Origin: Anatilimnocola floriformis
GTDB lineage: Bacteria; Planctomycetota; Planctomycetia; Pirellulales; Pirellulaceae
NCBI RefSeq assembly: GCF_024256385.1
Contig: NZ_JAMLFW010000001.1
Coordinates: 1,860,001-1,924,000, forward strand
Direction: 5' to 3'
Length of the DNA: 64,000 nucleotides
How positions within the stretch are numbered: position 1 is the first letter of the stretch; each line of letters begins with the position of its first letter. Shown piece by piece: positions 1 through 64,000 of this stretch. The notes beneath the pieces are model-generated. The model had not been told where the DNA came from, made no database searches, and saw only the letters and a list, made by a program, of their open reading frames with translations. Made by a program: the position numbers and the translations under genes.

Positions 1-816
1 CGTGCGCTGCCTGCTCAAACGCCGATGGCGATTAAGATCGAGCACACTAGCGGCCGTCGGTGGGAAGGGCTGATCGATGCGCGCTCGACGCCAGAGCAAC
101 TGATGCTGCGCTTTGAGCGCGGCACGGCGGTTCTCCTGCGGCCGATTCCTTGGAGCGAGATTCGTACTGCGGAAGTCGACGGCAAAGCTGTGACGGTTAC
201 GGAACTCGCCAAGAGTTATGAATCGCTTGCGACCAGCGCCACGCCCTTCGCGGAACGAACGAAAATCACGCCTGAAGTGCCAGCTAACGAACAACCGTTG
301 CCACCACCGCCCAACAAAGTTGCTGCGATTGCCTGCGATGCGTTGCTCGCCAACTGGGACGCCGATGTCGAAACCGACGGCTTGGCGATCAATCTTCAAC
401 CGCTCGATGCCTGGCAAGAAATCACCGCGGCGGCTGGCACGCTGGAAGTCGAACTTTACACACTGCAGGCCCGCACCTTTCATCACGCACCGAACAGCCG
501 AGGCCGTTCGGTCGAGCCGATCGCTCGCTGGTCGCAAGCTGTGAACTGGAACGATTACCGATCGCGCGGCGCGTACATTCAACTGCCGTTTCAAGCCGCC
601 CATCCGGAATTCGATGGCAGCCTCGGCTTCTATGGACTTGTGCATATCAAATTCAGCGTCCCCGGCAGCGGCGTGTTTGAGCAGACCATCGATGGCGTGC
701 GAATTCGCCCCTGGTCGCCGATCCGCGATTCTTTGCAGCTGAACACGGGGTATCGCTTCTTGCCCCACGAAGGAACAGGCCGCGGCAAGGCATCTTGGTC
801 GGCTGACAATCAGTAG
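1..816 (+). CDS. Hypothetical protein, 5' end cut by window edge
   Basis: The reading frame is open from base 1, and the first ATG (base 25) has no ribosome binding site in front of it. The true start is therefore probably upstream of the window. About 270 residues are visible. The N-terminal third reads as a small beta-rich module (charged and aromatic, WEGLIDAR, VLLRPIPW), followed by a proline-rich linker near residue 95 (QPLPPPPN). A C-terminal beta-sandwich-like region contains many aromatic residues (FYGLVHIKF, GYRFLPHEG). No catalytic motif or membrane segment is visible. It ends 447 bases before the histidine kinase gene on the same strand. I do not recognise the family. Confidence 0.6.
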   Translation, partial: RALPAQTPMAIKIEHTSGRRWEGLIDARSTPEQLMLRFERGTAVLLRPIPWSEIRTAEVDGKAVTVTELAKSYESLATSATPFAERTKITPEVPANEQPLPPPPNKVAAIACDALLANWDADVETDGLAINLQPLDAWQEITAAAGTLEVELYTLQARTFHHAPNSRGRSVEPIARWSQAVNWNDYRSRGAYIQLPFQAAHPEFDGSLGFYGLVHIKFSVPGSGVFEQTIDGVRIRPWSPIRDSLQLNTGYRFLPHEGTGRGKASWSADNQ

Positions 817-1263
817 GCCCGTTGTTAGAGAGCTACGGCTCCGACAGTCTGTCGCAAGCACTTCGAGGGGGCGACGCCACGGAATCGGTCGTCCTGCGGC
901 GACTTTTTGGCGTATGTTTTCGATGGCCCTGCATCCGCCTCGCTGCAACTCGCTTGCCATTTGAAACAGATTGGCCTGCAAGTCCGAGTTGAAAGATTCA
1001 GGCCCCTGTGCCTAGAATGAGCCTCGCAATCGAAGACCTCGCAGGGACTGCGAGTTACGTCCAATCAACTGGATGCAACTGCGCGCCTGGAGAGTCCGTA
1101 TGATTTTTGTGATTCCGTCTGTCGCGGCGGCTTTTCAATCTCTGCTGGTATTGAGAAGGCCATTTCTTTTGCAGCCCGATGGGAATCGGCTGCCAGTGTC
1201 CTGAGCGAATCCCACTTTTCGCTCACTCGGCCCGATGCACCAAACTATCCAAAGGAATGCCCC
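817..1263. other. Intergenic region upstream of the hybrid kinase gene
   Basis: These 447 bases hold no convincing gene; the short open frames on both strands lack family features and ribosome binding sites. The stretch presumably contains the promoter and leader of the kinase gene. A purine-rich AAAGGAA about 8 bases before the ATG at 1264 is a plausible ribosome binding site. I see no clear sigma-70 promoter or hairpin. Confidence 0.4.
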
Positions 1264-4200
1264 ATGGTTGCTGCTCTCGAAAACACCGAATCGATCGATC
1301 TGCCGGTTCTGCTCAACGCCATGAGTGCTCTGAAACGCGGCGACTTTTCGGTTCGCTTGCCGCATAACTGGACCGGCGCGGCGGGGAAAGTCGCCGATGC
1401 GTTCAACGAAGTGATCGAGCTCAACGAGCGGATGGCTCGCGAGCTCGAACGGATGGGCCGCGTCGTTGGTAAGGAAGGAAAGCTGACGCAGCGGGCCTCG
1501 CTCGGCGATGTGCGCGGCAGCTGGGCCGATTCAATCGACTCGGTGAACGAGCTGATCAACGACCTCGTGCGGCCGACGCGCGAAACAGCCCGCGTTATCG
1601 GCGCCGTGGCCCAGGGTGACTTGTCGCAGCTGATGACGCTCGAGCTCGACGATAGGCCGCTGCAGGGTGAATTCCTCGGCACGGCGAAGACCATTAATAA
1701 GATGGTGGATCAGCTCAGCTCATTTGCCTCGGAAGTGACCCGCGTGGCACGCGAAGTGGGTACGGAAGGCGAACTCGGCGGCCAGGCCCAGGTGAAGAAT
1801 GTGGCCGGTACGTGGAAGGACCTCACCGACTCCGTCAACTCGATGGCCCGCAACTTGACCGGGCAGGTGCGGAACATCGCCGAAGTGACCACGGCTGTGG
1901 CCAACGGCGACTTGTCGAAGAAGATTACGGTCGACGTGAAGGGCGAATTCCTCGAACTGAAGAACACCATCAATACGATGGTGGATCAGCTGCGGTCGTT
2001 TGCCTCGGAAGTGACGCGCGTGGCTCGCGAAGTGGGTACCGAAGGTCAGCTCGGCGGACAGGCAAAGGTGGAAGGCGTGTCGGGCACATGGAAGGATCTC
2101 ACCGACTCGGTGAATTCCATGGCGAGTAATCTCACGGGCCAAGTGCGAAACATCGCGAACGTGACGACGGCGGTGGCGAAGGGCGACTTGTCGAAGAAGA
2201 TCACCGTCGACGTGAAAGGCGAGTTCGGCGAGCTTTCGAACACCATTAATACGATGGTGGATCAGCTTAGCTCGTTTGCTTCCGAAGTGACCCGCGTGGC
2301 CCGCGAAGTGGGCACCGAAGGTCAGCTCGGCGGTCAGGCGAAAGTGGAAGGTGTGTCGGGAACGTGGAAGGATCTCACCGACTCGGTGAACTCGATGGCG
2401 GGTAACTTGACCGGCCAGGTGCGTAACATCGCCGCCGTGACGACTGCCGTGGCCAACGGCGACTTGTCGAAAAAGATTACAGTCGATGTGAAAGGTGAAA
2501 TTCTCGAGCTGAAGAACACCATTAATACGATGGTGGATCAGCTCAGCTCGTTTGCGGCGGAAGTAACCCGCGTGGCCCGCGAAGTGGGTACGGAAGGAAA
2601 GCTCGGCGGCCAAGCTAAGGTGGAAGGTGTTTCCGGAACTTGGAAGGATCTCACCGACTCGGTGAATTCGATGGCAGGTAACTTGACTGGTCAGGTGCGT
2701 AACATCGCCGCGGTGACGACTGCCGTGGCCAACGGCGACTTGTCGAAGAAGATCACGGTCGATGTGAAGGGAGAAATTCTAGAACTGAAGAACACGATCA
2801 ATACGATGGTGGATCAGCTCAGCTCGTTTGCTTCGGAAGTGACTCGTGTAGCCCGCGAAGTGGGTTCGGAAGGAAAGCTCGGCGGCCAGGCTCAGGTGCG
2901 CGGTGTCGCCGGTACTTGGAAGGATCTCACTGACTCCGTGAACGGCATGGCCGGTAACTTGACGGCCCAGGTGCGTAACATCGCCGAAGTGACGACCGCC
3001 GTGGCGAATGGCGACTTGTCGAAGAAAATCACAGTCGACGTGAAAGGCGAATTCGCGGAGCTGAAGAGCACGATCAATACGATGGTGGATCAGCTCCGGT
3101 CGTTCGCTTCGGAAGTGACCCGCGTGGCCCGCGAAGTGGGTACCGAAGGAAAGCTCGGCGGTCAGGCCCAAGTGGAAGGTGTGTCGGGTACCTGGAAGGA
3201 TCTCACCGACTCGGTGAATTCCATGGCCGGCAACTTGACCGGCCAGGTGCGTAACATCGCCGCGGTGACGACTGCCGTGGCGAACGGCGACTTGTCGAAG
3301 AAGATCACCGTCGATGTGAAGGGCGAAATTCTCGAGCTGAAGAACACCATTAATACGATGGTGGATCAGCTCCGCTCGTTTGCCTCGGAAGTGACCCGCG
3401 TGGCCCGCGAAGTGGGTACCGAAGGTCAGCTGGGTGGTCAGGCGCAGGTGGAAGGCGTGTCCGGAACCTGGAAGGATCTCACGGACTCCGTGAATTTCAT
3501 GGCGAGCAATCTCACCGGCCAGGTGCGCAACATCGCCGCGGTGACGACGGCGGTCGCGACGGGCGACTTATCGAAGAAGATCACGGTCGATGTGAAGGGT
3601 GAGTTCCTCGAGCTGAGTAATACGATCAATACGATGGTCGATCAGCTCAGCTCGTTCGCCGCCGAAGTGACCCGCGTCGCTCGCGAAGTGGGTACCGAAG
3701 GCAAACTCGGCGGTCAGGCCCAGGTGAAGGGTGTTTCCGGAACCTGGAAGGATCTCACCGACAACGTGAACTCGATGGCTGGTAACTTGACCAGCCAGGT
3801 CCGCGGCATCGCGAAGGTGGTGACCGCCGTGGCCAACGGCGACTTGAAACAAAAGCTCACTGTGGAGGCGAAGGGGGAAATCGCCGCTCTCGCCGATACG
3901 ATTAACTCGATGATCGAAACGCTCGCGACGTTTGCCGAACAAGTCACGACGGTGGCCCGCGAAGTGGGCGTCGACGGCAAGCTAGGCGGCCAGGCCAAGG
4001 TGCCGGGTGCGGCGGGTACGTGGAAAGGCCTCACGGAAAACGTGAATCAGCTCGCCGCGAACTTGACGACGCAGGTGCGAGCTATCGCCGAAGTGGCGAC
4101 CGCGGTGACCAAGGGCGACTTGACCCGTTCGATCACCGTGGTGGCTCAAGGAGAAGTGGCCGCTCTCAAGGACAACATCAACGAGATGATTCGTAACTTG

Positions 4201-7047
4201 AAGGACACCACGCTCAAGAACAGCGAACAGGACTGGCTGAAGACGAACCTCGCCAAGTTCAGCCGCATGCTCCAAGGGCAACGCGACTTGACGACGGTCG
4301 GCCGCATGATTCTCTCCGAACTAGTGCCGGTGGTGGGGGCTCAGCAGGCCGTGTTCTATGTGCATGAAACGATCGACGAGACTGCCAAGCTGACCCTGCT
4401 TGCTAACTACGCCGACCGTGGCCAGGACGCCCTCGGCAAACGAATCGGCATTGGCGAAGGCCTCTGCGGTCAGTGCGCCCTCGAAAAACAGAAGATCCAC
4501 ATTACCAATTGCCCGCCGAACTACTTCCACGTTTCGTCCGCCCTCGGTTCAGCTCCGCCGCAAAGCATCATCGTGCTGCCGGTTATTTTCGAAGGGGAGC
4601 TTAAGGGCGTTCTCGAACTTGCTTCGTTCGAGAAATTCAATCCGACGCACCAGGCGTTCCTCGATCAGCTGACCGAGTCGATCGGCATCGTGCTCAACAC
4701 GATTGAAGCGAATATGCGTACGGAAGGGTTGCTCAAGCAATCGCAATCGCTCGCGCAAGAACTTCAAAGCCGGCAAGAAGAACTACAAAACACAAACCAG
4801 GAACTGGAAGAAAAGGCCGGTCTCTTGGCGCACCAGAATCAGGAAGTCGAACGCAAAAACCGCGAAGTGGAACAAGCTCGCCAGGCTCTCGAAGAAAAGG
4901 CCAAGCAACTGGCCCTCACTTCGAAGTACAAATCCGAGTTCCTTGCGAATATGTCGCACGAACTGCGGACGCCGCTCAACAGCTTGCTGATTTTGTCGGA
5001 TCAGCTGAGCAAGAACAGCGACCGCAATCTCACGCCGCGGCAGATGGAGTTTGCCAAGACGATTCACTCGTCCGGAAATGATCTGCTGATGCTCATCAAC
5101 GACATTCTCGATCTTTCGAAGATCGAATCGGGCACGGTCATGGTCGACGTTGGTGAGCTGCGACTGAGCGACCTCAATAGCTATGTCGAGCGGACCTTCC
5201 GTCACGTCGCCGAAGCCAAGGAAGTCGAGTTCAGCATCGAGCTCGATCAGCAACTGCCGAAGACGATGCTCACCGACGCGAAGCGGTTGCAGCAGGTTAT
5301 CAAGAACCTGCTGTCGAATGCGTTCAAGTTCACGCATCAAGGCCGCGTGAAGTTGACCGTCAAACCGATCGCTTCGGGTTGGAACATCGACAACGACGTG
5401 CTGAACAACGCAGCGGGTGTGTTGGCCTTCGTCGTCACTGACACGGGTATCGGCATCTCGCCCGACAAGCAGCAGATCATTTTCGAAGCCTTCCAACAGG
5501 CCGATGGTTCGACGAGCCGCAAGTACGGTGGCACTGGCCTCGGTCTCGCCATCAGCCGCGAACTTTCGCGGCTCCTCGGCGGTGAAATTCGTCTTACTAG
5601 TGTGCCAGGCAAGGGAAGTACGTTTACGTTACTTCTGCCGCAAACGTATGTGTCGCCGAAGATTTCGCGCAAGGCCAACGTCGATCGCACGGAATTTCCG
5701 TCGTCGACAACCCCGGCCAATCTGGTTCCGCCGCACCGCGAAATTCAGGAAGAAGTCCTCGAGCCGGAGGTCGGTCAACTCGTCAACGAAGTGGGTGACG
5801 ATCGAGCCAACATTCAACCCGACGACGCCGTGATTTTGATCGTCGAGAACGATTTGAACTTTGCGCGGTTGCTGCTGCAATCGGCGCATGACCGCGGCTT
5901 CAAAGGCCTAGTCACTTCGCTCGGAGCTGCAGCGCTGACGATGGCCCGTGAATACCGGCCGAGCGCGATGACGCTCGATATCTGTCTTCCCGATATTGAC
6001 GGCTGGCGCGTGCTGGAGCGTCTGAAGAATGACAGCAATATCCGTCACACGCCCGTTTGGATCGTCTCGACCGAAGAGATGCGCGAACGAGCCCTCAGCT
6101 CCGGCGCCGTCGATTTCCTCACGAAGCCGATTCGTACGCAGGCCGATCTGGATCACTTCATGGATTCGGCTGGCGACTTTGTTCGACAGACGCAAAAGAA
6201 TGTCATTCTCGTCGAAGCCATTTCGGATTCGAATGACACGACAAGGCTGCTGCTCGAACAAGAAGACCTGCGTGTGCAGCAAGTGACGAGCAACCGCCAG
6301 GCCCTTGAATTGCTTACCGTTGGCAAGTGCGACTGCTTGATCTTGAGCGGCAGTGTGGCTGATTTGCCGCTCAGCGAAGTCGCCGCGCAGCTCGCTCGCG
6401 ATCCGCGCTGGGCGCGGTTGCCGGTCATCTATCGCACCGATGTGGTGCCATCGGCAGAGAATCAGGTGGCACTCAAATCGCTGGCTCGTTGTCGGGTGGT
6501 TCGTTCTGCTTATTCAACCGATCTGTTGCTCGATCAGGTGGCCGCTGCCGTGCATTATCCGCTCGCGAAGCTCGCGCCCGATAAGCGGGAGATCTTGCGC
6601 AACCTTCACGATTCAGACGGAGTGCTGGAAGGACGAAAAGTGCTGATCGTCGATGATGACATTCGCAATATCTTCGCGCTGTCGAGCGTGCTCGAATGGC
6701 GGAATATGTTAATCTACTCTGCAGAGACTGGCAGCGACGCCATTCAAGTCTTGCAGAACCATCCCGATATCGATGTCGTGCTGATGGACATCATGATGCC
6801 GGAGATGGATGGTTACGAGACGATGCGGGCGATTCGCCAGATCGCACATTTCAAAAATCTGCCCATCATTGCCGTAACGGCGAAAGCGATGAAGGGGGAT
6901 CGCGAAAAGTGCATCGATGCGGGGGCTTGGGATTATCTCGCCAAGCCAGTTGATTCGGATCAGATGTTGGCTGTGCTGCGAGCCTGGTTGCGCCGGCGGG
7001 AACCGGTGAGCCCGGCTATTGAAATGCAAACGGCCACGAGTTACTAA
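1264..7047 (+). CDS. Hybrid histidine kinase: HAMP array, GAF, HisKA, HATPase, three receiver domains
   Basis: A 1927-residue multi-step phosphorelay protein. Residues about 20-985 are ten tandem HAMP-like units of 92 residues, each with [11 protein letters not shown] and [14 protein letters not shown] motifs; the first unit is divergent. A GAF domain follows (about 1009-1150), then a coiled coil (1155-1220). The HisKA dimerisation box has the phospho-acceptor His near 1232 ([10 protein letters not shown]). The HATPase carries the N, G1 (DTGIGIS) and G2 ([10 protein letters not shown]) boxes. Receiver 1 has Asp near 1572 ([10 protein letters not shown]) and receiver 3 Asp near 1842 ([10 protein letters not shown]). 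The middle receiver-like domain (about 1640-1770) has Ser-Gly-Ser where the acceptor Asp should be and is probably inactive. There is no signal peptide or membrane helix, so the protein is cytosolic, as in group III fungal (Nik1-type) HAMP-array kinases. It lies 20 bases before a second hybrid kinase, so the two are probably co-transcribed. The signal is unknown. Confidence 0.95.
1690..4190 (+). repeat. 276-bp in-gene tandem repeat encoding the HAMP array
   Basis: The motif ACCATTAATACGATGGTGGA or a close variant recurs at 1690, 1966, 2242, 2518, 2794, 3070, 3346, 3622, 3898 and 4174, always exactly 276 bases apart. The middle copies are very similar at DNA level, while the last two are clearly diverged. 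Constant spacing with near-identity points to recent expansion or gene conversion inside the kinase gene. Copy number could vary between strains, and the array is a risk for misassembly. Confidence 0.95.
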
Positions 7048-7067
7048 ACGACCTGAGGAGAACTTGG

Positions 7068-9293
7068 ATGATGGCTCCTTCGCCGGCGGACCCAGGCCCA
7101 CTGAAGCCTGGCCCGCTCAAACCTGCTGCGCGTCCTGCCGACGTCGCTCCAGAGAGAGCCGCCGGCGACAAGGTCAACGTGCTGATCGTCGATGATCAGC
7201 CCGACAAGCTCCTCGCGCTCGAAGCGGCCCTCTCCAGTCTGGGTGAGAATATCGTGATCGCTCGCTCGGGTCGCGACGCCCTAAGGCGACTCCTGGAGCG
7301 CGATTACGCGGTCATTCTGCTCGACGTCAACATGCCCGAAATCGACGGTTTTGAAACGGCAGCGATGATTCGTCAGCATCGCCGCTGCACGCACACGCCG
7401 ATCATTTTCGTCACGGCGTTTGGCGACGACATGCACACCGCGCAGGGTTATTCGCTTGGCGCGGTCGATTACATTCTGTCGCCGATCGTGCCCGATATCT
7501 TGCGCACAAAAGTCCGGGTTTTCGTCGAGCTTTTCCGCAAGACGCAGGAAGTCGAACGGCACGCCGAAGAACGAGTGAATCTCGCACGCGAGCAGGCAGC
7601 TCGTGCCGCCGCAGAAGAGACCAACCGGCAGCTGATTTTTCTCTCCGAAGCCACCGCGGCGATGACGCGGCATCTGAACATTGATGCCATCATCGCCGAA
7701 ATCAATCGCGCTGCCGTGCCGTTTCTCGCAAACTTTTGCGCGATCGCTCTATTGGATGAACAAGGTGAAATCGGCAAGTGCGACGCGGCCTGGCAAAGTC
7801 GCCTGGGGCGAACTACGTCGTGCCGCGATAATCTGTGGGAGCACTTCCCCGAGCGACTCCGCACTGCCGTGACCGAAGTAGTCGATCAACGGACAGTCCA
7901 TTTCGGTTTGGGTTCGGTCGCCACTTCGGGAATGAACTCCTGTCTGCCGGGGCGTCCCGAAGATGATCCGCTGGAACCTGAATTGCGCATCTCGGCAATT
8001 CTGCCACTCATTGCCCGCGGTCACACCATCGGCGCCCTGGTGCTGGGGCGGCAAGGTGCCGGCAGCGGCGTGAACGAAGGTCAGTTGAGACTGGCCGAAG
8101 ATTTTGCGGGCCGGGCCAGCATCGCCATCGATAACGCTCGGTTGTATGAAAACGTTCGCGAGCACGATCGTCGCAAGGATCAGTTCCTGGCGATGCTCGG
8201 CCATGAGTTGCGCAATCCCTTGGCGCCGATTCGCAATGCGGTGGAAATTCTGCGCCGCGAGCATGAGTTGCCAGCGGCGGCGGCCCAGGGTGCGCAAGCG
8301 CGAGACATGATTGACCGGCAGGTCGCCCACATGACGCGGCTGATTGATGATCTGCTCGACGTCTCGCGCATTGCGAACGGCAAAATCCGTCTCCGCCAGG
8401 AGCGTTGCGACCTGACCGCGATTGTACTGTCGACAGTCGAAGATTTTCGGCCGGTGATCGAGCAGAATGGCTTGGAACTGGTCGTGGAACTCCCCGCGCA
8501 ATCGCTATGGACCTCGGGTGATCCGACGCGGCTCAGTCAGATCCTGGGGAACCTGATCAACAACGCGCACAAATTCACCGACGAGCCCGGTCATATTCTC
8601 ATCAGCCTGCGGGCCGATCGTGACAACCGCTCGGCGATCTTGACGATTCGCGATTCGGGCATCGGCATGGATCGCGAAACTCTCCGCTCGATCTTCGACG
8701 CATTTTCGCAAGCCGATCGCTCGCTCGATCGGAGTCGCGGCGGCTTGGGCCTCGGTCTCGCACTTGTCAAAGGTTTGGTCGAGTTGCATGGCGGCACGGT
8801 GTGCGTCAGCAGCGAAGGCCTTGGTCATGGAACGGAGTTTCGCGTGCAATTGTTTCTCGATAAAACGGCCGAGCCGCCGACGTCCAAACCGAAAGTCGCC
8901 GCGCCGACAGGCAAGTCCTGCCGCATTCTGGTCATCGAAGACAACATCGACGGCGCCGAGAGCATGCGGATGCTCCTCAAGCATCTGGGCCACGATGTGC
9001 GGATCGCTCACACGGGGCCGGCAGGCGTGACCGCGGCCACCGACTGGTTGCCGGAAGTTGTTCTCTGCGACATCGGCCTGCCGGGCGGCATGGATGGCTA
9101 TGGTGTCGCTCGCTCGTTGCGAGAAAACAGCAATCTCGATGGTCTGCTGCTGATCGCGCTCACCGGTTACGGCCGCGACGAAGATCAACTCAAAGCCAAG
9201 GAAGCCGGCTTTGATTTTCACATGACCAAGCCGGTCGATTTCACCGTGCTGCAGCAGGCGGTGGCGTCTTATGCCGCGTTATGTAAGCAGTGA
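7068..9293 (+). CDS. Hybrid histidine kinase: receiver, GAF, HisKA, HATPase, receiver
   Basis: 741 residues, soluble. The N-terminal receiver (about 35-155) has acceptor Asp near 86 ([11 protein letters not shown]). A short coiled coil leads to a GAF-like domain (about 195-350), then HisKA with His near 379 ([20 protein letters not shown]). The HATPase has DSGIGMD and [10 protein letters not shown] boxes. The C-terminal receiver (about 620-735) has Asp near 668 ([12 protein letters not shown]). GAGGAGA-like sequence precedes the ATG, and the gene starts 20 bases after the HAMP-array kinase. The pair probably works in one phosphorelay: the N-terminal receiver could accept phosphate from the upstream kinase. 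That link is inference. The 3' end overlaps the convergent next gene by 15 bases. Confidence 0.94.
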
Positions 9294-11033
9294 TGATTTG
9301 CCGCCGCTGCGAAAACGCGAGACGACGAAGATTGCCCCAAACACGACCATCACCAGCAGCGCGATCTGCGAGTATTGCCCCGCATGGCGGTTTTCGTGCG
9401 TGCGGGTGACATCCCAGTTGAGCTGGAACATTTCATCGGTCGTTTGCGGCCCATGACGAACCGTCGCCGACGGATCGGGATTGTTCGGGTTGTCTTTCGT
9501 GTTGTCATAGACGGCCGTTGCTCGAATGAGCGTGCCGCGGGGGAACGATTTCGGCTCGGCAAAAATGTAGCGATGCTGCCAGTTGAAGTCGTAGTGCGGG
9601 ATGTTCAGTAGCGTCTCGCTGTTGGCTGTGATCCGCATGCTGCGGCCGCGTACGTGCATGTGCGGCACGAGCGAAAGGAGCGTCAGGTCCTCTTCCAGTC
9701 GCCATTCATTGAGCACGGTGGTGACTTGGTGCGGCGGCAGGATGATGTCTTCCTTGATCATTGGTCGCGTTGCGGCTCGCTGCACCACTTGCCGCGCGTC
9801 GACCAGTTGCAGACCGATCGTGCTCTGATCGGTTTGCGGCGTGCCGATGGTTTGATAGTGCACCTCCAGCACCAGCTGCCAGCCAGCTGGAATCAGCTTT
9901 GCCACGCCGGGCGGCCAGGTCGTGACTGCGTTGCCGGGGCCCATGATCGCAAAGTATTCGTCCTGCATCGCGTCGAAATACATTCGCTCTGGATCGCCGT
10001 TCTTCGGTCTCAGCAGCGCGGTGAGATGATGCACAACCGCGGAATTGCCCGGCCGAATTTCTACTGCTTGGACCCAGGTGTCGTGCGCAAAGTCATGCGT
10101 TAGCACAAAGTCTTGATACTCGAGTATTCCTTCGGCTGGCACGTCGAATGGTTTCTCCATGCGCAAGACCAAATCGGGACGAATCGACCAACCGCTTTTA
10201 AATCTTGGTTCAGCCGGTTCCACCGAACCGCGCGGAGCGCCAGCATCGAGCCAGGCAAAAAGTGTCTTTTTCTCCGCCGCACTCAAGCCGCGAGCATTGC
10301 GAAATTTGCCATGCGCCGGATCCGCATGCCAGGGCGGCATGCGGCCGTCGTTCACCACTTCGCGAATCATCTCTCGCCAACCGCTCACATCTTGATAGGT
10401 CAGCAGCGACATCGGTCCCACTTCGCCGGGACGATGACAACCGGAGCAATGCCGATGCACGATTGTCGCGACATCGGCGAAAGTCAGTTCACCGGCGGGC
10501 GGTTTCGGCAGCGTAATGCGGCAACCCACGGCGGTGGTTTTCGGCAGGCTGATGGGTTCGAAGGCAAGAGTCTCGCGCAGCGCTTCGGCCAGATCGTGAC
10601 GGTTGGGCTGCGAACGATTCGTGCCGGGCGAGTACTGATCGTCGATCCGCCCCTGATAGGCGACGATGTCATTGATCAAGAAGAAAACTTCTGGCGAACG
10701 CGTCGCGCCGAGTTTGCAGAGCAACTCGGAATCGCTGCCGAACGGAAAGTTCAAGTTCTTGCCAAACGTGGCCACTTCGGCTGGCGTATCTTCAGCATTG
10801 GCACTCACGCCGCGAAACTGCACTTGCGGATATTGTCGAGCCAGTTCATTTAACCGGCCGGCATACAGCTTCGCCAGCGGACATTCCGTGGCCAGCACGA
10901 CGATCACTTCGTAGCGAGGCGGCGTGCAGCCGGTGTTCGTTTGATCCCAAGCCGTTGCCGGCTGGTTCACAGCCAGCGAAGCGATCAGAGTCAGAAAAAA
11001 AAACATGGCCGCGGCCCTCGAGGAATGACGCAA
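9279..11033 (-). CDS. Redoxin - c-type haem - copper monooxygenase-like fusion, secreted
   Basis: 584 residues. A signal peptide (about 1-28) is followed by a thioredoxin/redoxin-fold domain (about 40-165) whose active-site region reads ATECPLAK, so it lacks a CxxC. A single c-type haem motif follows (HCSGCH near 210) with a downstream GRMPPWHAD segment. The C-terminal half (about 290-540) resembles the copper type II ascorbate-dependent monooxygenase (PHM-like) fold, with candidate copper ligands in VVHHLTALL, LEVHYQ and PHMHVRG. A final hydrophobic helix (IALLVMVVFGAIFVV) would anchor the protein facing outward. This architecture is typical of Planctomycetes. The substrate is not evident from sequence or neighbours. 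It diverges from ispG across about 145 bases. Confidence 0.85.
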   Translation of the reverse strand: MRHSSRAAAMFFFLTLIASLAVNQPATAWDQTNTGCTPPRYEVIVVLATECPLAKLYAGRLNELARQYPQVQFRGVSANAEDTPAEVATFGKNLNFPFGSDSELLCKLGATRSPEVFFLINDIVAYQGRIDDQYSPGTNRSQPNRHDLAEALRETLAFEPISLPKTTAVGCRITLPKPPAGELTFADVATIVHRHCSGCHRPGEVGPMSLLTYQDVSGWREMIREVVNDGRMPPWHADPAHGKFRNARGLSAAEKKTLFAWLDAGAPRGSVEPAEPRFKSGWSIRPDLVLRMEKPFDVPAEGILEYQDFVLTHDFAHDTWVQAVEIRPGNSAVVHHLTALLRPKNGDPERMYFDAMQDEYFAIMGPGNAVTTWPPGVAKLIPAGWQLVLEVHYQTIGTPQTDQSTIGLQLVDARQVVQRAATRPMIKEDIILPPHQVTTVLNEWRLEEDLTLLSLVPHMHVRGRSMRITANSETLLNIPHYDFNWQHRYIFAEPKSFPRGTLIRATAVYDNTKDNPNNPDPSATVRHGPQTTDEMFQLNWDVTRTHENRHAGQYSQIALLVMVVFGAIFVVSRFRSGGKSSLLT

Positions 11034-11178
11034 TCCAGCAAAAATACGTCACTCCCGCCGTTGCCGGCGTGCGGATTTTGCGGATTGTGCTGTCAGGCCG
11101 GCCTGTGACATTGTCAATTTTCCTGCGGTAAGGAAGAATGCAGGCTCAGCGAGGAATTGCCCCTAGTTCGGACGGGAG

Positions 11179-12318
11179 ATGGTGGTGGAAATTAAGCGCA
11201 ACCCGACACGCCGGGTGAAGATCGGTTCGATTACGCTCGGCAGCGATCAGCCGATTGCCGTGCAGAGCATGACCGCGACGCACACGCAGGACATTGATGC
11301 GACTGTCGAACTCGTGAACGACCTGCAGCAGGCCGGGGCCGACGTAGTACGGATCGCCGTCGATAGCAAGAAGGACGCCGAAGCTCTCGCCGAGATCCGC
11401 CGCCAGACGACGGCAAACCTCAGCGTCGATCTGCAGGAGAACTATCGCCTGGCCGAACTCGTGGCGCCGCACGTCGACAAGGTTCGCTACAACCCGGGTC
11501 ATCTTTATCACCACGAACCAACCAGGCCGTGGCAGGACAAGGTGCGTTATCTCGCGCAGGTCGCCGTTGATAACGACTGCGCGATGCGCGTGGGCGTGAA
11601 TTGCGGCAGCGTCGATCCAGCGAAGAAAGAAAAGTACGACCCGGCCGATTCGATCACGCCGATGCTCGAAAGTGCTTGGGAACACTGCGACCTGCTCGAT
11701 GGCGTGGGCTTCACGCGGTATTGCGTTTCGCTCAAGGACAGCGACCCGCGCAAGGTGGTCGAGGTCAACAAACGCTTTGCCGAAAAACGGCCTGACGTGC
11801 CGCTGCATCTCGGTGTGACCGAAGCTGGCCTGCCACCGGATGGCGTGATCAAAACACGGATCGCCTTCGAGCAGCTGATCGGCCGCGGTATTGGCGACAC
11901 GATTCGGGTGTCGCTCACTGTGCCGAACAATCGCAAAAAGGAAGAGATCGAAGCCGGGCGAAAGATTCTGGCCGATGTCGCCGCGGGGCGTGTTCGCAGC
12001 GTCGTCGACTACGGCTTGAAGACGCTGAATATCATTGCCTGCCCCAGTTGCTCGCGCGTTGAGAACGAAGCGTTCATCGATCTCGCGCAGCAAGTGAAAG
12101 AAATGTCGCGCTACGCCGAATCGCACGCGATCACGATCGCCGTGATGGGTTGTCGCGTGAATGGTCCTGGCGAAACCGACGACGCCGATCTGGGGCTGTG
12201 GTGCGGGCCGAACTTCGTAAATCTGAAGCGCGGCGGCATCGAACTGGGCGCTTTTCCCTACGATCAAATCCTGGGGAAGCTTAAGTTTGAGCTCGATGCG
12301 CTGATTGCCCAGCGCTGA
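11179..12318 (+). CDS. ispG: 4-hydroxy-3-methylbut-2-en-1-yl diphosphate synthase
   Basis: 379 residues, the usual bacterial IspG size. The enzyme catalyses the penultimate step of the MEP isoprenoid pathway, reducing MEcPP to HMBPP with a [4Fe-4S] cluster. The N-terminal TIM barrel opens with the family motif [13 protein letters not shown] (here [20 protein letters not shown]). The C-terminal part holds the cluster ligands CPSCSR and the third Cys in [11 protein letters not shown]. The start at ATG 11179 gives the normal N-terminus ([11 protein letters not shown]); GAC GGG AGA before it is only a weak ribosome binding site. It stands alone as a single-gene unit, ending 17 bases from the convergent HtrA gene. 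An electron donor such as the ferredoxin at 33.5 kb is possible but unproven. Confidence 0.97.
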
Positions 12319-12335
12319 TCAACAGAGCCAACCGA

Positions 12336-13646
12336 CTACAACTGGCCCGGCCGTTGTCCGACGGCGATTTCCAATTCCATGCGCTGACCGGCGCGCAGCA
12401 CGGTGGTTTTCACCCGATGGCCGATCGGCGTTTCGGCGACGAATTGGCGTAGCACGGCGGGGTTTTCCACATCGCGCTCGTCCCACTTCAAAACGATGTC
12501 ACCCTCTTGAATGCCGGCGATCGAAGCCGGTGAACGTTGATCCGGGAGATTGATCACTCGCAGCACTACAGCGCCTTTTGGGGGCACAGCAGCAGTGCTG
12601 CTCGCCACGCCGGAGTCGACTTCGGCGAGTTCGACGCCGAGCCAACCGCGGGTAACCAGTCCCTTTTCCTTCAGGCCAGTTATGATCTGCCGCGCGATGT
12701 GGCTGGGAATGGCAAAGCTGATTCCCTGATACGAATCGCCGACGATGGCAGTGTTCACGCCGATGACGCGGCCTTGAGTATCGACCAGCGGACCGCCGCT
12801 GTTACCGGGATTCACGGCGGCATCGGTCTGCAAAAAATCCTGGTATGGCGAGCGGGACATTCCCGTGCGATGCTTGCCGCTGATGATGCCGCTGGTCACG
12901 CTTCGCTGCAAGCCAAACGGGCTGCCGACCGCCCACACAAAGGAACCGACATCGGCCTGCTCACTGTCGCCCCACTCGGCAGGAATCAAACCATCGGCGT
13001 CAACTTTGAGCAGGGCTAGATCGGTTTCGCGATCCTGACCGACGAGGCGGGCGAGAACGCGCCGGCCATCGCTCAGCAAAATTTCGATTTCTTCGGCGCC
13101 ATCAATCACGTGAAAATTCGTCACGATGTGGCCTTGATGATCGACGACAAATCCCGAGCCCTGGCCATCGTGCGGAATCTTCCACTGGCCGAGTGCCCCG
13201 CCAGCGGCAGCAACGTTGCTGATCTTGGCTTGGGCCATGATATGGACCACGCTCGGCCCGACTCGCTGCGAAACCAACTGAGATGCCCGCGACAATTGGG
13301 CCAGTGGTTCGCCCTGCAGTTCCGCCTTGGCTAGTTCGTGCTCGGCCCGCTGCCGTCCGCGCGACGAGGCGTATTGAATCTGCTCGACCATGTGGGGCAC
13401 AAGATAAGTCAATGCCAGCAACACGCCGAGAAAAGTAAGCAACCACAGCAATTTCGCCCAAGCCAGGCGAATGCGAACTTCATCGCGGAGTGGTATGCGC
13501 TGTTCTGCCGGCGCTGCGGGGCGCGGTGCAACTGGTGGCAGTGGCGTGACTTGCCGCAACCGATCGGCGAGCTGAACGGGCTGCGGCAGCAGAACTGGCG
13601 CAGAGGTATCGCCTGAATCGTCGGAGATGTGCAGGACTGGATCCAT
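12336..13646 (-). CDS. HtrA/DegP-type serine protease with one PDZ domain, membrane-anchored
   Basis: About 436 residues from the ATG at 13646; a GTG four codons upstream is an alternative start. A proline-rich cytosolic N-terminus leads to one membrane helix (about 66-86, LLWLLTFLGVLLALTYL). The trypsin-like domain follows, with the catalytic triad His near 177 (VTNFHVI), Asp near 207 (DRETDLALLKV) and Ser near 283 (NPGNSGGPL). A single PDZ domain is at the C-terminus (about 335-430, GIQEGDIVLKWDERDV). Such proteins degrade or cleave misfolded or signalling proteins in the periplasm. The family's usual length with one PDZ is 350-450 residues, so it is complete. It is the single gene between ispG and the large paralogue cluster. 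Confidence 0.93.
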   Translation of the reverse strand: MDPVLHISDDSGDTSAPVLLPQPVQLADRLRQVTPLPPVAPRPAAPAEQRIPLRDEVRIRLAWAKLLWLLTFLGVLLALTYLVPHMVEQIQYASSRGRQRAEHELAKAELQGEPLAQLSRASQLVSQRVGPSVVHIMAQAKISNVAAAGGALGQWKIPHDGQGSGFVVDHQGHIVTNFHVIDGAEEIEILLSDGRRVLARLVGQDRETDLALLKVDADGLIPAEWGDSEQADVGSFVWAVGSPFGLQRSVTSGIISGKHRTGMSRSPYQDFLQTDAAVNPGNSGGPLVDTQGRVIGVNTAIVGDSYQGISFAIPSHIARQIITGLKEKGLVTRGWLGVELAEVDSGVASSTAAVPPKGAVVLRVINLPDQRSPASIAGIQEGDIVLKWDERDVENPAVLRQFVAETPIGHRVKTTVLRAGQRMELEIAVGQRPGQL

Positions 13647-13790
13647 GCCCCGTCTCACCCGCTGGTGCTGTTAGAAGAAGTAGGCTCATTATAGGCATAC
13701 TTTCTGGAACAGCCCAGCGATTTTTGTGGACGGATTACGGAACCGCCAGGAAAAGCCCGCCGCTAGCCCGCAAAATGGGAAGTCCTTTCG

Positions 13791-16682
13791 CTATTTCTTC
13801 TCCACACCCGCAGCGGCGGGATCAGTCGGAGCTGATTCGAACAAGACCTGGGCCATCGTAAACTTCGAGTTCTTTCCGTACTGGGCAACAAACCCGTAAT
13901 GGTTGCTGCGAGCGAGCAGGTTGAGGTTCGGGGCCTCGAGATTCATTGCACTGCTAGAGCCCGAAAGGGGAACATAGTTAGAAAAGCTCCAGGGTATCGT
14001 TCCCGTCGAGCGCAAGCGTTTGGTCGTCCAATCTCCCCGCAGCCACTGCTGCCCGATCAAGTGAAACTCCTTCCCCTCGACGAATGGATAACCACAAGCC
14101 GGCAAGTCGCAAACATGTTCAACCGTGGGGCCGGGCAGTGTCAGCCGAAACAATCCGTAGTGCAATCGCATGGGAGGGACAGCATCGACGAAATAGACTG
14201 CCCCATCCTGCTGCCAGTAGGTGATGGCTTGGTTGGCAATCCGGAACTCAGCTTGCAGTACTTCCACCTTCAAGGTGTCGAGATTCAGTAGCAGAGGATG
14301 CTTGTCATGTGCGCCTGGCCCATCGCTGCGGCTGATGATCAGCGTTCGTTCCTGCTTGCCGCTTGGTCCGGCAGGACCCTCCAAAGCAAACACGTGCGAG
14401 GGAAAGAATGCCAACTCCGGATCGCGCCATTGCTCCCGATCGGTGGCGACTACAGAAGTTTTGGCTTCGTGTAGCAATTTGACATTTGCCCCTGACTCTG
14501 GAGAGAAATCGATCTGCGCAATCCAGGTGCGGCCGAAACCTCCCACGGCGATGATCCGTCCCGGAGCCACCGAGGTGATGGCCATTTGCTGCGGAGAGTT
14601 TTGGTTCGAACCCTCTTCCAACTTGATGCCGGGTAAACCATCGACGTGCGTAATCTCGTAGATCTTGTCGTTGGTCGTATCGATTACCAAGATGCGCGGA
14701 TAATCGTAGCGAAAAATGGCCGTTATCCAAACAAAACGACCATCGCAGCAGATGCCAGACCTGGATCGTGGGCTTTGAGCAGCGGGAAATACGAACTGGT
14801 TGTATCCCGGGATGGTCCAGACTCGCTTGAGTTCCCCTTTCTTGCGCATGAGATAGAGATCGTTGTGCCGCCAGACAACGTCCAAGCCTGGCGTGGCAGC
14901 GAACAAGCCCTCCATCACAGGGAGCGTGTCTAAGAGTTCGGGCCCGAGGATCGCTTTGGCGGGGTGATCGACCGCGAGAGTAATTGGTTCCAGGCGGATG
15001 CGTTGATCGCTCAGAGGGATCGATGACTGGTGCGTAGTTGGGAGCGGCCGGTCAAAGCGATGGCGAGCCGCCAACATTCGCAGGTGGGCGACGGCATCCA
15101 GTACTTTCTGATTTCCCTCTTTTTCCAAAGCATCCAGATGCTCAGCGAACGGCGCTGAGTTGAAGTTACGTCCACCAGAGCGTGTCGAAAGTAGAATCGT
15201 CAGATTTTTGGCGTTGGGCAGGTGTTGTAGTTCAAAGATGTATTTGCGGCGCTGCGCCAGTTTCTGCCGCAGGTAATTGAGTTCGTCTACCCAGGGTGGT
15301 GGATTGCCGATTTCGAAATCAGCAACGAGTATGCCTACAGTCTTGCTCGCTTGTTCATCCAGTCCGTGTTCGGCTTGCCAATGCAGCAGCGCGAGGCACT
15401 TCTCCATCCGCTGGGCATGCACGCCCCGCAAAAATTCTTTCATTTCCTGTGAATAGTAAATCTGAATCCCGATCGGGATCGAAGCGAATGAATCGATGGT
15501 ATTTAAACCATTTTCGTGATAGTTGACCGTTCTTCCGCCGGTGTAGTAAAAGGCCGCGTGATGATCGAGGGCCCGAATAAAAAGAGCCGCGACCGCTTTC
15601 ACCGAGACAATATCTGAGGGGCGAATTGCAGTGGGATAGCGCAGCCCCAATCGTGTATTGGCGATCATCGCGTCATGATGCATTTCCGGCTGCTTGGGAT
15701 CGAGCAACAGACTCGCCTGGCACATTGCCAGCGCGTCTTCCCACAAGCCGAGCTTGGAAAATTCCTTCGACCGCCGCGCCAGTTGCGCGGCTTCAACTTT
15801 CGCATCGCCTGGCGGCACTTCCTTGCCGGTGAGACGCATCACGACGTTGCCGGTTTTTTCGCGGAGATACGTCGACGCTTCCTCAGGCTTCATCGTTTGT
15901 TGATTCGCGCCGAGTTGTTTCTCGCCTTGTTGCAGCGTGAGCTTGATCTTGATGGTTCGCTCGGCGTCTTTGCCCTCGTTTCGATATTGCCCGAGCAGAT
16001 ACGTCGGCATTTGTCGTTTGATTCCAGCGTCATCGCCAGCGATCAGCAACTCGCGCTGCAGGGCTTCGGCTTCGGCCAGTTCCACTACCACGACGCCCGG
16101 GTGCTCCTGCATCCGTTGCTCCACCAGCAGGCTGAACGCGGCTTTCAGCTCGTCGTACTCGGGCTGCAGGTCCTCGCTAACGAACGGCGGCACGGCATAG
16201 ATGGCTTGGATGGGCTGACTCTGCAGGGTGAAGCCTTGCTCGACAATCTTCAGCAGCTCAGCGACATCTTGGCCGATCTCTGCGCCGAGGGGCACGCGGC
16301 GACGAACCAATCGCAGACCGCGGGAGACTTCCGAAATCACAATCTCGATGTATGGCACTTTCTCAGCGACGCCGCTGCGTACGAGCACCAGCACATCGGC
16401 TTTCAACATTTTTCCGAGTTTCGCTCGCTCACCGCCTGAGGCGGGGGCGAACAGCGTTTGCAGTTTCTTCTCATCGAGAATTCTGTTGATTTCGGTCCGC
16501 TCAACCCAAGTCGCCAACTCGCCAGTAAGCAGTTGTGCTTCGAGCAGCGCCACGGCTGGCGAGCGGTTGAGATCGATGAGTGCCGCCGTTGGTTTTGCTT
16601 CGGCAGCGGTCGGCACAAGTGCCAAGCTTACCAAAGCGAGCCCAATAAATTTCCAGATTGGCAGGTTTACTGGAGTTGTCAT
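13791..16682 (-). CDS. Large exported CsgG-like/propeller paralogue 1
   Basis: 963 residues. Signal peptide about 1-29 (LALVSLALVPTAAEA). Residues about 35-130 resemble a CsgG-like domain (ALIDLNRSPAVALLEAQLL, WVERTEINRILDEKKL, GKMLKADVLVLV). A second related half starts at AVPPFVSEDLQPEYDELK and ends with GVVVVELAEAEALQREL. The middle is helical and TPR-like (LGLWEDALAMCQASLLLDPKQ). The C-terminal third has blade-like repeats resembling a beta-propeller (CCDGRFVWITAIF, VLVIDTTNDKIYEITHVDGL, APGRIIAVGGFGRTWIAQI). It is closest to the next gene upstream. It is the last gene of the minus-strand cluster, 61 bases after its neighbour. No enzyme motif is visible, so an envelope sensing or scaffolding role is only inferred. 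Confidence 0.85.
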   Translation of the reverse strand: MTTPVNLPIWKFIGLALVSLALVPTAAEAKPTAALIDLNRSPAVALLEAQLLTGELATWVERTEINRILDEKKLQTLFAPASGGERAKLGKMLKADVLVLVRSGVAEKVPYIEIVISEVSRGLRLVRRRVPLGAEIGQDVAELLKIVEQGFTLQSQPIQAIYAVPPFVSEDLQPEYDELKAAFSLLVEQRMQEHPGVVVVELAEAEALQRELLIAGDDAGIKRQMPTYLLGQYRNEGKDAERTIKIKLTLQQGEKQLGANQQTMKPEEASTYLREKTGNVVMRLTGKEVPPGDAKVEAAQLARRSKEFSKLGLWEDALAMCQASLLLDPKQPEMHHDAMIANTRLGLRYPTAIRPSDIVSVKAVAALFIRALDHHAAFYYTGGRTVNYHENGLNTIDSFASIPIGIQIYYSQEMKEFLRGVHAQRMEKCLALLHWQAEHGLDEQASKTVGILVADFEIGNPPPWVDELNYLRQKLAQRRKYIFELQHLPNAKNLTILLSTRSGGRNFNSAPFAEHLDALEKEGNQKVLDAVAHLRMLAARHRFDRPLPTTHQSSIPLSDQRIRLEPITLAVDHPAKAILGPELLDTLPVMEGLFAATPGLDVVWRHNDLYLMRKKGELKRVWTIPGYNQFVFPAAQSPRSRSGICCDGRFVWITAIFRYDYPRILVIDTTNDKIYEITHVDGLPGIKLEEGSNQNSPQQMAITSVAPGRIIAVGGFGRTWIAQIDFSPESGANVKLLHEAKTSVVATDREQWRDPELAFFPSHVFALEGPAGPSGKQERTLIISRSDGPGAHDKHPLLLNLDTLKVEVLQAEFRIANQAITYWQQDGAVYFVDAVPPMRLHYGLFRLTLPGPTVEHVCDLPACGYPFVEGKEFHLIGQQWLRGDWTTKRLRSTGTIPWSFSNYVPLSGSSSAMNLEAPNLNLLARSNHYGFVAQYGKNSKFTMAQVLFESAPTDPAAAGVEKK

Positions 16683-16743
16683 GTTGGAATGGTTCGCAGA
16701 AGAGATAGAACCCTGGCTACAAAACCGGCAGACGTCGGCCGCT

Positions 16744-19686
16744 CTATTGAAGATCTTTCGTTACCGACTCAGTGCTCGGTTCGGTATCAAAAATCACTTG
16801 CTTGTGAAAAAACTTCCCTTCAGCGCCATATTGCACGAACCAACCATAGTTGCTGCTCTTGGCAATCACGTGCAGGTCGAATGAGCCAGGTGCGCGCACT
16901 GGCAATCGTCCGCGGCGATCGAGCGCACCTCCGTACCACCACGGCAACAAGCCGGCTGGCTGCTGCAACTTGGTCTCCCAGCCTCCGATGAACCACTGGC
17001 TCCCCACGAAGTGCAGCGATTCGCCATCCTCCACGAGAAAGCCGTTGTTCTCAACTTCGCGAACCGGTTCAACGCGCGGACCCGGCAATGTCAGCCGGTA
17101 CATTTGTGTCCGACTAAGGTCATGCGGAATTGACCTGAGAAAATAGATCGCGCCAGCGTGTTGGCAGTAGTTCAGTGTTTGGAATTTGATGCCCAACTCC
17201 GATTCGAGCACCGTCACCTGCTCTCCATCAGGATCAATCATCAAACAGTGGTCTCCCACAGTCGACAGTTCCGCTCGACGCCCGAGGCAAATTCTGCGCT
17301 GGGCTGGTTCGCTCGCCGTGGCTGGCGTTTCGAGCAGAAGCATGTACGTCGGCAAGAATGCAACCTGAGTGTCTCGCCACTGGGTGCGATTGGTGGGATC
17401 GACCTGAGTTTTCGCTTCGTGAAAGATCCTAATTTTGGGGCCAGTCTTGGCCGAGAAGGCGATTGTGCCGATCCATGACCTGCCAAAGCCCCCTGCAGCG
17501 CAAACCCGCCCGGGTTCCAGCGGCACGAGAGTGATTGGCTGCTCCCGCCGTGTTCCATAGTCATCGCTTTTCAGGCCCGGCAGTCCATCGGCATGCGTGA
17601 TCTCGTGCACCTTGTCTGTCGTGGCGTCGATCACCAGCACTCTCGGATAGTTCTGGCTCTCGTTCACCGTCACCCAGATGTAGCGGCCGTCGTAGCAAAC
17701 ATTGGACCCCGTACTTCCTCGAGTCGGCAGCACTGCTTCCTTGTACGGCGGAAAGCTCCAGATCCGCTTGAGGATCCCTTTTTCACGCATTACGAATACA
17801 TCGGTCTCAGACCAGAGAAGATCGAGGCCAGGCTTGATTGCTCGAAATCCCAGCGCGTTGTTGAGCGTGTCGGTGACATGCTGCGTGGGGTAGAGAGGTT
17901 CGAGCGGGTTTGCGATGTGGAGAGTGATCGGCTCGAAGCGAACTCGTTTGCCGCCCGCCGGAACGGGTGCGAGCACCTTGTCGCTTTCGTACCGAGTCGT
18001 GTTCTTCAGCTTGTCAAAGTCCGCCCATTCCTTTCGCAGTGTCGCCACGCCGGCGCGCACGTGCTCGTTGCCCTGGGCTTCCAGCAACTTCAGATGCTCT
18101 TGTCCTTCGCGATTTTCTTGCGAGGCCAAATGAAATAAGGCGAACAAAACAGTCCGTTTTGCGGTTCGTGGCTCGTCGGCAAGGGCCAGGATCTCCTGTC
18201 GCAGTAAGGCATAACTGCCAGCCGTATTCACATCGCGGCTGGCATAGTGCAGCGCATCAGCCGCTGCTCGATCATCGCCCCGTTCCAGGTGCCAGTGATA
18301 CAGCTCCAGCATCACCTTGCGGCTGCGCGCCAGAACGCTCAGCAAGTACTCGCGCAGCTGTGGCGAGTAGAGTTCGTGCATATCGAGACGAATCTGCTTC
18401 ATATGCAGTGAGTTGATGGTGTTGTGCCTGATGCTGCGGTTGACTGCATATCGCGACGCATCGCCTCCCGTGTAATAAAAAGCCAACTGGTGATCCAAGC
18501 CGCGGAGATAATACCCCAAGGAAATCTTCGCTTCGCCGACGCCGTCCAGAGCGAAGATCTTGTACCTCGCGGCGATGTTCGCGTTTGCCACGACTGCATC
18601 GTGGTGCATATCGGGCTGCTTCGGATCGAGCAACAGGCTGGCTTGAATCAACGTGAGCGCGTCTTCCCACAAACCGAGTTTGGAGAACTCCTTCGACCTC
18701 CGCGCGAGTTGCGCGGCTTCCTGCCTCGCATTTCCCGGCGGCACTTCTTTGCCGGTCAAACTCGCTACGACGTTACCGATTCTTTCGCGGAGAAACGTCG
18801 ACGCCTCGGCGGGCTTCATCGTTTGTTGATTCGTGCCGAGCTGTTTCTCACCTTGTTGCAGCGTGAGTTTGATGTTGATGGTTCGCTCGGCGTCTTTGCC
18901 CTCGTTTCGATATTGTCCGAGCAGATACGTCGGCAGTTGCCGTTTAATTCCAACGTCATCGCCAGCGATCAGCAACTCACGCTGCAGGGCTTCGGCTTCG
19001 GCCAGTTCGACCACGACGACGCCGGGGTGTTCCAGCATTCGCTGTTCGACGAGCAAACTGAATGCCGTCTTGAGTTCGTCATAATCAGGCTCTAGATCCT
19101 CACTGACAAACGGCGGCACGGCGTAGATGGCTTGGATGGGCTGACTCTGCAGGGTGAAGCCTTGCTCGACGATCTTCAGCAACTCAGCGACATCTTGACC
19201 GACATCTGCGCCGAGCGGCAGCCGACGGCGAACCAGTCGCAGACCGCGGGAGACTTCCGAAACCACGATCTCGACGTAAGGCACTTTTTCAGCAACGCCG
19301 CTGCGCACGAGCACGAGCACATCGGCTTTCAGCATTTTGCCGAGCTTCGCGCGCTCTCCGCCGGAGTCGGCTGCAAACAGCGTTTGCAGCTTCTTCTCGT
19401 CGAGAATCCTAGTGACCTCAGTCCGCTCAACCCAAGTCGCCAGGTTGCTCGCAAGAAGCTGTGCTTCGAGCAGGGCCACGGCCGGCGAGCGATTGAAGTC
19501 GATCAGCGCAGCCGTGATTTTCTGTACCGACTTGCGGTCGGCGGGCTGCGCGAGCACTGGCAGCGCTTCGCCTGCGATGGCAGCGCATAGCGCGCCGCCG
19601 GCAGCGAGCGCGACGATTCGCCAATTGATAAACTTGCCGGTGTTTAACGGCAGCGGTTTGGCGGGCGCTCTGATGGGAATGGTCAT
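16744..19686 (-). CDS. Large exported CsgG-like/propeller paralogue 2
   Basis: 980 residues with the same plan as paralogue 1. An N-terminal hydrophobic signal or anchor (about 24-48) precedes the CsgG-like half (WVERTEVTRILDEKKLQTLF). The second half carries AVPPFVSEDLEPDYDELK and VVVVELAEAEALQREL. A TPR-like segment follows (LGLWEDALTLIQASLLLDP), then propeller-like blades (VCYDGRYIWVTV, RVLVIDATTDKVHEITHADG, EPGRVCAAGGFGRSWIGTI). The first 400 residues are nearly the same as in paralogue 1, so the duplication is recent or under conversion. Its ATG overlaps the upstream gene's TGA (ATGA at 19683-19686), indicating translational coupling. Function unknown. Confidence 0.87.
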   Translation of the reverse strand: MTIPIRAPAKPLPLNTGKFINWRIVALAAGGALCAAIAGEALPVLAQPADRKSVQKITAALIDFNRSPAVALLEAQLLASNLATWVERTEVTRILDEKKLQTLFAADSGGERAKLGKMLKADVLVLVRSGVAEKVPYVEIVVSEVSRGLRLVRRRLPLGADVGQDVAELLKIVEQGFTLQSQPIQAIYAVPPFVSEDLEPDYDELKTAFSLLVEQRMLEHPGVVVVELAEAEALQRELLIAGDDVGIKRQLPTYLLGQYRNEGKDAERTINIKLTLQQGEKQLGTNQQTMKPAEASTFLRERIGNVVASLTGKEVPPGNARQEAAQLARRSKEFSKLGLWEDALTLIQASLLLDPKQPDMHHDAVVANANIAARYKIFALDGVGEAKISLGYYLRGLDHQLAFYYTGGDASRYAVNRSIRHNTINSLHMKQIRLDMHELYSPQLREYLLSVLARSRKVMLELYHWHLERGDDRAAADALHYASRDVNTAGSYALLRQEILALADEPRTAKRTVLFALFHLASQENREGQEHLKLLEAQGNEHVRAGVATLRKEWADFDKLKNTTRYESDKVLAPVPAGGKRVRFEPITLHIANPLEPLYPTQHVTDTLNNALGFRAIKPGLDLLWSETDVFVMREKGILKRIWSFPPYKEAVLPTRGSTGSNVCYDGRYIWVTVNESQNYPRVLVIDATTDKVHEITHADGLPGLKSDDYGTRREQPITLVPLEPGRVCAAGGFGRSWIGTIAFSAKTGPKIRIFHEAKTQVDPTNRTQWRDTQVAFLPTYMLLLETPATASEPAQRRICLGRRAELSTVGDHCLMIDPDGEQVTVLESELGIKFQTLNYCQHAGAIYFLRSIPHDLSRTQMYRLTLPGPRVEPVREVENNGFLVEDGESLHFVGSQWFIGGWETKLQQPAGLLPWWYGGALDRRGRLPVRAPGSFDLHVIAKSSNYGWFVQYGAEGKFFHKQVIFDTEPSTESVTKDLQ

Positions 19687-22600
19687 GGAGATTCTCGCGG
19701 CGATTGCGGAGGGACAGGTTGCGCCTGGTCGTATGCCTGCGTGCGGATGCGCGACGCTTCTTTCAAGATCGCCAAGTCCTTGCGGCCGAGGTTGGTCTCA
19801 AAAAGTTCCAACGTGCGGATGCGCTTCTGTTGCTTCAAATCTTCAGCAATGGCGCCGGTAAATCCTCGCCCTGCAAGCGTTAGGATGCGGAGCGAATTGA
19901 TCTTCTTCACCTCATGCCACGTGCGATCGGTGAAGGGTTTGGCTCCTGCGGGTCCTTCGAGATGCAACGTGTGCAAGCCGCTCAGTTGCAACAGGCACGG
20001 GACACCGTCATCGTTCACTTCGGTGTACACAAGCGCGAGATTGGTGATCTCAGGATGTTGTTTGACGATGGACTCGAGCGTGGCGTTATCGAGCTTGATC
20101 TTGTAAAACCACAACCCACGCAACTGATGCACATCGCCCAGCAGTTGATAGTCGTCCGCGGTGCCTTTCCAGAGTGGACCAAATTTGATCCACAATTCCT
20201 GCGGCGAATGAGGGCGGTCATCTCCGGGAGCAACGACTGCGCCGAGTTCCTCGAGCTTCTTGAGGGCGGCGAAATGCCTTTCGTACTTCTCAGTGGGGAC
20301 GCGCGGCAGAATCCCAGGCAGACGCTCTTCGGCCGAGTAACGCGGCGTCAACTTGAGCTGCGAAGTCTTGCATTTTGGAGGATCCAGCCCGCGATCATAC
20401 CACTTCGATGTCACCAAACCGTACCGTGGTGATATGCCCACCGTGCCAATGAAGGCGTAAACATTCCTTCTATCCTGATAAGTGGTGGTTTGCAGTGTGC
20501 GAAGGTCGAAGGTCCACGCCGACATACTGTTTGCCGAGAGGAAGACTTCGCCGTAACGTGCTATCCCGTCGTACCCTAACGGTACACCTGCAATTTCCTC
20601 TCCCGAGAGCGACTGGCGAATCCAGGCTGCTTCCGGATCGGCTGGAGGTTTCCAGAACTCGACTCCATTTTCAGTATGCACGAGCAACTTGCCATCATGG
20701 CAATGCAGATAGTCGCCGGCATCGTAATTTGGCCTGTAGATATAGACCCCGGGGTCCTTCTTGCCGTAAATCCGCCCGGGCATCAGGCTAATCTCGAGCG
20801 TTTGCAAATCGATCAACCAAGGCCGCCGTGATTTCTGCCCCAGCAATGGCGTTCGAGCTACTAGCAATTGCGGATGTTGATCCTTGCTTTGCCAGCTTGC
20901 TACCCACTGAGGCACGAAGGCCACGTTGATGTCATCCTTCGCCTGCACATCGGCAATCCCGTTCTTTGCTTCGTGCACGATGCGAACAGCCGGCTCGTTC
21001 GGCTTGGCGCTCAAAACCGCTACCCAGCACCGGCGCTGTGAATGATCATTTTCCCGGCAAAACATCCCAATCGCGAGGCACCTGCCTGGTTCGATTGGAT
21101 GGATACGAAGACTCTGGTCGAACTTATTCGACTCAAGCGCGGCGTGACTCTGAATTAGATCGTAGGGAGGCAGACCATTCGCAGTCGTGAACTGAGCTAC
21201 TTGCTTCCCTTGCAATGAAACGAGTTGTATTCCTTTACCGCGCGTCGCCACCCAGACATTTTCACCATCCCATTTGAACTGGTGTGCCCGTCCCTCGAAG
21301 CCACGGATACTTCGAAATTCCAGCGGATCTTCACCAAAGATTCTGGTAAATCCTCCCACGTCGCGCAGAGCCCAAATTCCGAATTCAGTCCACCAAAATT
21401 CCAGATCCGGCCGCGCGGTGGCAATTCCTTGCCAGGGTTGCACTATTTCGGGCAACTCAACTTCATGGATGCCTGGAGGCAGGAGCGGCGTCGATTCGAG
21501 ATCTCTGAATCGATAGTAATTGCCGAGTGGCTGGTGCTCGCCACCTGGCGGATAGGGGCTGTTATCACCACTTACCACGCCAACTTGTGACGTTCTGCTG
21601 TTAATCACTCGATCGGCGTAGTCGAGCATCTCGTCGGGGCTGTACCTCGTGTAAAACTCATATGCCCGCGATTTGCGAAAGGGACTGACGTCGTCGAGCT
21701 TATACCGAAAATCTGAGCGACCTTTTTGAAAGGCAGGCGCATCGGGAAAATAATACGTCGGCACCTTATCTCGCAAACGCTCGACATATTGCCGCAGTTC
21801 TCGAAACTCCTGTTTGATCTGTGCGGCGTATTCCTGTTCCTTTTCGGGTTCGTGCATAAAGTTGCGCAGATAATCCGGCAGCGGCTGGGGCTTGAGTGCA
21901 CGCCGGTTGAAGGAGTGGCGACTCAGCGCTTCGCTACGGAATAAACCTTCGGCCACCCGTCGGTAAAACGGACCCCAGGTCGGTCCGGCTGCGGCTTCGA
22001 TCCGCCGCATAGCCGCGATGGCGGCCTCTGGGCGCTCGTCGGGAAAACGCCAACGCGTATGCAGACTCCCGCCGTGATCGGTGAAGACCATGCGAAAGAA
22101 CTCTGGAACCGGCTTGTCCTGCGGAAACACCTCGGCGAACAGCCAGCACCACAGCGCCATGCCACGTTCCCAATCTTCCTCGGTCTCTGGCAGTTCGGAT
22201 CCTGGCGGGACGGATGGTTGCGCACCCTCGGTAATTCTTAGCGTGCCCGCTTCCGCTGCAATGTGCAGCGCCGTCCCGGTCCACCAGGCGTGCTGGATGT
22301 CGGGGCTCCAGGTTTGTTTGCCGCCGGCGAGGACTTTGCCTTCGACTCCTTCCCACAGCAGTGGGCGAATCATGCCGTCGGTGATTTTGGGATCGAGCTG
22401 CGCGAAGCCAGGATAGAGTCGCCGGACCAGCAGTTCGGCGTTGTCGCGCGAGCTGGAGCGGGGACCGTTGACAAGCTGCACGACGAAATCGGCTTCGCGC
22501 GGGCTAAGCTTCTTCGACTTGATAACCCGCTCGGCGAGTTCTAGCAGCGTCATCCACCGCCGCTGCGTATCGGCTGGCGAACTGGGCAGGCGTGACCAAC

Positions 22601-23639
22601 GCGCCTGGGCGGTGACCACTTTGAGCTGCAAATCAAAATCATCGGGCGCGAGCAGCCAAGCCGCTTCGCGCATGCCGATGACCTGTTCCCACTGGCCGAG
22701 CATGGCAAATTGATCGGCTCGTGCTTGCAGATATTTCACCTGCTCTGCAGCGGTGAACTGTGTCTTGGCTTGTTGCTCGGGCAGCTTGGCCAGGATTTCC
22801 TTGGGCAACTCTTGCTGCAGCCAGGTGATCAATTCCGGCAGCGGCCGATTGAGTTTCTTGAGGACGCGTTCTTCTTCACCAGCCGCGGATAATGCGACTT
22901 TGAGCGAGCCTTGCGGCGCGGCGCCTTTCTCGGCTTTCATCACAAATTCACCGCCGATGGTCAGCGCGACGAGCTGTGCTTTCCGTTTCTCGTCGGCGAT
23001 TTCGAGTTCGCGGCGGATGCTCCGCGCTTCCTCGAGTTCGACGGCCACGACGCCTTCGCGGGCCATCAGTCCTTGCTGCAGTAACGCTGCGAACGCCGAT
23101 TGGTACTGATCAAATTCAAACGTGAGATTCCGCGACACAAACGGCGGCACGGCGACAACAGCCCGCACTCCCTTTGCAAAATCGCGCTGCGTCGACAACA
23201 CGCACTCAACCAACTGCGGCAACGTTTCTTCCAGCTTGCCATCGGCAGGCCAATACTCAACGCGGAGTCGCATTCCATACTTGCTCTCGCACACCACGGC
23301 GCGAATGAATTGCCGATCCTCGCGTTTTTCGTGGGCCAACATCAGCAGCGCATCGGCCTTGAGCATGGCGCTAAGCTTCAATCGCAACTTGGTCTCCGCA
23401 TTGCCGAAGGCCTGCGCCAACTCCTGCTCCTGAATGATTTTTTCCAGATCCTGCCGCGATACGAGCTCTACTTTATTTTTCTGCGACAACTCCGCCGTCA
23501 CCAAATCCGGCAAACCAGTCGCCTCGACGGATGCCGTGGCAATCACTCCCCAATTTTGCAAACCAGTCCGCTCCTCGGCGGTGCAAACGCAAGTGGCGGT
23601 CAGGATCAGGCTGACCGCAATAACAGACAAACAACGCAT
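19683..23639 (-). CDS. Large exported CsgG-like/propeller paralogue 3 with leucine-rich tail
   Basis: 1318 residues, the longest and most divergent of the paralogues. Signal peptide about 1-21. The CsgG-like half (LVSRQDLEKIIQEQELAQAF, LKADALLMLAHEK) precedes the second half (AVVAVPPFVSRNLTFEFDQY, VVAVELEEARSIRRELEIA). A helical region follows (LGQWEQVIGMREAAWLLAPD), then propeller-like blades (WDGENVWVATRGKGIQLV, GYDGIARYGEVFLSANS). The last 200 or so residues are an extra module with LRR-like spacing (LRGLWFYKIKLDNATLESI, LSGLHTLHLEG, LRILTLAGRGFTG, IRTLELFETNLGRKDL), which the other paralogues lack. Planctomycetes use such repeats as binding surfaces. It couples to paralogue 2 by an ATGA overlap. 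A 54-base gap separates it from the broken paralogue upstream. Confidence 0.86.
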   Translation of the reverse strand: MRCLSVIAVSLILTATCVCTAEERTGLQNWGVIATASVEATGLPDLVTAELSQKNKVELVSRQDLEKIIQEQELAQAFGNAETKLRLKLSAMLKADALLMLAHEKREDRQFIRAVVCESKYGMRLRVEYWPADGKLEETLPQLVECVLSTQRDFAKGVRAVVAVPPFVSRNLTFEFDQYQSAFAALLQQGLMAREGVVAVELEEARSIRRELEIADEKRKAQLVALTIGGEFVMKAEKGAAPQGSLKVALSAAGEEERVLKKLNRPLPELITWLQQELPKEILAKLPEQQAKTQFTAAEQVKYLQARADQFAMLGQWEQVIGMREAAWLLAPDDFDLQLKVVTAQARWSRLPSSPADTQRRWMTLLELAERVIKSKKLSPREADFVVQLVNGPRSSSRDNAELLVRRLYPGFAQLDPKITDGMIRPLLWEGVEGKVLAGGKQTWSPDIQHAWWTGTALHIAAEAGTLRITEGAQPSVPPGSELPETEEDWERGMALWCWLFAEVFPQDKPVPEFFRMVFTDHGGSLHTRWRFPDERPEAAIAAMRRIEAAAGPTWGPFYRRVAEGLFRSEALSRHSFNRRALKPQPLPDYLRNFMHEPEKEQEYAAQIKQEFRELRQYVERLRDKVPTYYFPDAPAFQKGRSDFRYKLDDVSPFRKSRAYEFYTRYSPDEMLDYADRVINSRTSQVGVVSGDNSPYPPGGEHQPLGNYYRFRDLESTPLLPPGIHEVELPEIVQPWQGIATARPDLEFWWTEFGIWALRDVGGFTRIFGEDPLEFRSIRGFEGRAHQFKWDGENVWVATRGKGIQLVSLQGKQVAQFTTANGLPPYDLIQSHAALESNKFDQSLRIHPIEPGRCLAIGMFCRENDHSQRRCWVAVLSAKPNEPAVRIVHEAKNGIADVQAKDDINVAFVPQWVASWQSKDQHPQLLVARTPLLGQKSRRPWLIDLQTLEISLMPGRIYGKKDPGVYIYRPNYDAGDYLHCHDGKLLVHTENGVEFWKPPADPEAAWIRQSLSGEEIAGVPLGYDGIARYGEVFLSANSMSAWTFDLRTLQTTTYQDRRNVYAFIGTVGISPRYGLVTSKWYDRGLDPPKCKTSQLKLTPRYSAEERLPGILPRVPTEKYERHFAALKKLEELGAVVAPGDDRPHSPQELWIKFGPLWKGTADDYQLLGDVHQLRGLWFYKIKLDNATLESIVKQHPEITNLALVYTEVNDDGVPCLLQLSGLHTLHLEGPAGAKPFTDRTWHEVKKINSLRILTLAGRGFTGAIAEDLKQQKRIRTLELFETNLGRKDLAILKEASRIRTQAYDQAQPVPPQSPRESP

Positions 23640-23693
23640 GAATCACCGAAAAACTAGCTGACAAAACAAACAAAGCGCAAAACTAAGTGCGGA

Positions 23694-24596
23694 TTACTTG
23701 GAAGGAGTAAAATTGAGGCGATAGAGTTTCTCGTCACGTTCCTTGCGGACCATCACAACCGGACCGTAATGGCTGGTGTGGTAGATCGCGCGGATCTCGC
23801 TGGTCTTGCTCAAGTCGACGCCGAAGTTTTCATTCACACCTGAGCCGAAGGCCATTTGGCCTGAAAAAAACCAGGCAGGTTTGTCAACAACGGTCTGCAG
23901 TGCGCCGGTCGAAACATCGGCAAGTAACCACTTCTTGCCGATGATGTGCACTCCGCGTTCGTCGATTGACAGCCAACCCTCGGGGCAGCCTTTCACGAAC
24001 GTTTCCTTTTCCTTGCCTGGGTAGCGCACCCGCATTAAATCAGGTTGCTGGGGCGACCGCCCTTCGAAAAAGTAAACAGCGTCATCGGCCTGTAGACTGA
24101 GCCGGCGTGTATACAAATCAAAGACGCGAGTGCTGTACTTCACAACGTGCGCATCCTTCGTAACGGGATCGATGATGAGCGGATGGCTCGTCACGATGCC
24201 AGAGTTCGCTTGCCGGCCGATAAAGATCAGGCTGTGCTTGCCACCAGGCTGTCGCAGAGTGAAAACCTGCGCGGGCGTGAACGAGAGACGGGGATTCTGC
24301 AGCTGATCAGCCTCGGCGCCGGTGGCGATCTCACGGGCTTCGAAGATGATCTCGAACTTCGGCTTTCTGGCCGCGGTTACTTCGGCAGTCGCCACCCATG
24401 TTCGGCCGGAGTAGCCAACGACGCAGATTCGCCCTGGTTCGATTACTGCCAGCCGCATTTGGCCTTCTTGCACTTCGAATTCGGGCATCCCGTCCTGGTT
24501 CGAAAATTCGACGGCTTTTTCCCGCGGCGTCGATCGCCACCAACATCCAGTTGCGCGGCTCACGCGAGCCTGCAAACCAGACATAACGCCCGTCAA
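23694..24596 (-). CDS. C-terminal part of broken CsgG-like/propeller paralogue 4
   Basis: This frame continues the product of the 24331-26451 frame after a +1 shift at the A5 run (plus-strand T5 at 24516-24520). The propeller-like text resumes at about REKAVEFSNQDGMPEF and goes on with EPGRICVVGYSGRTWVATA, matching EPGRVCAAGGFGRSWIGTI of paralogue 2. The first 18 or so residues of the open frame overlap the other frame and are probably not translated as such. The frame carries about 290 residues of blades and ends normally at a stop at 23694. Joined, the product would be about 910 residues, in line with its paralogues. It is either a recent lesion or a one-base sequencing error. Confidence 0.7.
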   Translation of the reverse strand: MTGVMSGLQARVSRATGCWWRSTPREKAVEFSNQDGMPEFEVQEGQMRLAVIEPGRICVVGYSGRTWVATAEVTAARKPKFEIIFEAREIATGAEADQLQNPRLSFTPAQVFTLRQPGGKHSLIFIGRQANSGIVTSHPLIIDPVTKDAHVVKYSTRVFDLYTRRLSLQADDAVYFFEGRSPQQPDLMRVRYPGKEKETFVKGCPEGWLSIDERGVHIIGKKWLLADVSTGALQTVVDKPAWFFSGQMAFGSGVNENFGVDLSKTSEIRAIYHTSHYGPVVMVRKERDEKLYRLNFTPSK

Positions 24597-26451
24597 AGAC
24601 CACCGAAGAAATATGCAAATTGGTGGGATAGGAGTAGAAGTCGCTCCATTCGCCTTTGGTGCGCATCGCCGCCACTAAGCCGTTGCTGCTGAACACATCC
24701 ATTCCAGGGAAGGCCGGCCAGCCGCCATCGAACGAAACACGACTCCGCGTACTCCGTTGCCTGTTTTTGATCGTGAGCAACTCCAAGCGAGGATCGAGTT
24801 CGGTCGGCTCAGGAGGAGGCCTTCGCCTGTCGATTTCGGCCTTGTTCTGCCGGTTCTTTTCCAATTGCCGCCGCATGACCTCCGCCGTTGCTTGCAGATC
24901 GGCGCGAGGAGATGCAGCGAATTCGTCGAGCAACTGACGCAACTCCGGTGACTCTTCATGGATCGCTCGCCAAAAAAACATCCGGCGAAAACGCTCAGGA
25001 AGTTCGCGTACACCTTCCCATTCCCGCGCCAGTCGACGGGCCATTGCGAATTGCTCTTCGTCCGGCATATTGCTGAAGGCAGAGGCTTCCCATTGACCAA
25101 CCTCGTCCCGATCGCCATAGCCAGCATCGGCGCGGAATCGCGCGATCCGCAGCAACGTTTCCGTGCAGCGGCGCATGGCAGCGGCTTTCAGCTCGACGAG
25201 TTCCGGCGGCGTATCCTTGCGGGGGCGCAGTGGGCCGACACCAAACATCAAGAACTCGACGACCGGATCGGTGACCACTCGCCGCTCGAGCTCGCTCTTG
25301 AGTTTCGGCACGACGCGCAGATAAGCTTCGAAGTGCTCGTGCCCACGATCGGCCAAGGAGATTTGCTGAATCAAGAATTCATTAGCTTGCTCGTAACGCA
25401 GGCTCCAAATGAAGTTGCCGCTGACGATGACGGCATCGCGGCGAACATCGGTTTGCTCGGGTGCGAGCAACAACGACGCTTCGTGCAACGCGAGTGCTTC
25501 GGCCCAGTTTCCGACTTTTTGAAACTGCCGACCGCGGACTGCCAGTGCTTTGGCCTCGTCTGCGGCAGAGAACTCCCGCGGCGCGAGCGCTTCCTTAGTT
25601 TGCAGCAGTGAAATCAACTCGCCGGTCTTCGTGACGATCCAGGCCGGCATTTCCGCGGGCGGCAGGTCCTTAGCGCCCTTCAGCGTGAGTTGCATTTCGC
25701 TTTGCAACAGCCGCAGGCTCATTCGCATGGTTTGGCTGTCGCCGCTGCCGTCGTGGCGATAACGGCCGATGACGTGCAGCGGCGGTTTGGTCAGGCGCGC
25801 GAGTTTCCTTTCTCCGGCGAGCGTCAGTTCTTTGGCGATGGCTTGCGCTTCGCCGAGTTCCACGACCAGCACGCCCGGCTGCGCGAGCAACTGCTCTTCG
25901 ACCAGCTTGGCATACGCCGTTTGCAGATAGTTGAATTCAAAACCCAAGTCCTCGCTCAGAAACGGCGGCACAGCGACAATAGTTTCGATCTTCTCGGCAT
26001 GTTTCTTCAGGCCTTGCTCGATTAATTCTTCGAGCGCGCTCACGGTCGCTTCGGTCGCCGTTTCGCTGCGGATCGACATTGTGCGTAGTCGCAACCCCTG
26101 CGTATCGCACACGACGCATTCGATCTGCGACTTCGCCTCCGGTCCGGGCAATTTGACTAACCGCAGCAGCACGAGCACATCGGCTTTCACCAGTGCACCG
26201 AGCGAGGAGCGAGCTTCGACACCGCCAGCAGAGAACGCGGCATGTAGTTCGCGCTCGGCGAGCAACTTATCGATCTGCGAGCGTTCGACCCAAGTTGCGT
26301 TGTCGCTAGCGAGGAGTCGAGCTTCGAGCAACGCAGTGACGGGGAGCTTGCTGGTATCGATCAACGCACACACGGGCGATGCGCCGGCGCGCACGCTGAT
26401 CAGCAGCATGCTAAGGAAGCAGAGTTGTGTGATGCGGGAGAAGCAGGTCAT
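24331..26451 (-). CDS. N-terminal part of broken CsgG-like/propeller paralogue 4
   Basis: From ATG 26451 (a TTG twelve codons upstream is less likely). Signal peptide about 1-24 (LCFLSMLLISVRAGA). CsgG-like half: WVERSQIDKLLAERELHAAF and LVKADVLVLL. Second half: AVPPFLSEDLGFEFNYLQ and LVVELGEAQAIAKELTLAG. Helical middle: VGNWAEALALHEASLLLAPEQ. The propeller begins (VFDGRYVWFAGSREPRNWMLV) but the frame turns into arginine-rich nonsense after AIDAAGK. In paralogue 2 the equivalent text is RVLVIDATTDKVHEIT. Reading one base later restores the family sequence. The site is GGA AAA AGC in the gene's sense; removing one A repairs it. The result is a frameshift mutation, a sequencing error or, less likely, slippage. 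Confidence 0.75.
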   Translation of the reverse strand: MTCFSRITQLCFLSMLLISVRAGASPVCALIDTSKLPVTALLEARLLASDNATWVERSQIDKLLAERELHAAFSAGGVEARSSLGALVKADVLVLLRLVKLPGPEAKSQIECVVCDTQGLRLRTMSIRSETATEATVSALEELIEQGLKKHAEKIETIVAVPPFLSEDLGFEFNYLQTAYAKLVEEQLLAQPGVLVVELGEAQAIAKELTLAGERKLARLTKPPLHVIGRYRHDGSGDSQTMRMSLRLLQSEMQLTLKGAKDLPPAEMPAWIVTKTGELISLLQTKEALAPREFSAADEAKALAVRGRQFQKVGNWAEALALHEASLLLAPEQTDVRRDAVIVSGNFIWSLRYEQANEFLIQQISLADRGHEHFEAYLRVVPKLKSELERRVVTDPVVEFLMFGVGPLRPRKDTPPELVELKAAAMRRCTETLLRIARFRADAGYGDRDEVGQWEASAFSNMPDEEQFAMARRLAREWEGVRELPERFRRMFFWRAIHEESPELRQLLDEFAASPRADLQATAEVMRRQLEKNRQNKAEIDRRRPPPEPTELDPRLELLTIKNRQRSTRSRVSFDGGWPAFPGMDVFSSNGLVAAMRTKGEWSDFYSYPTNLHISSVVFDGRYVWFAGSREPRNWMLVAIDAAGKSRRIFEPGRDARIRSARRPNAAGSNRTRANLRRWLLRPNMGGDCRSNRGQKAEVRDHLRSP

Positions 26452-26548
26452 GTTGATTCGCAGTTGTCGATCAGTGGGCCGGAACAAGCGGTACTCAGTG
26501 CTGTTCCGGCGGAATCTGCGAGCGAGCGTCCTAGCTCACGGGGGCGAA

Positions 26549-27502
26549 CTATTTCGCCGGCGTCACGATCTTCGGCAGGATGCGTTCGGCGAGGATCGCA
26601 GCCGCTTCTTGCAACGCTGCTTTGCCGGCGACTTGCTCGGTGGTGTCGATCACGCGACTGGTTTGGCGGTCGATGGCGAGGACCTTGCCGGTCTTGCGAT
26701 TGACGGCTTTGATCTCGACTCGGCCGCGCACACTCACCAGATTGCCGACGCGGCCCGCGGTTTCGCTGAAGCCTTCGCCGGTGATCAGGATGTCGGCAGC
26801 GCCCACGGCAGCTTCCTTGTTGTCGACCACTTCAAAGCCGAGGGCTTTGCAGATCATGCCGATCTCGGTTTCGGCGGCGGGATCGATCGTGGCAACCGCG
26901 ACGTGGCGTTCGGCGATTTCGATTCTCACGACGGGTTTCTTGGCAGTGCCCAGTTGCTTCTTGAGGGCTTCGATGCGATCAGCAATCGCCACCGGCTTGG
27001 CGACGAGGGTCGAAGCCTTCTCATCGACGGCCGTCGTGATCTGCTCGGCGAGCTTCTCGATCAGCGGCGCGAGTTCATCGCTGGTCTTGCCGTTGACCGA
27101 AGCACCGGCGACACGAGTCGTTTCCGTTCCCATGATTTTGGCGACCAGGTAGATCTTCTTATCCACTTGCAGCACCGAGCCGGTGATCAGCAGCTTCGCG
27201 CCGGTCAGCTGACCGACCTTCACGGCTTCGTCGGGCTTGACGGCGCCCGAGAGGCTTAGCGATTGTTCGGCAAGAGTTTTATTGAGCTCATTGCGGTCGA
27301 CAATCATCAGCTTGGGATTGGCGACGAGTTGGGCAAAGAGCACTTCGGAGACCTGCGCGCCGTAATCCTTCACACCCGCGCCGCGCTCTTCGAAGGGAAG
27401 AATCGCGACGGGATAAACCGCGTTGTCATCTTCGGCGGCTGATAACCAGCCAGCACACGAGCAGAGCGCGAGAAGCGCGACTAGGAGCAGGAATTTTTTC
27501 AT
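26549..27502 (-). CDS. CsgG-like curli-assembly/LpoB-type domain protein
   Basis: 317 residues. The N-terminus is a signal sequence with Cys residues (LLALCSCAGWLSAAED). It could be a lipoprotein signal, though the lipobox is imperfect. Residues about 28-165 match the CsgG family pattern: PVAILPFEERG, VLFAQLVANPKLMIVDRNEL, LAEQSLSLSG and LTGAKLLITGSVLQVDKK. The second half (about 185-310) is another alpha/beta module (ADILITGEGFSE, VRGRVEIKAVNRKTGKVLAID) with the spacing of FlgT/CsgG-associated C-terminal domains. CsgG-type proteins form or regulate outer-membrane secretion pores or activate cell-wall synthases. Which applies here is not visible. Its ATG overlaps the upstream stop (ATGA at 27499-27502), so it is coupled to the secreted unknown. 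Confidence 0.82.
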   Translation of the reverse strand: MKKFLLLVALLALCSCAGWLSAAEDDNAVYPVAILPFEERGAGVKDYGAQVSEVLFAQLVANPKLMIVDRNELNKTLAEQSLSLSGAVKPDEAVKVGQLTGAKLLITGSVLQVDKKIYLVAKIMGTETTRVAGASVNGKTSDELAPLIEKLAEQITTAVDEKASTLVAKPVAIADRIEALKKQLGTAKKPVVRIEIAERHVAVATIDPAAETEIGMICKALGFEVVDNKEAAVGAADILITGEGFSETAGRVGNLVSVRGRVEIKAVNRKTGKVLAIDRQTSRVIDTTEQVAGKAALQEAAAILAERILPKIVTPAK

Positions 27503-28548
27503 GGAACGACGCCTGTATTTGCAGAGGGAATGGAATTCGGTGTGACGCAGTCGATCAATTTGGAAAACAGAAAACGGGGAGTGGGCCCAGCATCCCAGTA
27601 TTCGATGAGCGGAAGAGCCACGACGACCAGCTTGGCCTGTCTGGTCTGGCTATCTCGCGGTTTTGGAGCAAATTGCAGCTCGAACCAACTCCAGCCGTCG
27701 CCTGTTGCGACTTCCACGGCGATGTCGGCGCCGCGGCCAGTGAGCGACAAACTCTGCTTGGTAGCGACGGGTTTGTCGAGCCACTGCTCATCGTCAAGTT
27801 GCTTGTCGAGTTGGTGAATGAAACTGGTTCCCTGCATCGCGATGCTGAACTTTTTTGCGCCCGGCTTGGGCAATTCAAATTCACCCGCGGTGGGAGCTAG
27901 GCACAACACAGGAATGTCATGCGCGACCGGTAGGAGCAGGTCCAGAGCTCGCTCTTCGCGAAAGGAAACTCCTTCGCCGACCAGCAGAATCCCTTCCTGC
28001 AGTTCGCTGATGGCAGCGACGTTAAAAATCTGTTCGTAAGGAAACTCCGCCGCCGTGAGAACCTTCGCCGTCTTGCCGGCAGGGTCGTAAAGTTTGATCT
28101 GCAGCTTCTTCAGCGTCTCTTTGCGATCATGGAAAGGATCACGCGGAAAAATGTGGAGTGGTTCTTCATAACTGGCGACCGGCTCACGTTCGCCGTCGCG
28201 ATACAAGTGAGCGATCAGACGCGTCGAGAAAATCACTCCAGGATTCACCGTCGGCGTCTTAAATCCGAACTCGACTGTTTCGCCGCCGTCGTAGGCGACT
28301 TCACCTTTTAACAGGCCGAGCCGCTCGCTACTGGAAAGGCCCCAGTGAAGTTTGCCTTTGACGGGTGCTGCAACGGTTACTTTGAATTGGATTTTGACTT
28401 CTTCATCGGCAAAGGCTGTGATCCACGGTGCGGTGCGAGACAACCCTGCCTTGGCTGCCACCGGTTCAGCGGCTGACAAGTGGGTGGCGAACATTGCCAG
28501 CAGCAACGCTCCCAGCAACTTCCCGCAAAATGAACCGTGACGTGGCAT
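27499..28548 (-). CDS. Secreted protein of unknown function, CsgG-cluster member
   Basis: 349 residues with a clear signal peptide (LLGALLLAMFATHLSAAEP, cleavage near 27). The first half is beta-rich (IQFKVTVAAPVKGKLHWGLS, VEFGFKTPTVNPGVIFSTRL) and reads like an immunoglobulin-like or sandwich domain. The second half alternates beta strands and helices (FNVAAISELQEGILLVGEG, HDIPVLCLAPTAGEFELP) and may form a Rossmann-like or receiver-like fold without visible catalytic residues. It lies 17 bases after the membrane protein and overlaps the CsgG-like gene by four bases, so all belong to one transcript. I do not recognise the family. Confidence 0.75.
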   Translation of the reverse strand: MPRHGSFCGKLLGALLLAMFATHLSAAEPVAAKAGLSRTAPWITAFADEEVKIQFKVTVAAPVKGKLHWGLSSSERLGLLKGEVAYDGGETVEFGFKTPTVNPGVIFSTRLIAHLYRDGEREPVASYEEPLHIFPRDPFHDRKETLKKLQIKLYDPAGKTAKVLTAAEFPYEQIFNVAAISELQEGILLVGEGVSFREERALDLLLPVAHDIPVLCLAPTAGEFELPKPGAKKFSIAMQGTSFIHQLDKQLDDEQWLDKPVATKQSLSLTGRGADIAVEVATGDGWSWFELQFAPKPRDSQTRQAKLVVVALPLIEYWDAGPTPRFLFSKLIDCVTPNSIPSANTGVVP

Positions 28549-28565
28549 GACTGGACATTCCTCTT

Positions 28566-29369
28566 TTAGAGACCTTTGTCAGCGTTGTTTTTGGGATCCG
28601 CGGCAGAGGTGATCGCTGCCGATTGCCAGACTTGGTATTCGCCGGGGCCGTCGTTCTGCTTGAAGACCACCGCTGGTCCGCCGGACAAAACCGACGTTGT
28701 CGACCAATGCGGTCCGGCCTGACCGCTCATGGCGAGATCGGTGTCGACCGCGACGGATTGATCGGGCAGGATGTGTGTCCACAGCCGCAGGCTTTGGCCA
28801 TCGGCGGGGTTTTGCATTTCGATGACTTCTTCTTCGCGCGTAACCACATTGGTCGAGAAGACCGGCTGCCAGGCTTGCGAGCGCGAGTTGCGATGGAAGA
28901 CCACCACACGCAAGGCAATCTGCTGTCGCTTTTGATCGGCGGCGTGGGCTTCTTCGTCGAGCCCCATGAGCAAGTTCTGATTTAGTTCGGCCAGCCAGGC
29001 GACGCGCTGATCGAACAACCGGCCCGATTCACTGGCAAGGAGCCGCAGGCGCTCGGCAGGAATGGCTGTGGCTTGAGCGAACTCGGCGTCGTTGTTATTA
29101 GTGTTGGAAACTGCATTGGGACGAAACATCAGCAGATAAACCGCGGCAATACTCAATGCAGCTGCCACCGCGGCGGCGACGATCGCGCTGCGCGAACGTC
29201 GGGCTGGTTGTGGTTTTTCGTCGGCTGCTTCGATGCGCGCCTGACGGCAAATCGCCGTCGACAGGTGCTGCAGTTCGTCGCGGTTCAGCGATTTCCCTTG
29301 CGACCATTGCCGTACGAAGGGATCGGTATCGTCGGGAGTATCCATATTGGGAATGTTCAGGTCGTCCAC
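28566..29369 (-). CDS. Single-pass membrane protein, putative anti-sigma factor
   Basis: 267 residues. An acidic cytosolic N-terminus of about 60 residues (NRDELQHLSTAICRQARIEA) is followed by one membrane helix (about 63-84, SAIVAAAVAAALSIAAVYLLM). The extracytoplasmic domain is about 180 residues, beta-rich at its end (LRLWTHILPDQSVAVDTDL). Overlap of its start with the sigma factor gene by 13 bases, the cytosolic N-terminus and the single helix fit a membrane-bound anti-sigma factor. The zinc HxxxCxxC anti-sigma motif is absent, so the role rests on context. The outer domain could read the state of the secreted or CsgG-like partners. Confidence 0.65.
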   Translation of the reverse strand: MDDLNIPNMDTPDDTDPFVRQWSQGKSLNRDELQHLSTAICRQARIEAADEKPQPARRSRSAIVAAAVAAALSIAAVYLLMFRPNAVSNTNNNDAEFAQATAIPAERLRLLASESGRLFDQRVAWLAELNQNLLMGLDEEAHAADQKRQQIALRVVVFHRNSRSQAWQPVFSTNVVTREEEVIEMQNPADGQSLRLWTHILPDQSVAVDTDLAMSGQAGPHWSTTSVLSGGPAVVFKQNDGPGEYQVWQSAAITSAADPKNNADKGL

Positions 29370-29905
29370 TGTTGCAGCCTCCGTTTGAGGATTTTGCGAG
29401 CTTCGTGGATTCTCCAGTAAATGGTGTTCACGGCAACGCCTTCGATTTCCGCAATGGCTGGCGACGGCATGCCATGCACGACCGACAGCACCAAGGCCGA
29501 ACGCAAGTTCAAAGGAAGTTCCTCCAAGGCAGCATCGATCTCTTCGGCTAGTTCCGATTGCAGCGCGGACTGATCGGGGGCGTCGGTTACCGGCGTGGTC
29601 AATTCATCAACCTGGTTTCCAACTGCCGTTTCGCGCGAGTCGCGGGCGAGGCGGTTCTTGGCCAGATTCGAGGCGATCGAAAACAGCCAGGTGCGAAACG
29701 CCGAACCACCCCGAAACGAACTCAGCGAACGGATCGCTCGCAGGAAAGTTTCCTGCGTCAGATCCTCCGCCAGCGGTCGCTTCAGCGCCAGTTGAAAACA
29801 AAAACCCGACACCGCTGGCAGGTGACGATCAACCAATCGCTGCAACGCCGTATCGTCGCCCCGCAGGTGGGCTGCGATCAACTGATTGTCGGTGGCGTCA
29901 TCCAT
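29357..29905 (-). CDS. ECF-type RNA polymerase sigma factor
   Basis: 182 residues, a normal ECF size. Region 2 (about 10-85) has LAEDLTQETFLRAIRSL and FRGGSAFRTWLFSIASNLA; region 4 (about 125-178) has LEELPLNLRSALVLSVVHG followed by the helix-turn-helix AIAEIEGVAVNTIYWRIHEA. This is an RpoE-like factor that would redirect RNA polymerase to a small regulon, very likely including its own operon. It heads the minus-strand cluster that runs to 13.8 kb and overlaps the putative anti-sigma gene by 13 bases. The start at ATG 29905 gives the usual N-terminus of the family. Confidence 0.93.
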   Translation of the reverse strand: MDDATDNQLIAAHLRGDDTALQRLVDRHLPAVSGFCFQLALKRPLAEDLTQETFLRAIRSLSSFRGGSAFRTWLFSIASNLAKNRLARDSRETAVGNQVDELTTPVTDAPDQSALQSELAEEIDAALEELPLNLRSALVLSVVHGMPSPAIAEIEGVAVNTIYWRIHEARKILKRRLQQWTT

Positions 29906-30272
29906 GCGGAGAGTTACATGGCGGGCAGGGCAGGATTGGTCTCGGCACTCACCAGCGTTTGGTGGGCTGGAGTATTAGACAAGAGTGTTGCCGAAACCTT
30001 GGCGCGAATTCCAGAAATTGATTCGCGGCGAGAAAGAGACTCCGATCCTGCCAAGGTCGGGTACGGGTTTCATGGCGCAAAATCCGCGCCGGATCGCAAG
30101 AGCTCCCCCCTCTTTCATACCCCCAGATTATAACAGCTGATGCAAAATTCGATTTGCTCCGCAAGTCATTGCTACGAAAAGGCTAATGACAAAAAGCGGG
30201 TGTGATATCTGGCTCTAAATATCACACTTTATTGTGGCTATTTCGGGTGGTCAATCTGACTGGCGGCGACTG
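29906..30272. other. Intergenic region: sigma-operon promoter and receptor 3' end
   Basis: These 367 bases hold no gene I can support. Both flanking genes run on the minus strand. The right part contains the inverted repeat at 30200-30227 that may end the TonB receptor transcript. The left part should carry the promoter of the sigma-headed cluster, but no consensus sigma-70 sites stand out, as expected for an autoregulated ECF promoter. Confidence 0.4.
30191..30227 (-). terminator. Possible rho-independent terminator after the TonB receptor gene
   Basis: A perfect 9-base inverted repeat, GTGTGATAT (30200-30208) and ATATCACAC (30219-30227), has a 10-base loop. On the minus strand it is followed by CCCGCTTTTT. 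It begins 46 bases past the receptor stop codon. The stem is AT-rich and the T run starts four bases after it, so an operator palindrome is an alternative reading. Confidence 0.45.
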
Positions 30273-32504
30273 TTAGAAATTCGCACCCACCATCAACCGG
30301 AAGTTCGCCGGGGCTCCCTGATAAACCTGGTACTGATTGACCGCAGAGGTCGCGTACTGAATGTCAAAAATGTTCTCGAAGTAAGCCGTCATATCCCACC
30401 GGCCATACTGGCCGAAGACGCCGACGTCCCAACGACTGTACGATGGCAGTTGGAGGGGCGCGCTGTAATCGCCGCGGCGTTCGCCGACGTAGACATAGCC
30501 CAAGCCGAGGCCGAGGACGCCGCCGGGGGCTTGGATGACATCGTAGCGCGTCCAAACATTGCCGTTGCCGAACGGCACGCCGCGGACACGGCCGTTGACC
30601 GACAGGATACCCGGGGGGCCTGATTGTTCGACATCGGCGTAGGTGTAGTTCGAGACCGTCCGGAACCGTTCGTTCCATTGGCCGACGAGATTCAACTCCA
30701 CGCCCTTGCTCTGTTGCTCGGCGGTGTTGACCACGTTGAAGTTGGTAATCTGAACCGCGACATTGTCGCGATCGATCACAAAGCCGCTGACCGTGAAGAT
30801 CAGGTTTTCGTCGAGCAGGGTCTTCAAACCGATTTCCCACATCTCGCCCGTCTCGGCTTGCAGCGGCGCCTGTGCATAGATGGTGCGACTCGGCGGCGCG
30901 AACGACTGCGTGTAAGCGCCATAGATCGACATCGTCTGGGGCACGAGGTCATAGGTCACACCGGCCCGCGGCGTGAAGTGGCTGTAGTTATCATCCGCCG
31001 GCGGTGGCGAAAAAACCGGAAAGCCGCCGAACAGAAGTTGGCGATCGTTCTTCACATCGATCGTGTCCCAGCGCACACCGCCGGTAAACGTCAGCCGATC
31101 GGTCACAGGCACAAGATCTTGCAGGTAAATACCAAACCGGTTTTGGTAATAGCCGGGGTTGTTGGTACTGAACGACTGAGTGACGGTCCCTCCCGGAAAC
31201 GGCTGCGCGCCGGTCGCGGGATCGAACGTCAGCGCAGGATCAATGCCTGGGATGGAAGTAGTCGAGCTGTTTTGATTCGCCACCAGCCAATTGGCTTCAG
31301 TGCCGAGCAACAAGTTGTGCGTGAGGAATGGTCCATCGATCTCGCCGGTCAAGTTCGCGATGATCGAGTGATCCTGCTCGCGCTGCAGCGACGTCTCTTG
31401 CGTACGATTGAGCGTTCCACCCAGACCAGGGGCGCCGGCATAAAAGCCCTGCGGAGTCAGCACCGTGGTAAATCCGGTTTGCGGCGTCGTGCCGCGCGAG
31501 GTTGCATCATAAAATAGCGAGGTGCCGCCGACGTAAAGTTGCCACTGCTCGTTGAAGCGATGCGTCAACGACAGTGTCGAGCGATAGTCGTGGAACTGGG
31601 CGAAGTCGGTCGGCGAGCCGAAGAACACGTCCGGCGCGAAAGCCTTCGTGTTGCCGTTCACGGCAATCGTGCCACTGTCGCGCATCCGCAGGTCTTGGTG
31701 AAATTCACCTTCCCAGGTTAGCGCAGTATCGCTGCTGAGGAGCTTGGTGATGACCGGAGCAATGAACTCACGCTCGTTGTAACCAAAGTTGCGGAAGCTT
31801 TGGCCGTTCTGATAAGCACCGTTGACGCGCACCAGCAAGTCGCCCGCTTCGTTCGTGCTATTCACGTCAAACGCATACCGCTGCAGGCTATCGCTGCCGA
31901 GCGTCACGCCGCCCCAACCAAAACGATCGGCCAGCGCGGTCTTCGTCACGACGTTGACGGTGCCGGATGGCAGCGCACCGCCATAGAGCGCCGAAGCCGG
32001 CCCCTTCAGCACATCAATTCGCTCGACGTTGGCAAAATCGCGCGGCGTGTAGGTCGGATCGAGAAAACCATTCTTGCGGAAATTGAACTGCGACACTTCC
32101 AAGCCGCGGAGGAAAAACTGATCGGGCATGATGCCGCCCGTCAGGCTCGGCGCGTTCTGGCTCGACTGCACCGCACCGCCGATGTCGCGCAGGATATCGC
32201 TGAAGCTCAGGGCTTGCTGATCGCGGATCATGTCGCGCGTCACGGTGTTGATGGTGCCCGGATAATAGAAGTCCGGCATCGCGACGATGCTGCCAACATT
32301 CGAACCGTACGAGTAGTAACCAATCGGCTCCGGAGCGCGGAAGAGATTGTCGACCGAGGGAATGTCGGGCAGGAAGTAATACTCTGCCGTTTCCGGGTCG
32401 AGCGGCTGAACTTCGGGCTCTTGCGCATGGGCCAGGTTCAGGCCGACCGCGCCAGCAACTGCCAGCGCGGTGATGGACTTCCGTAACCAAGCGCGCAATG
32501 TCAT
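30273..32504 (-). CDS. TonB-dependent outer-membrane receptor, siderophore type
   Basis: About 743 residues from ATG 32504, chosen because it gives a proper signal peptide (LRKSITALAVAGAVGLNLAHA, cut near 23); the open frame extends upstream without it. The plug domain (about 75-200) has FSDILRDIGGAVQSS, DQFFLRGLEVSQF and VERIDVLKGPASALYGG, which are hallmarks of the FhuA/FoxA siderophore group. The 22-strand barrel follows with many aromatic strands and ends in the outer-membrane signature MVGANF. It imports an iron chelate or similar ligand with energy from TonB. No TonB, ExbB or transporter gene is nearby. It diverges from the small gene at 32.7 kb across about 200 bases. Confidence 0.92.
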   Translation of the reverse strand: MTLRAWLRKSITALAVAGAVGLNLAHAQEPEVQPLDPETAEYYFLPDIPSVDNLFRAPEPIGYYSYGSNVGSIVAMPDFYYPGTINTVTRDMIRDQQALSFSDILRDIGGAVQSSQNAPSLTGGIMPDQFFLRGLEVSQFNFRKNGFLDPTYTPRDFANVERIDVLKGPASALYGGALPSGTVNVVTKTALADRFGWGGVTLGSDSLQRYAFDVNSTNEAGDLLVRVNGAYQNGQSFRNFGYNEREFIAPVITKLLSSDTALTWEGEFHQDLRMRDSGTIAVNGNTKAFAPDVFFGSPTDFAQFHDYRSTLSLTHRFNEQWQLYVGGTSLFYDATSRGTTPQTGFTTVLTPQGFYAGAPGLGGTLNRTQETSLQREQDHSIIANLTGEIDGPFLTHNLLLGTEANWLVANQNSSTTSIPGIDPALTFDPATGAQPFPGGTVTQSFSTNNPGYYQNRFGIYLQDLVPVTDRLTFTGGVRWDTIDVKNDRQLLFGGFPVFSPPPADDNYSHFTPRAGVTYDLVPQTMSIYGAYTQSFAPPSRTIYAQAPLQAETGEMWEIGLKTLLDENLIFTVSGFVIDRDNVAVQITNFNVVNTAEQQSKGVELNLVGQWNERFRTVSNYTYADVEQSGPPGILSVNGRVRGVPFGNGNVWTRYDVIQAPGGVLGLGLGYVYVGERRGDYSAPLQLPSYSRWDVGVFGQYGRWDMTAYFENIFDIQYATSAVNQYQVYQGAPANFRLMVGANF

Positions 32505-32710
32505 CGGATCTGCCCACATCCTTGAGGCACAAACACTCCCGCCGCCAATTCTGGTTTTATCGACAACGAGCGCAAGGTCGTTTACCCGGCTTGGCGGAAT
32601 GCCGCCGCGACAGCAGTGCTGACCTTCGCATCGCAACGATCAGGCAAACTTTGCGGGGGCGGCGAACTTTCTCCTCGCCTGCGTGTCTCACTCGTGAGGG
32701 GAGTACCACC

Positions 32711-33073
32711 ATGAAAACCACAACCGAAACCAGCTCCGAGACATCCGTTGCCGCGACACTCGCTCCCGAGGACGTGGCCTGCGGCGACTACGTGGCTTTG
32801 CTCAAGGTGACGTATGAATTGCCGACGTATCTGTGGGACGCAGCCCAAGCTCTGATGCCCGCGGATGAGCTCGTCCGCCTGGCCCTGATCCCGCCAGATT
32901 CTGGCGTGCCCCTCAAGGTTTTTGCCGTCTGCTTGCCATTCGTGTATGTCAAAAGCTATGCGGGCGAAATTAAAACGCTTGACCTGCGACGAGAGCAAAT
33001 CGTGCGACTGCACCACGAGAGCGCAAAAGCCGTTTGGAAAGAGCTGAAACCTGATAAAACAAAGAGCTGTTAG
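32711..33073 (+). CDS. Small conserved-looking protein of unknown function
   Basis: 120 residues from ATG 32711, preceded by a good ribosome binding site (GAGGGGAG, 8 bases). The frame is open farther upstream but without a plausible start. The first 28 residues are rich in Thr, Ser and Glu and probably disordered. The rest is a compact domain (VALLKVTYELPTYLWDAAQ, PLKVFAVCLPFVYVKS, LRREQIVRLHHESAKAVWK). No catalytic pattern or signal peptide. It precedes the thioredoxin-like gene by 35 bases on the same strand, so the two may be co-transcribed. Function unknown. Confidence 0.7.
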   Translation: MKTTTETSSETSVAATLAPEDVACGDYVALLKVTYELPTYLWDAAQALMPADELVRLALIPPDSGVPLKVFAVCLPFVYVKSYAGEIKTLDLRREQIVRLHHESAKAVWKELKPDKTKSC

Positions 33074-33108
33074 TCAGCTTCTTTTTTATTCGGACATTGA
33101 TCGTTCCT

Positions 33109-33423
33109 ATGGCCTTTGCCAGTCTCTATCGGGAAGTAGAACCAACTCGCGACGAAATCGAGCGGAGCAGCGGCTTGCTGCTCCTTGAGTTCGGCGCGGA
33201 TTGGTGCGGACATTGCCGCGCCCGGGATGCGGTGCTGCAACAAGTCCTCGCCGATCGCACGGATGTGCAACACATGCGCATCGCCGACGGGCGCGGCAAG
33301 CCGCTGGGCCGGTCGTTTCGCGTGAAGCTCTGGCCGACGTTAGTGCTGCTGGAAAATGGTCAGGTGATCGGCGAATTGGTTCGGCCTGCCGATGATGAAG
33401 TCCGACAGTTGCTCGATCGCTGA
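33109..33423 (+). CDS. Thioredoxin-like protein
   Basis: 104 residues from ATG 33109 (a TTG four codons earlier is possible), the usual thioredoxin size. The active site WCGHC sits near residue 30 (FGADWCGHCRARDAVL), as in protein-disulfide oxidoreductases rather than the WCGPC of housekeeping thioredoxins. The cis-proline region is present (VKLWPTLVLLENGQVIG). No signal peptide, so it is cytosolic. It would reduce disulfides or act in thiol redox control. It follows the 120-residue unknown gene. Confidence 0.88.
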   Translation: MAFASLYREVEPTRDEIERSSGLLLLEFGADWCGHCRARDAVLQQVLADRTDVQHMRIADGRGKPLGRSFRVKLWPTLVLLENGQVIGELVRPADDEVRQLLDR

Positions 33424-33497
33424 CGCTACGTCAGAAAGTTAGCGCGAGGTGTTCGGCTTTTGCCGGGCGCAATCGTCAACCATTCGCCCTGACTGCG

Positions 33498-33776
33498 TTA
33501 TTCCGCGGCCAGCGGAGCTTTCTTGCTCACAATCGGCGGACACTTCGGCGCCATTTCCGCATTGAGCGCAATGAACGGGTGCTCCTCGGGCGGCACATCG
33601 TCTTCGGCATAGATGGCCTCGACGGGACATTCCGGAATGCAGGCGTCGCAGTCGACGCATATTTCGGGATCGATAAAGAGCATCTGCTCTCCCTCAAAAA
33701 ACGACTCGACCGGGCAGACAACGACGCAATCGGTATATTTGCAGCCGAAGCAACGGCTGGTCACGACACTCGACAT
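33498..33776 (-). CDS. Ferredoxin with two iron-sulfur cluster motifs
   Basis: 92 residues. Cys pattern one is CFGCKYTDCVVVCP; pattern two is CVDCDACIPECP. The size and the FxxGEQMLFIDPEICVDC stretch match 7Fe/8Fe FdxA-type ferredoxins. FdxA proteins usually have C-x7-C-x3-C in the first motif, holding a [3Fe-4S] cluster. Here an additional Cys (CxxC) could complete a [4Fe-4S] cluster. It transfers electrons in the cytosol; possible partners include IspG, but no linked oxidoreductase is next to it. The ATG at 33776 is preceded by GGAGGTTTAG, a strong ribosome binding site. It diverges from the sigma factor gene at 33.9 kb. Confidence 0.93.
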   Translation of the reverse strand: MSSVVTSRCFGCKYTDCVVVCPVESFFEGEQMLFIDPEICVDCDACIPECPVEAIYAEDDVPPEEHPFIALNAEMAPKCPPIVSKKAPLAAE

Positions 33777-33895
33777 GAGCTAAACCTCCAAGCGGTGAAC
33801 CTGAAACGGACGAACGGCCACTCTTGGTACATCCAGAGGCTGGCCGAAAACCGGACAGCTAAAACCGGCCGCGGAAAACTTTTTAAGCAGTCGCC

Positions 33896-34498
33896 ATGAC
33901 AACTCAGCCTCCCACGGAAACGGCCCAGCTCTTTGCCCGTTGCCTGGCAGGCGATTCCCTGGCCGAAACGCAGCTCTTCGAGCGCTATGTCGTGCGGCTG
34001 ACGATGCTGGCCCGGTCGCGACTTTCGCAACGGCTCGCGAGTCGCGTGGATCCCGAAGACATCGTCCTCTCGGCGTATCGCAGCTTTTTCCTGGCCGCGC
34101 GCGAAAACCGTTTTGATCTGAGGCACAGCGGCGATCTGTGGCGACTGCTCGTGAAGATCACGCTCGCCAAGGTTTGCGATCAGTCGGAACGTCATCAGGC
34201 GCAGCGGCGCGACGTGGCCCGCGAACAAACGGCCCCCGATGACTTAGAAACACGTCAGCCCTGGCTGGTGGCGCTGTCGCGCGATCCTTCGCCTGCCGAA
34301 GTGGCTCAAGCCATCGAAACGATGGAACAACTCCTGGCCGCGCTCCCGCCGGTCGCAGGCCAGATCGTGCAGTTGCGTTTGCAGGGCTATCGCCAAGATG
34401 AAATTGCCGGGGAACTTGGTTGCGCGGAGCGAACCGTTCGGCGCTGGCTGGAGCGCGCTGGCGAATGGCTCACCGCGGCGAAGGCAGGCGACGCATGA
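33896..34498 (+). CDS. ECF-like sigma factor, planctomycete kinase-linked type
   Basis: 200 residues. Region 2: TQLFERYVVRLTMLARSRLS and VDPEDIVLSAYRSFFLAAR. Region 4: LLAALPPVAGQIVQLRLQGY followed by the helix-turn-helix QDEIAGELGCAERTVRRWLE. The factor should direct RNA polymerase to a dedicated promoter set. Its TGA overlaps the ATG of a Ser/Thr kinase gene (ATGA at 34495-34498), so both products are made together. This arrangement matches the kinase-associated ECF groups known from Planctomycetes, in which the kinase replaces an anti-sigma factor as input. Confidence 0.9.
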   Translation: MTTQPPTETAQLFARCLAGDSLAETQLFERYVVRLTMLARSRLSQRLASRVDPEDIVLSAYRSFFLAARENRFDLRHSGDLWRLLVKITLAKVCDQSERHQAQRRDVAREQTAPDDLETRQPWLVALSRDPSPAEVAQAIETMEQLLAALPPVAGQIVQLRLQGYRQDEIAGELGCAERTVRRWLERAGEWLTAAKAGDA

Positions 34499-35772
34499 AT
34501 CCTTCCGATGACGTGATCGCTGATTGGGAGTTGCAACTCGAAAGCGAGTGGCAGCGCTCACTCGTCAGTTATTGGCAAACACGGCATCTATCTGCCGAAT
34601 ACGATGCGGCGACTTGCCAGCGCGTGCTCTTTGAGTTGATCGCGCTGCAAATGGAATACGCTTGGAAGCAGGGAGAGAAAACCTCGCCGGAGCGAATGGC
34701 GAGTCACTACGAGCCAAGCTTCCGCGAACTGCTGACGCCAGAACTCGAAATCAAACTCCTCGCCGAAGAATTTCGCCTGCGCTGGCGATTTGGCGACAAG
34801 CCAAGCGCGCAGCACTTTCTGCAACAGCAGCGGGCGATTTCGGGGCTAGCCGTGGCGATCTTGCAAATGGAAGTGGAGCTACAACGTGAGTTTGGTTGGC
34901 AGCCGACTCAGACGGAAACAGCGTCATCCATTTCCTTACTCGCAGCCGCAGCGCCGTTGTCATCGGCCGATTTTCTGGTGCAACGGTTTATCGGCGCCGG
35001 TTCGATGGGACGTGTCTATGTCGCGTGGCAGCACAGTCTCGGGCGACGCGTGGCGATAAAGTTCTTGCGCAAGCACTTCGTCCACAACGCAGCGGCCGTC
35101 GAGCGGTTTCTGCTAGAGGGAAAGCTTGCCGCGGGATTGCGGCATCCGGGCATCATTGTCATCCACGGCTTGGGACGCACACCGGCGGGGAGTGTGTTCA
35201 TCGTGATGGATTGGATCGATGGGCCGCCGCTAACGCCGATCGATCCGCAATCACGTGTCGAGTTGAAATCAACTCTCGAGGTGATCGCCCAAGCGGCCGA
35301 TGCGATGGCTGCTGCGCACGCAGCGGGAGTGATTCATTGCGATCTAAAACCGGCAAACATCTTGCGCGGAAACGACGGCCGAGTCGTGCTAAGCGACTTT
35401 GGACTGGCGCGGCGGTTGAACGAAGAAGCAGTGGCCTGGCCGCGGGGTGAAGGGACGCCTGCCTGGATCGCGCCGGAACAAGTCGACGGCTGCTGGGGAG
35501 AGTTGGGCGCGGCGACCGACGTGTTTAATCTCACGGCGACGCTGGTTTGGCTACTAACGGGTCGTTCGCCGCATGCCGGCGAAACGACTCCAGCATTGCT
35601 CGCCTCGGCAGTGAGCGGGCGGCCTGTGTCGCCACTTGGCGACGGAGCGAAGAATTTTCCCGTCGCGCTCATCGACTTGTGCGCGGCGGGTTTAAGAAAG
35701 AATCCAACTCAGCGATTGGGCGGCATGGTCGAACTAGCGACTCAGCTGCGAGCCATCGCTAGCGGAAGTTAG
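34495..35772 (+). CDS. Ser/Thr protein kinase coupled to the sigma factor
   Basis: 425 residues from the ATG in the overlap; a longer frame starts inside the sigma gene and is less likely. The N-terminal 155 residues are a helical, charged region without a known domain. The Hanks-type kinase fills about 160-425: glycine loop FIGAGSMGRVYVA, Lys in RVAIKFLRK, catalytic loop HCDLKPANIL, SDFGLARR and APEQ. All catalytic residues are present, so it should be active. There is no membrane helix, PASTA or WD40 domain, unlike many planctomycete kinases, so it acts in the cytosol. It probably phosphorylates the coupled sigma factor. Its stop overlaps the convergent next gene by four bases. Confidence 0.93.
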   Translation: MNPSDDVIADWELQLESEWQRSLVSYWQTRHLSAEYDAATCQRVLFELIALQMEYAWKQGEKTSPERMASHYEPSFRELLTPELEIKLLAEEFRLRWRFGDKPSAQHFLQQQRAISGLAVAILQMEVELQREFGWQPTQTETASSISLLAAAAPLSSADFLVQRFIGAGSMGRVYVAWQHSLGRRVAIKFLRKHFVHNAAAVERFLLEGKLAAGLRHPGIIVIHGLGRTPAGSVFIVMDWIDGPPLTPIDPQSRVELKSTLEVIAQAADAMAAAHAAGVIHCDLKPANILRGNDGRVVLSDFGLARRLNEEAVAWPRGEGTPAWIAPEQVDGCWGELGAATDVFNLTATLVWLLTGRSPHAGETTPALLASAVSGRPVSPLGDGAKNFPVALIDLCAAGLRKNPTQRLGGMVELATQLRAIASGS

Positions 35773-36044
35773 TTGTAACGACCGAGGGCCTTGTTGGCGC
35801 CGTTCGTCCACATGGGTTGATTGCTACGGCGGTAGCTATTGGAGTAGCCGTTGCTGTAAACCGCAGGGGCGGCGGCAGGCTGGTACGAAAACGAGCGGTA
35901 GCCGTTGTTGGCTTGAGCGACAGCGGGTGCAGCGGCCGCGGGAGAGGCGGCGGCCGGTGCAGCAGTAGCGCAACCATTGCCGGCATAGGCAGACAGGGGC
36001 AACACAGCCACAGCAGCCAAAGCAAGGAAAGAGAACATCTTCAT
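35769..36044 (-). CDS. Small secreted Ala/Tyr/Asn-rich protein
   Basis: 91 residues from ATG 36044; the start is set by AAGAGGTG 6 bases upstream and by the signal peptide that follows (MFSFLALAAVAVLPLSAYA, cut near 22). The mature part is low-complexity: an Ala/Pro segment, then Tyr/Ser/Asn-rich text (YSNGYSNSYRRSN) ending ALGRYN. One Cys remains after cleavage (NGCATA). No enzyme motif is visible. It may be a structural or adhesive surface peptide. The upstream 197 bases to the next gene should contain its promoter. Confidence 0.72.
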   Translation of the reverse strand: MKMFSFLALAAVAVLPLSAYAGNGCATAAPAAASPAAAAPAVAQANNGYRSFSYQPAAAPAVYSNGYSNSYRRSNQPMWTNGANKALGRYN

Positions 36045-36241
36045 AAAGCACCTCTTAAACGGACCAGAGACGGTAAGACATCGAGGGATCCCGCACGTCT
36101 TCACGAGCAGGTGACTCTGGATGTACGACTGCAAACAATCATGGCCGACAGCCACGAAAAGACAACGCGACAATATTACAAAGTCGATAACGCAGTGCTA
36201 ACAAAAGCGTTAGAAAGAAGGCGGCTTTTGCTACTTGCCAT

Positions 36242-37069
36242 TTAATCGGCAAGAGCGGTCGCCGGTTGCCGCGCGTCGAGGGTTAAACGGACGCCGTGAT
36301 AGCCACGGCCGCCATTGCGATGAGCCCGCCATTCGGTCTCGAGGGCCAGCGCGTCATGAATGCCATAAACGTCACGCAGTGCGCGATCGTGACCGTGGTC
36401 GAGCACGCGCTCGATGAACTTTACGAATCGCGCGGGATCATCCCGCCGTGCCAGAAATGCGGCGACTGAAACGCTTTGGCCGTAAAAGCCAGGCACGCGA
36501 TGTTGCGCCGGATATTGCTCGAGCGCGAAGAGTTCACTGACGCGAAAGTCGTAACGACTGGCAACCGCTTTTTCCAAATCGCGCTGATGCAACTGCTGCT
36601 TCTCAAAAGTATCGGCTAGCATCGCGGCTCCTTCATCGGCCCACCGCGGCGGCTGACGACCTTGAAACAGGTCGGCGAAAATGACGTGTGTCATCTCGTG
36701 CGCCAGGGCGGTCAGGCCGAGATCTTCGACGCCGAGCAAGTCGATCTTCCGTTTGGAAACGGCCTTTTCTTTGAATTCGATCCAACTCGAACCGCGAGTC
36801 ATTTCGCCACCGCGACCGACAGCGGCCAGATAACTTTGCTTCGTCGAATGCACCACAACCTGGCAACGGGGCGTCCAGGCATCTCGCGGCTTCTGCAGCC
36901 AATAGGTTTGCAGCTTGTCGCGCCAGCGTTCGCACAGTAGCGCCACTTGCCGGGCATCTTGAGTGGCCGAAGCGCCGTAGACTTCGAAGTTTTCGGAACG
37001 GGCCTGATTGGCCGATCCGGTGATCGCAGGATCTGCAGCGAGGGCCAGATACAAGAGCAAGAGAGGCAC
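36242..37069 (-). CDS. Secreted gluzincin-type metallopeptidase-like protein
   Basis: 275 residues. A short hydrophobic N-terminus (LLLLYLALAAD) works as a signal peptide. The zinc motif HEMTH is near residue 135 (LTALAHEMTHVIFADL), and the third ligand Glu comes about 18 residues later in RWADEGAAMLAD. This HExxH...E arrangement is that of the MA clan, and the text resembles planctomycete DUF1570-like proteins. The region before the motif is the usual helical/beta prodomain-like part (FEVYGASATQDARQVALLCE). It would act on proteins or peptides outside the cytosol; the substrate is unknown. It diverges from the DsbD-like gene. Confidence 0.8.
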   Translation of the reverse strand: MPLLLLYLALAADPAITGSANQARSENFEVYGASATQDARQVALLCERWRDKLQTYWLQKPRDAWTPRCQVVVHSTKQSYLAAVGRGGEMTRGSSWIEFKEKAVSKRKIDLLGVEDLGLTALAHEMTHVIFADLFQGRQPPRWADEGAAMLADTFEKQQLHQRDLEKAVASRYDFRVSELFALEQYPAQHRVPGFYGQSVSVAAFLARRDDPARFVKFIERVLDHGHDRALRDVYGIHDALALETEWRAHRNGGRGYHGVRLTLDARQPATALAD

Positions 37070-37464
37070 GAAGCAGTTCCGCGGCGATAGGACGTTGCAA
37101 TGTTTTGCATTCCTTAATCAACTTCCGCGCCAGGTCAGATCTCGCCGTGCCGGAGGCAGATGCGATCGCCCGCAACTCGTTGCGCCTTTGAGAGTTGGCG
37201 AATTGTTACAAGTTTGCGAGCGTGCGATTGCAAGCCGATTTGAAGAAGGTGATGCCCTGAGCCTGGGCATCGCTTGCCAGAGAATTCAGCAGCTACGAAT
37301 TCGGTATCGCATGCTAGTAATTTGGGCGGTTTGCTCGTCTTCATAGAACGCGTAATGCGCTGCGGCAGAGTGCCTGCTGTTGACCTGTTTGGCCGAAACG
37401 AGCCTAATAAAGGAACTGCCCGTTCGCAGCCCACCTGTTGCAGCCTTTCCCGACGAGGATTTTT
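37070..37464. other. Divergent promoter region, peptidase and DsbD-like genes
   Basis: 395 bases between two divergent genes. Several open frames cross it, but none has a good start or family features. It should contain promoters for both directions. GAGGA at about 37453 is the ribosome binding site for the DsbD-like gene. No clear palindrome or hairpin is seen. Confidence 0.4.
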
Positions 37465-39828
37465 ATGCGGTCGACGATTTCCCTGGTCCTGCTCGTGGCT
37501 TGTGCCGTGACGGTTGCCGCGCAGGAGGGATCGAAATTCGGCGGTAAGAAATTCAACTTCGATTTTGGCGCAGGAGCAGCGCCGGCGGGCGAACTCGACA
37601 TCGCGGCGAAGTTTTACGTCACCAAGGATTCGGCGAAGGGCCGCCTGGTGGTCGAAGCCACGATCTCGCCCGAGTGGCACACCTTTTCAACGACGCAGCC
37701 TTCCGGCGGACCACAGGCGTCGACGATCAAGGTCGCCGATTCCGTCGATGTTCGCCTGACCGGCCCCTTCACCCCCGATCGCGATCCGCACAAAGAACCC
37801 TCGACCGCTTTCACCGACGACGCGGGCAAGCCGCTGACCGAGGAAACGTTCGAAGACAAAGTGGTCTGGACCGCGCCGATCGAACTGACGGCCGGCGTGA
37901 AGCCGGAATCGCTCGAAATCGCGCTCACCTACAACGGCCAGATCTGCCACGGCACGGGGGGCTGCATTCCCAAGACGATCAAGGCCACGGCGAAGTTCGT
38001 GAGCTACGACGAGCCACCGCAAACGGCCGGCGTGTTTCATCAGCAGGGTAGCAACGTCACCATCAGCGGCCGCCTCGAGCCCGGCGTGGTCACGCCCGGG
38101 AGCAAGGCCAAGCTGATCATCACTGCCAAAGCCGAGCCGAAATGGCATGTGTATGAATTGCAGAATCAGGTGGGCAAGTCGACCAACCAGCCGACCTTGA
38201 TCGTCGTTTCGCGCAAAGGCGATCTCGCTGTCGGCGAACCTCAACCGTCATCGAAGGCAGTGCCGCCGCACGGAGCCGAATCGGATTTGCCATATCACGA
38301 GGGTGAAGTCAGCTGGACCAGCGAGATTGAAGTTCCCGCCAGCGCAAAGTCCGGCGAAGTTGAACTCGGCGGCTTCCTTGGTTTTCAAACCTGCTCGGGA
38401 ACCAATTGCCAGCCGCCGCAAGGCGCGACCTTTCAAGTCAATTTGAAGATTGCTGAAAAAGCGGAGAGCGCGCCGGCGCTGTTGTCGTTTGTCTCCACTT
38501 CCTACAAGAACGTCAGCGAGCAAGCGCAGCTCTTCAACGCCGGGCAAAACCGTAGTTCGGTTGCTGCCAACACAGCGCCCTTGCCGCTACCGCTGCTCAT
38601 TCTCGTCGCGCTCGCTGGCGGTTTCTTTTTGAACTTCATGCCCTGCGTGTTGCCGGTGCTCGGTTTGAAATTGCTCTCGTTCGCCAAGCAAGGGGGCGAA
38701 AGCAAAGGCCGCATGATCGCAATCAATCTGGCTTACACGGCGGGGTTGATGGTGATCTTCATGCTCCTTGCGGTGCTCTCGATCACGCTTGGTCTCGCTT
38801 GGGGCCAGCACTTGAGTTACCTCTGGTTTCGCATCACGATTTTGACCGTCACGTTTGCGATGGGGCTCAGCCTCTTCAGCGTCTGGGAAATTCCCGTCCC
38901 CGGTTTCGCCGAAGGCTCGCACAATCTGCAGCAGAAGGAAGGTCTCGCCGGCGCATTTTACAAAGGCTTGTTCACGACCATCCTTGGCATCTCTTGCAGT
39001 GGGCCGTTATTGGGGGTCGCGCTGAACGCCACGATCGGCTTGCCGCCGATTTATACGTTGCTGGTCTTTTTCTTCGTCGGCCTCGGCATGGCGTCGCCGT
39101 TTCTCGCTCTGCCGTTCGTGCCGGGCATCAACAAGCTGTTGCCGAAGCCCGGCGATTGGATGGAAACGTTCAAGCAAGTGATGGGCTTCGTCATCATGGG
39201 CGCCGCGGTCTTCTTCTTCTCGGCGATCGAGGACGAATGGAAGATCGCCGTGCTCACGCTGTTGCTCGGCGTGTCGCTGGCTTGCTGGTGGGTTGGCAAG
39301 GTGCCGCTGTATGAACCCGTCGGCAAGCAACTGAATGCCTGGATCACCGGCGGCGCTGCCGCGGGAATCATCGGCGTGGTGGCGTTCAATTTCTTCGGTC
39401 CGCCGCCGCCGGAAGCGCGAATCGAATGGCAGAACTTCAGCATTGCGAACATCACGCAGCAAGAACAAGCCAACCGCACCGTGCTTGTCGACTTCACCGC
39501 CGATTGGTGTGCCAACTGCAAAGTGAATCTGAAGTGGGCCATCGAACGCGCCGACGTCAAACAATTGATCGACGAGAACAACGTCGTCGCCATGAAGGCC
39601 GATTGGACTTCAGCCAATCCGGACCTGGAAGAAGAACTGAAACGCCTCGGCCGGAAACAAATTCCGGTCCTCGCGATCTATCCTGCCGGCAAGCCCGATG
39701 AAGTGCTGGTGCTCGACGGCCTGGTATGGAAACAACAGGTGATCAGCACGATTCGTCGCGCCGGCCCTTCGCAAACGCCGCTGGAGAAAAAGTCACAGCC
39801 GGCGAAATCGTTGACGGCGAAGAACTAG
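37465..39828 (+). CDS. DsbD-like thiol:disulfide interchange protein
   Basis: 787 residues. Signal peptide about 1-19. Two tandem DsbD-N-type beta domains follow (about 40-185 and 195-330), with paired Cys in ICHGTGGCIPK and TCSGTNCQPP. The membrane domain (about 385-630) has eight or so helices, with the redox Cys in NFMPCVLPVLGLK and LGISCSGPLLG. A C-terminal periplasmic thioredoxin domain carries ADWCANCK near residue 680. It passes electrons from cytosolic thioredoxin across the membrane to periplasmic or cytochrome-maturation partners. Typical DsbD has one N-terminal domain, so the duplication is a variation. The c-type haem protein at 9.3 kb is a possible beneficiary (inference). Confidence 0.92.
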   Translation: MRSTISLVLLVACAVTVAAQEGSKFGGKKFNFDFGAGAAPAGELDIAAKFYVTKDSAKGRLVVEATISPEWHTFSTTQPSGGPQASTIKVADSVDVRLTGPFTPDRDPHKEPSTAFTDDAGKPLTEETFEDKVVWTAPIELTAGVKPESLEIALTYNGQICHGTGGCIPKTIKATAKFVSYDEPPQTAGVFHQQGSNVTISGRLEPGVVTPGSKAKLIITAKAEPKWHVYELQNQVGKSTNQPTLIVVSRKGDLAVGEPQPSSKAVPPHGAESDLPYHEGEVSWTSEIEVPASAKSGEVELGGFLGFQTCSGTNCQPPQGATFQVNLKIAEKAESAPALLSFVSTSYKNVSEQAQLFNAGQNRSSVAANTAPLPLPLLILVALAGGFFLNFMPCVLPVLGLKLLSFAKQGGESKGRMIAINLAYTAGLMVIFMLLAVLSITLGLAWGQHLSYLWFRITILTVTFAMGLSLFSVWEIPVPGFAEGSHNLQQKEGLAGAFYKGLFTTILGISCSGPLLGVALNATIGLPPIYTLLVFFFVGLGMASPFLALPFVPGINKLLPKPGDWMETFKQVMGFVIMGAAVFFFSAIEDEWKIAVLTLLLGVSLACWWVGKVPLYEPVGKQLNAWITGGAAAGIIGVVAFNFFGPPPPEARIEWQNFSIANITQQEQANRTVLVDFTADWCANCKVNLKWAIERADVKQLIDENNVVAMKADWTSANPDLEEELKRLGRKQIPVLAIYPAGKPDEVLVLDGLVWKQQVISTIRRAGPSQTPLEKKSQPAKSLTAKN

Positions 39829-39843
39829 CGCGAATCGCAATCC

Positions 39844-40794
39844 TTAGCACTTCGCCACGGCAGCCTTCATTTTTTCGAGGCCTGTACGCGCGACGAGCAG
39901 CGCGTCTTGCTTCCAGTACTCGGGATTAAAGAGCTCGAGCGAAAGCGTGCCCGCAAAGCCGTTGGCAAACAGCGTTTTCAAGATCGAGGTGAGCGGCGCC
40001 ACGCCATCGCCGGGATAAACGCGGTCCTTATCGGCAATCGTCGCCCGCGGCGGATCAGCCGGGTAATCGTTCATGTGAAAGCAATGCATGGCCGAGCCGG
40101 CAATCAAACCGAGCCCATGAAACTCACTGCCACCCTTGTGCAGATGATAGACGTCGGCCAGGATCGTCGCGGCGGGATGCTTGCTCTCGACGGCGACGAG
40201 CATCGTTTCGCCCAGCTTGCTGAGAACCGTCGAGAAGCCCCAGACCTCGATCTGCGGAATGACCGCCATCGCAACACCGAGCTTGAGGAGCGCTGCGTAG
40301 CGCTCAGCCGCTTTGAGCAGGTCGAGATCGGTCTGCTTCGTTGCGCCCGCTGGCGGAGCAGCGATGTGCGTGCCGCCGATATTGTGGATCAGTTCCATGT
40401 CGGACTTCGCCGCTTCGAGTCCCTTGGCCCGCTTGGCATCGTCATCGACAATCCACTCGGCAAAGCCGATGGCGCTGTCGACCTTCAAGCCATGATCGGT
40501 GATCCGCTTGGCAAGGTCCTTCAGGCTGCCGCCGGCCATTTCATACTTCCGCAGATCGCCCATCCAGGGTTCGATCGAGTCGTAACCGGCCTTCGCCGCG
40601 AGATCAACCTGATCGGGCACGCTCAGTTGCTGTCCGCGGATCGTGCTCATGTTGAGGCAGTAACGGAGCGTCTTCGGCACCGTCACTCTTGCGTCTTCGG
40701 CCAGCAGATATGACGGACTAGCCGTGACCGCACCTAGGCCCAGTAAGCCTGCTGACTGCAACCAGCTGCGACGGTCGGAAAAAATCGAATTCAT
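39844..40794 (-). CDS. Sugar-phosphate isomerase/epimerase-like TIM barrel, Tat-exported
   Basis: 316 residues. A twin-arginine signal (DRRSWLQSAGLLGLGAVTAS, cut near 32) indicates folded export. The mature part is a xylose-isomerase-like/AP-endonuclease-2 TIM barrel: AAKAGYDSIEPWMGDLRKYE, IGFAEWIVDD, PQIEVWGFS, ILADVYHLHKGGSEF, FHMNDYPADPPR and LSLELFNPEYW. The metal-binding Glu, Asp and His positions of the hydroxypyruvate isomerase group seem present. Exported copies of this family are common in Planctomycetes and probably act on sugars from polysaccharides. The two sulfatases next to it fit such a catabolic setting. It ends 15 bases from the convergent DsbD-like gene. Confidence 0.87.
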   Translation of the reverse strand: MNSIFSDRRSWLQSAGLLGLGAVTASPSYLLAEDARVTVPKTLRYCLNMSTIRGQQLSVPDQVDLAAKAGYDSIEPWMGDLRKYEMAGGSLKDLAKRITDHGLKVDSAIGFAEWIVDDDAKRAKGLEAAKSDMELIHNIGGTHIAAPPAGATKQTDLDLLKAAERYAALLKLGVAMAVIPQIEVWGFSTVLSKLGETMLVAVESKHPAATILADVYHLHKGGSEFHGLGLIAGSAMHCFHMNDYPADPPRATIADKDRVYPGDGVAPLTSILKTLFANGFAGTLSLELFNPEYWKQDALLVARTGLEKMKAAVAKC

Positions 40795-40973
40795 CGGTCA
40801 CTCGCGCGGATTAGAAATGGTTTTGCGAGGCTCATTGTTGGCCGCGAGAGTCGAGATTGCAATCGGTTGCGACGGGGCGAAATACCGGCAAGGGATTTGC
40901 TTGCTATGATGCGCCGATTGAAACGAGATCGCGGTCGAGCGATCGCAATCGGCTCTCCCCAGGAAATGCGACG

Positions 40974-42389
40974 ATGCGAATTGGAACGCTGCGAAATCTG
41001 CTCCCGCTGGCATTACTATTAGTTCTCAGCGCTGCCCACTCGGTCGCCGCTGCTGATCGGCCGAACGTACTGTTCATCGCGATCGATGATCTCAATCATT
41101 GGGTGGGCCATCTCGGCCGCAACAAGCAGACGAAGACGCCGAACATCGATCGCCTCGCCGGTCAGGGCGTGGCGTTCACCAAATCGTATTGCCTCGCGCC
41201 GGCCTGCAATCCTTCGCGCGCTGCGCTAATGTCGGGACAACGACCGAGCACCACGGGCTGTTATGTGAATGGTCAAAATTGGCGGCCGGGCATCACGGAA
41301 GACATCCTCCTCAACTCCCACCTCGCTAAGAATGGTTACAGCGTGTTTGGAGCCGGAAAGATCTATCACGGCGCCGGCGATCGCGGTGGCCACTGGGATG
41401 ACTACTTCCCCGGCAAAGGCAATCCCACCACGCACCCCGATGCCAAAGACACCGGCGTCGGCGGCATTCAGTTTTATCCCGTCAAGGAAACCGATGAAGA
41501 GATGCCGGACTATGGCGTGGTGAGCTACGGCATCGAGCAACTCAACAAGAAGCACGACAAGCCGTTCTTCCTCGCGGTCGGTTTGGTCAAGCCGCACATG
41601 CCCTTCAGCGTGCCGAAGAAATGGTACGACCAGTTCCCGCTCGACTCCATCGAACTCCCGCCGCATCGTACCGATGATCTTTCCGACGTGCCGCCCGCCG
41701 GCGTGAAGATGGCTGGCCCGAACGGTGATCATGCGAAGATCGTCGAATCGGGCCGCTGGAAGGAAGCCGTGCAAGCCTATCTCGCCACGATCGCGTTTTG
41801 CGATTCACAGGTCGGCCGCTTGCTCGATGCGCTCGATAAATCGCCGAACCGCGACAACACCATCGTCGTCCTCTGGAGCGACCACGGCTGGAGCCTCGGC
41901 GAGAAGTCGCACTGGCGCAAGTTCGCGCTGTGGGAAGAACCGACGCGCACGGTATTCGTCTGGAAGGTCCCGGGCGTGACCAAGCCGAGCGTCTGCGACC
42001 GCGTCGTTGATTACAGCTGCATCTATCCCACCGTCTGCTCGCTCACCGGCGTGCCGCTGCCGTCGCATCTCGATGGCAAGTCGATCGACCCGCTATTGAA
42101 GAACCCCGCCGCGACTTGGGATGAACCCGCCATCACTACGCACGGTTTCAAGAATCACACGGTGCGCACGGCTGACTGGCGGTACATCCAGTATGAGAAC
42201 GGCGACGAAGAGCTGTACCACAGCGCGCAGGATCCGCTGGAGTACACCAACCTGGCGAAGCTGCCGGAACACGCCGCGAAGAAAAAGGAACTCGCCGCGC
42301 TGCTCCCCAAAACGAATGCCAAGAACCTGCCATTCAACAATGACGGTGAAGGTAAGAAGGGCGGCAAGAAAAAGAACAACGACGATTAG
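40974..42389 (+). CDS. Sulfatase, iduronate-2-sulfatase-like
   Basis: 471 residues from ATG 40974, preceded by AGGAAATG and followed by a signal peptide (LLPLALLLVLSAAHSVAAA). The sulfatase signature C-x-P-S-R appears as CNPSR in APACNPSRAALMSGQRPST, so the Cys would be converted to formylglycine. Metal ligands: IDDLNHW at the start and WSDHGWSLGEKSHW later. The text after the signature (TTGCY, HYTTP-like spacing) is closest to the iduronate-2-sulfatase branch. It hydrolyses sulfate esters of a polysaccharide outside the cytosol. The C-terminus is lysine-rich (KKGGKKKNND). It overlaps the convergent second sulfatase by four bases. No sulfatase-maturing enzyme is in the window. Confidence 0.94.
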   Translation: MRIGTLRNLLPLALLLVLSAAHSVAAADRPNVLFIAIDDLNHWVGHLGRNKQTKTPNIDRLAGQGVAFTKSYCLAPACNPSRAALMSGQRPSTTGCYVNGQNWRPGITEDILLNSHLAKNGYSVFGAGKIYHGAGDRGGHWDDYFPGKGNPTTHPDAKDTGVGGIQFYPVKETDEEMPDYGVVSYGIEQLNKKHDKPFFLAVGLVKPHMPFSVPKKWYDQFPLDSIELPPHRTDDLSDVPPAGVKMAGPNGDHAKIVESGRWKEAVQAYLATIAFCDSQVGRLLDALDKSPNRDNTIVVLWSDHGWSLGEKSHWRKFALWEEPTRTVFVWKVPGVTKPSVCDRVVDYSCIYPTVCSLTGVPLPSHLDGKSIDPLLKNPAATWDEPAITTHGFKNHTVRTADWRYIQYENGDEELYHSAQDPLEYTNLAKLPEHAAKKKELAALLPKTNAKNLPFNNDGEGKKGGKKKNNDD

Positions 42390-43819
42390 TCCTCGGTTCT
42401 CTTGGCGGGCTGCTTTTTGTTTTGCCCTTCGTTCTGATAGGTCTTCCACCAAGTCGGCCCTTCGGCTTCGATTTCGGCGTTGAGCTTTTTCAACTCGGCC
42501 TGCATTTCGGCAAACTTCGCAGGCTCCTTACTCGCGAGATCATTCTCTTCCTTTGAATCCTCACTCAAGTTGTAAAGTTCGAACTTCGTCAGCGGCTCGT
42601 TGGCCACGATTTTCCAATCGCCGATCCGCATGGCGGTTTTCATCGGCGTCGGCGCGATCACGCACCGCCAGTAGAGCGGCCGATCGCGCTTGACCGGTTT
42701 CTGTTCGAGCGCCGGCAAAAAATCACCGCCATCGAGCACGCGATCGGTCGGCAACTTCGCGCCGGCCAGTTTCGCGGCAGTGACGAAAATGTCGGAGCCG
42801 ATCACCGGCACGCTGCTTTTGGTTCCAGCTGTGGCCTCAACCCCCTTCATGTCTTTCGGCAAGCGGACGATCCCCGGCACGCGAATGCCACCTTCGTAAA
42901 CGGCTCGCTTGCGGCCACGCAATCCGCCGGTCGAACCGCGACCGGGAGTTTTCACGCCGTCCCCTTCGGGGCCGTTATCGGAAGTGAACATCACGAACGT
43001 CTCGTCCGTCAATTTGAGGTCGTCGAGCGTCTTCAGCAGTTTGCCGAACGCCGCGTCGAGTTGCGTGACATTGGCGTGGTGCTCTTTCTGCATTTCGTCG
43101 GTGAGGTCGGGATACTGCGCCTTATATTCCGCCGCGGCCTTGATGGGATAGTGCGGTTCGTGCGCCCAGACGCAGAGCAGAAACGGCTTGTCTTTGTTTC
43201 GCTTTTCCTTGAGCCACAACGCGGCTTCGTCGACGATGATGTGCGACGAATAACCCTCGATCTTTCCCACCGGCTTGCCGTTGCGAACGAAGTTCGTGGG
43301 GTTCTCGTGACTTGGCGCCGCATTGTTTTGAGTCGCCAACCAGTAGTCATAGCCGTGGTCGTTCGGCTGCGGCTGCGTGGGTTGATTGAAGTGCGAATTG
43401 AGATGCCACTTGCCGACGTGGCAAGTTTCGTAACCGACTTCCTTCAGCAGCTTCGGCAGCGTGAGCTCGCTGGTCCGCAGATGGATCTCGCGGTTCTCGG
43501 GAATCCAGGTGAACACGCCGTTTCGATAGGGCGTGCGACCGGTAAGAATCGCCGACCGCGAAGGGCTGCACACGCCGCTCGCCGCGTAACACTGCGTCAG
43601 CTGCACACCCTGCCTGGCAAAGGCATCGAGATTCGGCGTCTTGATCAGCGGATGGCCGTAGCAGCCCAGATCGCCATAGCCGAGGTCATCCGCAAGTATA
43701 AGCACTATATTAGGTACACGGCCCGTTTTCGTAGAATCGCCGGTGTTATCGGCGGAAAATGCCGCATCCATGGTGGCGGCGGCAATGATCAGTGTAGCTA
43801 GTCTGTGTAGTAAACGCAT
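42386..43819 (-). CDS. Arylsulfatase-type sulfatase
   Basis: 477 residues. Signal peptide about 1-23 (LATLIIAAATMDAAFSA). The opening LILADDLGYGDLGCYG carries metal-binding Asp residues. The signature is CSPSR (GVCSPSRSAILTGRTPYRNG), a Cys-type formylglycine site. FTSDNGPEGDG carries the second metal pair. A length of about 450-500 residues is normal for the family. It differs enough from the neighbouring sulfatase (branch, signature context) that the pair is not a recent duplication. The substrate is unknown; sulfated algal or host glycans are usual for Planctomycetes. It is the last recognisable core-type gene before the integrase pair, whose start is 94 bases away in the divergent direction. 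Confidence 0.95.
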   Translation of the reverse strand: MRLLHRLATLIIAAATMDAAFSADNTGDSTKTGRVPNIVLILADDLGYGDLGCYGHPLIKTPNLDAFARQGVQLTQCYAASGVCSPSRSAILTGRTPYRNGVFTWIPENREIHLRTSELTLPKLLKEVGYETCHVGKWHLNSHFNQPTQPQPNDHGYDYWLATQNNAAPSHENPTNFVRNGKPVGKIEGYSSHIIVDEAALWLKEKRNKDKPFLLCVWAHEPHYPIKAAAEYKAQYPDLTDEMQKEHHANVTQLDAAFGKLLKTLDDLKLTDETFVMFTSDNGPEGDGVKTPGRGSTGGLRGRKRAVYEGGIRVPGIVRLPKDMKGVEATAGTKSSVPVIGSDIFVTAAKLAGAKLPTDRVLDGGDFLPALEQKPVKRDRPLYWRCVIAPTPMKTAMRIGDWKIVANEPLTKFELYNLSEDSKEENDLASKEPAKFAEMQAELKKLNAEIEAEGPTWWKTYQNEGQNKKQPAKRTED

Positions 43820-43913
43820 AAAGTATCGAGTGGAATGGGTGACGCCTTCGGCCAGCGAGCAATATCGCGGCCGAAGAACCTGCGGTCAATTAAGCAGAAA
43901 GGAAGGACAGACT

Positions 43914-45101
43914 ATGGGGCGAAAGCGAAAGGTGCGGCGACAGCAGCACGGTTCCGTCTGGCACTGGAAGCAGACGGATGCTTGGTACTACACGTTGCCT
44001 GGCACAAAGAAGCGAATGGCTCTGTTCGACGAGCATGGCGAGCGGATCAAAGGCCTGGCTAAGAAACTCGCAGCCGAACAGGCTTTGGCCAAGATCAAGG
44101 TGGGGATCGCAGATAACGGCCCAGGCTTCACTCCCGAAGCGGAATGGATTGTTGCCCGCGTCTGTTCCGACTACATCCAGTATTGCGAACGGGGAGTTCC
44201 CAAAGGGACTACCACGGCCGGGCACTTACGCAGTACTAAGTCATGGCTCAACGACCTTTGTGCGTACTGCGGCGCCTTGCCTCTTTCGCAGCTGAAGAAA
44301 GGGCACATCACGACTTGGATTGAAACGCACTCGTCTTGGCGCAGTACGGAAACCCATCGAGGCGTGTTGTCCATAGTTCTGGCAGCCTTCAATCGGGCCG
44401 AAGAAATGTTTGGCGTCGCCAATCCACTGAAGGGCCTTAAGAAGCCGACGCCGAAACCTCGCCTGCAGTCGATCAGCCCCGCTGACGAGCAGATTATTTA
44501 CGCGAACCTCGAACCGCAGTTTCGCAACTTCCTGTTTGCCGCATTGCACACGGGCCTCAGGCCCTTTTGCGAACTCGCCCAAGTGAAAGCAGAACACGTT
44601 GAACAGACGCCGCGGGGCATGATGTGGCGAGTGTACTCCAGCAAAACGAAGAAGACTCGCAAGATTCCCGTGCGGCCTGAGGTCGCCAAACTGGTCCTGC
44701 AGCTAATCAAGGATGCGCCTGCCGGCTCCGGCCGGCCACTTTTTCGGAACACTAAGGGGAATCCTTGGCAACGAACTGCCGGCGTCGTTCGCTTTTTGAA
44801 TCTGCGAAAGAAGCTAGGCTGGTACGGCGACCCGGTGCGAGGAAAGTACACGTGCTATAGCTGCCGCCACACCTTCGTGCATCGCATGCTTTCTGGCTAT
44901 TGGACAAACGGCTTGGGTTGTTCGATCGAGACGGTTGCGGAGCTGATTGGCGATACTCCGAAAGTGGCGTTTGATCACTACGGCCGAGAATGGGGCCAGC
45001 ATTATCAGGCTCCGTTGTGGGCTGCTATTGGCGAACAACCTACGGGAACGAGCAGCCAGAAGCCATTGGCGGTCAAGCTTCGAAGGAAGGTGGATACATG
45101 A
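43914..45101 (+). CDS. Tyrosine recombinase/integrase, tandem copy 1
   Basis: 395 residues from ATG 43914, set by AAGGAAGGAC just upstream. A basic N-terminus (GRKRKVRRQQHGSVWHWKQ) precedes an arm/core-binding region (about 80-180). The catalytic domain follows: first Arg in ALHTGLRPFCELA, beta-hairpin Lys in YSSKTKKTRKIPV, second Arg in CYSCRHTFVHRML, and probable nucleophile Tyr in VAFDHYGREWG. The usual His of the HxxR box is Tyr (YSCR), so the active site is atypical. The stop overlaps the second copy by ATGA at 45098-45101. It should integrate or excise a mobile element. Substrate site unknown. Confidence 0.9.
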   Translation: MGRKRKVRRQQHGSVWHWKQTDAWYYTLPGTKKRMALFDEHGERIKGLAKKLAAEQALAKIKVGIADNGPGFTPEAEWIVARVCSDYIQYCERGVPKGTTTAGHLRSTKSWLNDLCAYCGALPLSQLKKGHITTWIETHSSWRSTETHRGVLSIVLAAFNRAEEMFGVANPLKGLKKPTPKPRLQSISPADEQIIYANLEPQFRNFLFAALHTGLRPFCELAQVKAEHVEQTPRGMMWRVYSSKTKKTRKIPVRPEVAKLVLQLIKDAPAGSGRPLFRNTKGNPWQRTAGVVRFLNLRKKLGWYGDPVRGKYTCYSCRHTFVHRMLSGYWTNGLGCSIETVAELIGDTPKVAFDHYGREWGQHYQAPLWAAIGEQPTGTSSQKPLAVKLRRKVDT

Positions 45102-46252
45102 CCGCTAACAAGGAAGGAAATAAGACGACCCAAAAACAAACACGTCGCCGAGCGCACGGTTCCGCGTGGCACTGGCAGCAGACAGACGGCTGGTATTTCA
45201 CTTCGCCTGGCACAAAGCGCCGTGAAGCCCTGCTTGACTCGTCAGGCCGGCGAATCAAGGGGAAGTCCAACAAGCAAGCAGCAGATCTGGCTTTAGCCCG
45301 ATTAAAAGCAAAATCGGATTGGAAACCCGCATCGGAAAGGTCAATTGAACAGTCAGAAGTTTTGCTAGTGGGAAAGATCTGTTCCGAATACATCGAGTAC
45401 TGCGCAGAGCGATTTCTTGGCAACCATATTTGCGCCGAACACCGCGATCGCGCGCGCCGCATTCTGAACGATCTGGCAAGTTATTGTGGCGCTCTGTCGG
45501 TTATCGAATTGCAGAAAGCTCATCTGGAACACTGGCTTGAGTCACACACGACTTGGCGCTCGCCTGTGACTCGTCGCAACAACATCACCACGGTAATCGC
45601 GGCGTTTGAATTCGCGCGGGAAAGCTACGGTATTCCCAATCCGTTACAGGGCTTTTCAAAGCCTGGTCCACGGCCACGTTTGCATTCGCTCAGCCCTGCT
45701 GACGAGCAGGTCATGTATGGTGCGACCGACAAGCCTTTTCGAGACTTTTTGTTCGCAGCTCTGCACACCGGGCTTCGGCCGTTTTGCGAACTCGCGGGAC
45801 TGCGAGTTCGGAATGTCGAAGTCCAGAGCGGCGGAATGCTTTGGCGAGTGTACTCGTCCAAAACAAGGAAGACCCGAAAAATCCCAATCAATTCGGCCGT
45901 TTCGAAACTGCTGACTAACAGACTAAAAACGGCAGAGCCGGAAGCAATTCTGTTCCCGAACGCTCAGGGCAACGTGTGGAAGAAAGTAACCGGCGTGGCG
46001 AGGTTCTTGAAGATTAAGCGAGCTCTTGGCTGGGATGTTGATCCGCTCCGCAAGGCCTTTTCTTGCTACACGTGTCGCCATACATTCGCTCATCGCCTTC
46101 TCTCGGGATATTGGAACAACGGTTCAGGATGCACGATCGAAACCTTGGCAGAGTTGATGGGCAACACACCACAAGTGGCGTTTGCCCACTACGGTCGTGA
46201 GTGGGGCATGCATTACCAGGATCCACTATGGACGGCCATCGGTGTCGACTGA
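45098..46252 (+). CDS. Tyrosine recombinase/integrase, tandem copy 2
   Basis: 384 residues. It is colinear with and clearly paralogous to copy 1: RRRAHGSAWHWQQTDGWYF, ALHTGLRPFCELAGL, YSSKTRKTRKIPIN, CYTCRHTFAHRLLSGYW and VAFAHYGREWGMHY. The same Tyr replaces the box II His. The two share the distinctive extension after HTF/HRLLSGYW. The overlap with copy 1 means the proteins are made in step, possibly as a heteromer. RIT elements carry three adjacent recombinases, but only two are present here and no third follows. An IS630 relic lies just downstream. Confidence 0.9.
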   Translation: MTANKEGNKTTQKQTRRRAHGSAWHWQQTDGWYFTSPGTKRREALLDSSGRRIKGKSNKQAADLALARLKAKSDWKPASERSIEQSEVLLVGKICSEYIEYCAERFLGNHICAEHRDRARRILNDLASYCGALSVIELQKAHLEHWLESHTTWRSPVTRRNNITTVIAAFEFARESYGIPNPLQGFSKPGPRPRLHSLSPADEQVMYGATDKPFRDFLFAALHTGLRPFCELAGLRVRNVEVQSGGMLWRVYSSKTRKTRKIPINSAVSKLLTNRLKTAEPEAILFPNAQGNVWKKVTGVARFLKIKRALGWDVDPLRKAFSCYTCRHTFAHRLLSGYWNNGSGCTIETLAELMGNTPQVAFAHYGREWGMHYQDPLWTAIGVD

Positions 46253-46529
46253 GATGAGAAGCTGTTGCTCAGATTCATTCCCAAGCAAAACTGGGTTTTG
46301 AATAGAGCGGATCAGACACCTCAAACACCAGTCACTTTCCCGAAGAGCCTCTGTGGTTGGGGCGTTTTCGGATGTTTCTATCCGATGTAATCTTGTACTC
46401 GAATTGGTCTTACAGGGCCAATATTGCCCCCGATTTTCGATGCGGAGCAGAAGCCGTCGGCGGAATCCAGTCGTAGTCATGCCGCGATGTTACGCGGGTA
46501 CGGCCAATGTGCAACGACTTCAACTTGAC

Positions 46530-46985
46530 ATGATTCAAGAAGGTGACGGCGCAGGGGATTGCGGAGAAGTATCGGATCTCAACGAAGTGCGTTCGAGATT
46601 TGCGGCAACTGCGTGCAGAGACGGGCCAACTCACACCGCGCCAAAGCATGCAACGGAGCAGCAGCGGCCCGATGTCGTTGATCGCCGCACGTGTTGGTGC
46701 TTCTGGCGGGCCTCGCTCGATTATCGCCGGTTGGTGTTTCTCGATGAAACCGGAGCCGACACGAAGATGGCGCGGCGGTTCGGCCGTGCGTGGCGTGGCC
46801 ACCGCTTGGTGGCTCACGTGCCGCATGGACATTGGAAGACACGACCTTTGTCGGCGGACTGCGCGCGACGGGCCTCACCACTCCGCTGGTGGTCGACGGC
46901 CCGATAAATGGGTAACTCTTCCTCGCCTACGCCCAACAACAACTCGCGCCGGCGCTCAAGCCTGGCGGCATTCTGATCCGCAACA
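46530..46985 (+). pseudogene. IS630-family transposase relic
   Basis: Recognisable pieces in different frames: the N-terminal helix-turn-helix (AQGIAEKYRISTKCVRDLR), then LDYRRLVFLDETGADTKMAR and VAHVPHGHW, a DDE-domain segment typical of IS630. A third frame carries TTFVGGLRATGLTTPLVVDG, an in-frame stop, then LFLAYAQQQLAPALKPGG. At least two frameshifts and one stop make it inactive, and the C-terminal DDE Glu region is missing. Inverted repeats were not identified. It occupies most of the 830 bases between the integrase pair and the methyltransferase gene; the remainder of that gap shows nothing I can identify. Confidence 0.8.
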
Positions 46986-47083
46986 GTGATTCGGTCCGGC
47001 TCGCCTTGGGTTGGCGCTGAACCCGAGAACCTTACACAAGTTCGTGGATCAGATCGGCGGTGGATGCATTGGCGCAAGGATAT

Positions 47084-48250
47084 TCATGCCGATAACGGGC
47101 GACGATCTGCAAGTAGACATTCACTGCCGATAAAAAATGTCCTGTGTAGCAAGTCGAGCGCACTAGAGTTGTCGCCGGCGTGAACCTGACCGTCGGAGAG
47201 AGCATAATTCAGCATGCCCTCGGCATCGGCGAATAGCGCCCAAACGTCTATATATAGAAACGATCGTTGCGCACACATTTCGCGCAGCATTCGATTCAAT
47301 GTCTGCGTAAATCTGCTGCGTGCAGAATTGTCTCCCACAAATGGTAGGGTCGAATCTTGCCGAGACAATTCAACTCTGGCCGGCGGTATGACGCTGACCA
47401 CTCCAAACTGCACGCGCGGAAAATGATCCGCATTGCGCTGAAGTGCATTCAGGTAATTGGTCACGAGGGTAGTGAGGATTTCTTCTTCGCCACGCCCAGC
47501 CTCGCACTGTCGCGCTACGTGACAGCGGCAGTCAACCTCGCCGTAGCACCACAAAACACGATCACCGGGCGCAATCGCGTGGCTGGAGACATCGAGTCCG
47601 TCGCGACCGATACGGTGCATGGTTACCGAATCCATGCGCTGAATCCGTACCCCGGGGAAACCTCCAAACGTGTATTCGCTATGGCTGTCCCCAAATATCC
47701 AAAGTTGCTTGCTTGTTGCGATTGGCATTGCCTCGGCCGTGACATTCAGGCTGATTAACTGCCCGCGAAATCTCACTTCACTGGCATCTCGAAATAGACC
47801 AAATGTGGGATGCCTTTGGATGTTCACAAAGCTAGCGGAGCGCAAGTACTTCTCCAAGAATTCAGAGGTCCAGCCGGCCAGATGGTAATCTTGGTTGTCG
47901 ACTTGGCCCCCAAACATCATTCGCATTAAAAGAAAGCGTTCTTGGAAAGTCAGCTTGTCTCTTGCTACGAAAATCCTCGCCAGCACGTCCAGATCGGGCA
48001 CTGAAATGTAGACCTTGCCGCCGGGAATAAGAATTCGGTGGCATTCGCGCAAAACCTGAGGTGCTTCGGCTGCATAGTCGAAGTGCTCGAATAAGTCGGC
48101 GAAGTAGATTTCGCTGAACTCATGCGATGAGAACCTGGAAAGGTCTAGCGGATCGCCGACATGGTCGACATGCGGAGCAGGAACTCGAGCGAAAACCTCC
48201 CAATCGGAGTGTCTTATTTTTCCGCCTAGATGCAATTTGCGTAGTGTCAC
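47084..48250 (-). CDS. SAM methyltransferase fused to an SGNH-like domain
   Basis: 388 residues. The first 170 match class I methyltransferases of glycan clusters: LHLGGKIRHSDWEVF, HVGDPLDLSRF, IYFADLFEHFDY and LRECHRILIPGGKVYISVPD. From about residue 185 a second domain starts (LWIFGDSHSEYTFGGFPG) and ends near SDGQVHAGDNSSALDLL. The GDSH block resembles SGNH/GDSL hydrolases, with DGQVH as a possible D-x-x-H block. It lies between the IS630 relic and sugar genes, so it probably modifies a surface glycan. The last residues run close to the IS relic and may have been altered by it. Confidence 0.8.
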   Translation of the reverse strand: MTLRKLHLGGKIRHSDWEVFARVPAPHVDHVGDPLDLSRFSSHEFSEIYFADLFEHFDYAAEAPQVLRECHRILIPGGKVYISVPDLDVLARIFVARDKLTFQERFLLMRMMFGGQVDNQDYHLAGWTSEFLEKYLRSASFVNIQRHPTFGLFRDASEVRFRGQLISLNVTAEAMPIATSKQLWIFGDSHSEYTFGGFPGVRIQRMDSVTMHRIGRDGLDVSSHAIAPGDRVLWCYGEVDCRCHVARQCEAGRGEEEILTTLVTNYLNALQRNADHFPRVQFGVVSVIPPARVELSRQDSTLPFVGDNSARSRFTQTLNRMLREMCAQRSFLYIDVWALFADAEGMLNYALSDGQVHAGDNSSALDLLHRTFFIGSECLLADRRPLSA

Positions 48251-48521
48251 GGAATCGTCGCCCAGTATACTAAGCGAGCATTGCGGCTGACGGCGACGTA
48301 GTTCATTGAATGAGCGATCCGCGTTCCCAGAATGTTCATTGCAATCGACGTGTACCTATTGATGCGGGACGCGCCTTGTCGAAATGATTGCGTGAAGCAT
48401 ACCGATTCAACTTGAAGTCGCAAGGCTACCAGACCCATGTTGCAAAGCCATTAGTTGACAGGCTTTGCTGGTCCTCTCCGCTGCAGTTCCACTCAATTGC
48501 TAAACGCGTTTGCGAGTTGCG

Positions 48522-49187
48522 ATGAACGAGTTCAACGCTAACCAGGCTGCTAACAATCCCTTTGGCGGCGCATTCAATGGGCAATCAGGCCGGCTCGCAA
48601 TTTTTGAAGAGTTGGAGCGAGCATTTACCTTTGCGGGAGCCGTGGAAACGGGCACTTACACAGGATCGACTACTGAATACCTGGCCAAGACGAAGATCCC
48701 AGCGATCCAGTCGTTTGAGAGTTCGCGCGAACGGGCAACTCAGGCTGCAGTTCGCTTGGCGGCATACCGGCAAGTTCAGGTGAACAATGTTGACTCCGTT
48801 GCCGGGCTCACGGAACTGGCAGCGCGAAATAGCTTTCCCAAGACAAATGTATTTTTCTATCTCGATGCTCACTGGGAAGAGAAATTGCCACTCGCCGAAG
48901 AGGTTCGAATCATTCTTAAGCACTGGAAACGCTCGATCGTGATGGTCGACGACTTCGAGGTGCCAGATGACTCAGGCTATGGCTTTGACGACTATGGCCC
49001 CGATCGCCGCCTGGCTGAGTCTCTGATCAATTCGCTACTGCCGCCGAAATGGCAATTTCTATATCCCACGATGCATAGCGGTCAGGAAACCGGTCGCCGC
49101 CGCGGCTGTGTGGTATTTGCGACCGATCGCTTCACGTGCATCTCGCTCCAGAACATTCCCTTGCTGCGCGCCGCATTCTCGGCTTAG
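48522..49187 (+). CDS. Class I SAM-methyltransferase-like protein
   Basis: 221 residues from ATG 48522; a TTG four codons upstream is possible. The order of elements is that of a small Rossmann-fold methyltransferase: GAVETGTYTGSTTEYLA (motif I position), IQSFESSRERATQAAVRLAA, FFYLDAHWEEKLPLAEEVRI (motif IV-like LDAHW) and SIVMVDDFEVPDDSGYGFDD. The LDAHW text with acidic residues recalls enzymes acting on sugars or glycopeptides. Context is the same glycan cassette. It overlaps the convergent next methyltransferase by four bases at the stops. The acceptor is unknown. Confidence 0.75.
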   Translation: MNEFNANQAANNPFGGAFNGQSGRLAIFEELERAFTFAGAVETGTYTGSTTEYLAKTKIPAIQSFESSRERATQAAVRLAAYRQVQVNNVDSVAGLTELAARNSFPKTNVFFYLDAHWEEKLPLAEEVRIILKHWKRSIVMVDDFEVPDDSGYGFDDYGPDRRLAESLINSLLPPKWQFLYPTMHSGQETGRRRGCVVFATDRFTCISLQNIPLLRAAFSA

Positions 49188-49930
49188 CGTTTTCCGTTAG
49201 CAAAACCTCGACAATCGGGCAGCCGCTTTGGCGCCCCGACTAACTTCCAGGTGCGGACGTTATTAAAACCGGCCGCGTTCAACAGGGCGGCCAAGCAACT
49301 CAATGTTGGACACCACCAATTGGTGGTGTTGTTTCCATATTCGTTGCCGGGGTAGAACTCCATTACCACGTCATTGTTCGAATACCCTTTGCCAATTCCA
49401 CCGCGATAAGGGCTGAAGTCATCCAGAATTGCCGATTCAAGGAATATTTCTTCATTGCACACAGCGGCCAAACGATCGAGCGCGAGTAATGGATGCCGCA
49501 GGTGATAAATCACCCCAAAGCAGAAGACGACGTCAAACCGGCCAAAGCGGGCCTCGGTGACATCGTAGACGGAGATTTCCTCGCGATGGCACTTCTGCGA
49601 GTCATACCCAAATGCCTCGCGGCAAAGATCGAATGTCTCCCATGCCTTTCTATCGGACGAATTCAGCGTTCCCAGGTAGTCCGAAAAATCATCAATCGCG
49701 ACAACTTCTGTGGCGCCGCGTTTGATCGCTTCAAACGTCCAATATCCATCCCAAGCGCCGACATCTAACACACGCTTGCCGGTTAGATCGGCGGGAATTC
49801 CATATAGCTTGGCATTGAGAGGCGCCCACCCCGGAGTTGTGACGCCGCCTGGCAGTTCAACGCGATGGTACCAAAAGGGGTACGAGGCAACTTTTTCTGC
49901 AAGTGTCGGTTCTTGAGCGGTGTCGTTCAT
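49184..49930 (-). CDS. CmoB-like SAM-dependent methyltransferase
   Basis: 248 residues from ATG 49930. Motif I is RVLDVGAWDGYWTFEAIKRG; acidic post-I is VVAIDDF; motif IV is FDVVFCFGVIYHLRHPLLAL, which matches the CmoB/tRNA (mo5U34) methyltransferase-like group. The N-terminal HRVELPGGVTTPGW is shared by glycan-cluster relatives. True CmoB has a longer N-terminal region and acts on tRNA; position in this sugar cassette argues for a small glycan or lipid acceptor. This is inference. It diverges from gmd across about 140 bases. Confidence 0.82.
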   Translation of the reverse strand: MNDTAQEPTLAEKVASYPFWYHRVELPGGVTTPGWAPLNAKLYGIPADLTGKRVLDVGAWDGYWTFEAIKRGATEVVAIDDFSDYLGTLNSSDRKAWETFDLCREAFGYDSQKCHREEISVYDVTEARFGRFDVVFCFGVIYHLRHPLLALDRLAAVCNEEIFLESAILDDFSPYRGGIGKGYSNNDVVMEFYPGNEYGNNTTNWWCPTLSCLAALLNAAGFNNVRTWKLVGAPKRLPDCRGFANGKR

Positions 49931-50071
49931 GAGCTGCAATCCAATTCACTGAAATGATGGTTGCAATTTGCCTGCGTTTCTTGCACGATACACGCCCCTC
50001 CAAACCATGATCGGTAGAGGTGCGGAGTCAACATACCGATTCACACTTCGGAAAGCAAAGCTATCAAAGTC

Positions 50072-51100
50072 ATGTCGCAAGTCGATTTTCCGCCGAAATG
50101 CGGTAAGCGCGCTCTCATTACCGGCATCACGGGCCAGGATGGCTCGTATTTGACCGAACTGCTGTTGAGCAAGGGGTACGAGGTATTTGGAATCATTCGC
50201 AGGTCATCGTCGTTCAACACGACGCGCATCGACCACATCTATCAAGATCCACACGCGACCGATAGACGCTTGGTTCTGATTTATGGAGACCTCTCTGACG
50301 GTTCGTCGCTCAATCGAATCGTACGGGATGTTCAGCCGCATGAGATCTACAATCTCGGCGCGCAATCGCACGTGCGAGTATCGTTCGACACACCCGAGTA
50401 CACGGCCGATATCACGGGCCTCGGCACGATTCGGCTGCTTGAGGCGATTCGCGAAAGCGCGCAGTCGTGCAAGTTTTATCAAGCTTCGTCCTCAGAACTC
50501 TACGGCAACGCCCCAGCGCCACAAAACGAGCTCACTCCGTTCGATCCCCGCAGCCCCTATGCCGCTGCCAAGGCTTACTCGTTTTACATCACGCGAAATT
50601 ATCGCGAAGCTTACGGAATGTTTGCGGTCAACGGCATTCTCTTCAACCACGAGTCGCCGCGCCGCGGCGAGACCTTTGTCACGCGCAAGATCACCCGCGC
50701 TGTCGCCAACATCAAGCAGGGCCGGCAAAAGAAGCTTTACCTCGGCAATCTGGATGCTCGCCGCGACTGGGGCTTTGCGAAAGAGTACGTTGCCGCGATG
50801 TGGAAAATGTTGCAACAGCCTGAGCCAGATGACTACGTGATCGCCACTGGCGAAACTCATTCCGTTCAGGAGTTCGTCGAAGCGGCCTTCGGTCATGCAG
50901 GACTTGAATGGCGCGATTTTGTCGAGATCGATCCCAAATACTTTCGGCCTTCCGAGGTCAACATACTCTTGGGCGATGCCACGAAGGCGGAGCGCGAGTT
51001 GGGCTGGAAAGCCGAGACGACTTTCTCGCAGTTGGTGCAGTTGATGGTCGAGTCGGATATGCACGAAGTGAAACTGGAAATCGAAGGTAAAGGTCGATGA
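50072..51100 (+). CDS. gmd: GDP-mannose 4,6-dehydratase
   Basis: 342 residues, normal for the family. It is an NAD(P)-dependent short-chain dehydrogenase/reductase that turns GDP-D-mannose into GDP-4-keto-6-deoxy-D-mannose. The Rossmann glycine motif is [27 protein letters not shown] is the typical Gmd coenzyme-binding text. [10 protein letters not shown] and [16 protein letters not shown] are family-specific. Catalytic Tyr/Lys is in YAAAKAY, followed by [19 protein letters not shown]. Its TGA overlaps the ATG of the next gene (ATGA at 51097-51100), which catalyses the following step. Confidence 0.97.
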
Positions 51101-52029
51101 ACTGGGAAACCACTTCGGTAGTAGTGACAGGCGGCGCAGGCTTCCTCGGGTCGTTCGTGGTCGAGGGCTTGCGCTCGCGTGGCTGCACAAATATTACGGT
51201 GCCACGTTCCGCAAGTTGCGACTTACGCAACCGCGCCGAGATCAGAAGCCTCCTGGAAGCGTCTCGGCCAGACCTGATTTTTCATCTCGCGGCCACCGTG
51301 GGTGGAATCGGCGCCAATCAGGTCAACCCTGGCCGTTTTTTCTTCGACAATGCAGTCATGGGTATCGAGTTGATCGAGCAGTCGCGGCAACTGGGCATTC
51401 CCAAAGTAGTCATCGTGGGCACCGTCTGTGCCTATCCAAAATTCACGGCCGTGCCGTTTCGCGAAGACGATTTGTGGGACGGCTATCCAGAGGAAACCAA
51501 CGCTCCGTATGGCCTGGCGAAGAAGATGTTGCTCGTGCAAGCCCAAGCCTACCGTCAGCAGTACGGGTTCAATTCGATCTATCTTTTGCCGGCGAATCTT
51601 TATGGTCCGCGCGACAATTTTGAGCCTGCGAGCTCGCATGTGATCCCAGCGCTGATTCGGAAATGCGTGGAAGCCAAGCAACAAGGCCAGCCAGCCATTA
51701 CACTTTGGGGCGACGGCTCTGCGACGCGTGAGTTTCTGTATGCCAGCGATGCTGCTGAGGGATTGCTGCAGGCGGCTGAGAAGTACGACGGCGCAGAGCC
51801 AGTCAATCTTGGTACCGGCAACGAAATCTCCATTCGCGAATTAGCCAAGCTAATTGCGGCTGAGGTCGGCTACCTCGGCAGCGTCGAGTGGGACACTTCC
51901 AAGCCGAACGGCCAACCACGCCGTGCCCTCGACCATCAGCGAGCCGAGAGCCTATTTGGTTTTCGCGCAGCCACCCCGCTTGTGGTCGGCTTGCGGCAGA
52001 CTGTGCAATGGTATCTGGCGCAGCTCTAA
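51097..52029 (+). CDS. fcl: GDP-L-fucose synthase
   Basis: 310 residues, normal size. This SDR epimerase/reductase converts the Gmd product to GDP-L-fucose. NADP motif: [26 protein letters not shown] is diagnostic of Fcl (WcaG). The catalytic triad is Ser/Cys in GTVCAYP, then Tyr and Lys in [29 protein letters not shown] and [12 protein letters not shown] are also typical. Coupled to gmd by overlap, it forms a two-gene GDP-fucose unit feeding surface glycosylation. The stop overlaps that of the convergent OGT-fusion gene by four bases. Confidence 0.96.
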
Positions 52030-54515
52030 GGCAAATTGGCGTACATTTGCGAGAAGGCGTCCTCCAGTTCGCGCGTGAATCCCGCCACATCGCAGATGTC
52101 GCTGGAGAAAAAATGTTCTCGTTGTTCTTCACGCAGACCTTCGAGCAATTCTAACGCCGACGCCAGATCGACCGCAGCTTCGACATATTCCTGCGGCGTC
52201 TTCGCCACCAAGTCGTCAAGTCCCAGCCGTCTCAGCAAGCCGGACGATGCTCGTCGGCAGTACGTCTCGCCTTCCAGAGTGATGATCGGCACCGACATGG
52301 TCAGTGTTTCCAACGTCGTCATCGTCCCCTGGTACGGAAACGAGTCCAATGCGATATCGACGTCGCCGATCGCTTCCAGGTGACTATCGAGGCTCGGTCG
52401 AGACTTCCAAAAATGGAGCCGTCGCGTATCGATTCCTTCGGTCGCGAACACGGCGCGAACGTATTCTTGAATGGCGGCGGATTCATAACGGTCGCCATAT
52501 TTAAATGCCAGGACGCTGCTCGGAACGCGACGAAGGACTTCGGCCCAAGTTCGCAGTGCAAGAGGCGATATCTTGGCGATGTTATTAAAGCAACCAAAAG
52601 TCAGATACCCGTTCTTGCGGCGCGGCAGTGGCGAAAGGGGTGGCAGCTTCTGCGGTCGGGCATAGCACAAAAAGCCCCTGCTCAAGCGGATCAGTTTTTC
52701 ACTGTGCCATTGGTCCGTTTGGCCGCGCGGATCGCAATAGTCATCGGTAATTCGATAATCGATTTCGGCCAGCCCAGAGCTGTCGGGGTAACCGAGGAAA
52801 GACACTTGGACGGGCGCGGCACGCTGGGCAAAGATTTCCAAACGGTTGCCGCCGCCGGTAAATCCTCCCAGGTCCACGAGGATATCGATTTCATCTTTCT
52901 GAATCTGCTTGAACAAATCCGCGGAAGAGGACTCGTGAACCTTGGAAAATTTGGTGGCCGCGTTGCTGGTGCGAACCGTCCATTCGTCGTGTTGAACGCC
53001 GTGGTGGTAGCAATGAATTTCGAACTTCGTTTTGTCGTGCGTGGCGATGATGGGATGCATCAACTTGCCCACAGGATGTGTGTAGAAGTCGGCGGCCACG
53101 TAACCCACGCGCAGAGGCCGCACATTCCGCCGTCGCGCGATCGGTTTCAATTCCGGCTCTCTGCGTTTCCAATACTGCGAAAGTCGAAAGTGCTCGGCGG
53201 CGATCGAGTCGGGCGTTTCCCGATCGGAATAGTGCAAGTACATCAGATAGTTGGCGGCGGCTACGTAGTACAGGGGCCGCAATTCTAACGCACGTCGTAA
53301 ATAGTGCAGGCATTCGTCAATCCGGCCCGCCGCGATCAGGTCTTCGGCAAGATAGAAGCAATGCTCTGCATTCTTGGGCTCGAGTTCTGTCAATCGCCGA
53401 CGATACGGGATCGTCTCGAATCGTCGTTTGGCGCCGCTCAGTGCGAGCACCATGTTCGAGAGTGCGAGGGCGAAGTTAGGATCGAGTTTCAAGGCGCGTT
53501 TGAGCTCGACCTCGGCCCATTCGTTCAACTCAAGCTTGTGCAAACAATAGCCAAGATTGTTGAGCGCGAGCGCGTGAGCCGGCTTGGCGGCAACAATCTG
53601 CTGATAGATCGGAACGGCTTGCTCAAACTGTTTCTCGTTCGTCAGGCGGTTGGCTTCCGCAAACTTTTGCTCAACGTCTGGCGCGGCAAAGGGAATATCG
53701 CCAGTAACGAGATAGTTGGGGCGCGGAGGACGAGGGTGCTCGTACCCTAAAATTTGCAAAATATCCTGGTAATCGGAGTTTTTGCTCAGGCGATCCAGCA
53801 TGTCTTGCTCGACCTGAGGGAGCGGTCGTGGCTCGATCGTTTGGATGTTGAACGACATATTGCCGGTGATCTTGTCATACGAGCGCCACCGCTGCTGATA
53901 CTTCACGTCGAAGTTGAGTCGCAGCTTTTCGCACATCTCATTCAATCGTTGATCGGGTTGTCGGCAGAAGTCTTCATAGCGAATGAAGCCGATCTCCTTT
54001 GCCTGTTCCGCGAAGCGGCGCATTCCGTGCAAAACCTGCTCTTCATCCCAAGGCTTGACCACATCAATTGCCCGCAGCGATACCAGCTGTTCTAACGGGT
54101 GGCGAACTGTAGCGGTGCGAACAACATCAAATGATTTGTCAAGCATGACAGAAGTTGTCATCTTATAAGACGGGGTTGATAGGAACGGCAGTCCCGTAAA
54201 GTCGAGATGCGTCCAGTCGCGAATCACCAGCGATTTTCCTTGGCTGCGACACCGCTCTTCGATGAGGCTGATTGCCTGCAAAAACTCCTGGCCGGGATCC
54301 GCGTGCTGTCGACGGGCCTCGTCCTCGCTTAGCAGCTGAAACCATTCTCGTGCTTGATTTCGCGGGCAAAACGAGTCCAAACCCTGCGGATTAATTTCGC
54401 TGAGGAGCACCACATTGCTCATTGCTGCCAGGCAGCGACTGATCAACGTGCCGCCGGTGCGAGCGAGATGATGAACGACACGAATGACGGGCTTTTGCGA
54501 TTGGAGTGTGGCCAT
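52026..54515 (-). CDS. Sulfotransferase - TPR - O-GlcNAc-transferase-type fusion
   Basis: 829 residues from ATG 54515; a TTG nine codons upstream is possible. The N-terminal 240 or so residues look like a sulfotransferase ([20 protein letters not shown] as PAPS-binding loop, [29 protein letters not shown]). TPR repeats follow (about 290-440, [35 protein letters not shown]). The C-terminal 370 residues match GT41 (SPINDLY/OGT): [65 protein letters not shown] and [17 protein letters not shown]. It likely glycosylates, and perhaps sulfates, proteins or glycans. The divergent neighbour is a Ser-rich repeat protein, an attractive substrate (inference). Confidence 0.88.
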
Positions 54516-54613
54516 ATTGAGAGGTGCGTTGAAAATTTCCAAATGATTTTTCTACACAGAATTGCATGCAGCAGACGATCTGCGACTTAATTGTCAGAAT
54601 GCTGAACAAATGA

Positions 54614-54642
54614 TTGACATTCAAAAGTGATCACTATATACA
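54614..54642 (+). promoter_or_regulatory. Sigma-70-like promoter for the SGGS-repeat gene
   Basis: A perfect -35 box TTGACA (54614-54619) is separated by 17 bases from TATACA (54637-54642); TACAAT two bases later is an alternative -10. It lies 77 bases before the ATG at 54719 in the divergent region with the OGT-fusion gene. It is the best consensus promoter seen in the window. Confidence 0.6.
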
Positions 54643-54718
54643 ATGCGGGCCACCGTAAGGCATGGCTGTCTTACATCTAATTTGGGACCCTGCAAAAACC
54701 TCTCTCCTGGTGCCCTCT

Positions 54719-57520
54719 ATGACTTCGTCGCCTCGTTGGAAGAAATTGCTCGCACAACTCGGCCTTGTTCGCTCGAAGAATAACCGCCCCCAGCGCAATC
54801 TGCGACTAGAGAGCTTGGAACAACGCACCGTTCTTGATGGCGACCCTAATACCTTCTCGATTTCTGGCCTCGCTGCCGATGAGCCGGCACTGCCAGGCGA
54901 GGCGACCCAGCTCTCGTTCAATATCACCTTCACCGACGCCAACAACACTGGCGGATCGGTGAAGTGGCGCGTGCAGCAGGTCGGCGCAACCGGCGAGGCG
55001 ACGGAAAATCAAGACTTCACATCTGCTCAAGGCACGTTGAGCTTCGGTTCCGGCGGTGGCACTACGCAGGTGCAGGTGCCGGTACTGTTCGACGGGATCA
55101 ACGGTGAGGCAGATGAAGTTGTTCGCGTCGAACTGTACGACGCGGTGAACGGAAGCCTCTACTGCGACTACGTCGGCTTCGGCACGATTCATGACACCGT
55201 GTATGGTTCGAGCGGTGGTTCGTCCGGTGGATCGAGCGGTGGTTCGTCCGGTGGATCGTCCGGTGGATCGTCCGGTGGATCGAGCGGTGGATCGAGCGGT
55301 GGATCGAGCGGTGGATCGAGCGGTGGATCGAGCGGTGGATCGAGCGGTGGTTCGTCCGGTGGATCGTCCGGTGGATCGTCCGGTGGATCGTCCGGTGGAT
55401 CGTCCGGTGGATCGTCCGGTGGATCGAGCGGTGGTTCGTCCGGTGGTTCGTCCGGTGGATCGAGCGGTGGTTCGTCCGGTGGTTCGTCCGGTGGATCGAG
55501 CGGTGGTTCGTCCGGTGGTTCGTCCGGTGGTTCGAGCGGTGGTTCGAGCGGTGGTTCGAGCGGTGGTTCGAGCGGTGGTTCGAGCGGTGGTTCGTCCGGT
55601 GGATCGAGCGGTGGTTCGTCCGGTGGTTCGTCCGGTGGATCGTCCGGTGGATCGAGCGGTGGATCGAGCGGTGGATCGAGCGGTGGATCGAGCGGTGGTT
55701 CGTCTGCCGCAAGTTCGATCGCGGGATCAGTCACCGTCGATGGAAATGCGACTTCGAGTGCCGCGAAGGGAATGTTCACTCCCTCAGGTGCCACTATGGA
55801 GCGGGAAACGACGGATGTGGAACTCCTGTACGTTAAACACTACTTAAAGCAATACGACGGACCCACGCAGTTCAAATCGGATTACACGGTCAATCTCAAA
55901 GCTGATGGCTCGTTCGATCCAACCGGCAGCACGATTAAGTTGACCACCGTGAACTACACTTCACGCACATACGTGACAAGGAATGACGCAGACATTTCGG
56001 CGGAAGAGGAGGCCGCGCTGGTCGCGAAAGGCAAAACCGTTTACAGGGAAGGCGGCAATGCCTACATCTTCTCCAAGCCGAACTCCACGAACAGTGGATG
56101 GCAGACACTGACGATCCCGATAACGGCAGCCATTTTGGTGGAGGGTAAGCTCCAATCCTTTCAATTCAAAGGCGATAAGTGGTACGGTAACCCACCATCC
56201 GGCCTTATCGATAAGGGCATTGAGGGCGCCGTTGATTTAAAAATGGGCACAGCAAATTTTACGTCGAAATATCAAGATCCGATCAGAGGCGGGATCGCCA
56301 CGTTCGAGACGACAGGTACTATTAAATCGAGCGGTGGTTCGTCCGGTGGATCGAGCGGTGGTTCGTCCGGTGGATCGAGCGGTGGTTCGTCCGGTGGATC
56401 GAGCGGTGGTTCGTCCGGTGGATCGAGCGGTGGTTCGTCCGGTGGATCGAGCGGTGGTTCGTCCGGTGGTTCGTCCGGTGGATCGTCCGGTGGTTCGTCC
56501 GGTGGATCGAGCGGTGGTTCGTCCGGTGGATCGAGCGGTGGTTCGTCCGGTGGTTCGTCCGGTGGTTCGTCCGGTGGATCGAGCGGTGGATCGAGCGGTG
56601 GATCGAGCGGTGGATCGAGCGGTGGATCGAGCGGTGGATCGAGCGGTGGATCGAGCGGTGGATCGAGCGGTGGATCGAGCGGTGGATCGAGCGGTGGATC
56701 GAGCGGTGGATCGTCCGGTGGTTCGTCCGGTGGTTCGTCCGGTGGTTCGTCCGGTGGATCGAGCGGTGGTTCGTCCGGTGGTTCGTCCGGTGGTTCGTCC
56801 GGTGGATCGAGCGGTGGTTCGTCCGGTGGATCGAGCGGTGGTTCGTCCGGTGGATCGAGCGGTGGTTCGTCCGGTGGATCGAGCGGTGGTTCGAGCGGTG
56901 GTTCGTCCGGTCCCTTTGCACTGGATAAGATTGAGGGCACGCTCACTCTTGACGGTAATTCCACTGCCAGTGCCGCTAAGAGCGCCCCGGGCACGACAGA
57001 TGAGCAACTTTGGATTGACACAGGTTACTATAAGCAATACGACGGGCCCACAAAGTTCACAGCCCAGTACACTGTCAATCTCAACGCTGACGGCACGTTC
57101 AAAGCAGCCGGCAGCACGATCACGTTCACCATGGTGAACTTCACTGATTGGAGTTATATAACAAGGCCAAGTGCATCCATTTCACAGGCTAAAGAGGATG
57201 AATATGTAGCGGCTGGTAAACGTGTTGTCAGAGTTGGCGAAAAATGCTTCATCTATTCCAATGAGAATCTCCTCACACAGCCAGCATTTAGTTCGGTGGC
57301 GATCCCGATTACCGAAGCCACTTTGATGGATGGCAAACTCGTTTCGTTCAAGTTTGTAGGCGACAAGTGGTATAAAGACCTGCCGGCCGGGTTTACCGAT
57401 AAAGGTATCGTCGGTGAAATTGATTTGACAAACTCCACGGGTAAATGGACAGCGAAATATCAACAGGATGCTAACGGCACGATTGCTATATACGACGTAA
57501 CAGCTACACTTGTGCATTAG
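54719..57520 (+). CDS. Surface-type protein with Calx-beta-like domain and two SGGS repeat tracts
   Basis: 933 residues from ATG 54719. The N-terminus is basic and ends in RNLRLESLEQRTVLDGD, a motif common on secreted planctomycete proteins. Residues about 45-160 resemble a Calx-beta domain (TQLSFNITFTDANNTGGSVK, GEADEVVRVELYDAVNGS). Repeat tract 1 (about 163-329, some 42 SGGS units) precedes domain A. Tract 2 (about 537-731, some 49 units) precedes domain B. A and B are paralogous (VTVDGNATSSAAKG/LTLDGNSTASAAKS, QYDGPTQFKSDYTVNL/QYDGPTKFTAQYTVNL, FKGDKWYGNPPSG/FVGDKWYKDLPAG). The Ser/Gly tracts look like flexible stalks and possible O-glycosylation targets. No membrane anchor is seen. Confidence 0.85.
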   Translation: MTSSPRWKKLLAQLGLVRSKNNRPQRNLRLESLEQRTVLDGDPNTFSISGLAADEPALPGEATQLSFNITFTDANNTGGSVKWRVQQVGATGEATENQDFTSAQGTLSFGSGGGTTQVQVPVLFDGINGEADEVVRVELYDAVNGSLYCDYVGFGTIHDTVYGSSGGSSGGSSGGSSGGSSGGSSGGSSGGSSGGSSGGSSGGSSGGSSGGSSGGSSGGSSGGSSGGSSGGSSGGSSGGSSGGSSGGSSGGSSGGSSGGSSGGSSGGSSGGSSGGSSGGSSGGSSGGSSGGSSGGSSGGSSGGSSGGSSGGSSGGSSGGSSGGSSGGSSAASSIAGSVTVDGNATSSAAKGMFTPSGATMERETTDVELLYVKHYLKQYDGPTQFKSDYTVNLKADGSFDPTGSTIKLTTVNYTSRTYVTRNDADISAEEEAALVAKGKTVYREGGNAYIFSKPNSTNSGWQTLTIPITAAILVEGKLQSFQFKGDKWYGNPPSGLIDKGIEGAVDLKMGTANFTSKYQDPIRGGIATFETTGTIKSSGGSSGGSSGGSSGGSSGGSSGGSSGGSSGGSSGGSSGGSSGGSSGGSSGGSSGGSSGGSSGGSSGGSSGGSSGGSSGGSSGGSSGGSSGGSSGGSSGGSSGGSSGGSSGGSSGGSSGGSSGGSSGGSSGGSSGGSSGGSSGGSSGGSSGGSSGGSSGGSSGGSSGGSSGGSSGGSSGGSSGGSSGGSSGGSSGPFALDKIEGTLTLDGNSTASAAKSAPGTTDEQLWIDTGYYKQYDGPTKFTAQYTVNLNADGTFKAAGSTITFTMVNFTDWSYITRPSASISQAKEDEYVAAGKRVVRVGEKCFIYSNENLLTQPAFSSVAIPITEATLMDGKLVSFKFVGDKWYKDLPAGFTDKGIVGEIDLTNSTGKWTAKYQQDANGTIAIYDVTATLVH
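55204..55706 (+). repeat. 12-bp tandem repeat tract 1 (SGGS codons)
   Basis: About 42 copies of a 12-base unit of the form TCG-(TCC or AGC)-GGT-GG(A or T). Only two positions vary: the second Ser codon (TCC or AGC) and the last Gly codon base. The variants cluster in runs, as expected from slippage and unequal exchange of higher-order blocks. The tract is in frame and length change by whole units would not break the gene. Confidence 0.97.
56327..56912 (+). repeat. 12-bp tandem repeat tract 2 (SGGS codons)
   Basis: About 49 copies of the same 12-base unit as tract 1, with a 24-base alternation (AGC/GGTGGT/TCG/TCC/GGTGGA) in the flanks and a run of at least ten identical AGC-type units in the centre. 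The two tracts are similar enough to recombine, which would delete domain A. Confidence 0.97.
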
Positions 57521-57618
57521 GCAACCGCCCGCGAGATGATCCGAGTGGGGGGCGTTGAGCAAGTTCGCCCAGCCAAAGAAGCCACCGCTCCACTATCCCT
57601 TTCAAGAGAAGCAGGTGC

Positions 57619-58119
57619 ATGATGACCCGATTTGTGTTGGCTGCGGCCCTTTTGAGCTACGCACTCACCTCGGTAGCCCTGTCTGCGGACGCGCCGCCCG
57701 TTTACGTGAAGATCCTCATACCCGATGATCCCGGCGCTCCTGTTGTTGAGGGAGATTCGACCGTTGTTGAATCCTGGATTATTAAGTGCATCGATAAGGA
57801 ACAGCGTCAGTCCAAGTTCAGAGCGGTAACCGGATGGGTGCGGCTCGTCGAGGAGCCCTTCGATGCCACACCCGTGTGGCGCGGAGCAACCCTGGACGGA
57901 GTAGGCGTGTGCCCCGTTTCGGCGGACGTTTTCGAACGCAAAGACGGCCAGATCAAGATCACGCTCCAAGGATGGACGCCTGGCGGGGCGAGGGCCACGG
58001 TGACACTCCAGGACGAACCAGGTAGCCGTGAGGTGGTCCCGGTCACCGAAGCCAAAACGAAACACGGGGTGCCCCACGTAGCCATTTTCATCGGACTTTA
58101 CGAAAAGCGAAGTGACTAG
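57619..58119 (+). CDS. Small secreted protein of unknown function
   Basis: 166 residues. The start is ATG ATG at 57619/57622 with AGAGAAG upstream. Signal peptide about 1-23 (FVLAAALLSYALTSVALSA). The mature part is probably a beta-sandwich (VYVKILIPDDPGAPVVEGDS, VTGWVRLVEEPF, GQIKITLQGWTPGGARATVT). Two Cys residues (KCIDK, GVCPV) may form a disulfide. It follows the SGGS-repeat gene by 98 bases on the same strand. Its end touches the integrase scar: recognisable integrase text in another frame starts right after its stop. I do not recognise the family. Confidence 0.7.
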   Translation: MMTRFVLAAALLSYALTSVALSADAPPVYVKILIPDDPGAPVVEGDSTVVESWIIKCIDKEQRQSKFRAVTGWVRLVEEPFDATPVWRGATLDGVGVCPVSADVFERKDGQIKITLQGWTPGGARATVTLQDEPGSREVVPVTEAKTKHGVPHVAIFIGLYEKRSD

Positions 58120-58215
58120 CAGACGTTCGATATGGTTTTACGCGAAGGGGGAATGCGAGCAAATTCACGGCTATGTGCTGTTCATGGTGAACACCGGCCT
58201 GCGTCCCGACCGAGG
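58118..58215 (+). pseudogene. Tyrosine recombinase fragment, box I region
   Basis: A short piece translating to EQIHGYVLFMVNTGLRPD, the box I region (first catalytic Arg) of planctomycete tyrosine recombinases. It has no start, no box II and no Tyr, and turns to unrelated text after about 58215. It runs opposite to the N-terminal integrase fragment that follows, so the two are not simply one interrupted gene. Confidence 0.65.
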
Positions 58216-58264
58216 GCGCACAGCACGAATCCGACACTCGCGGATCTTGATAAACTCCGGCAGC

Positions 58265-58500
58265 GCTTGGTGGGTTGGTCCCGTAACGCGGCCATTAGAG
58301 AGCAGGAACTGGACCACATCGGCGTTCTCGGGAAATGACCATTCGGCCGCGTTCGACGTCCCGAAGGTAGCTTCGACGCGAGCGATTAGGCCTCCCGCCT
58401 TTTTCTTGTCGTGGGTCTGGAAAGATCGCTTGAACCGCTTGTTGCCTAAGCGGATGCAAATGAAATACACGCCACAGGCGTCCAACTCGTGCCAGGCCAT
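58265..58500 (-). pseudogene. Tyrosine recombinase fragment, N-terminal arm domain
   Basis: From ATG 58500, with CGGAG about 7 bases upstream, the frame reads like the N-terminus of a planctomycete site-specific integrase (YFICIRLGNKRFKRSFQTHD, KKKAGGLIARVEATFGT, ENADVVQFLLSNGRVTG). After about 58265 the text is Arg/Pro-rich and unrelated; the open frame ends at 58171. It keeps a native-looking start and lies 162 bases past a tRNA-Leu 3' half on the same strand, the usual layout of an integrated element. Confidence 0.7.
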
Positions 58501-58661
58501 CGCCGAATCTCCGTTGCAAAATCTACGGAGGAACCGGCCTGAAACCTATCGACGCAATGCACAACGAAACCCCCGCTGCCACGGTTTTGCCACGGGTGTT
58601 ACCGAGTCGGCCGCAGGGGGCCTGTCACCCGGAATGTGCAAAAATGCCTCAAAATAAGAAG

Positions 58662-58711
58662 TACCAGAGGCCGGACTTGAACCGGCACGCCCTTGCGGGC
58701 ACAGGGTTTTG
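58662..58711 (-). tRNA. 3' half of tRNA-Leu (CAA), partial; probable attachment site
   Basis: On the minus strand the sequence runs from the anticodon loop TTCAAAA through CCCTG, a long variable arm (TGCCCGCAAGGGCG), a perfect T arm (GCCGG TTCAAGT CCGGC) and the acceptor strand CTCTGGT-A. The long variable arm and TTCAAAA loop point to tRNA-Leu(CAA). The 5' acceptor strand (ACCAGAG) and the 5' anticodon stem (CAGGG) are missing: CAGAT stands where CAGGG should be. A D-arm-like TGGCGAATCGGCTTGGCAGA lies just upstream but does not rescue the fold. Integrases often recombine in a tRNA between the anticodon loop and the 3' end, which is exactly the part kept. Confidence 0.7.
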
Positions 58712-58773
58712 AAATCTGCCAAGCCGATTCGCCACAATTTTTGCCACCCACGCAATACTTCACCTCGCAACTG

Positions 58774-59559
58774 CTAAACGTGAATAGACTGCCAAATCAT
58801 AAAGATGACCACGAATAGCGTAAATGCGAGCACGAAGAATAACAAAAGTCGTACGAAACGCTTTGTAGGTTGAGTGAGTTTGAGCAGTCTCAATCTGTCC
58901 TGTCGAATAACATCACTTTCCTGTTGCTGCCTGCGGTAATCTACTGCGAATTGAGAATTGCTATTGCCTGAAACATCAATTTGAAGGGGTTGGCTGCCTG
59001 TGGTTCGCAAACGAATTCTCACTGACTTCGTGTACTGGATCGTACCCAGCGCCGAACAACGGGGTGAGGTTGCTTTACACGCACCAATTAGGGATTGGCC
59101 AGTGTTCTCGAACAAGTGTTCCGAGTCCGGCCGCTGCGCGCGGTGCGGTTGCGGCGTATGTATTTCTAGTACCGTCGCAGGCACCGGACATTGCTGCAAA
59201 GCAACGGAGGCGAGATTCATCGTGATGTCGCCCCAATAAAACTCCGTCGGATCGACCAACTCCGTTTCACTACTTTTCACAAAACCGCAGACGACGACGT
59301 ATCTGCCGGGTCTGCCTTGTGGATCGCGTCCTCCGTTTAAGAAGCGATAGTAACATCGCCAGTCCTTAGAAAGGTCGTAGATGCCACCCCACAACGTTGT
59401 CGCTTCGAGTTCGTTTGGATGCTGCGGAATGTCAGCCGCTAAGCCTTCGTAGTACGTTTCAACAAGCTGCTCACGCGCAAGTTGCGGGTGATACCATGTC
59501 CAATAATTGCCATCGGCAGTTTGGAAAGCAGGATCGTAAAGCGCAAGTAGGATCTTCAT
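58774..59559 (-). CDS. Tail-anchored protein of unknown function in the GTPase operon
   Basis: 261 residues. A globular N-terminal part (LLALYDPAFQTADGNYWTWY, ATTLWGGIYDLSKDWRCYYR, GRPGRYVVVCGFVKSSE) ends at about 195. A charged segment follows (RLRLLKLTQPTKR), then a C-terminal membrane helix (LLLFFVLAFTLFVVIFMIW) with only four residues after it. It is therefore probably tail-anchored with the bulk in the cytosol. The N-terminal half has the look of proteins paired with GTPases in predicted bacterial conflict systems (GAP1-N-like), but I cannot confirm membership. It is the last gene of the operon, 18 bases after the small GTPase. Confidence 0.75.
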   Translation of the reverse strand: MKILLALYDPAFQTADGNYWTWYHPQLAREQLVETYYEGLAADIPQHPNELEATTLWGGIYDLSKDWRCYYRFLNGGRDPQGRPGRYVVVCGFVKSSETELVDPTEFYWGDITMNLASVALQQCPVPATVLEIHTPQPHRAQRPDSEHLFENTGQSLIGACKATSPRCSALGTIQYTKSVRIRLRTTGSQPLQIDVSGNSNSQFAVDYRRQQQESDVIRQDRLRLLKLTQPTKRFVRLLLFFVLAFTLFVVIFMIWQSIHV

Positions 59560-59577
59560 GGGTCTTGGCCAGGGTCG

Positions 59578-60591
59578 CTACTTTTGTCGTGGATGCTCGA
59601 GAAACTGTTGAACCGCACGCGGACTATCCGTGTTTTGACGGCACCCTCGAAGGCAAAGCACAAGAAAAAGCCCGCCCCAGAAAGCCCACTTCAGTAGAGT
59701 CGCTCCTTCCTTTCGCGCCCAAGTAAGAAACCTCGTCCAATCTTCTTCGACTTCGTTTGAGACTGGCGGCGAAATGTCTGCGTTCAATCGTTCGATCGGC
59801 AACGATTTTTCAGCCAAATGCGTTGCTTGCCTTGCTGCACAAACTGCCATCCAATTCACGAACTCCGAAAACCCCTTACATCGCAGTTGGCCATCCGGAA
59901 CGCGCCTCGGCCTCCCAAGTTCGTCGGGCTTCGTAATCGTTGCTCCCACCGCTGAGATTCGAAAGATGGGAACCGCGTCGTCTTGCAAATACCGACCGGC
60001 AACATGGGGTAGATACTTCTGCGCCACCAGTTGGAGACTCGCTTCCTGTCGCAGTTCATCGCGATACAGGTCAGCCTGGGTGAAGACTATGCACATCGGA
60101 CGTGCCGGACACGTTGCATGGCGATAGTCCATGGCCCCGCGTAATAGCCATTCATTTTTCAACCGCTTAACTGCATCTTGCTCACCAATAAAGTCACGCA
60201 AATTGACAAGGAATGCGACTGCATCTGCAGTACGAACAATCTCAGCCAACGCTTGCAAGCGAGTGGGAAGATTTTCATCCGAAACCTGCTCTTCGGCAAA
60301 CAGTAAACGCAGGTCCTGCCCGGCCGAATCCACCAGTCGCAGCGTCCCCGTCTCACCGTATTCAATCTCAAAAAACCATTCCAGCTGCTGCCAGTTGCCC
60401 GGCGGTGTCGATGGTGGCCACTCGGATTGCTTGAGCGTTTGCCACGCTCGTTCCACGTATTCCGCTGTCGTTATATTCTGCGGGTGAAGGCGCATGAGGT
60501 GCTCTGAATTCGGACCGTAGAGTTTGCAAAGGACCGTCAGCAGTACGGTCTTGCCACATCCTTCGGTTCCGACGAACGCAATTCCAGTCAT
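59578..60591 (-). CDS. P-loop (TRAFAC-type) GTPase with C-terminal membrane helix
   Basis: 337 residues. Walker A: IAFVGTEGCGKTVLLTVL at the very N-terminus. DxxG is in LRLVDSAGQDLRLLF; the NKxD-like position reads CIVFTQADLY, so Asn-Lys is replaced by Thr-Gln. The text AVAFLVNLRDFIGEQDAVK matches small regulatory GTPases that sit beside adaptors in conflict operons. A hydrophobic helix (LKWAFWGGLFLVLCL) near residue 300 anchors the end. It starts four bases after the dynamin-like GTPase 2 stop, so the two are co-translated. It probably acts as switch or effector for the membrane GTPases (inference). Confidence 0.85.
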   Translation of the reverse strand: MTGIAFVGTEGCGKTVLLTVLCKLYGPNSEHLMRLHPQNITTAEYVERAWQTLKQSEWPPSTPPGNWQQLEWFFEIEYGETGTLRLVDSAGQDLRLLFAEEQVSDENLPTRLQALAEIVRTADAVAFLVNLRDFIGEQDAVKRLKNEWLLRGAMDYRHATCPARPMCIVFTQADLYRDELRQEASLQLVAQKYLPHVAGRYLQDDAVPIFRISAVGATITKPDELGRPRRVPDGQLRCKGFSEFVNWMAVCAARQATHLAEKSLPIERLNADISPPVSNEVEEDWTRFLTWARKEGATLLKWAFWGGLFLVLCLRGCRQNTDSPRAVQQFLEHPRQK

Positions 60592-60595
60592 GGTC

Positions 60596-61657
60596 CTAGT
60601 TTCTTCCCGAAAGCGTGTCAGAGATTTGCTGTCCCGCTGGGCTCCGCTGCGAAATCAGTTTCCATCGCGACCAAGTATCGGGCCGCCACGGCGCCAGCTC
60701 TCGCGGTGCAGTGGAATGGATGTATTCCTGATGCCAGGTGCGCCAGTGATCAGCAAGTTGCTGAACCTGCCTACTCAGAGCCGCCGCGCGCAACTGTGGG
60801 TTCGCCAGTTCTGTTATCCGCTGCTGAAGCAAACCAATGCCGGTCGCTTCTAAATGCGACGGAGCAGCCGTTCTGCTTGCCGGCAGCAGCGGGGCAACAA
60901 ACCGGAACTGAGGCGTGTGGCCCTTAAATTCGCCCTGAAAACGCCGACAGAAACGTTCCTTGTCTGTCGGCGACCATTCTTCCCCGAGCGTGACGATGAT
61001 GTCGTCGCAAAGTTCTGGAAAAAATCTCTCGCGAAACTCTACTTCGCGTTTGCCAATACCCTGTTCGCCCAAGACCACCCAAAACACTTGTGAAACTTGC
61101 TCCTGCAGATACACCCGAACAGCCGCTTCATGAGAACCAGGATTCGCATCGAGCTGCGCCGCTCCAAAGCCAGGTGTATCTGCCAGAATCAGGCCCTGCT
61201 GAAGGAGCGGATGCGGAATATGCACAGAGAGTTTTGGTTGCCGCGCGGCGGCGTTCACCGACCATCTCGCTAATATTTCATGCAACTGCCTGGCATCAGA
61301 CCAGGCTACGAACTGCTGCTCGACCGAGTTGCCTTCCCGCAACGATACAAATCGCTGATCGCCGTAGCAGAACTCAATTGGCAGCGCCGTGCAGGGTCCA
61401 TTGCGGCGTGGAGACAGGTCTTCGCCTAATAACGCGTTCAGCAATGTTGATTTACCGACGTTGGTCAGTCCCACGACGGCAATTGCATAGCGCCGCCTCG
61501 CTTGCGTCACACGTTTGCAATGCTTGAGGACGGAAATTGAAACGCGATACAGCGCTTCGCGCAATGTAGGTTCTCGCTGGTACTCAGCAGACTCGCTAAA
61601 AAGCAAGTAAAGTTCGTCCAGCAAAATTGGTAATTCGTGCGTGTCGACCTGCGACAT
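60596..61657 (-). CDS. Dynamin/Era-like GTPase 2
   Basis: 353 residues from ATG 61657; a TTG five codons upstream is an alternative. G1: IAVVGLTNVGKSTLLNALLG near residue 65. Switch region: RRNGPCTALPIEFCYG, with the conserved Thr. G3: LILADTPGFGAAQ. The G4 NKxD is not clear; VTLGEEW stands near the expected place. The layout (helical N-terminus, GTPase, helical C-terminus of about 100 residues) is that of short dynamin-family proteins without a membrane paddle. It follows dynamin-like GTPase 1 by 18 bases. In bacteria such pairs, for example LeoA/B or DynA-type, remodel membranes. Confidence 0.85.
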   Translation of the reverse strand: MSQVDTHELPILLDELYLLFSESAEYQREPTLREALYRVSISVLKHCKRVTQARRRYAIAVVGLTNVGKSTLLNALLGEDLSPRRNGPCTALPIEFCYGDQRFVSLREGNSVEQQFVAWSDARQLHEILARWSVNAAARQPKLSVHIPHPLLQQGLILADTPGFGAAQLDANPGSHEAAVRVYLQEQVSQVFWVVLGEQGIGKREVEFRERFFPELCDDIIVTLGEEWSPTDKERFCRRFQGEFKGHTPQFRFVAPLLPASRTAAPSHLEATGIGLLQQRITELANPQLRAAALSRQVQQLADHWRTWHQEYIHSTAPRELAPWRPDTWSRWKLISQRSPAGQQISDTLSGRN

Positions 61658-61675
61658 GATGTTTGCTCGCAAGGT

Positions 61676-62719
61676 TTAGGCTTTGGAAACTGGAACGGAT
61701 GCCACTAGTTCAGCAAGCGATTGAGAGGATGCCTGCAATCGTTGCGGCCCCGCTTCATCGGGGCGCTGCGCGAGCAATTCCTGGATCGTACGTTCGAGTT
61801 CATCCAGCTGAGAATCGATACGGGCGCGAAATTCACTCAGGATGTCGTCTCCCATGTCTCGCAACTGACTGATCCGTTGTTTCCGAAGCCGTTCAAATAT
61901 CTTGCCGATCTGAACTTGCCCTGCTTCGTCAAGCTTCTGCCTCGTTTTGAGCTTTGAAGTGCGCCAAGCGAAAGGTACTGCGGCAACGCCCAGACCAATC
62001 AAGGTCCAGCCGACTGGCCCCGACATTGCGACCCACAACGGAGTAGTCGTCAGGGCGACTGGAGCTGACACGGTGGCTGTCCCGGTTCCCAAAAATGAAA
62101 ATATGCCTGCAGCGTTTGGAAGCAGCACACTTCCCAATGTGCTGATCAACGAGGGCGCTGCAACTGTCGTGGTGGCGGCCGCTATTGCCGCCGCGTTCGC
62201 CGTAGCAATACTCGCAGCCGCTGCCTGACCAGCGATCATTAAGCCACTTCCAAGTGCGAGAGACGCCACGCCTCCCGCAACCTCCCTGATCGGCTGGTCA
62301 TCCGGCAGGTGCGGCGTATGCATTCCTAAGAAACCCAGCTCGAGACGCGGATACTCTTGTTGCAGATTTTCAGCAAGTGTTTGAAGGGAAGTCTCTAGTC
62401 GGTTCGTCGCCGGCCGCATGTCTTCTTCTATACGCCTCTGAATCAGAGTGGGCAGTTCCTTGGAGAGTTCATCGACAGTAAAAAGATCGGTGTCCGCAAT
62501 TTGCCGAGCGATTGCGGTTCTGCAACGGCTCTCAATCTCATCCAGCTCACGTTCGAATTCGTTCAAGGCTCGGCGCCACAGACGTTGGAAATTTTCTTCC
62601 GTAGGTTTTCGCGACAGCGCAAGCCGCGGCCGCTCTTGTTCCAGTTCTTTCAGATCGGCGGCCAGTTCCGCTGCCGACTTGCGTGAGCCGGAATTGCAAC
62701 TTCCAAAGACTGAGCCCAC
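61676..62719 (-). CDS. C-terminal (stalk and membrane) part of dynamin-like GTPase 1, frame-shifted
   Basis: A 347-residue open frame beginning with GTG inside the previous one. From about SAAELAADLKELEQERPRL the text continues the dynamin-like protein: long charged helices (ALNEFERELDEIESRCRTAI, LIQRRIEEDMRPATNRLETS), then two hydrophobic segments (VASLALGSGLMIAGQAAAAS and PVGWTLIGLGVAAVPFAW), then more coiled coil (IDSQLDELERTIQELLAQRP). This is the stalk and membrane-contact half of bacterial dynamins. A -1 shift near 62680-62690 would join it to the GTPase half to give about 640 residues. Separate translation from the GTG is possible but would leave each half incomplete. Confidence 0.75.
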   Translation of the reverse strand: MGSVFGSCNSGSRKSAAELAADLKELEQERPRLALSRKPTEENFQRLWRRALNEFERELDEIESRCRTAIARQIADTDLFTVDELSKELPTLIQRRIEEDMRPATNRLETSLQTLAENLQQEYPRLELGFLGMHTPHLPDDQPIREVAGGVASLALGSGLMIAGQAAAASIATANAAAIAAATTTVAAPSLISTLGSVLLPNAAGIFSFLGTGTATVSAPVALTTTPLWVAMSGPVGWTLIGLGVAAVPFAWRTSKLKTRQKLDEAGQVQIGKIFERLRKQRISQLRDMGDDILSEFRARIDSQLDELERTIQELLAQRPDEAGPQRLQASSQSLAELVASVPVSKA

Positions 62720-63591
62720 GGCTGAACCGCTTGCAAAACGCGACTACGGAAACGCTCAGCGAGTAACTCTCCCTTGTGCTGAGTGAGAAAGCTTCGCAAA
62801 TCCGCTGTCAGGGTTTCAAGTTGACTCCCTGCATAGTCTCCCGCGAACGCCAGTTTGGCGCTAATCGTGTAGATCTTCGGGACAGAAATGTCCAATTGGG
62901 CAAGAACCGCGCGGTTGTGCGGAATAGCGTCCCGTACATCAGTTTGCGAAGACTCATCGACTCGGTTCATTGCGAAGAAGATTTTTTGAACATCGGCCTC
63001 TTTTAATTTGCGGAGCAGGACGAGTTCGTCTTGATCGAGCGGCATTCGCGCAGTGACGAGAAAGATCACGGCATCGGCTTGCGGAGTGAAATGGTGGATC
63101 AGGGCGTCGTGATGCTCATGCATGGAGCCTGCGCCAGGAGTGTCAATCAATTCCACAGCGCGATCGAGTTGCGGAAACGGTCCGGCAATTTCAACGAGGG
63201 CGACTTCTTTGGCATTCTCAGGATTGTTTTCTTCGGTGACGTAACTGCGCACGTCACCATACGGAACGGTTGCGAAGTGCCCATCGCGAAAATGAACTTT
63301 CACGCACTCTTGCGATTCGTAGCGGAAGCTGCTGATCGCGCTGGACGCGGGCAACTTGTCGATCGGAGCAAGTTCATCATCGCTGCGGCCGAGCAAGGCA
63401 TTGATGAGAGTGGACTTTCCTCGCTTGACCTTGCCTAAGACGGCGAGTCGGAAACGAGCAGATTCGAACTGTTCGATTGCCAGTTGAACTGCGGTCTCGC
63501 AAGCTGGCTGCTGGTGAGCGGTGGCAAGTTTGGCGATTCTCTGAGCCCACGAGATGAGGGAACGACGGTGCTCTTGATCAATGAGTTGCAT
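62650..63591 (-). CDS. N-terminal (GTPase) part of dynamin-like GTPase 1, frame-shifted
   Basis: From ATG 63591, with CGGAG 7 bases upstream; the frame is open 57 codons farther but without coding character. G1: LAVLGKVKRGKSTLINALLG near residue 50. Switch: DKLPASSAISSFRY. G3: LIDTPGAGSMHEH. G4: FAMNRVDES. These are clear dynamin-family marks (GKxxRGKS). The frame leaves the family text after VQPWAQSLEVAIPAHA and stops at 62650. In the alternate frame SAAELAADLKEL continues. One base seems missing: GCAAGTCGGCA where GCAAAGTCGGCA would stay in frame. It heads the four-gene operon. Confidence 0.8.
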   Translation of the reverse strand: MQLIDQEHRRSLISWAQRIAKLATAHQQPACETAVQLAIEQFESARFRLAVLGKVKRGKSTLINALLGRSDDELAPIDKLPASSAISSFRYESQECVKVHFRDGHFATVPYGDVRSYVTEENNPENAKEVALVEIAGPFPQLDRAVELIDTPGAGSMHEHHDALIHHFTPQADAVIFLVTARMPLDQDELVLLRKLKEADVQKIFFAMNRVDESSQTDVRDAIPHNRAVLAQLDISVPKIYTISAKLAFAGDYAGSQLETLTADLRSFLTQHKGELLAERFRSRVLQAVQPWAQSLEVAIPAHASRQRNWPPI

Positions 63592-63916
63592 TGCGATCTC
63601 CGAGAGTGAGGGAGATGCGCACAGCTCGAAGAATCTGCAGAGCGGCGGTTGGTGAGCGCATGAAAAAGGACGCTGAACCAAGCCCGCTCCCGAGGCCCCC
63701 GCCAAGGGGCGCAGTAGAACAGTACCTGGCCAGCGCCCCTCGCGGGGCGTGGCACAAAGCACTGCTTCTACTGAAAGAGCCTTGCGGCTCAGTTTGGCGG
63801 TTTCTCGGAAAGCAGTTCTCGATGCTCACGCATCGTTCGAAATGTCAGCCAGCTGTGCCGAAGCGCAGGTGGCCGTTATGGTTTAGTTCGTCAGTCGTTT
63901 TAGTTCCTTGGAAACG
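63592..63916. other. Intergenic region with GC-rich hairpins, upstream of the dynamin operon
   Basis: No gene is supported here. Two GC hairpins are visible: GCCCC (63695-63699) with GGGGC (63706-63710), and CGCCCC (63734-63739) with GGGGCG (63744-63749). GGGGCGC at 63706 and GCGCCCC at 63733 can also pair with each other, so alternative folds exist. The stretch should contain the operon promoter; the hairpins would lie in the leader or be a repetitive element. Confidence 0.45.
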
Positions 63917-63946
63917 AAAAAATGGCCCGCTGAACTTCAGCGGGCC
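63917..63946 (-). terminator. Rho-independent terminator for a leftward transcript entering from the right
   Basis: On the minus strand a 10-base perfect stem (GGCCCGCTGA, loop AGT, TCAGCGGGCC) at 63924-63946 is followed at once by ATTTTTTC. This is a strong intrinsic terminator. It belongs to a minus-strand gene beyond the right window edge and isolates the dynamin operon from it. The final 54 bases hold nothing I can identify. Confidence 0.85.
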
Positions 63947-64000
63947 AGTGGTGAGTCTATCGCTGTCCGAAGCAAAATTCCAGAGCGACAATTCGAATCT

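What the first reader, a model, noticed from the sequence alone, without database searches (positions are those of the whole stretch)
58774..63591. Four-gene membrane GTPase operon: two dynamin-like GTPases, a TRAFAC-type GTPase and a tail-anchored partner
Three different GTP-binding proteins and a tail-anchored protein are encoded in one tight operon (gaps of about 4 to 18 bases). Three products carry membrane segments. It lies next to an integration scar with a tRNA-Leu fragment and broken integrases. Bacterial dynamins in pairs remodel membranes, and GTPase-rich cassettes with adaptor-like proteins are typical of predicted conflict systems. I know no named system with exactly this order.
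Basis: partly seen in the sequence, partly recalled or inferred. Interest (0 to 1): 0.75.

Follow-up and report, generated by a model that had tools for sequence, protein, structure and literature searches.

The report
GTPase switch operon with bacterial dynamin
In a planctomycete bacterium, a four-gene operon pairs a membrane-remodelling dynamin with a membrane-anchored GTPase switch and a partner that resembles the proteins controlling membrane-traffic GTPases in our own cells; related bacteria couple the same switch to other modules, which suggests a plug-in stress or defence device, though no function has been tested.

Summary
The operon is real, but gene 1 (the dynamin) is broken into two overlapping reading frames. 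Five of five newly found planctomycete loci with enough sequence carry all four genes in the same order. The constant core is the last gene pair: a C-terminally anchored GTPase (P0002) related to the 'double-GTPases', then a tail-anchored protein (P0001). In 16 of 20 P0001-family loci a P0002-family gene lies directly upstream; three are contig-cut, one lacks it. Elsewhere a caspase or a TerD protein precedes the core. P0001 models with the same element order as GAP1-N2, the partner domain of double-GTPases; GAP1-N2 matches DENN/FLCN-type GTPase regulators, with modest TM-scores. P0003 is not an ordinary second dynamin: its flanks form a small adaptor, interrupted by a GTPase domain, that recurs uninterrupted at the end of the TerD proteins. 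Best reading: a membrane-anchored GTPase/longin-like switch controlling a dynamin through an adaptor, a new variant of the DO-GTPase/GAP1 conflict systems. Defining features of those systems are not met (Walker B glutamate, GAP1-M/C, FN3/GASH). Anti-phage function is untested.

The parts
62650..63591 (-). Gene 1, first reading frame (P0005, 313 aa): dynamin-type GTPase domain (GKVKRGKS, DTPG, NRVD)
   Evidence: Dynamin_N 4.5e-19, 69.5 bits, over cut-off; 46-55% identical to 6 relatives' dynamins
61676..62719 (-). Gene 1, second reading frame (P0004, 347 aa): helical part with Ala/Gly-rich, weakly hydrophobic paddle-like stretch
   Evidence: PADLOC LeoBC 5.9e-14, LeoA 1.5e-9; 6 relatives' dynamins continue into this frame at 29-37% identity
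62680..62700 (-). Place where the dynamin reading frame changes (frame +1 to +3 of the gene); no slippery heptamer seen by eye
   Evidence: tblastn of 6 relatives' dynamins; sequence read
60596..61657 (-). P0003 (353 aa): dynamin-like G domain inserted between the two halves of a small adaptor domain
   Evidence: Dynamin_N 2.4e-17; adaptor matches
61538..61624 (-). Adaptor, first half (P0003 residues 12-40, LLDELYLLFSESAEYQ...)
   Evidence: TerD-protein adaptor HMM hits P0003 at E 4.5e-7 for the whole protein; this half alone iE 0.41
60659..60772 (-). Adaptor, second half (P0003 residues 296-333, ...WRPDTWSRW)
   Evidence: iE 2.2e-4; both halves of 7 family members together against TerD adaptors, hhalign P 2.8e-17
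59578..60591 (-). P0002 (337 aa): DO-GTPase-related switch (GTEGCGKT, DSAGQD, TQAD) with C-terminal membrane anchor at residues 296-314
   Evidence: Pfam DO-GTPase1 1.7e-4, DO-GTPase2 1.1e-3, both below cut-off; 5 of 10 other members scanned singly over the DO-GTPase1 cut-off; motifs; anchor
58774..59559 (-). P0001 (261 aa): longin/GAP1-N-like domain (about residues 1-125) with invariant Arg83, helix, tail anchor at residues 238-256
   Evidence: AF2 model mean pLDDT 82; same element order as own-genome GAP1-N2; PDB hits, all E >= 0.03; the arginine in 21 of 21
58641..58713 (-). 3' fragment of tRNA-Leu(caa) plus about 20 bases beyond it: attachment-site remnant
   Evidence: 97% to the intact tRNA-Leu(caa) locus in the same genome
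58171..58500 (-). Remnant of an integrase 5' end (homology reaches to 58286)
   Evidence: 70% over window 58286-58713 to L094, which carries a 437-aa integrase beside tRNA-Leu; the remnant alone hits no family

Best explanation
The operon encodes a membrane-anchored GTPase switch coupled to a dynamin. P0002, a relative of the double-GTPases anchored at its C-terminus, and P0001, a tail-anchored longin/GAP1-N-like protein, form the constant core on the cytoplasmic face of the membrane. P0001 regulates P0002, most simply as a GTPase-activating partner that offers invariant Arg83 to the DxAGQD active site. P0003 is the coupler: an adaptor domain with a GTPase inserted in it, which ties the dynamin to the core. 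When the switch flips (phage entry, envelope damage), the dynamin is recruited or licensed to assemble on and remodel the membrane. In other loci the same core stands with a TerD protein bearing the same adaptor, or with a caspase. Shown: gene order and its conservation, the core/variable logic, the shared adaptor. Supported by models and weak profile matches: the longin/GAP1-N identity of P0001. Inferred only: Arg83 catalysis, the order of events, the trigger, a defence role. In this genome the dynamin gene is broken or mis-assembled, so this copy may not work.
For: Conservation: the P0003-family profile found 8 of 396 order genomes. G000 and G129 were in the profile, so 6 are new; 5 of these have enough contig and all 5 carry dynamin-P0003-P0002-P0001 in order on one strand (G790 with an extra P0002); the sixth (G719) is contig-cut. 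Core: 20 P0001-family loci in 15 of 119 genomes: 16 have a P0002-family gene directly upstream, 3 are contig-cut, 1 (G140) has none. Other modules: Peptidase_C14 in 3 loci, TerD in 3. Relation of P0002: 18 of 19 members match DO-GTPase2 and 15 of 19 DO-GTPase1 at E<=0.1; 5 of 10 scanned singly pass the DO-GTPase1 cut-off. P0001 fold: b1-b2-a1-b3-b4-b5-a2 at nearly the same residue numbers as own-genome GAP1-N2; the arginine of the b4-b5 loop is in 21 of 21 P0001-family and 20 of 20 GAP1-N2 domains; 9 of the 11 best PDB hits of P0001 are among the 16 best of GAP1-N2, which hits DENND1A at E 1.6e-4. Adaptor: TerD C-termini against P0003 flanks, hhalign P 2.8e-17, 0 of 60 shuffles as high.
Against: P0001 and 10 other family members scanned singly hit no GAP1 family in Pfam at E<=1 (0 of 11). 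hhalign against GAP1-N2 is weak (P 0.017 for all 20, 0 of 100 shuffles as high, but 3 and 10 of 100 for the two subsets). P0001's own PDB hits are all at E >= 0.03; the eleven best have TM-scores of 0.19-0.34; even GAP1-N2's DENND1 hits have TM 0.41-0.42 and rmsd near 10. The Walker B glutamate of DO-GTPases is glutamine in 19 of 19. G488 keeps P0003 and P0002 relatives without a dynamin, with no P0001 match in the 0.4 kb left on the contig, and its P0003 has lost the P-loop. PADLOC scans and plasmid/phage searches show no defence system of this make-up. The window's dynamin is split, and P0002 of this window sits on a long branch (2.24), as a decaying operon might.
Confidence: 0.55

Rival explanations
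1. A bacterial dynamin pair of the LeoA/LeoBC ('Eleos'/'Dynamins') kind, with P0002 and P0001 as accessory genes; the pair alone does the work at the membrane.
For: Two adjacent Dynamin_N proteins; PADLOC LeoA/LeoBC matches to window and relatives' dynamins; most bacterial dynamin genes are paired in operons (PMC6104087, passages).
Against: P0003 has no stalk or membrane part, a non-canonical G4 by eye and, in G488, no P-loop; its flanks are an adaptor shared with TerD proteins; P0002-P0001 stands without a dynamin in the examined stretches of 7 loci (3 caspase, 3 TerD, 1 double-P0002).
Confidence: 0.15
2. A housekeeping membrane-management system of planctomycetes (vesicle or endomembrane upkeep) controlled by a GTPase and a longin-like regulator, not a conflict system.
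For: Longin/DENN regulators and dynamins serve membrane traffic in eukaryotes (established knowledge); in G000, G129 and G545 some of the same neighbouring genes lie near the operon, though one of them, AAA-like by eye, has 11 matches in G001, so nearness may be chance.
Against: Rare and patchy: P0003 family in 8 of 396 order genomes, P0002 in 3 of 392 phylum genomes, P0003 and P0001 not found in the one same-genus genome; tRNA/integrase remnant next to it; exchange with caspase and TerD modules.
Confidence: 0.25
3. In this genome the operon is a decaying remnant; the conserved system exists elsewhere, but this copy is dead.
For: Frame change in the dynamin; integrase and tRNA remnants alongside; long branch of P0002.
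Against: P0003, P0002 and P0001 are open, with P-loops in both GTPases, tight spacing and anchors; one frame change in an assembly can be a sequencing error, which I could not check.
Confidence: 0.3

Closest known systems
DO-GTPase/GAP1 'GTPase-centric' conflict systems (Kaur et al. 2020, PMC7159879; passages and sections 28-29 read)
   Same: DO-GTPase-related GTPase with the partner gene downstream; membrane anchors; exchangeable modules including caspase
   Different: Glutamine for the Walker B glutamate; partner has only a GAP1-N/longin-like domain plus tail anchor, no M/C domains; no FN3 or GASH found; dynamin and the new adaptor ('dynamin' has 0 occurrences in that paper)
Bacterial dynamin pairs: LeoA/LeoBC (PMC4159319, start of abstract in a listing), C. 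jejuni DLP1/2 (PMC6104087, passages), 'Eleos'/'Dynamins' defence label (PMC11811056, passages)
   Same: Dynamin followed by a second dynamin-like GTPase; best solved match is Nostoc BDLP 2j68
   Different: Second GTPase is a G domain inside an adaptor; switch and longin-like partner in the same operon
DynA of Bacillus subtilis (PMC8844932, start of abstract in a listing)
   Same: Dynamin linked to membrane surveillance and phage tolerance
   Different: Fused double dynamin (PMC6104087, passage); no such switch genes are named in what I saw
Longin/DENN GTPase regulators: GATOR1 NPRL2, FLCN-FNIP, DENND1, C9orf72-SMCR8 (PMC8213707 and PMC3521125, passages)
   Same: Predicted fold of P0001/GAP1-N; regulators of small GTPases, several with a shown or proposed arginine finger
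   Different: Bacterial, tail-anchored, partner is a DO-GTPase relative; P0001 similarity rests on a model with E-values of 0.03 or more and low TM-scores

Membership tests
DO-GTPase/GAP1 conflict system | TRAFAC GTPase of the DO-GTPase family | tested here: met
   Family level: 5 of 10 members scanned singly over the DO-GTPase1 cut-off, 2 of 10 over DO-GTPase2; P0002 itself below both, 21.4 and 19.1 bits against 27
DO-GTPase/GAP1 conflict system | Conserved glutamate in Walker B | tested here: not met
   DxAGQD in 19 of 19; own-genome DO-GTPase2 reads DLAGEA at that place (aligned by eye)
DO-GTPase/GAP1 conflict system | GAP1 gene downstream of the GTPase, with GAP1-N domain | tested here: inconclusive
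   Position met; GAP1 families hit by 0 of 11 members scanned singly at E<=1; hhalign P 0.017; same order of structural elements in models
DO-GTPase/GAP1 conflict system | GAP1-M and GAP1-C domains | tested here: not met
   P0001 is one domain, a poorly ordered linker, helix and anchor; no such Pfam match in 11 members
DO-GTPase/GAP1 conflict system | FN3-repeat (N2) or GASH (N1) component | tested here: not met
   None in the five window ORFs at E<=1; neighbours in other loci only partly scanned
DO-GTPase/GAP1 conflict system | Variable effector or partner modules next to a constant core | tested here: met
   Dynamin+P0003, caspase and TerD types
Bacterial dynamin-like proteins (gene 1) | Dynamin G domain plus helical stalk | tested here: met
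   Dynamin_N over cut-off; profile of 6 relatives matches BDLP 2j68 over profile positions 33-367 of 645, E 1.6e-22; LeoA profile over P0004 residues 13-338; in the window split over two ORFs. The membrane-binding paddle was not tested separately
Bacterial dynamin-like proteins (P0003) | Helical stalk and membrane-binding part | tested here: not met
   353 aa, no hydrophobic segment; flanks are the adaptor
LeoA/LeoBC ('Eleos') defence system | Two full-length dynamins of the Leo families | tested here: not met
   Only gene 1 is full-length; P0003 matches LeoA at 8.9e-6 over 36 residues. The defining feature is recalled
Longin-domain GTPase regulators | Longin fold | tested here: inconclusive
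   P0001 model: right element order; 10 of the 11 best PDB hits are entries of GATOR1/SEAC, FLCN or DENND10 complexes (chain identity not given by the call), but none at E<=1e-3 and TM 0.19-0.34; GAP1-N2 model E 1.6e-4 to a DENND1A entry, TM 0.41
Longin-domain GTPase regulators | GAP or GEF activity on a cognate GTPase | not testable with these tools
   Needs biochemistry; invariant Arg83 is only a candidate

The most novel reading that the evidence does not exclude
Bacteria own a Rag-GATOR1/Rab-DENN-like control layer: the GAP1 proteins of DO-GTPase systems are longin(-DENN)-type regulators, and in this operon such a regulator, reduced to a tail-anchored longin domain with an arginine finger at Arg83, switches a membrane-anchored GTPase that deploys a dynamin through a plug-in adaptor domain shared with TerD and perhaps caspase modules.
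Probability: 0.36. Interest if true: 0.85.

Novelty: new variant of a known kind. Interest (0 to 1): 0.63.

Why it matters
It links three things studied apart: bacterial dynamins, the predicted double-GTPase conflict systems and longin/DENN regulators of eukaryotic membrane traffic. If right, it gives a two-protein, testable GTPase/regulator pair for systems whose biochemistry I found no report of, names an adaptor that plugs different modules into one switch, and offers a bacterial relative of the regulators that control Rab and Rag GTPases.

Tried and rejected
Led nowhere: the genome-contig scan with P0002 found only G488; viral contigs with P0003 gave none; plasmids gave only low-identity dynamins for P0003 (3 records) and nothing for P0002 or P0001; phages nothing for P0002; class of G488, 1 of 29 genomes, G488 itself. 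An 'empty site' in the same-genus genome G001 was not shown: in the 60 kb fetched around its best AAA-like homologue, DNA matches (over 150 bases) begin only at window coordinate 70802, and window 44000-54600 matches G001 only over its first 2.2 kb, at two other places.

Considered and rejected: programmed frameshifting in gene 1 (no slippery heptamer seen; 6 of 7 relatives are in one frame); P0001 as a MazE-like or Enterochelin_N protein (E >= 0.1); a SNARE relation of P0001's tail (VAMP2, E 0.22: not significant). The adaptor in caspase C-termini is only suggestive: P 0.058 with TerD adaptors alone (4 of 60 shuffles as high), P 0.0036 with the joint profile (0 of 60). One search stopped on a script error after printing its hmmsearch table; the rest was rerun. 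E-values are for a small set (ORFs of 23 loci, plus the five window proteins). Foldseek lists hold several entries of the same complexes, so hit counts are not independent. Rows dropped: L059 from the caspase C-terminus alignment (its ORF is shorter); L057 from the frame comparison and, for its missing C-terminus, from the joined flanks; 9 of the 19 P0002-family members were not among the ten (P0002 itself, one of the nine, was), and 10 of 21 P0001-family members were not scanned singly (one search scanned all 21 but shows 25 of 66 families).
Full report
What is there. The window lies in an 8.9-Mb genome (G000:C1:1860001-1924000). It is of the phylum Planctomycetota: G488, 'same phylum', carries the 9898-base contig that names a Planctomycetota MAG. 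On the minus strand between 63591 and 58774 five open frames make four genes. Gene 1 is split: P0005 (63591-62650) holds a dynamin GTPase domain, P0004 (62719-61676) the helical rest. Six of seven relatives carry both in one frame (L020, L052-L056); L057 is split too, at another place. The frame change lies at about 62680-62700, with no slippery heptamer seen by eye. I cannot tell a true lesion from an assembly error.

Genes 2 to 4 follow with gaps of 18, 4 and 18 bases. P0003 has a dynamin-type G domain at residues 59-208. P0002 has GTEGCGKT, DSAGQD and TQAD motifs, sub-threshold matches to DO-GTPase1/2 and a weak C-terminal hydrophobic segment. P0001 has no significant Pfam match and a hydrophobic tail at 238-256 of 261; 20 of 21 family members have such a segment. 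The operon's G+C is 54.2%; 4.8-kb stretches of the window average 57.4% (sd 1.6, lowest 53.8).

Surroundings. Directly downstream, 58641-58713 is the 3' part of tRNA-Leu(caa) plus about 20 further bases, 97% identical to the intact gene about 1.96 Mb away. Window 58286-58713 matches that locus, including the start of its integrase, at 70%. So an integration remnant sits next to the operon; that the operon arrived with it is an inference. Beyond the window end lie a coiled-coil/lipoprotein-like, a DUF1257-like (below its cut-off), an AAA-like and a clamp-like gene (labels other than DUF1257 by eye; no significant Pfam match). Some of them also occur near the operon in G129 and some in G545. The AAA-like gene has 11 matches in G001, so I draw nothing from this.

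Relatives. P0003 alone gave 4 of 147 relatives at E<=1e-10, one of them G000. A three-row profile gave 8 of 396 genomes of the order; G000 and G129 were in the profile, six are new. P0001 alone gave 2 of 147 including G000; a two-row profile gave 15 of 119 genomes of one family, with 20 loci (G140 was in the profile). P0002 gave 3 of 392 genomes of the phylum including G000. Gene maps show dynamin, P0003, P0002, P0001 in this order in G545, G806, G735, G701 and G790 (with two P0002 copies): 5 of 5 new P0003 loci with enough contig; G719 is contig-cut. G129 keeps dynamin and P0003 at a contig end. G488 is an exception: a P0003 relative without P-loop, then a P0002 relative whose frame looks broken, no dynamin match, and no P0001 match in the 0.4 kb before the contig ends.

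Core and plug-ins. Of the 20 P0001-family loci, 16 have a P0002-family gene directly upstream, 3 are contig-cut (L058, L070, L071) and 1 does not (L019, G140). Upstream of this pair lies dynamin+P0003 (5 loci: L052-L056), a Peptidase_C14 caspase (3: L059, L062, L064), a TerD protein (3: L066, L067, L068; L068 also has an AAA ATPase) or two large P0002 copies (1: L060); the other 8 are cut or unassigned. G701 carries a dynamin-type and a TerD-type locus. In a tree of 19 P0002-family rows with two DO-GTPase2 rows, the family is one side of a fully supported branch and the caspase type one group (100/100). The TerD rows group with three dynamin-type rows at 88/92, short of the tool's mark for firm support. 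The dynamin type needs three changes. The window's row is a long branch and its place unsure.

The adaptor. Profiles of the two flanks of P0003-family proteins hit the C-termini of the TerD proteins L066-L068: C-terminal half E 8e-10 to 8e-11, N-terminal half E 6e-4 to 0.012. The reverse search, with four C-termini (L069 being a fragment), hits the window's P0003 at E 4.5e-7 in two pieces, residues 12-40 (alone iE 0.41) and 296-333, and a short frame upstream of P0002 in L065 (2.8e-13). With the GTPase domain left out, the flanks of seven P0003-family proteins align with the TerD C-termini at hhalign P 2.8e-17, 0 of 60 column shuffles as high. Pfam shows no match to one such C-terminus at E<=5. 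So P0003 is an adaptor with a GTPase inserted in it. Caspase C-termini may carry a diverged copy (P 0.0036 with the joint profile, 0.058 with TerD alone).

The tail-anchored protein. AlphaFold2 on 21 family members gives mean pLDDT 82 (ten-residue means of 90 or more in 11 of the first 12 blocks) with elements b2-8, b20-23, a29-38, b56-62, b67-75, b87-95, a105-122. The GAP1-N2 protein of the same genome gives b4-11, b22-26, a32-41, b55-61, b66-77, b85-95, a96-115. GAP1-N2 itself is common here, in 23 of 40 relatives. In both, the loop between the last two strands carries a conserved motif (NGGRDPQGRPGR; AGAEYSGRAGGR) with an arginine in 21 of 21 and 20 of 20. Profile comparison is weak but aligns these motifs (P 0.017, 0 of 100 shuffles for all GAP1-N2; 3 and 10 of 100 for two subsets); the two GAP1-N2 subsets compare with each other at only P 0.002. 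None of 11 P0001-family members scanned singly hits a GAP1 family in Pfam. Foldseek finds no PDB match of P0001 at E<=1e-3; its first eleven are TagF and entries of GATOR1/SEAC, DENND10 and FLCN-FNIP complexes, E 0.03-0.93, TM-scores 0.19-0.34. Nine of these eleven are among the sixteen best of the GAP1-N2 model, which reaches E 1.6e-4 (TM 0.41, rmsd 9.6) with the DENND1A entry and 0.022 with a Lokiarchaeota longin domain. The element order is that of the longin fold (recalled). Kaur et al. do not mention longin (0 occurrences). In my literature searches for this link no title or abstract start that I saw states it; I read passages of PMC3521125 and PMC8213707 only. PMC3521125 derives eukaryotic longin domains from prokaryotic GTPase-binding Roadblock domains; PMC8213707 shows the SMCR8 arginine finger and discusses those proposed for NPRL2 and FLCN. 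I did not compare Arg83 with these residue by residue.

How it most likely works. Shown: order, conservation, different modules next to one core, shared adaptor, membrane anchors by hydropathy. Supported by models: P0001 as a longin/GAP1-N-like partner of P0002. Inferred: P0001 sets the nucleotide state of P0002 (Arg83 with the glutamine of DxAGQD, in place of the DO-GTPase glutamate); P0003 docks the dynamin to this core by its adaptor; the dynamin then acts on the membrane. A conflict or envelope-stress role follows from the relation to predicted conflict systems, patchy distribution, mobile remnant and the caspase loci; no experiment supports it.

Placement. It works like a DO-GTPase/GAP1 system, and the P0002 family is related to the DO-GTPases by profile, but tested defining features (Walker B glutamate, GAP1-M/C, FN3/GASH) are not met, so I call it a new variant rather than a member. 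An ordinary dynamin pair is also not met, because of P0003.

Noticed in passing
L085 (G000:C1:2995245 region), GAP1-N2 protein 1489-2262: The GAP1-N2 protein of the same genome models onto DENN-module GEF entries and an FLCN-FNIP2 entry (E 1.6e-4 to 7.6e-4, TM 0.27-0.42): GAP1 of the DO-GTPase systems may be a bacterial longin-DENN-type regulator.
   Followed up: partly
L066, L067, L068 (TerD proteins) and L069 1-420: An adaptor domain (...ESxxYH... WxxEYR ... FWRPDSWSRF) without Pfam match ends the TerD proteins and surrounds the G domain of P0003.
   Followed up: yes
L018 1879-11282 (G026): Four frames with matches to the dynamin GTPases P0003/P0005, two strong and two weak, lie in one stretch, with one further gene of unknown kind among them.
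   Followed up: no
window 70065-74470 (beyond the window, L022), L020, L052: Some of a set of neighbouring genes (coiled-coil/lipoprotein-like, DUF1257-like, AAA-like, clamp-like) recur near the operon in G129 and G545; the AAA-like one is multi-copy in G001.
   Followed up: partly
window 54662-57520: A 952-aa protein with two long runs of GGS-type repeats between similar domains.
   Followed up: no
G000:C1:3831974, 4602074 (L095, L096): Two more tRNA-Leu 3' fragments in the genome, one beside a 460-aa frame that looks integrase-like by eye: repeated integrations at this tRNA.
   Followed up: partly
L055 495-2525 (G701): A P0001-family frame of 676 aa continues after its membrane segment, presumably into the glycosidase-like domain that one member of A4 matches (Glyco_hydro_32N); a separate gene with a similar start, by eye, follows P0001 in L058.
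   Followed up: no
L015 7369-8499 (G488): A P0003 relative whose P-loop and G3 are lost while the adaptor motif WRPDSW is kept, as if only the adaptor mattered there.
   Followed up: no
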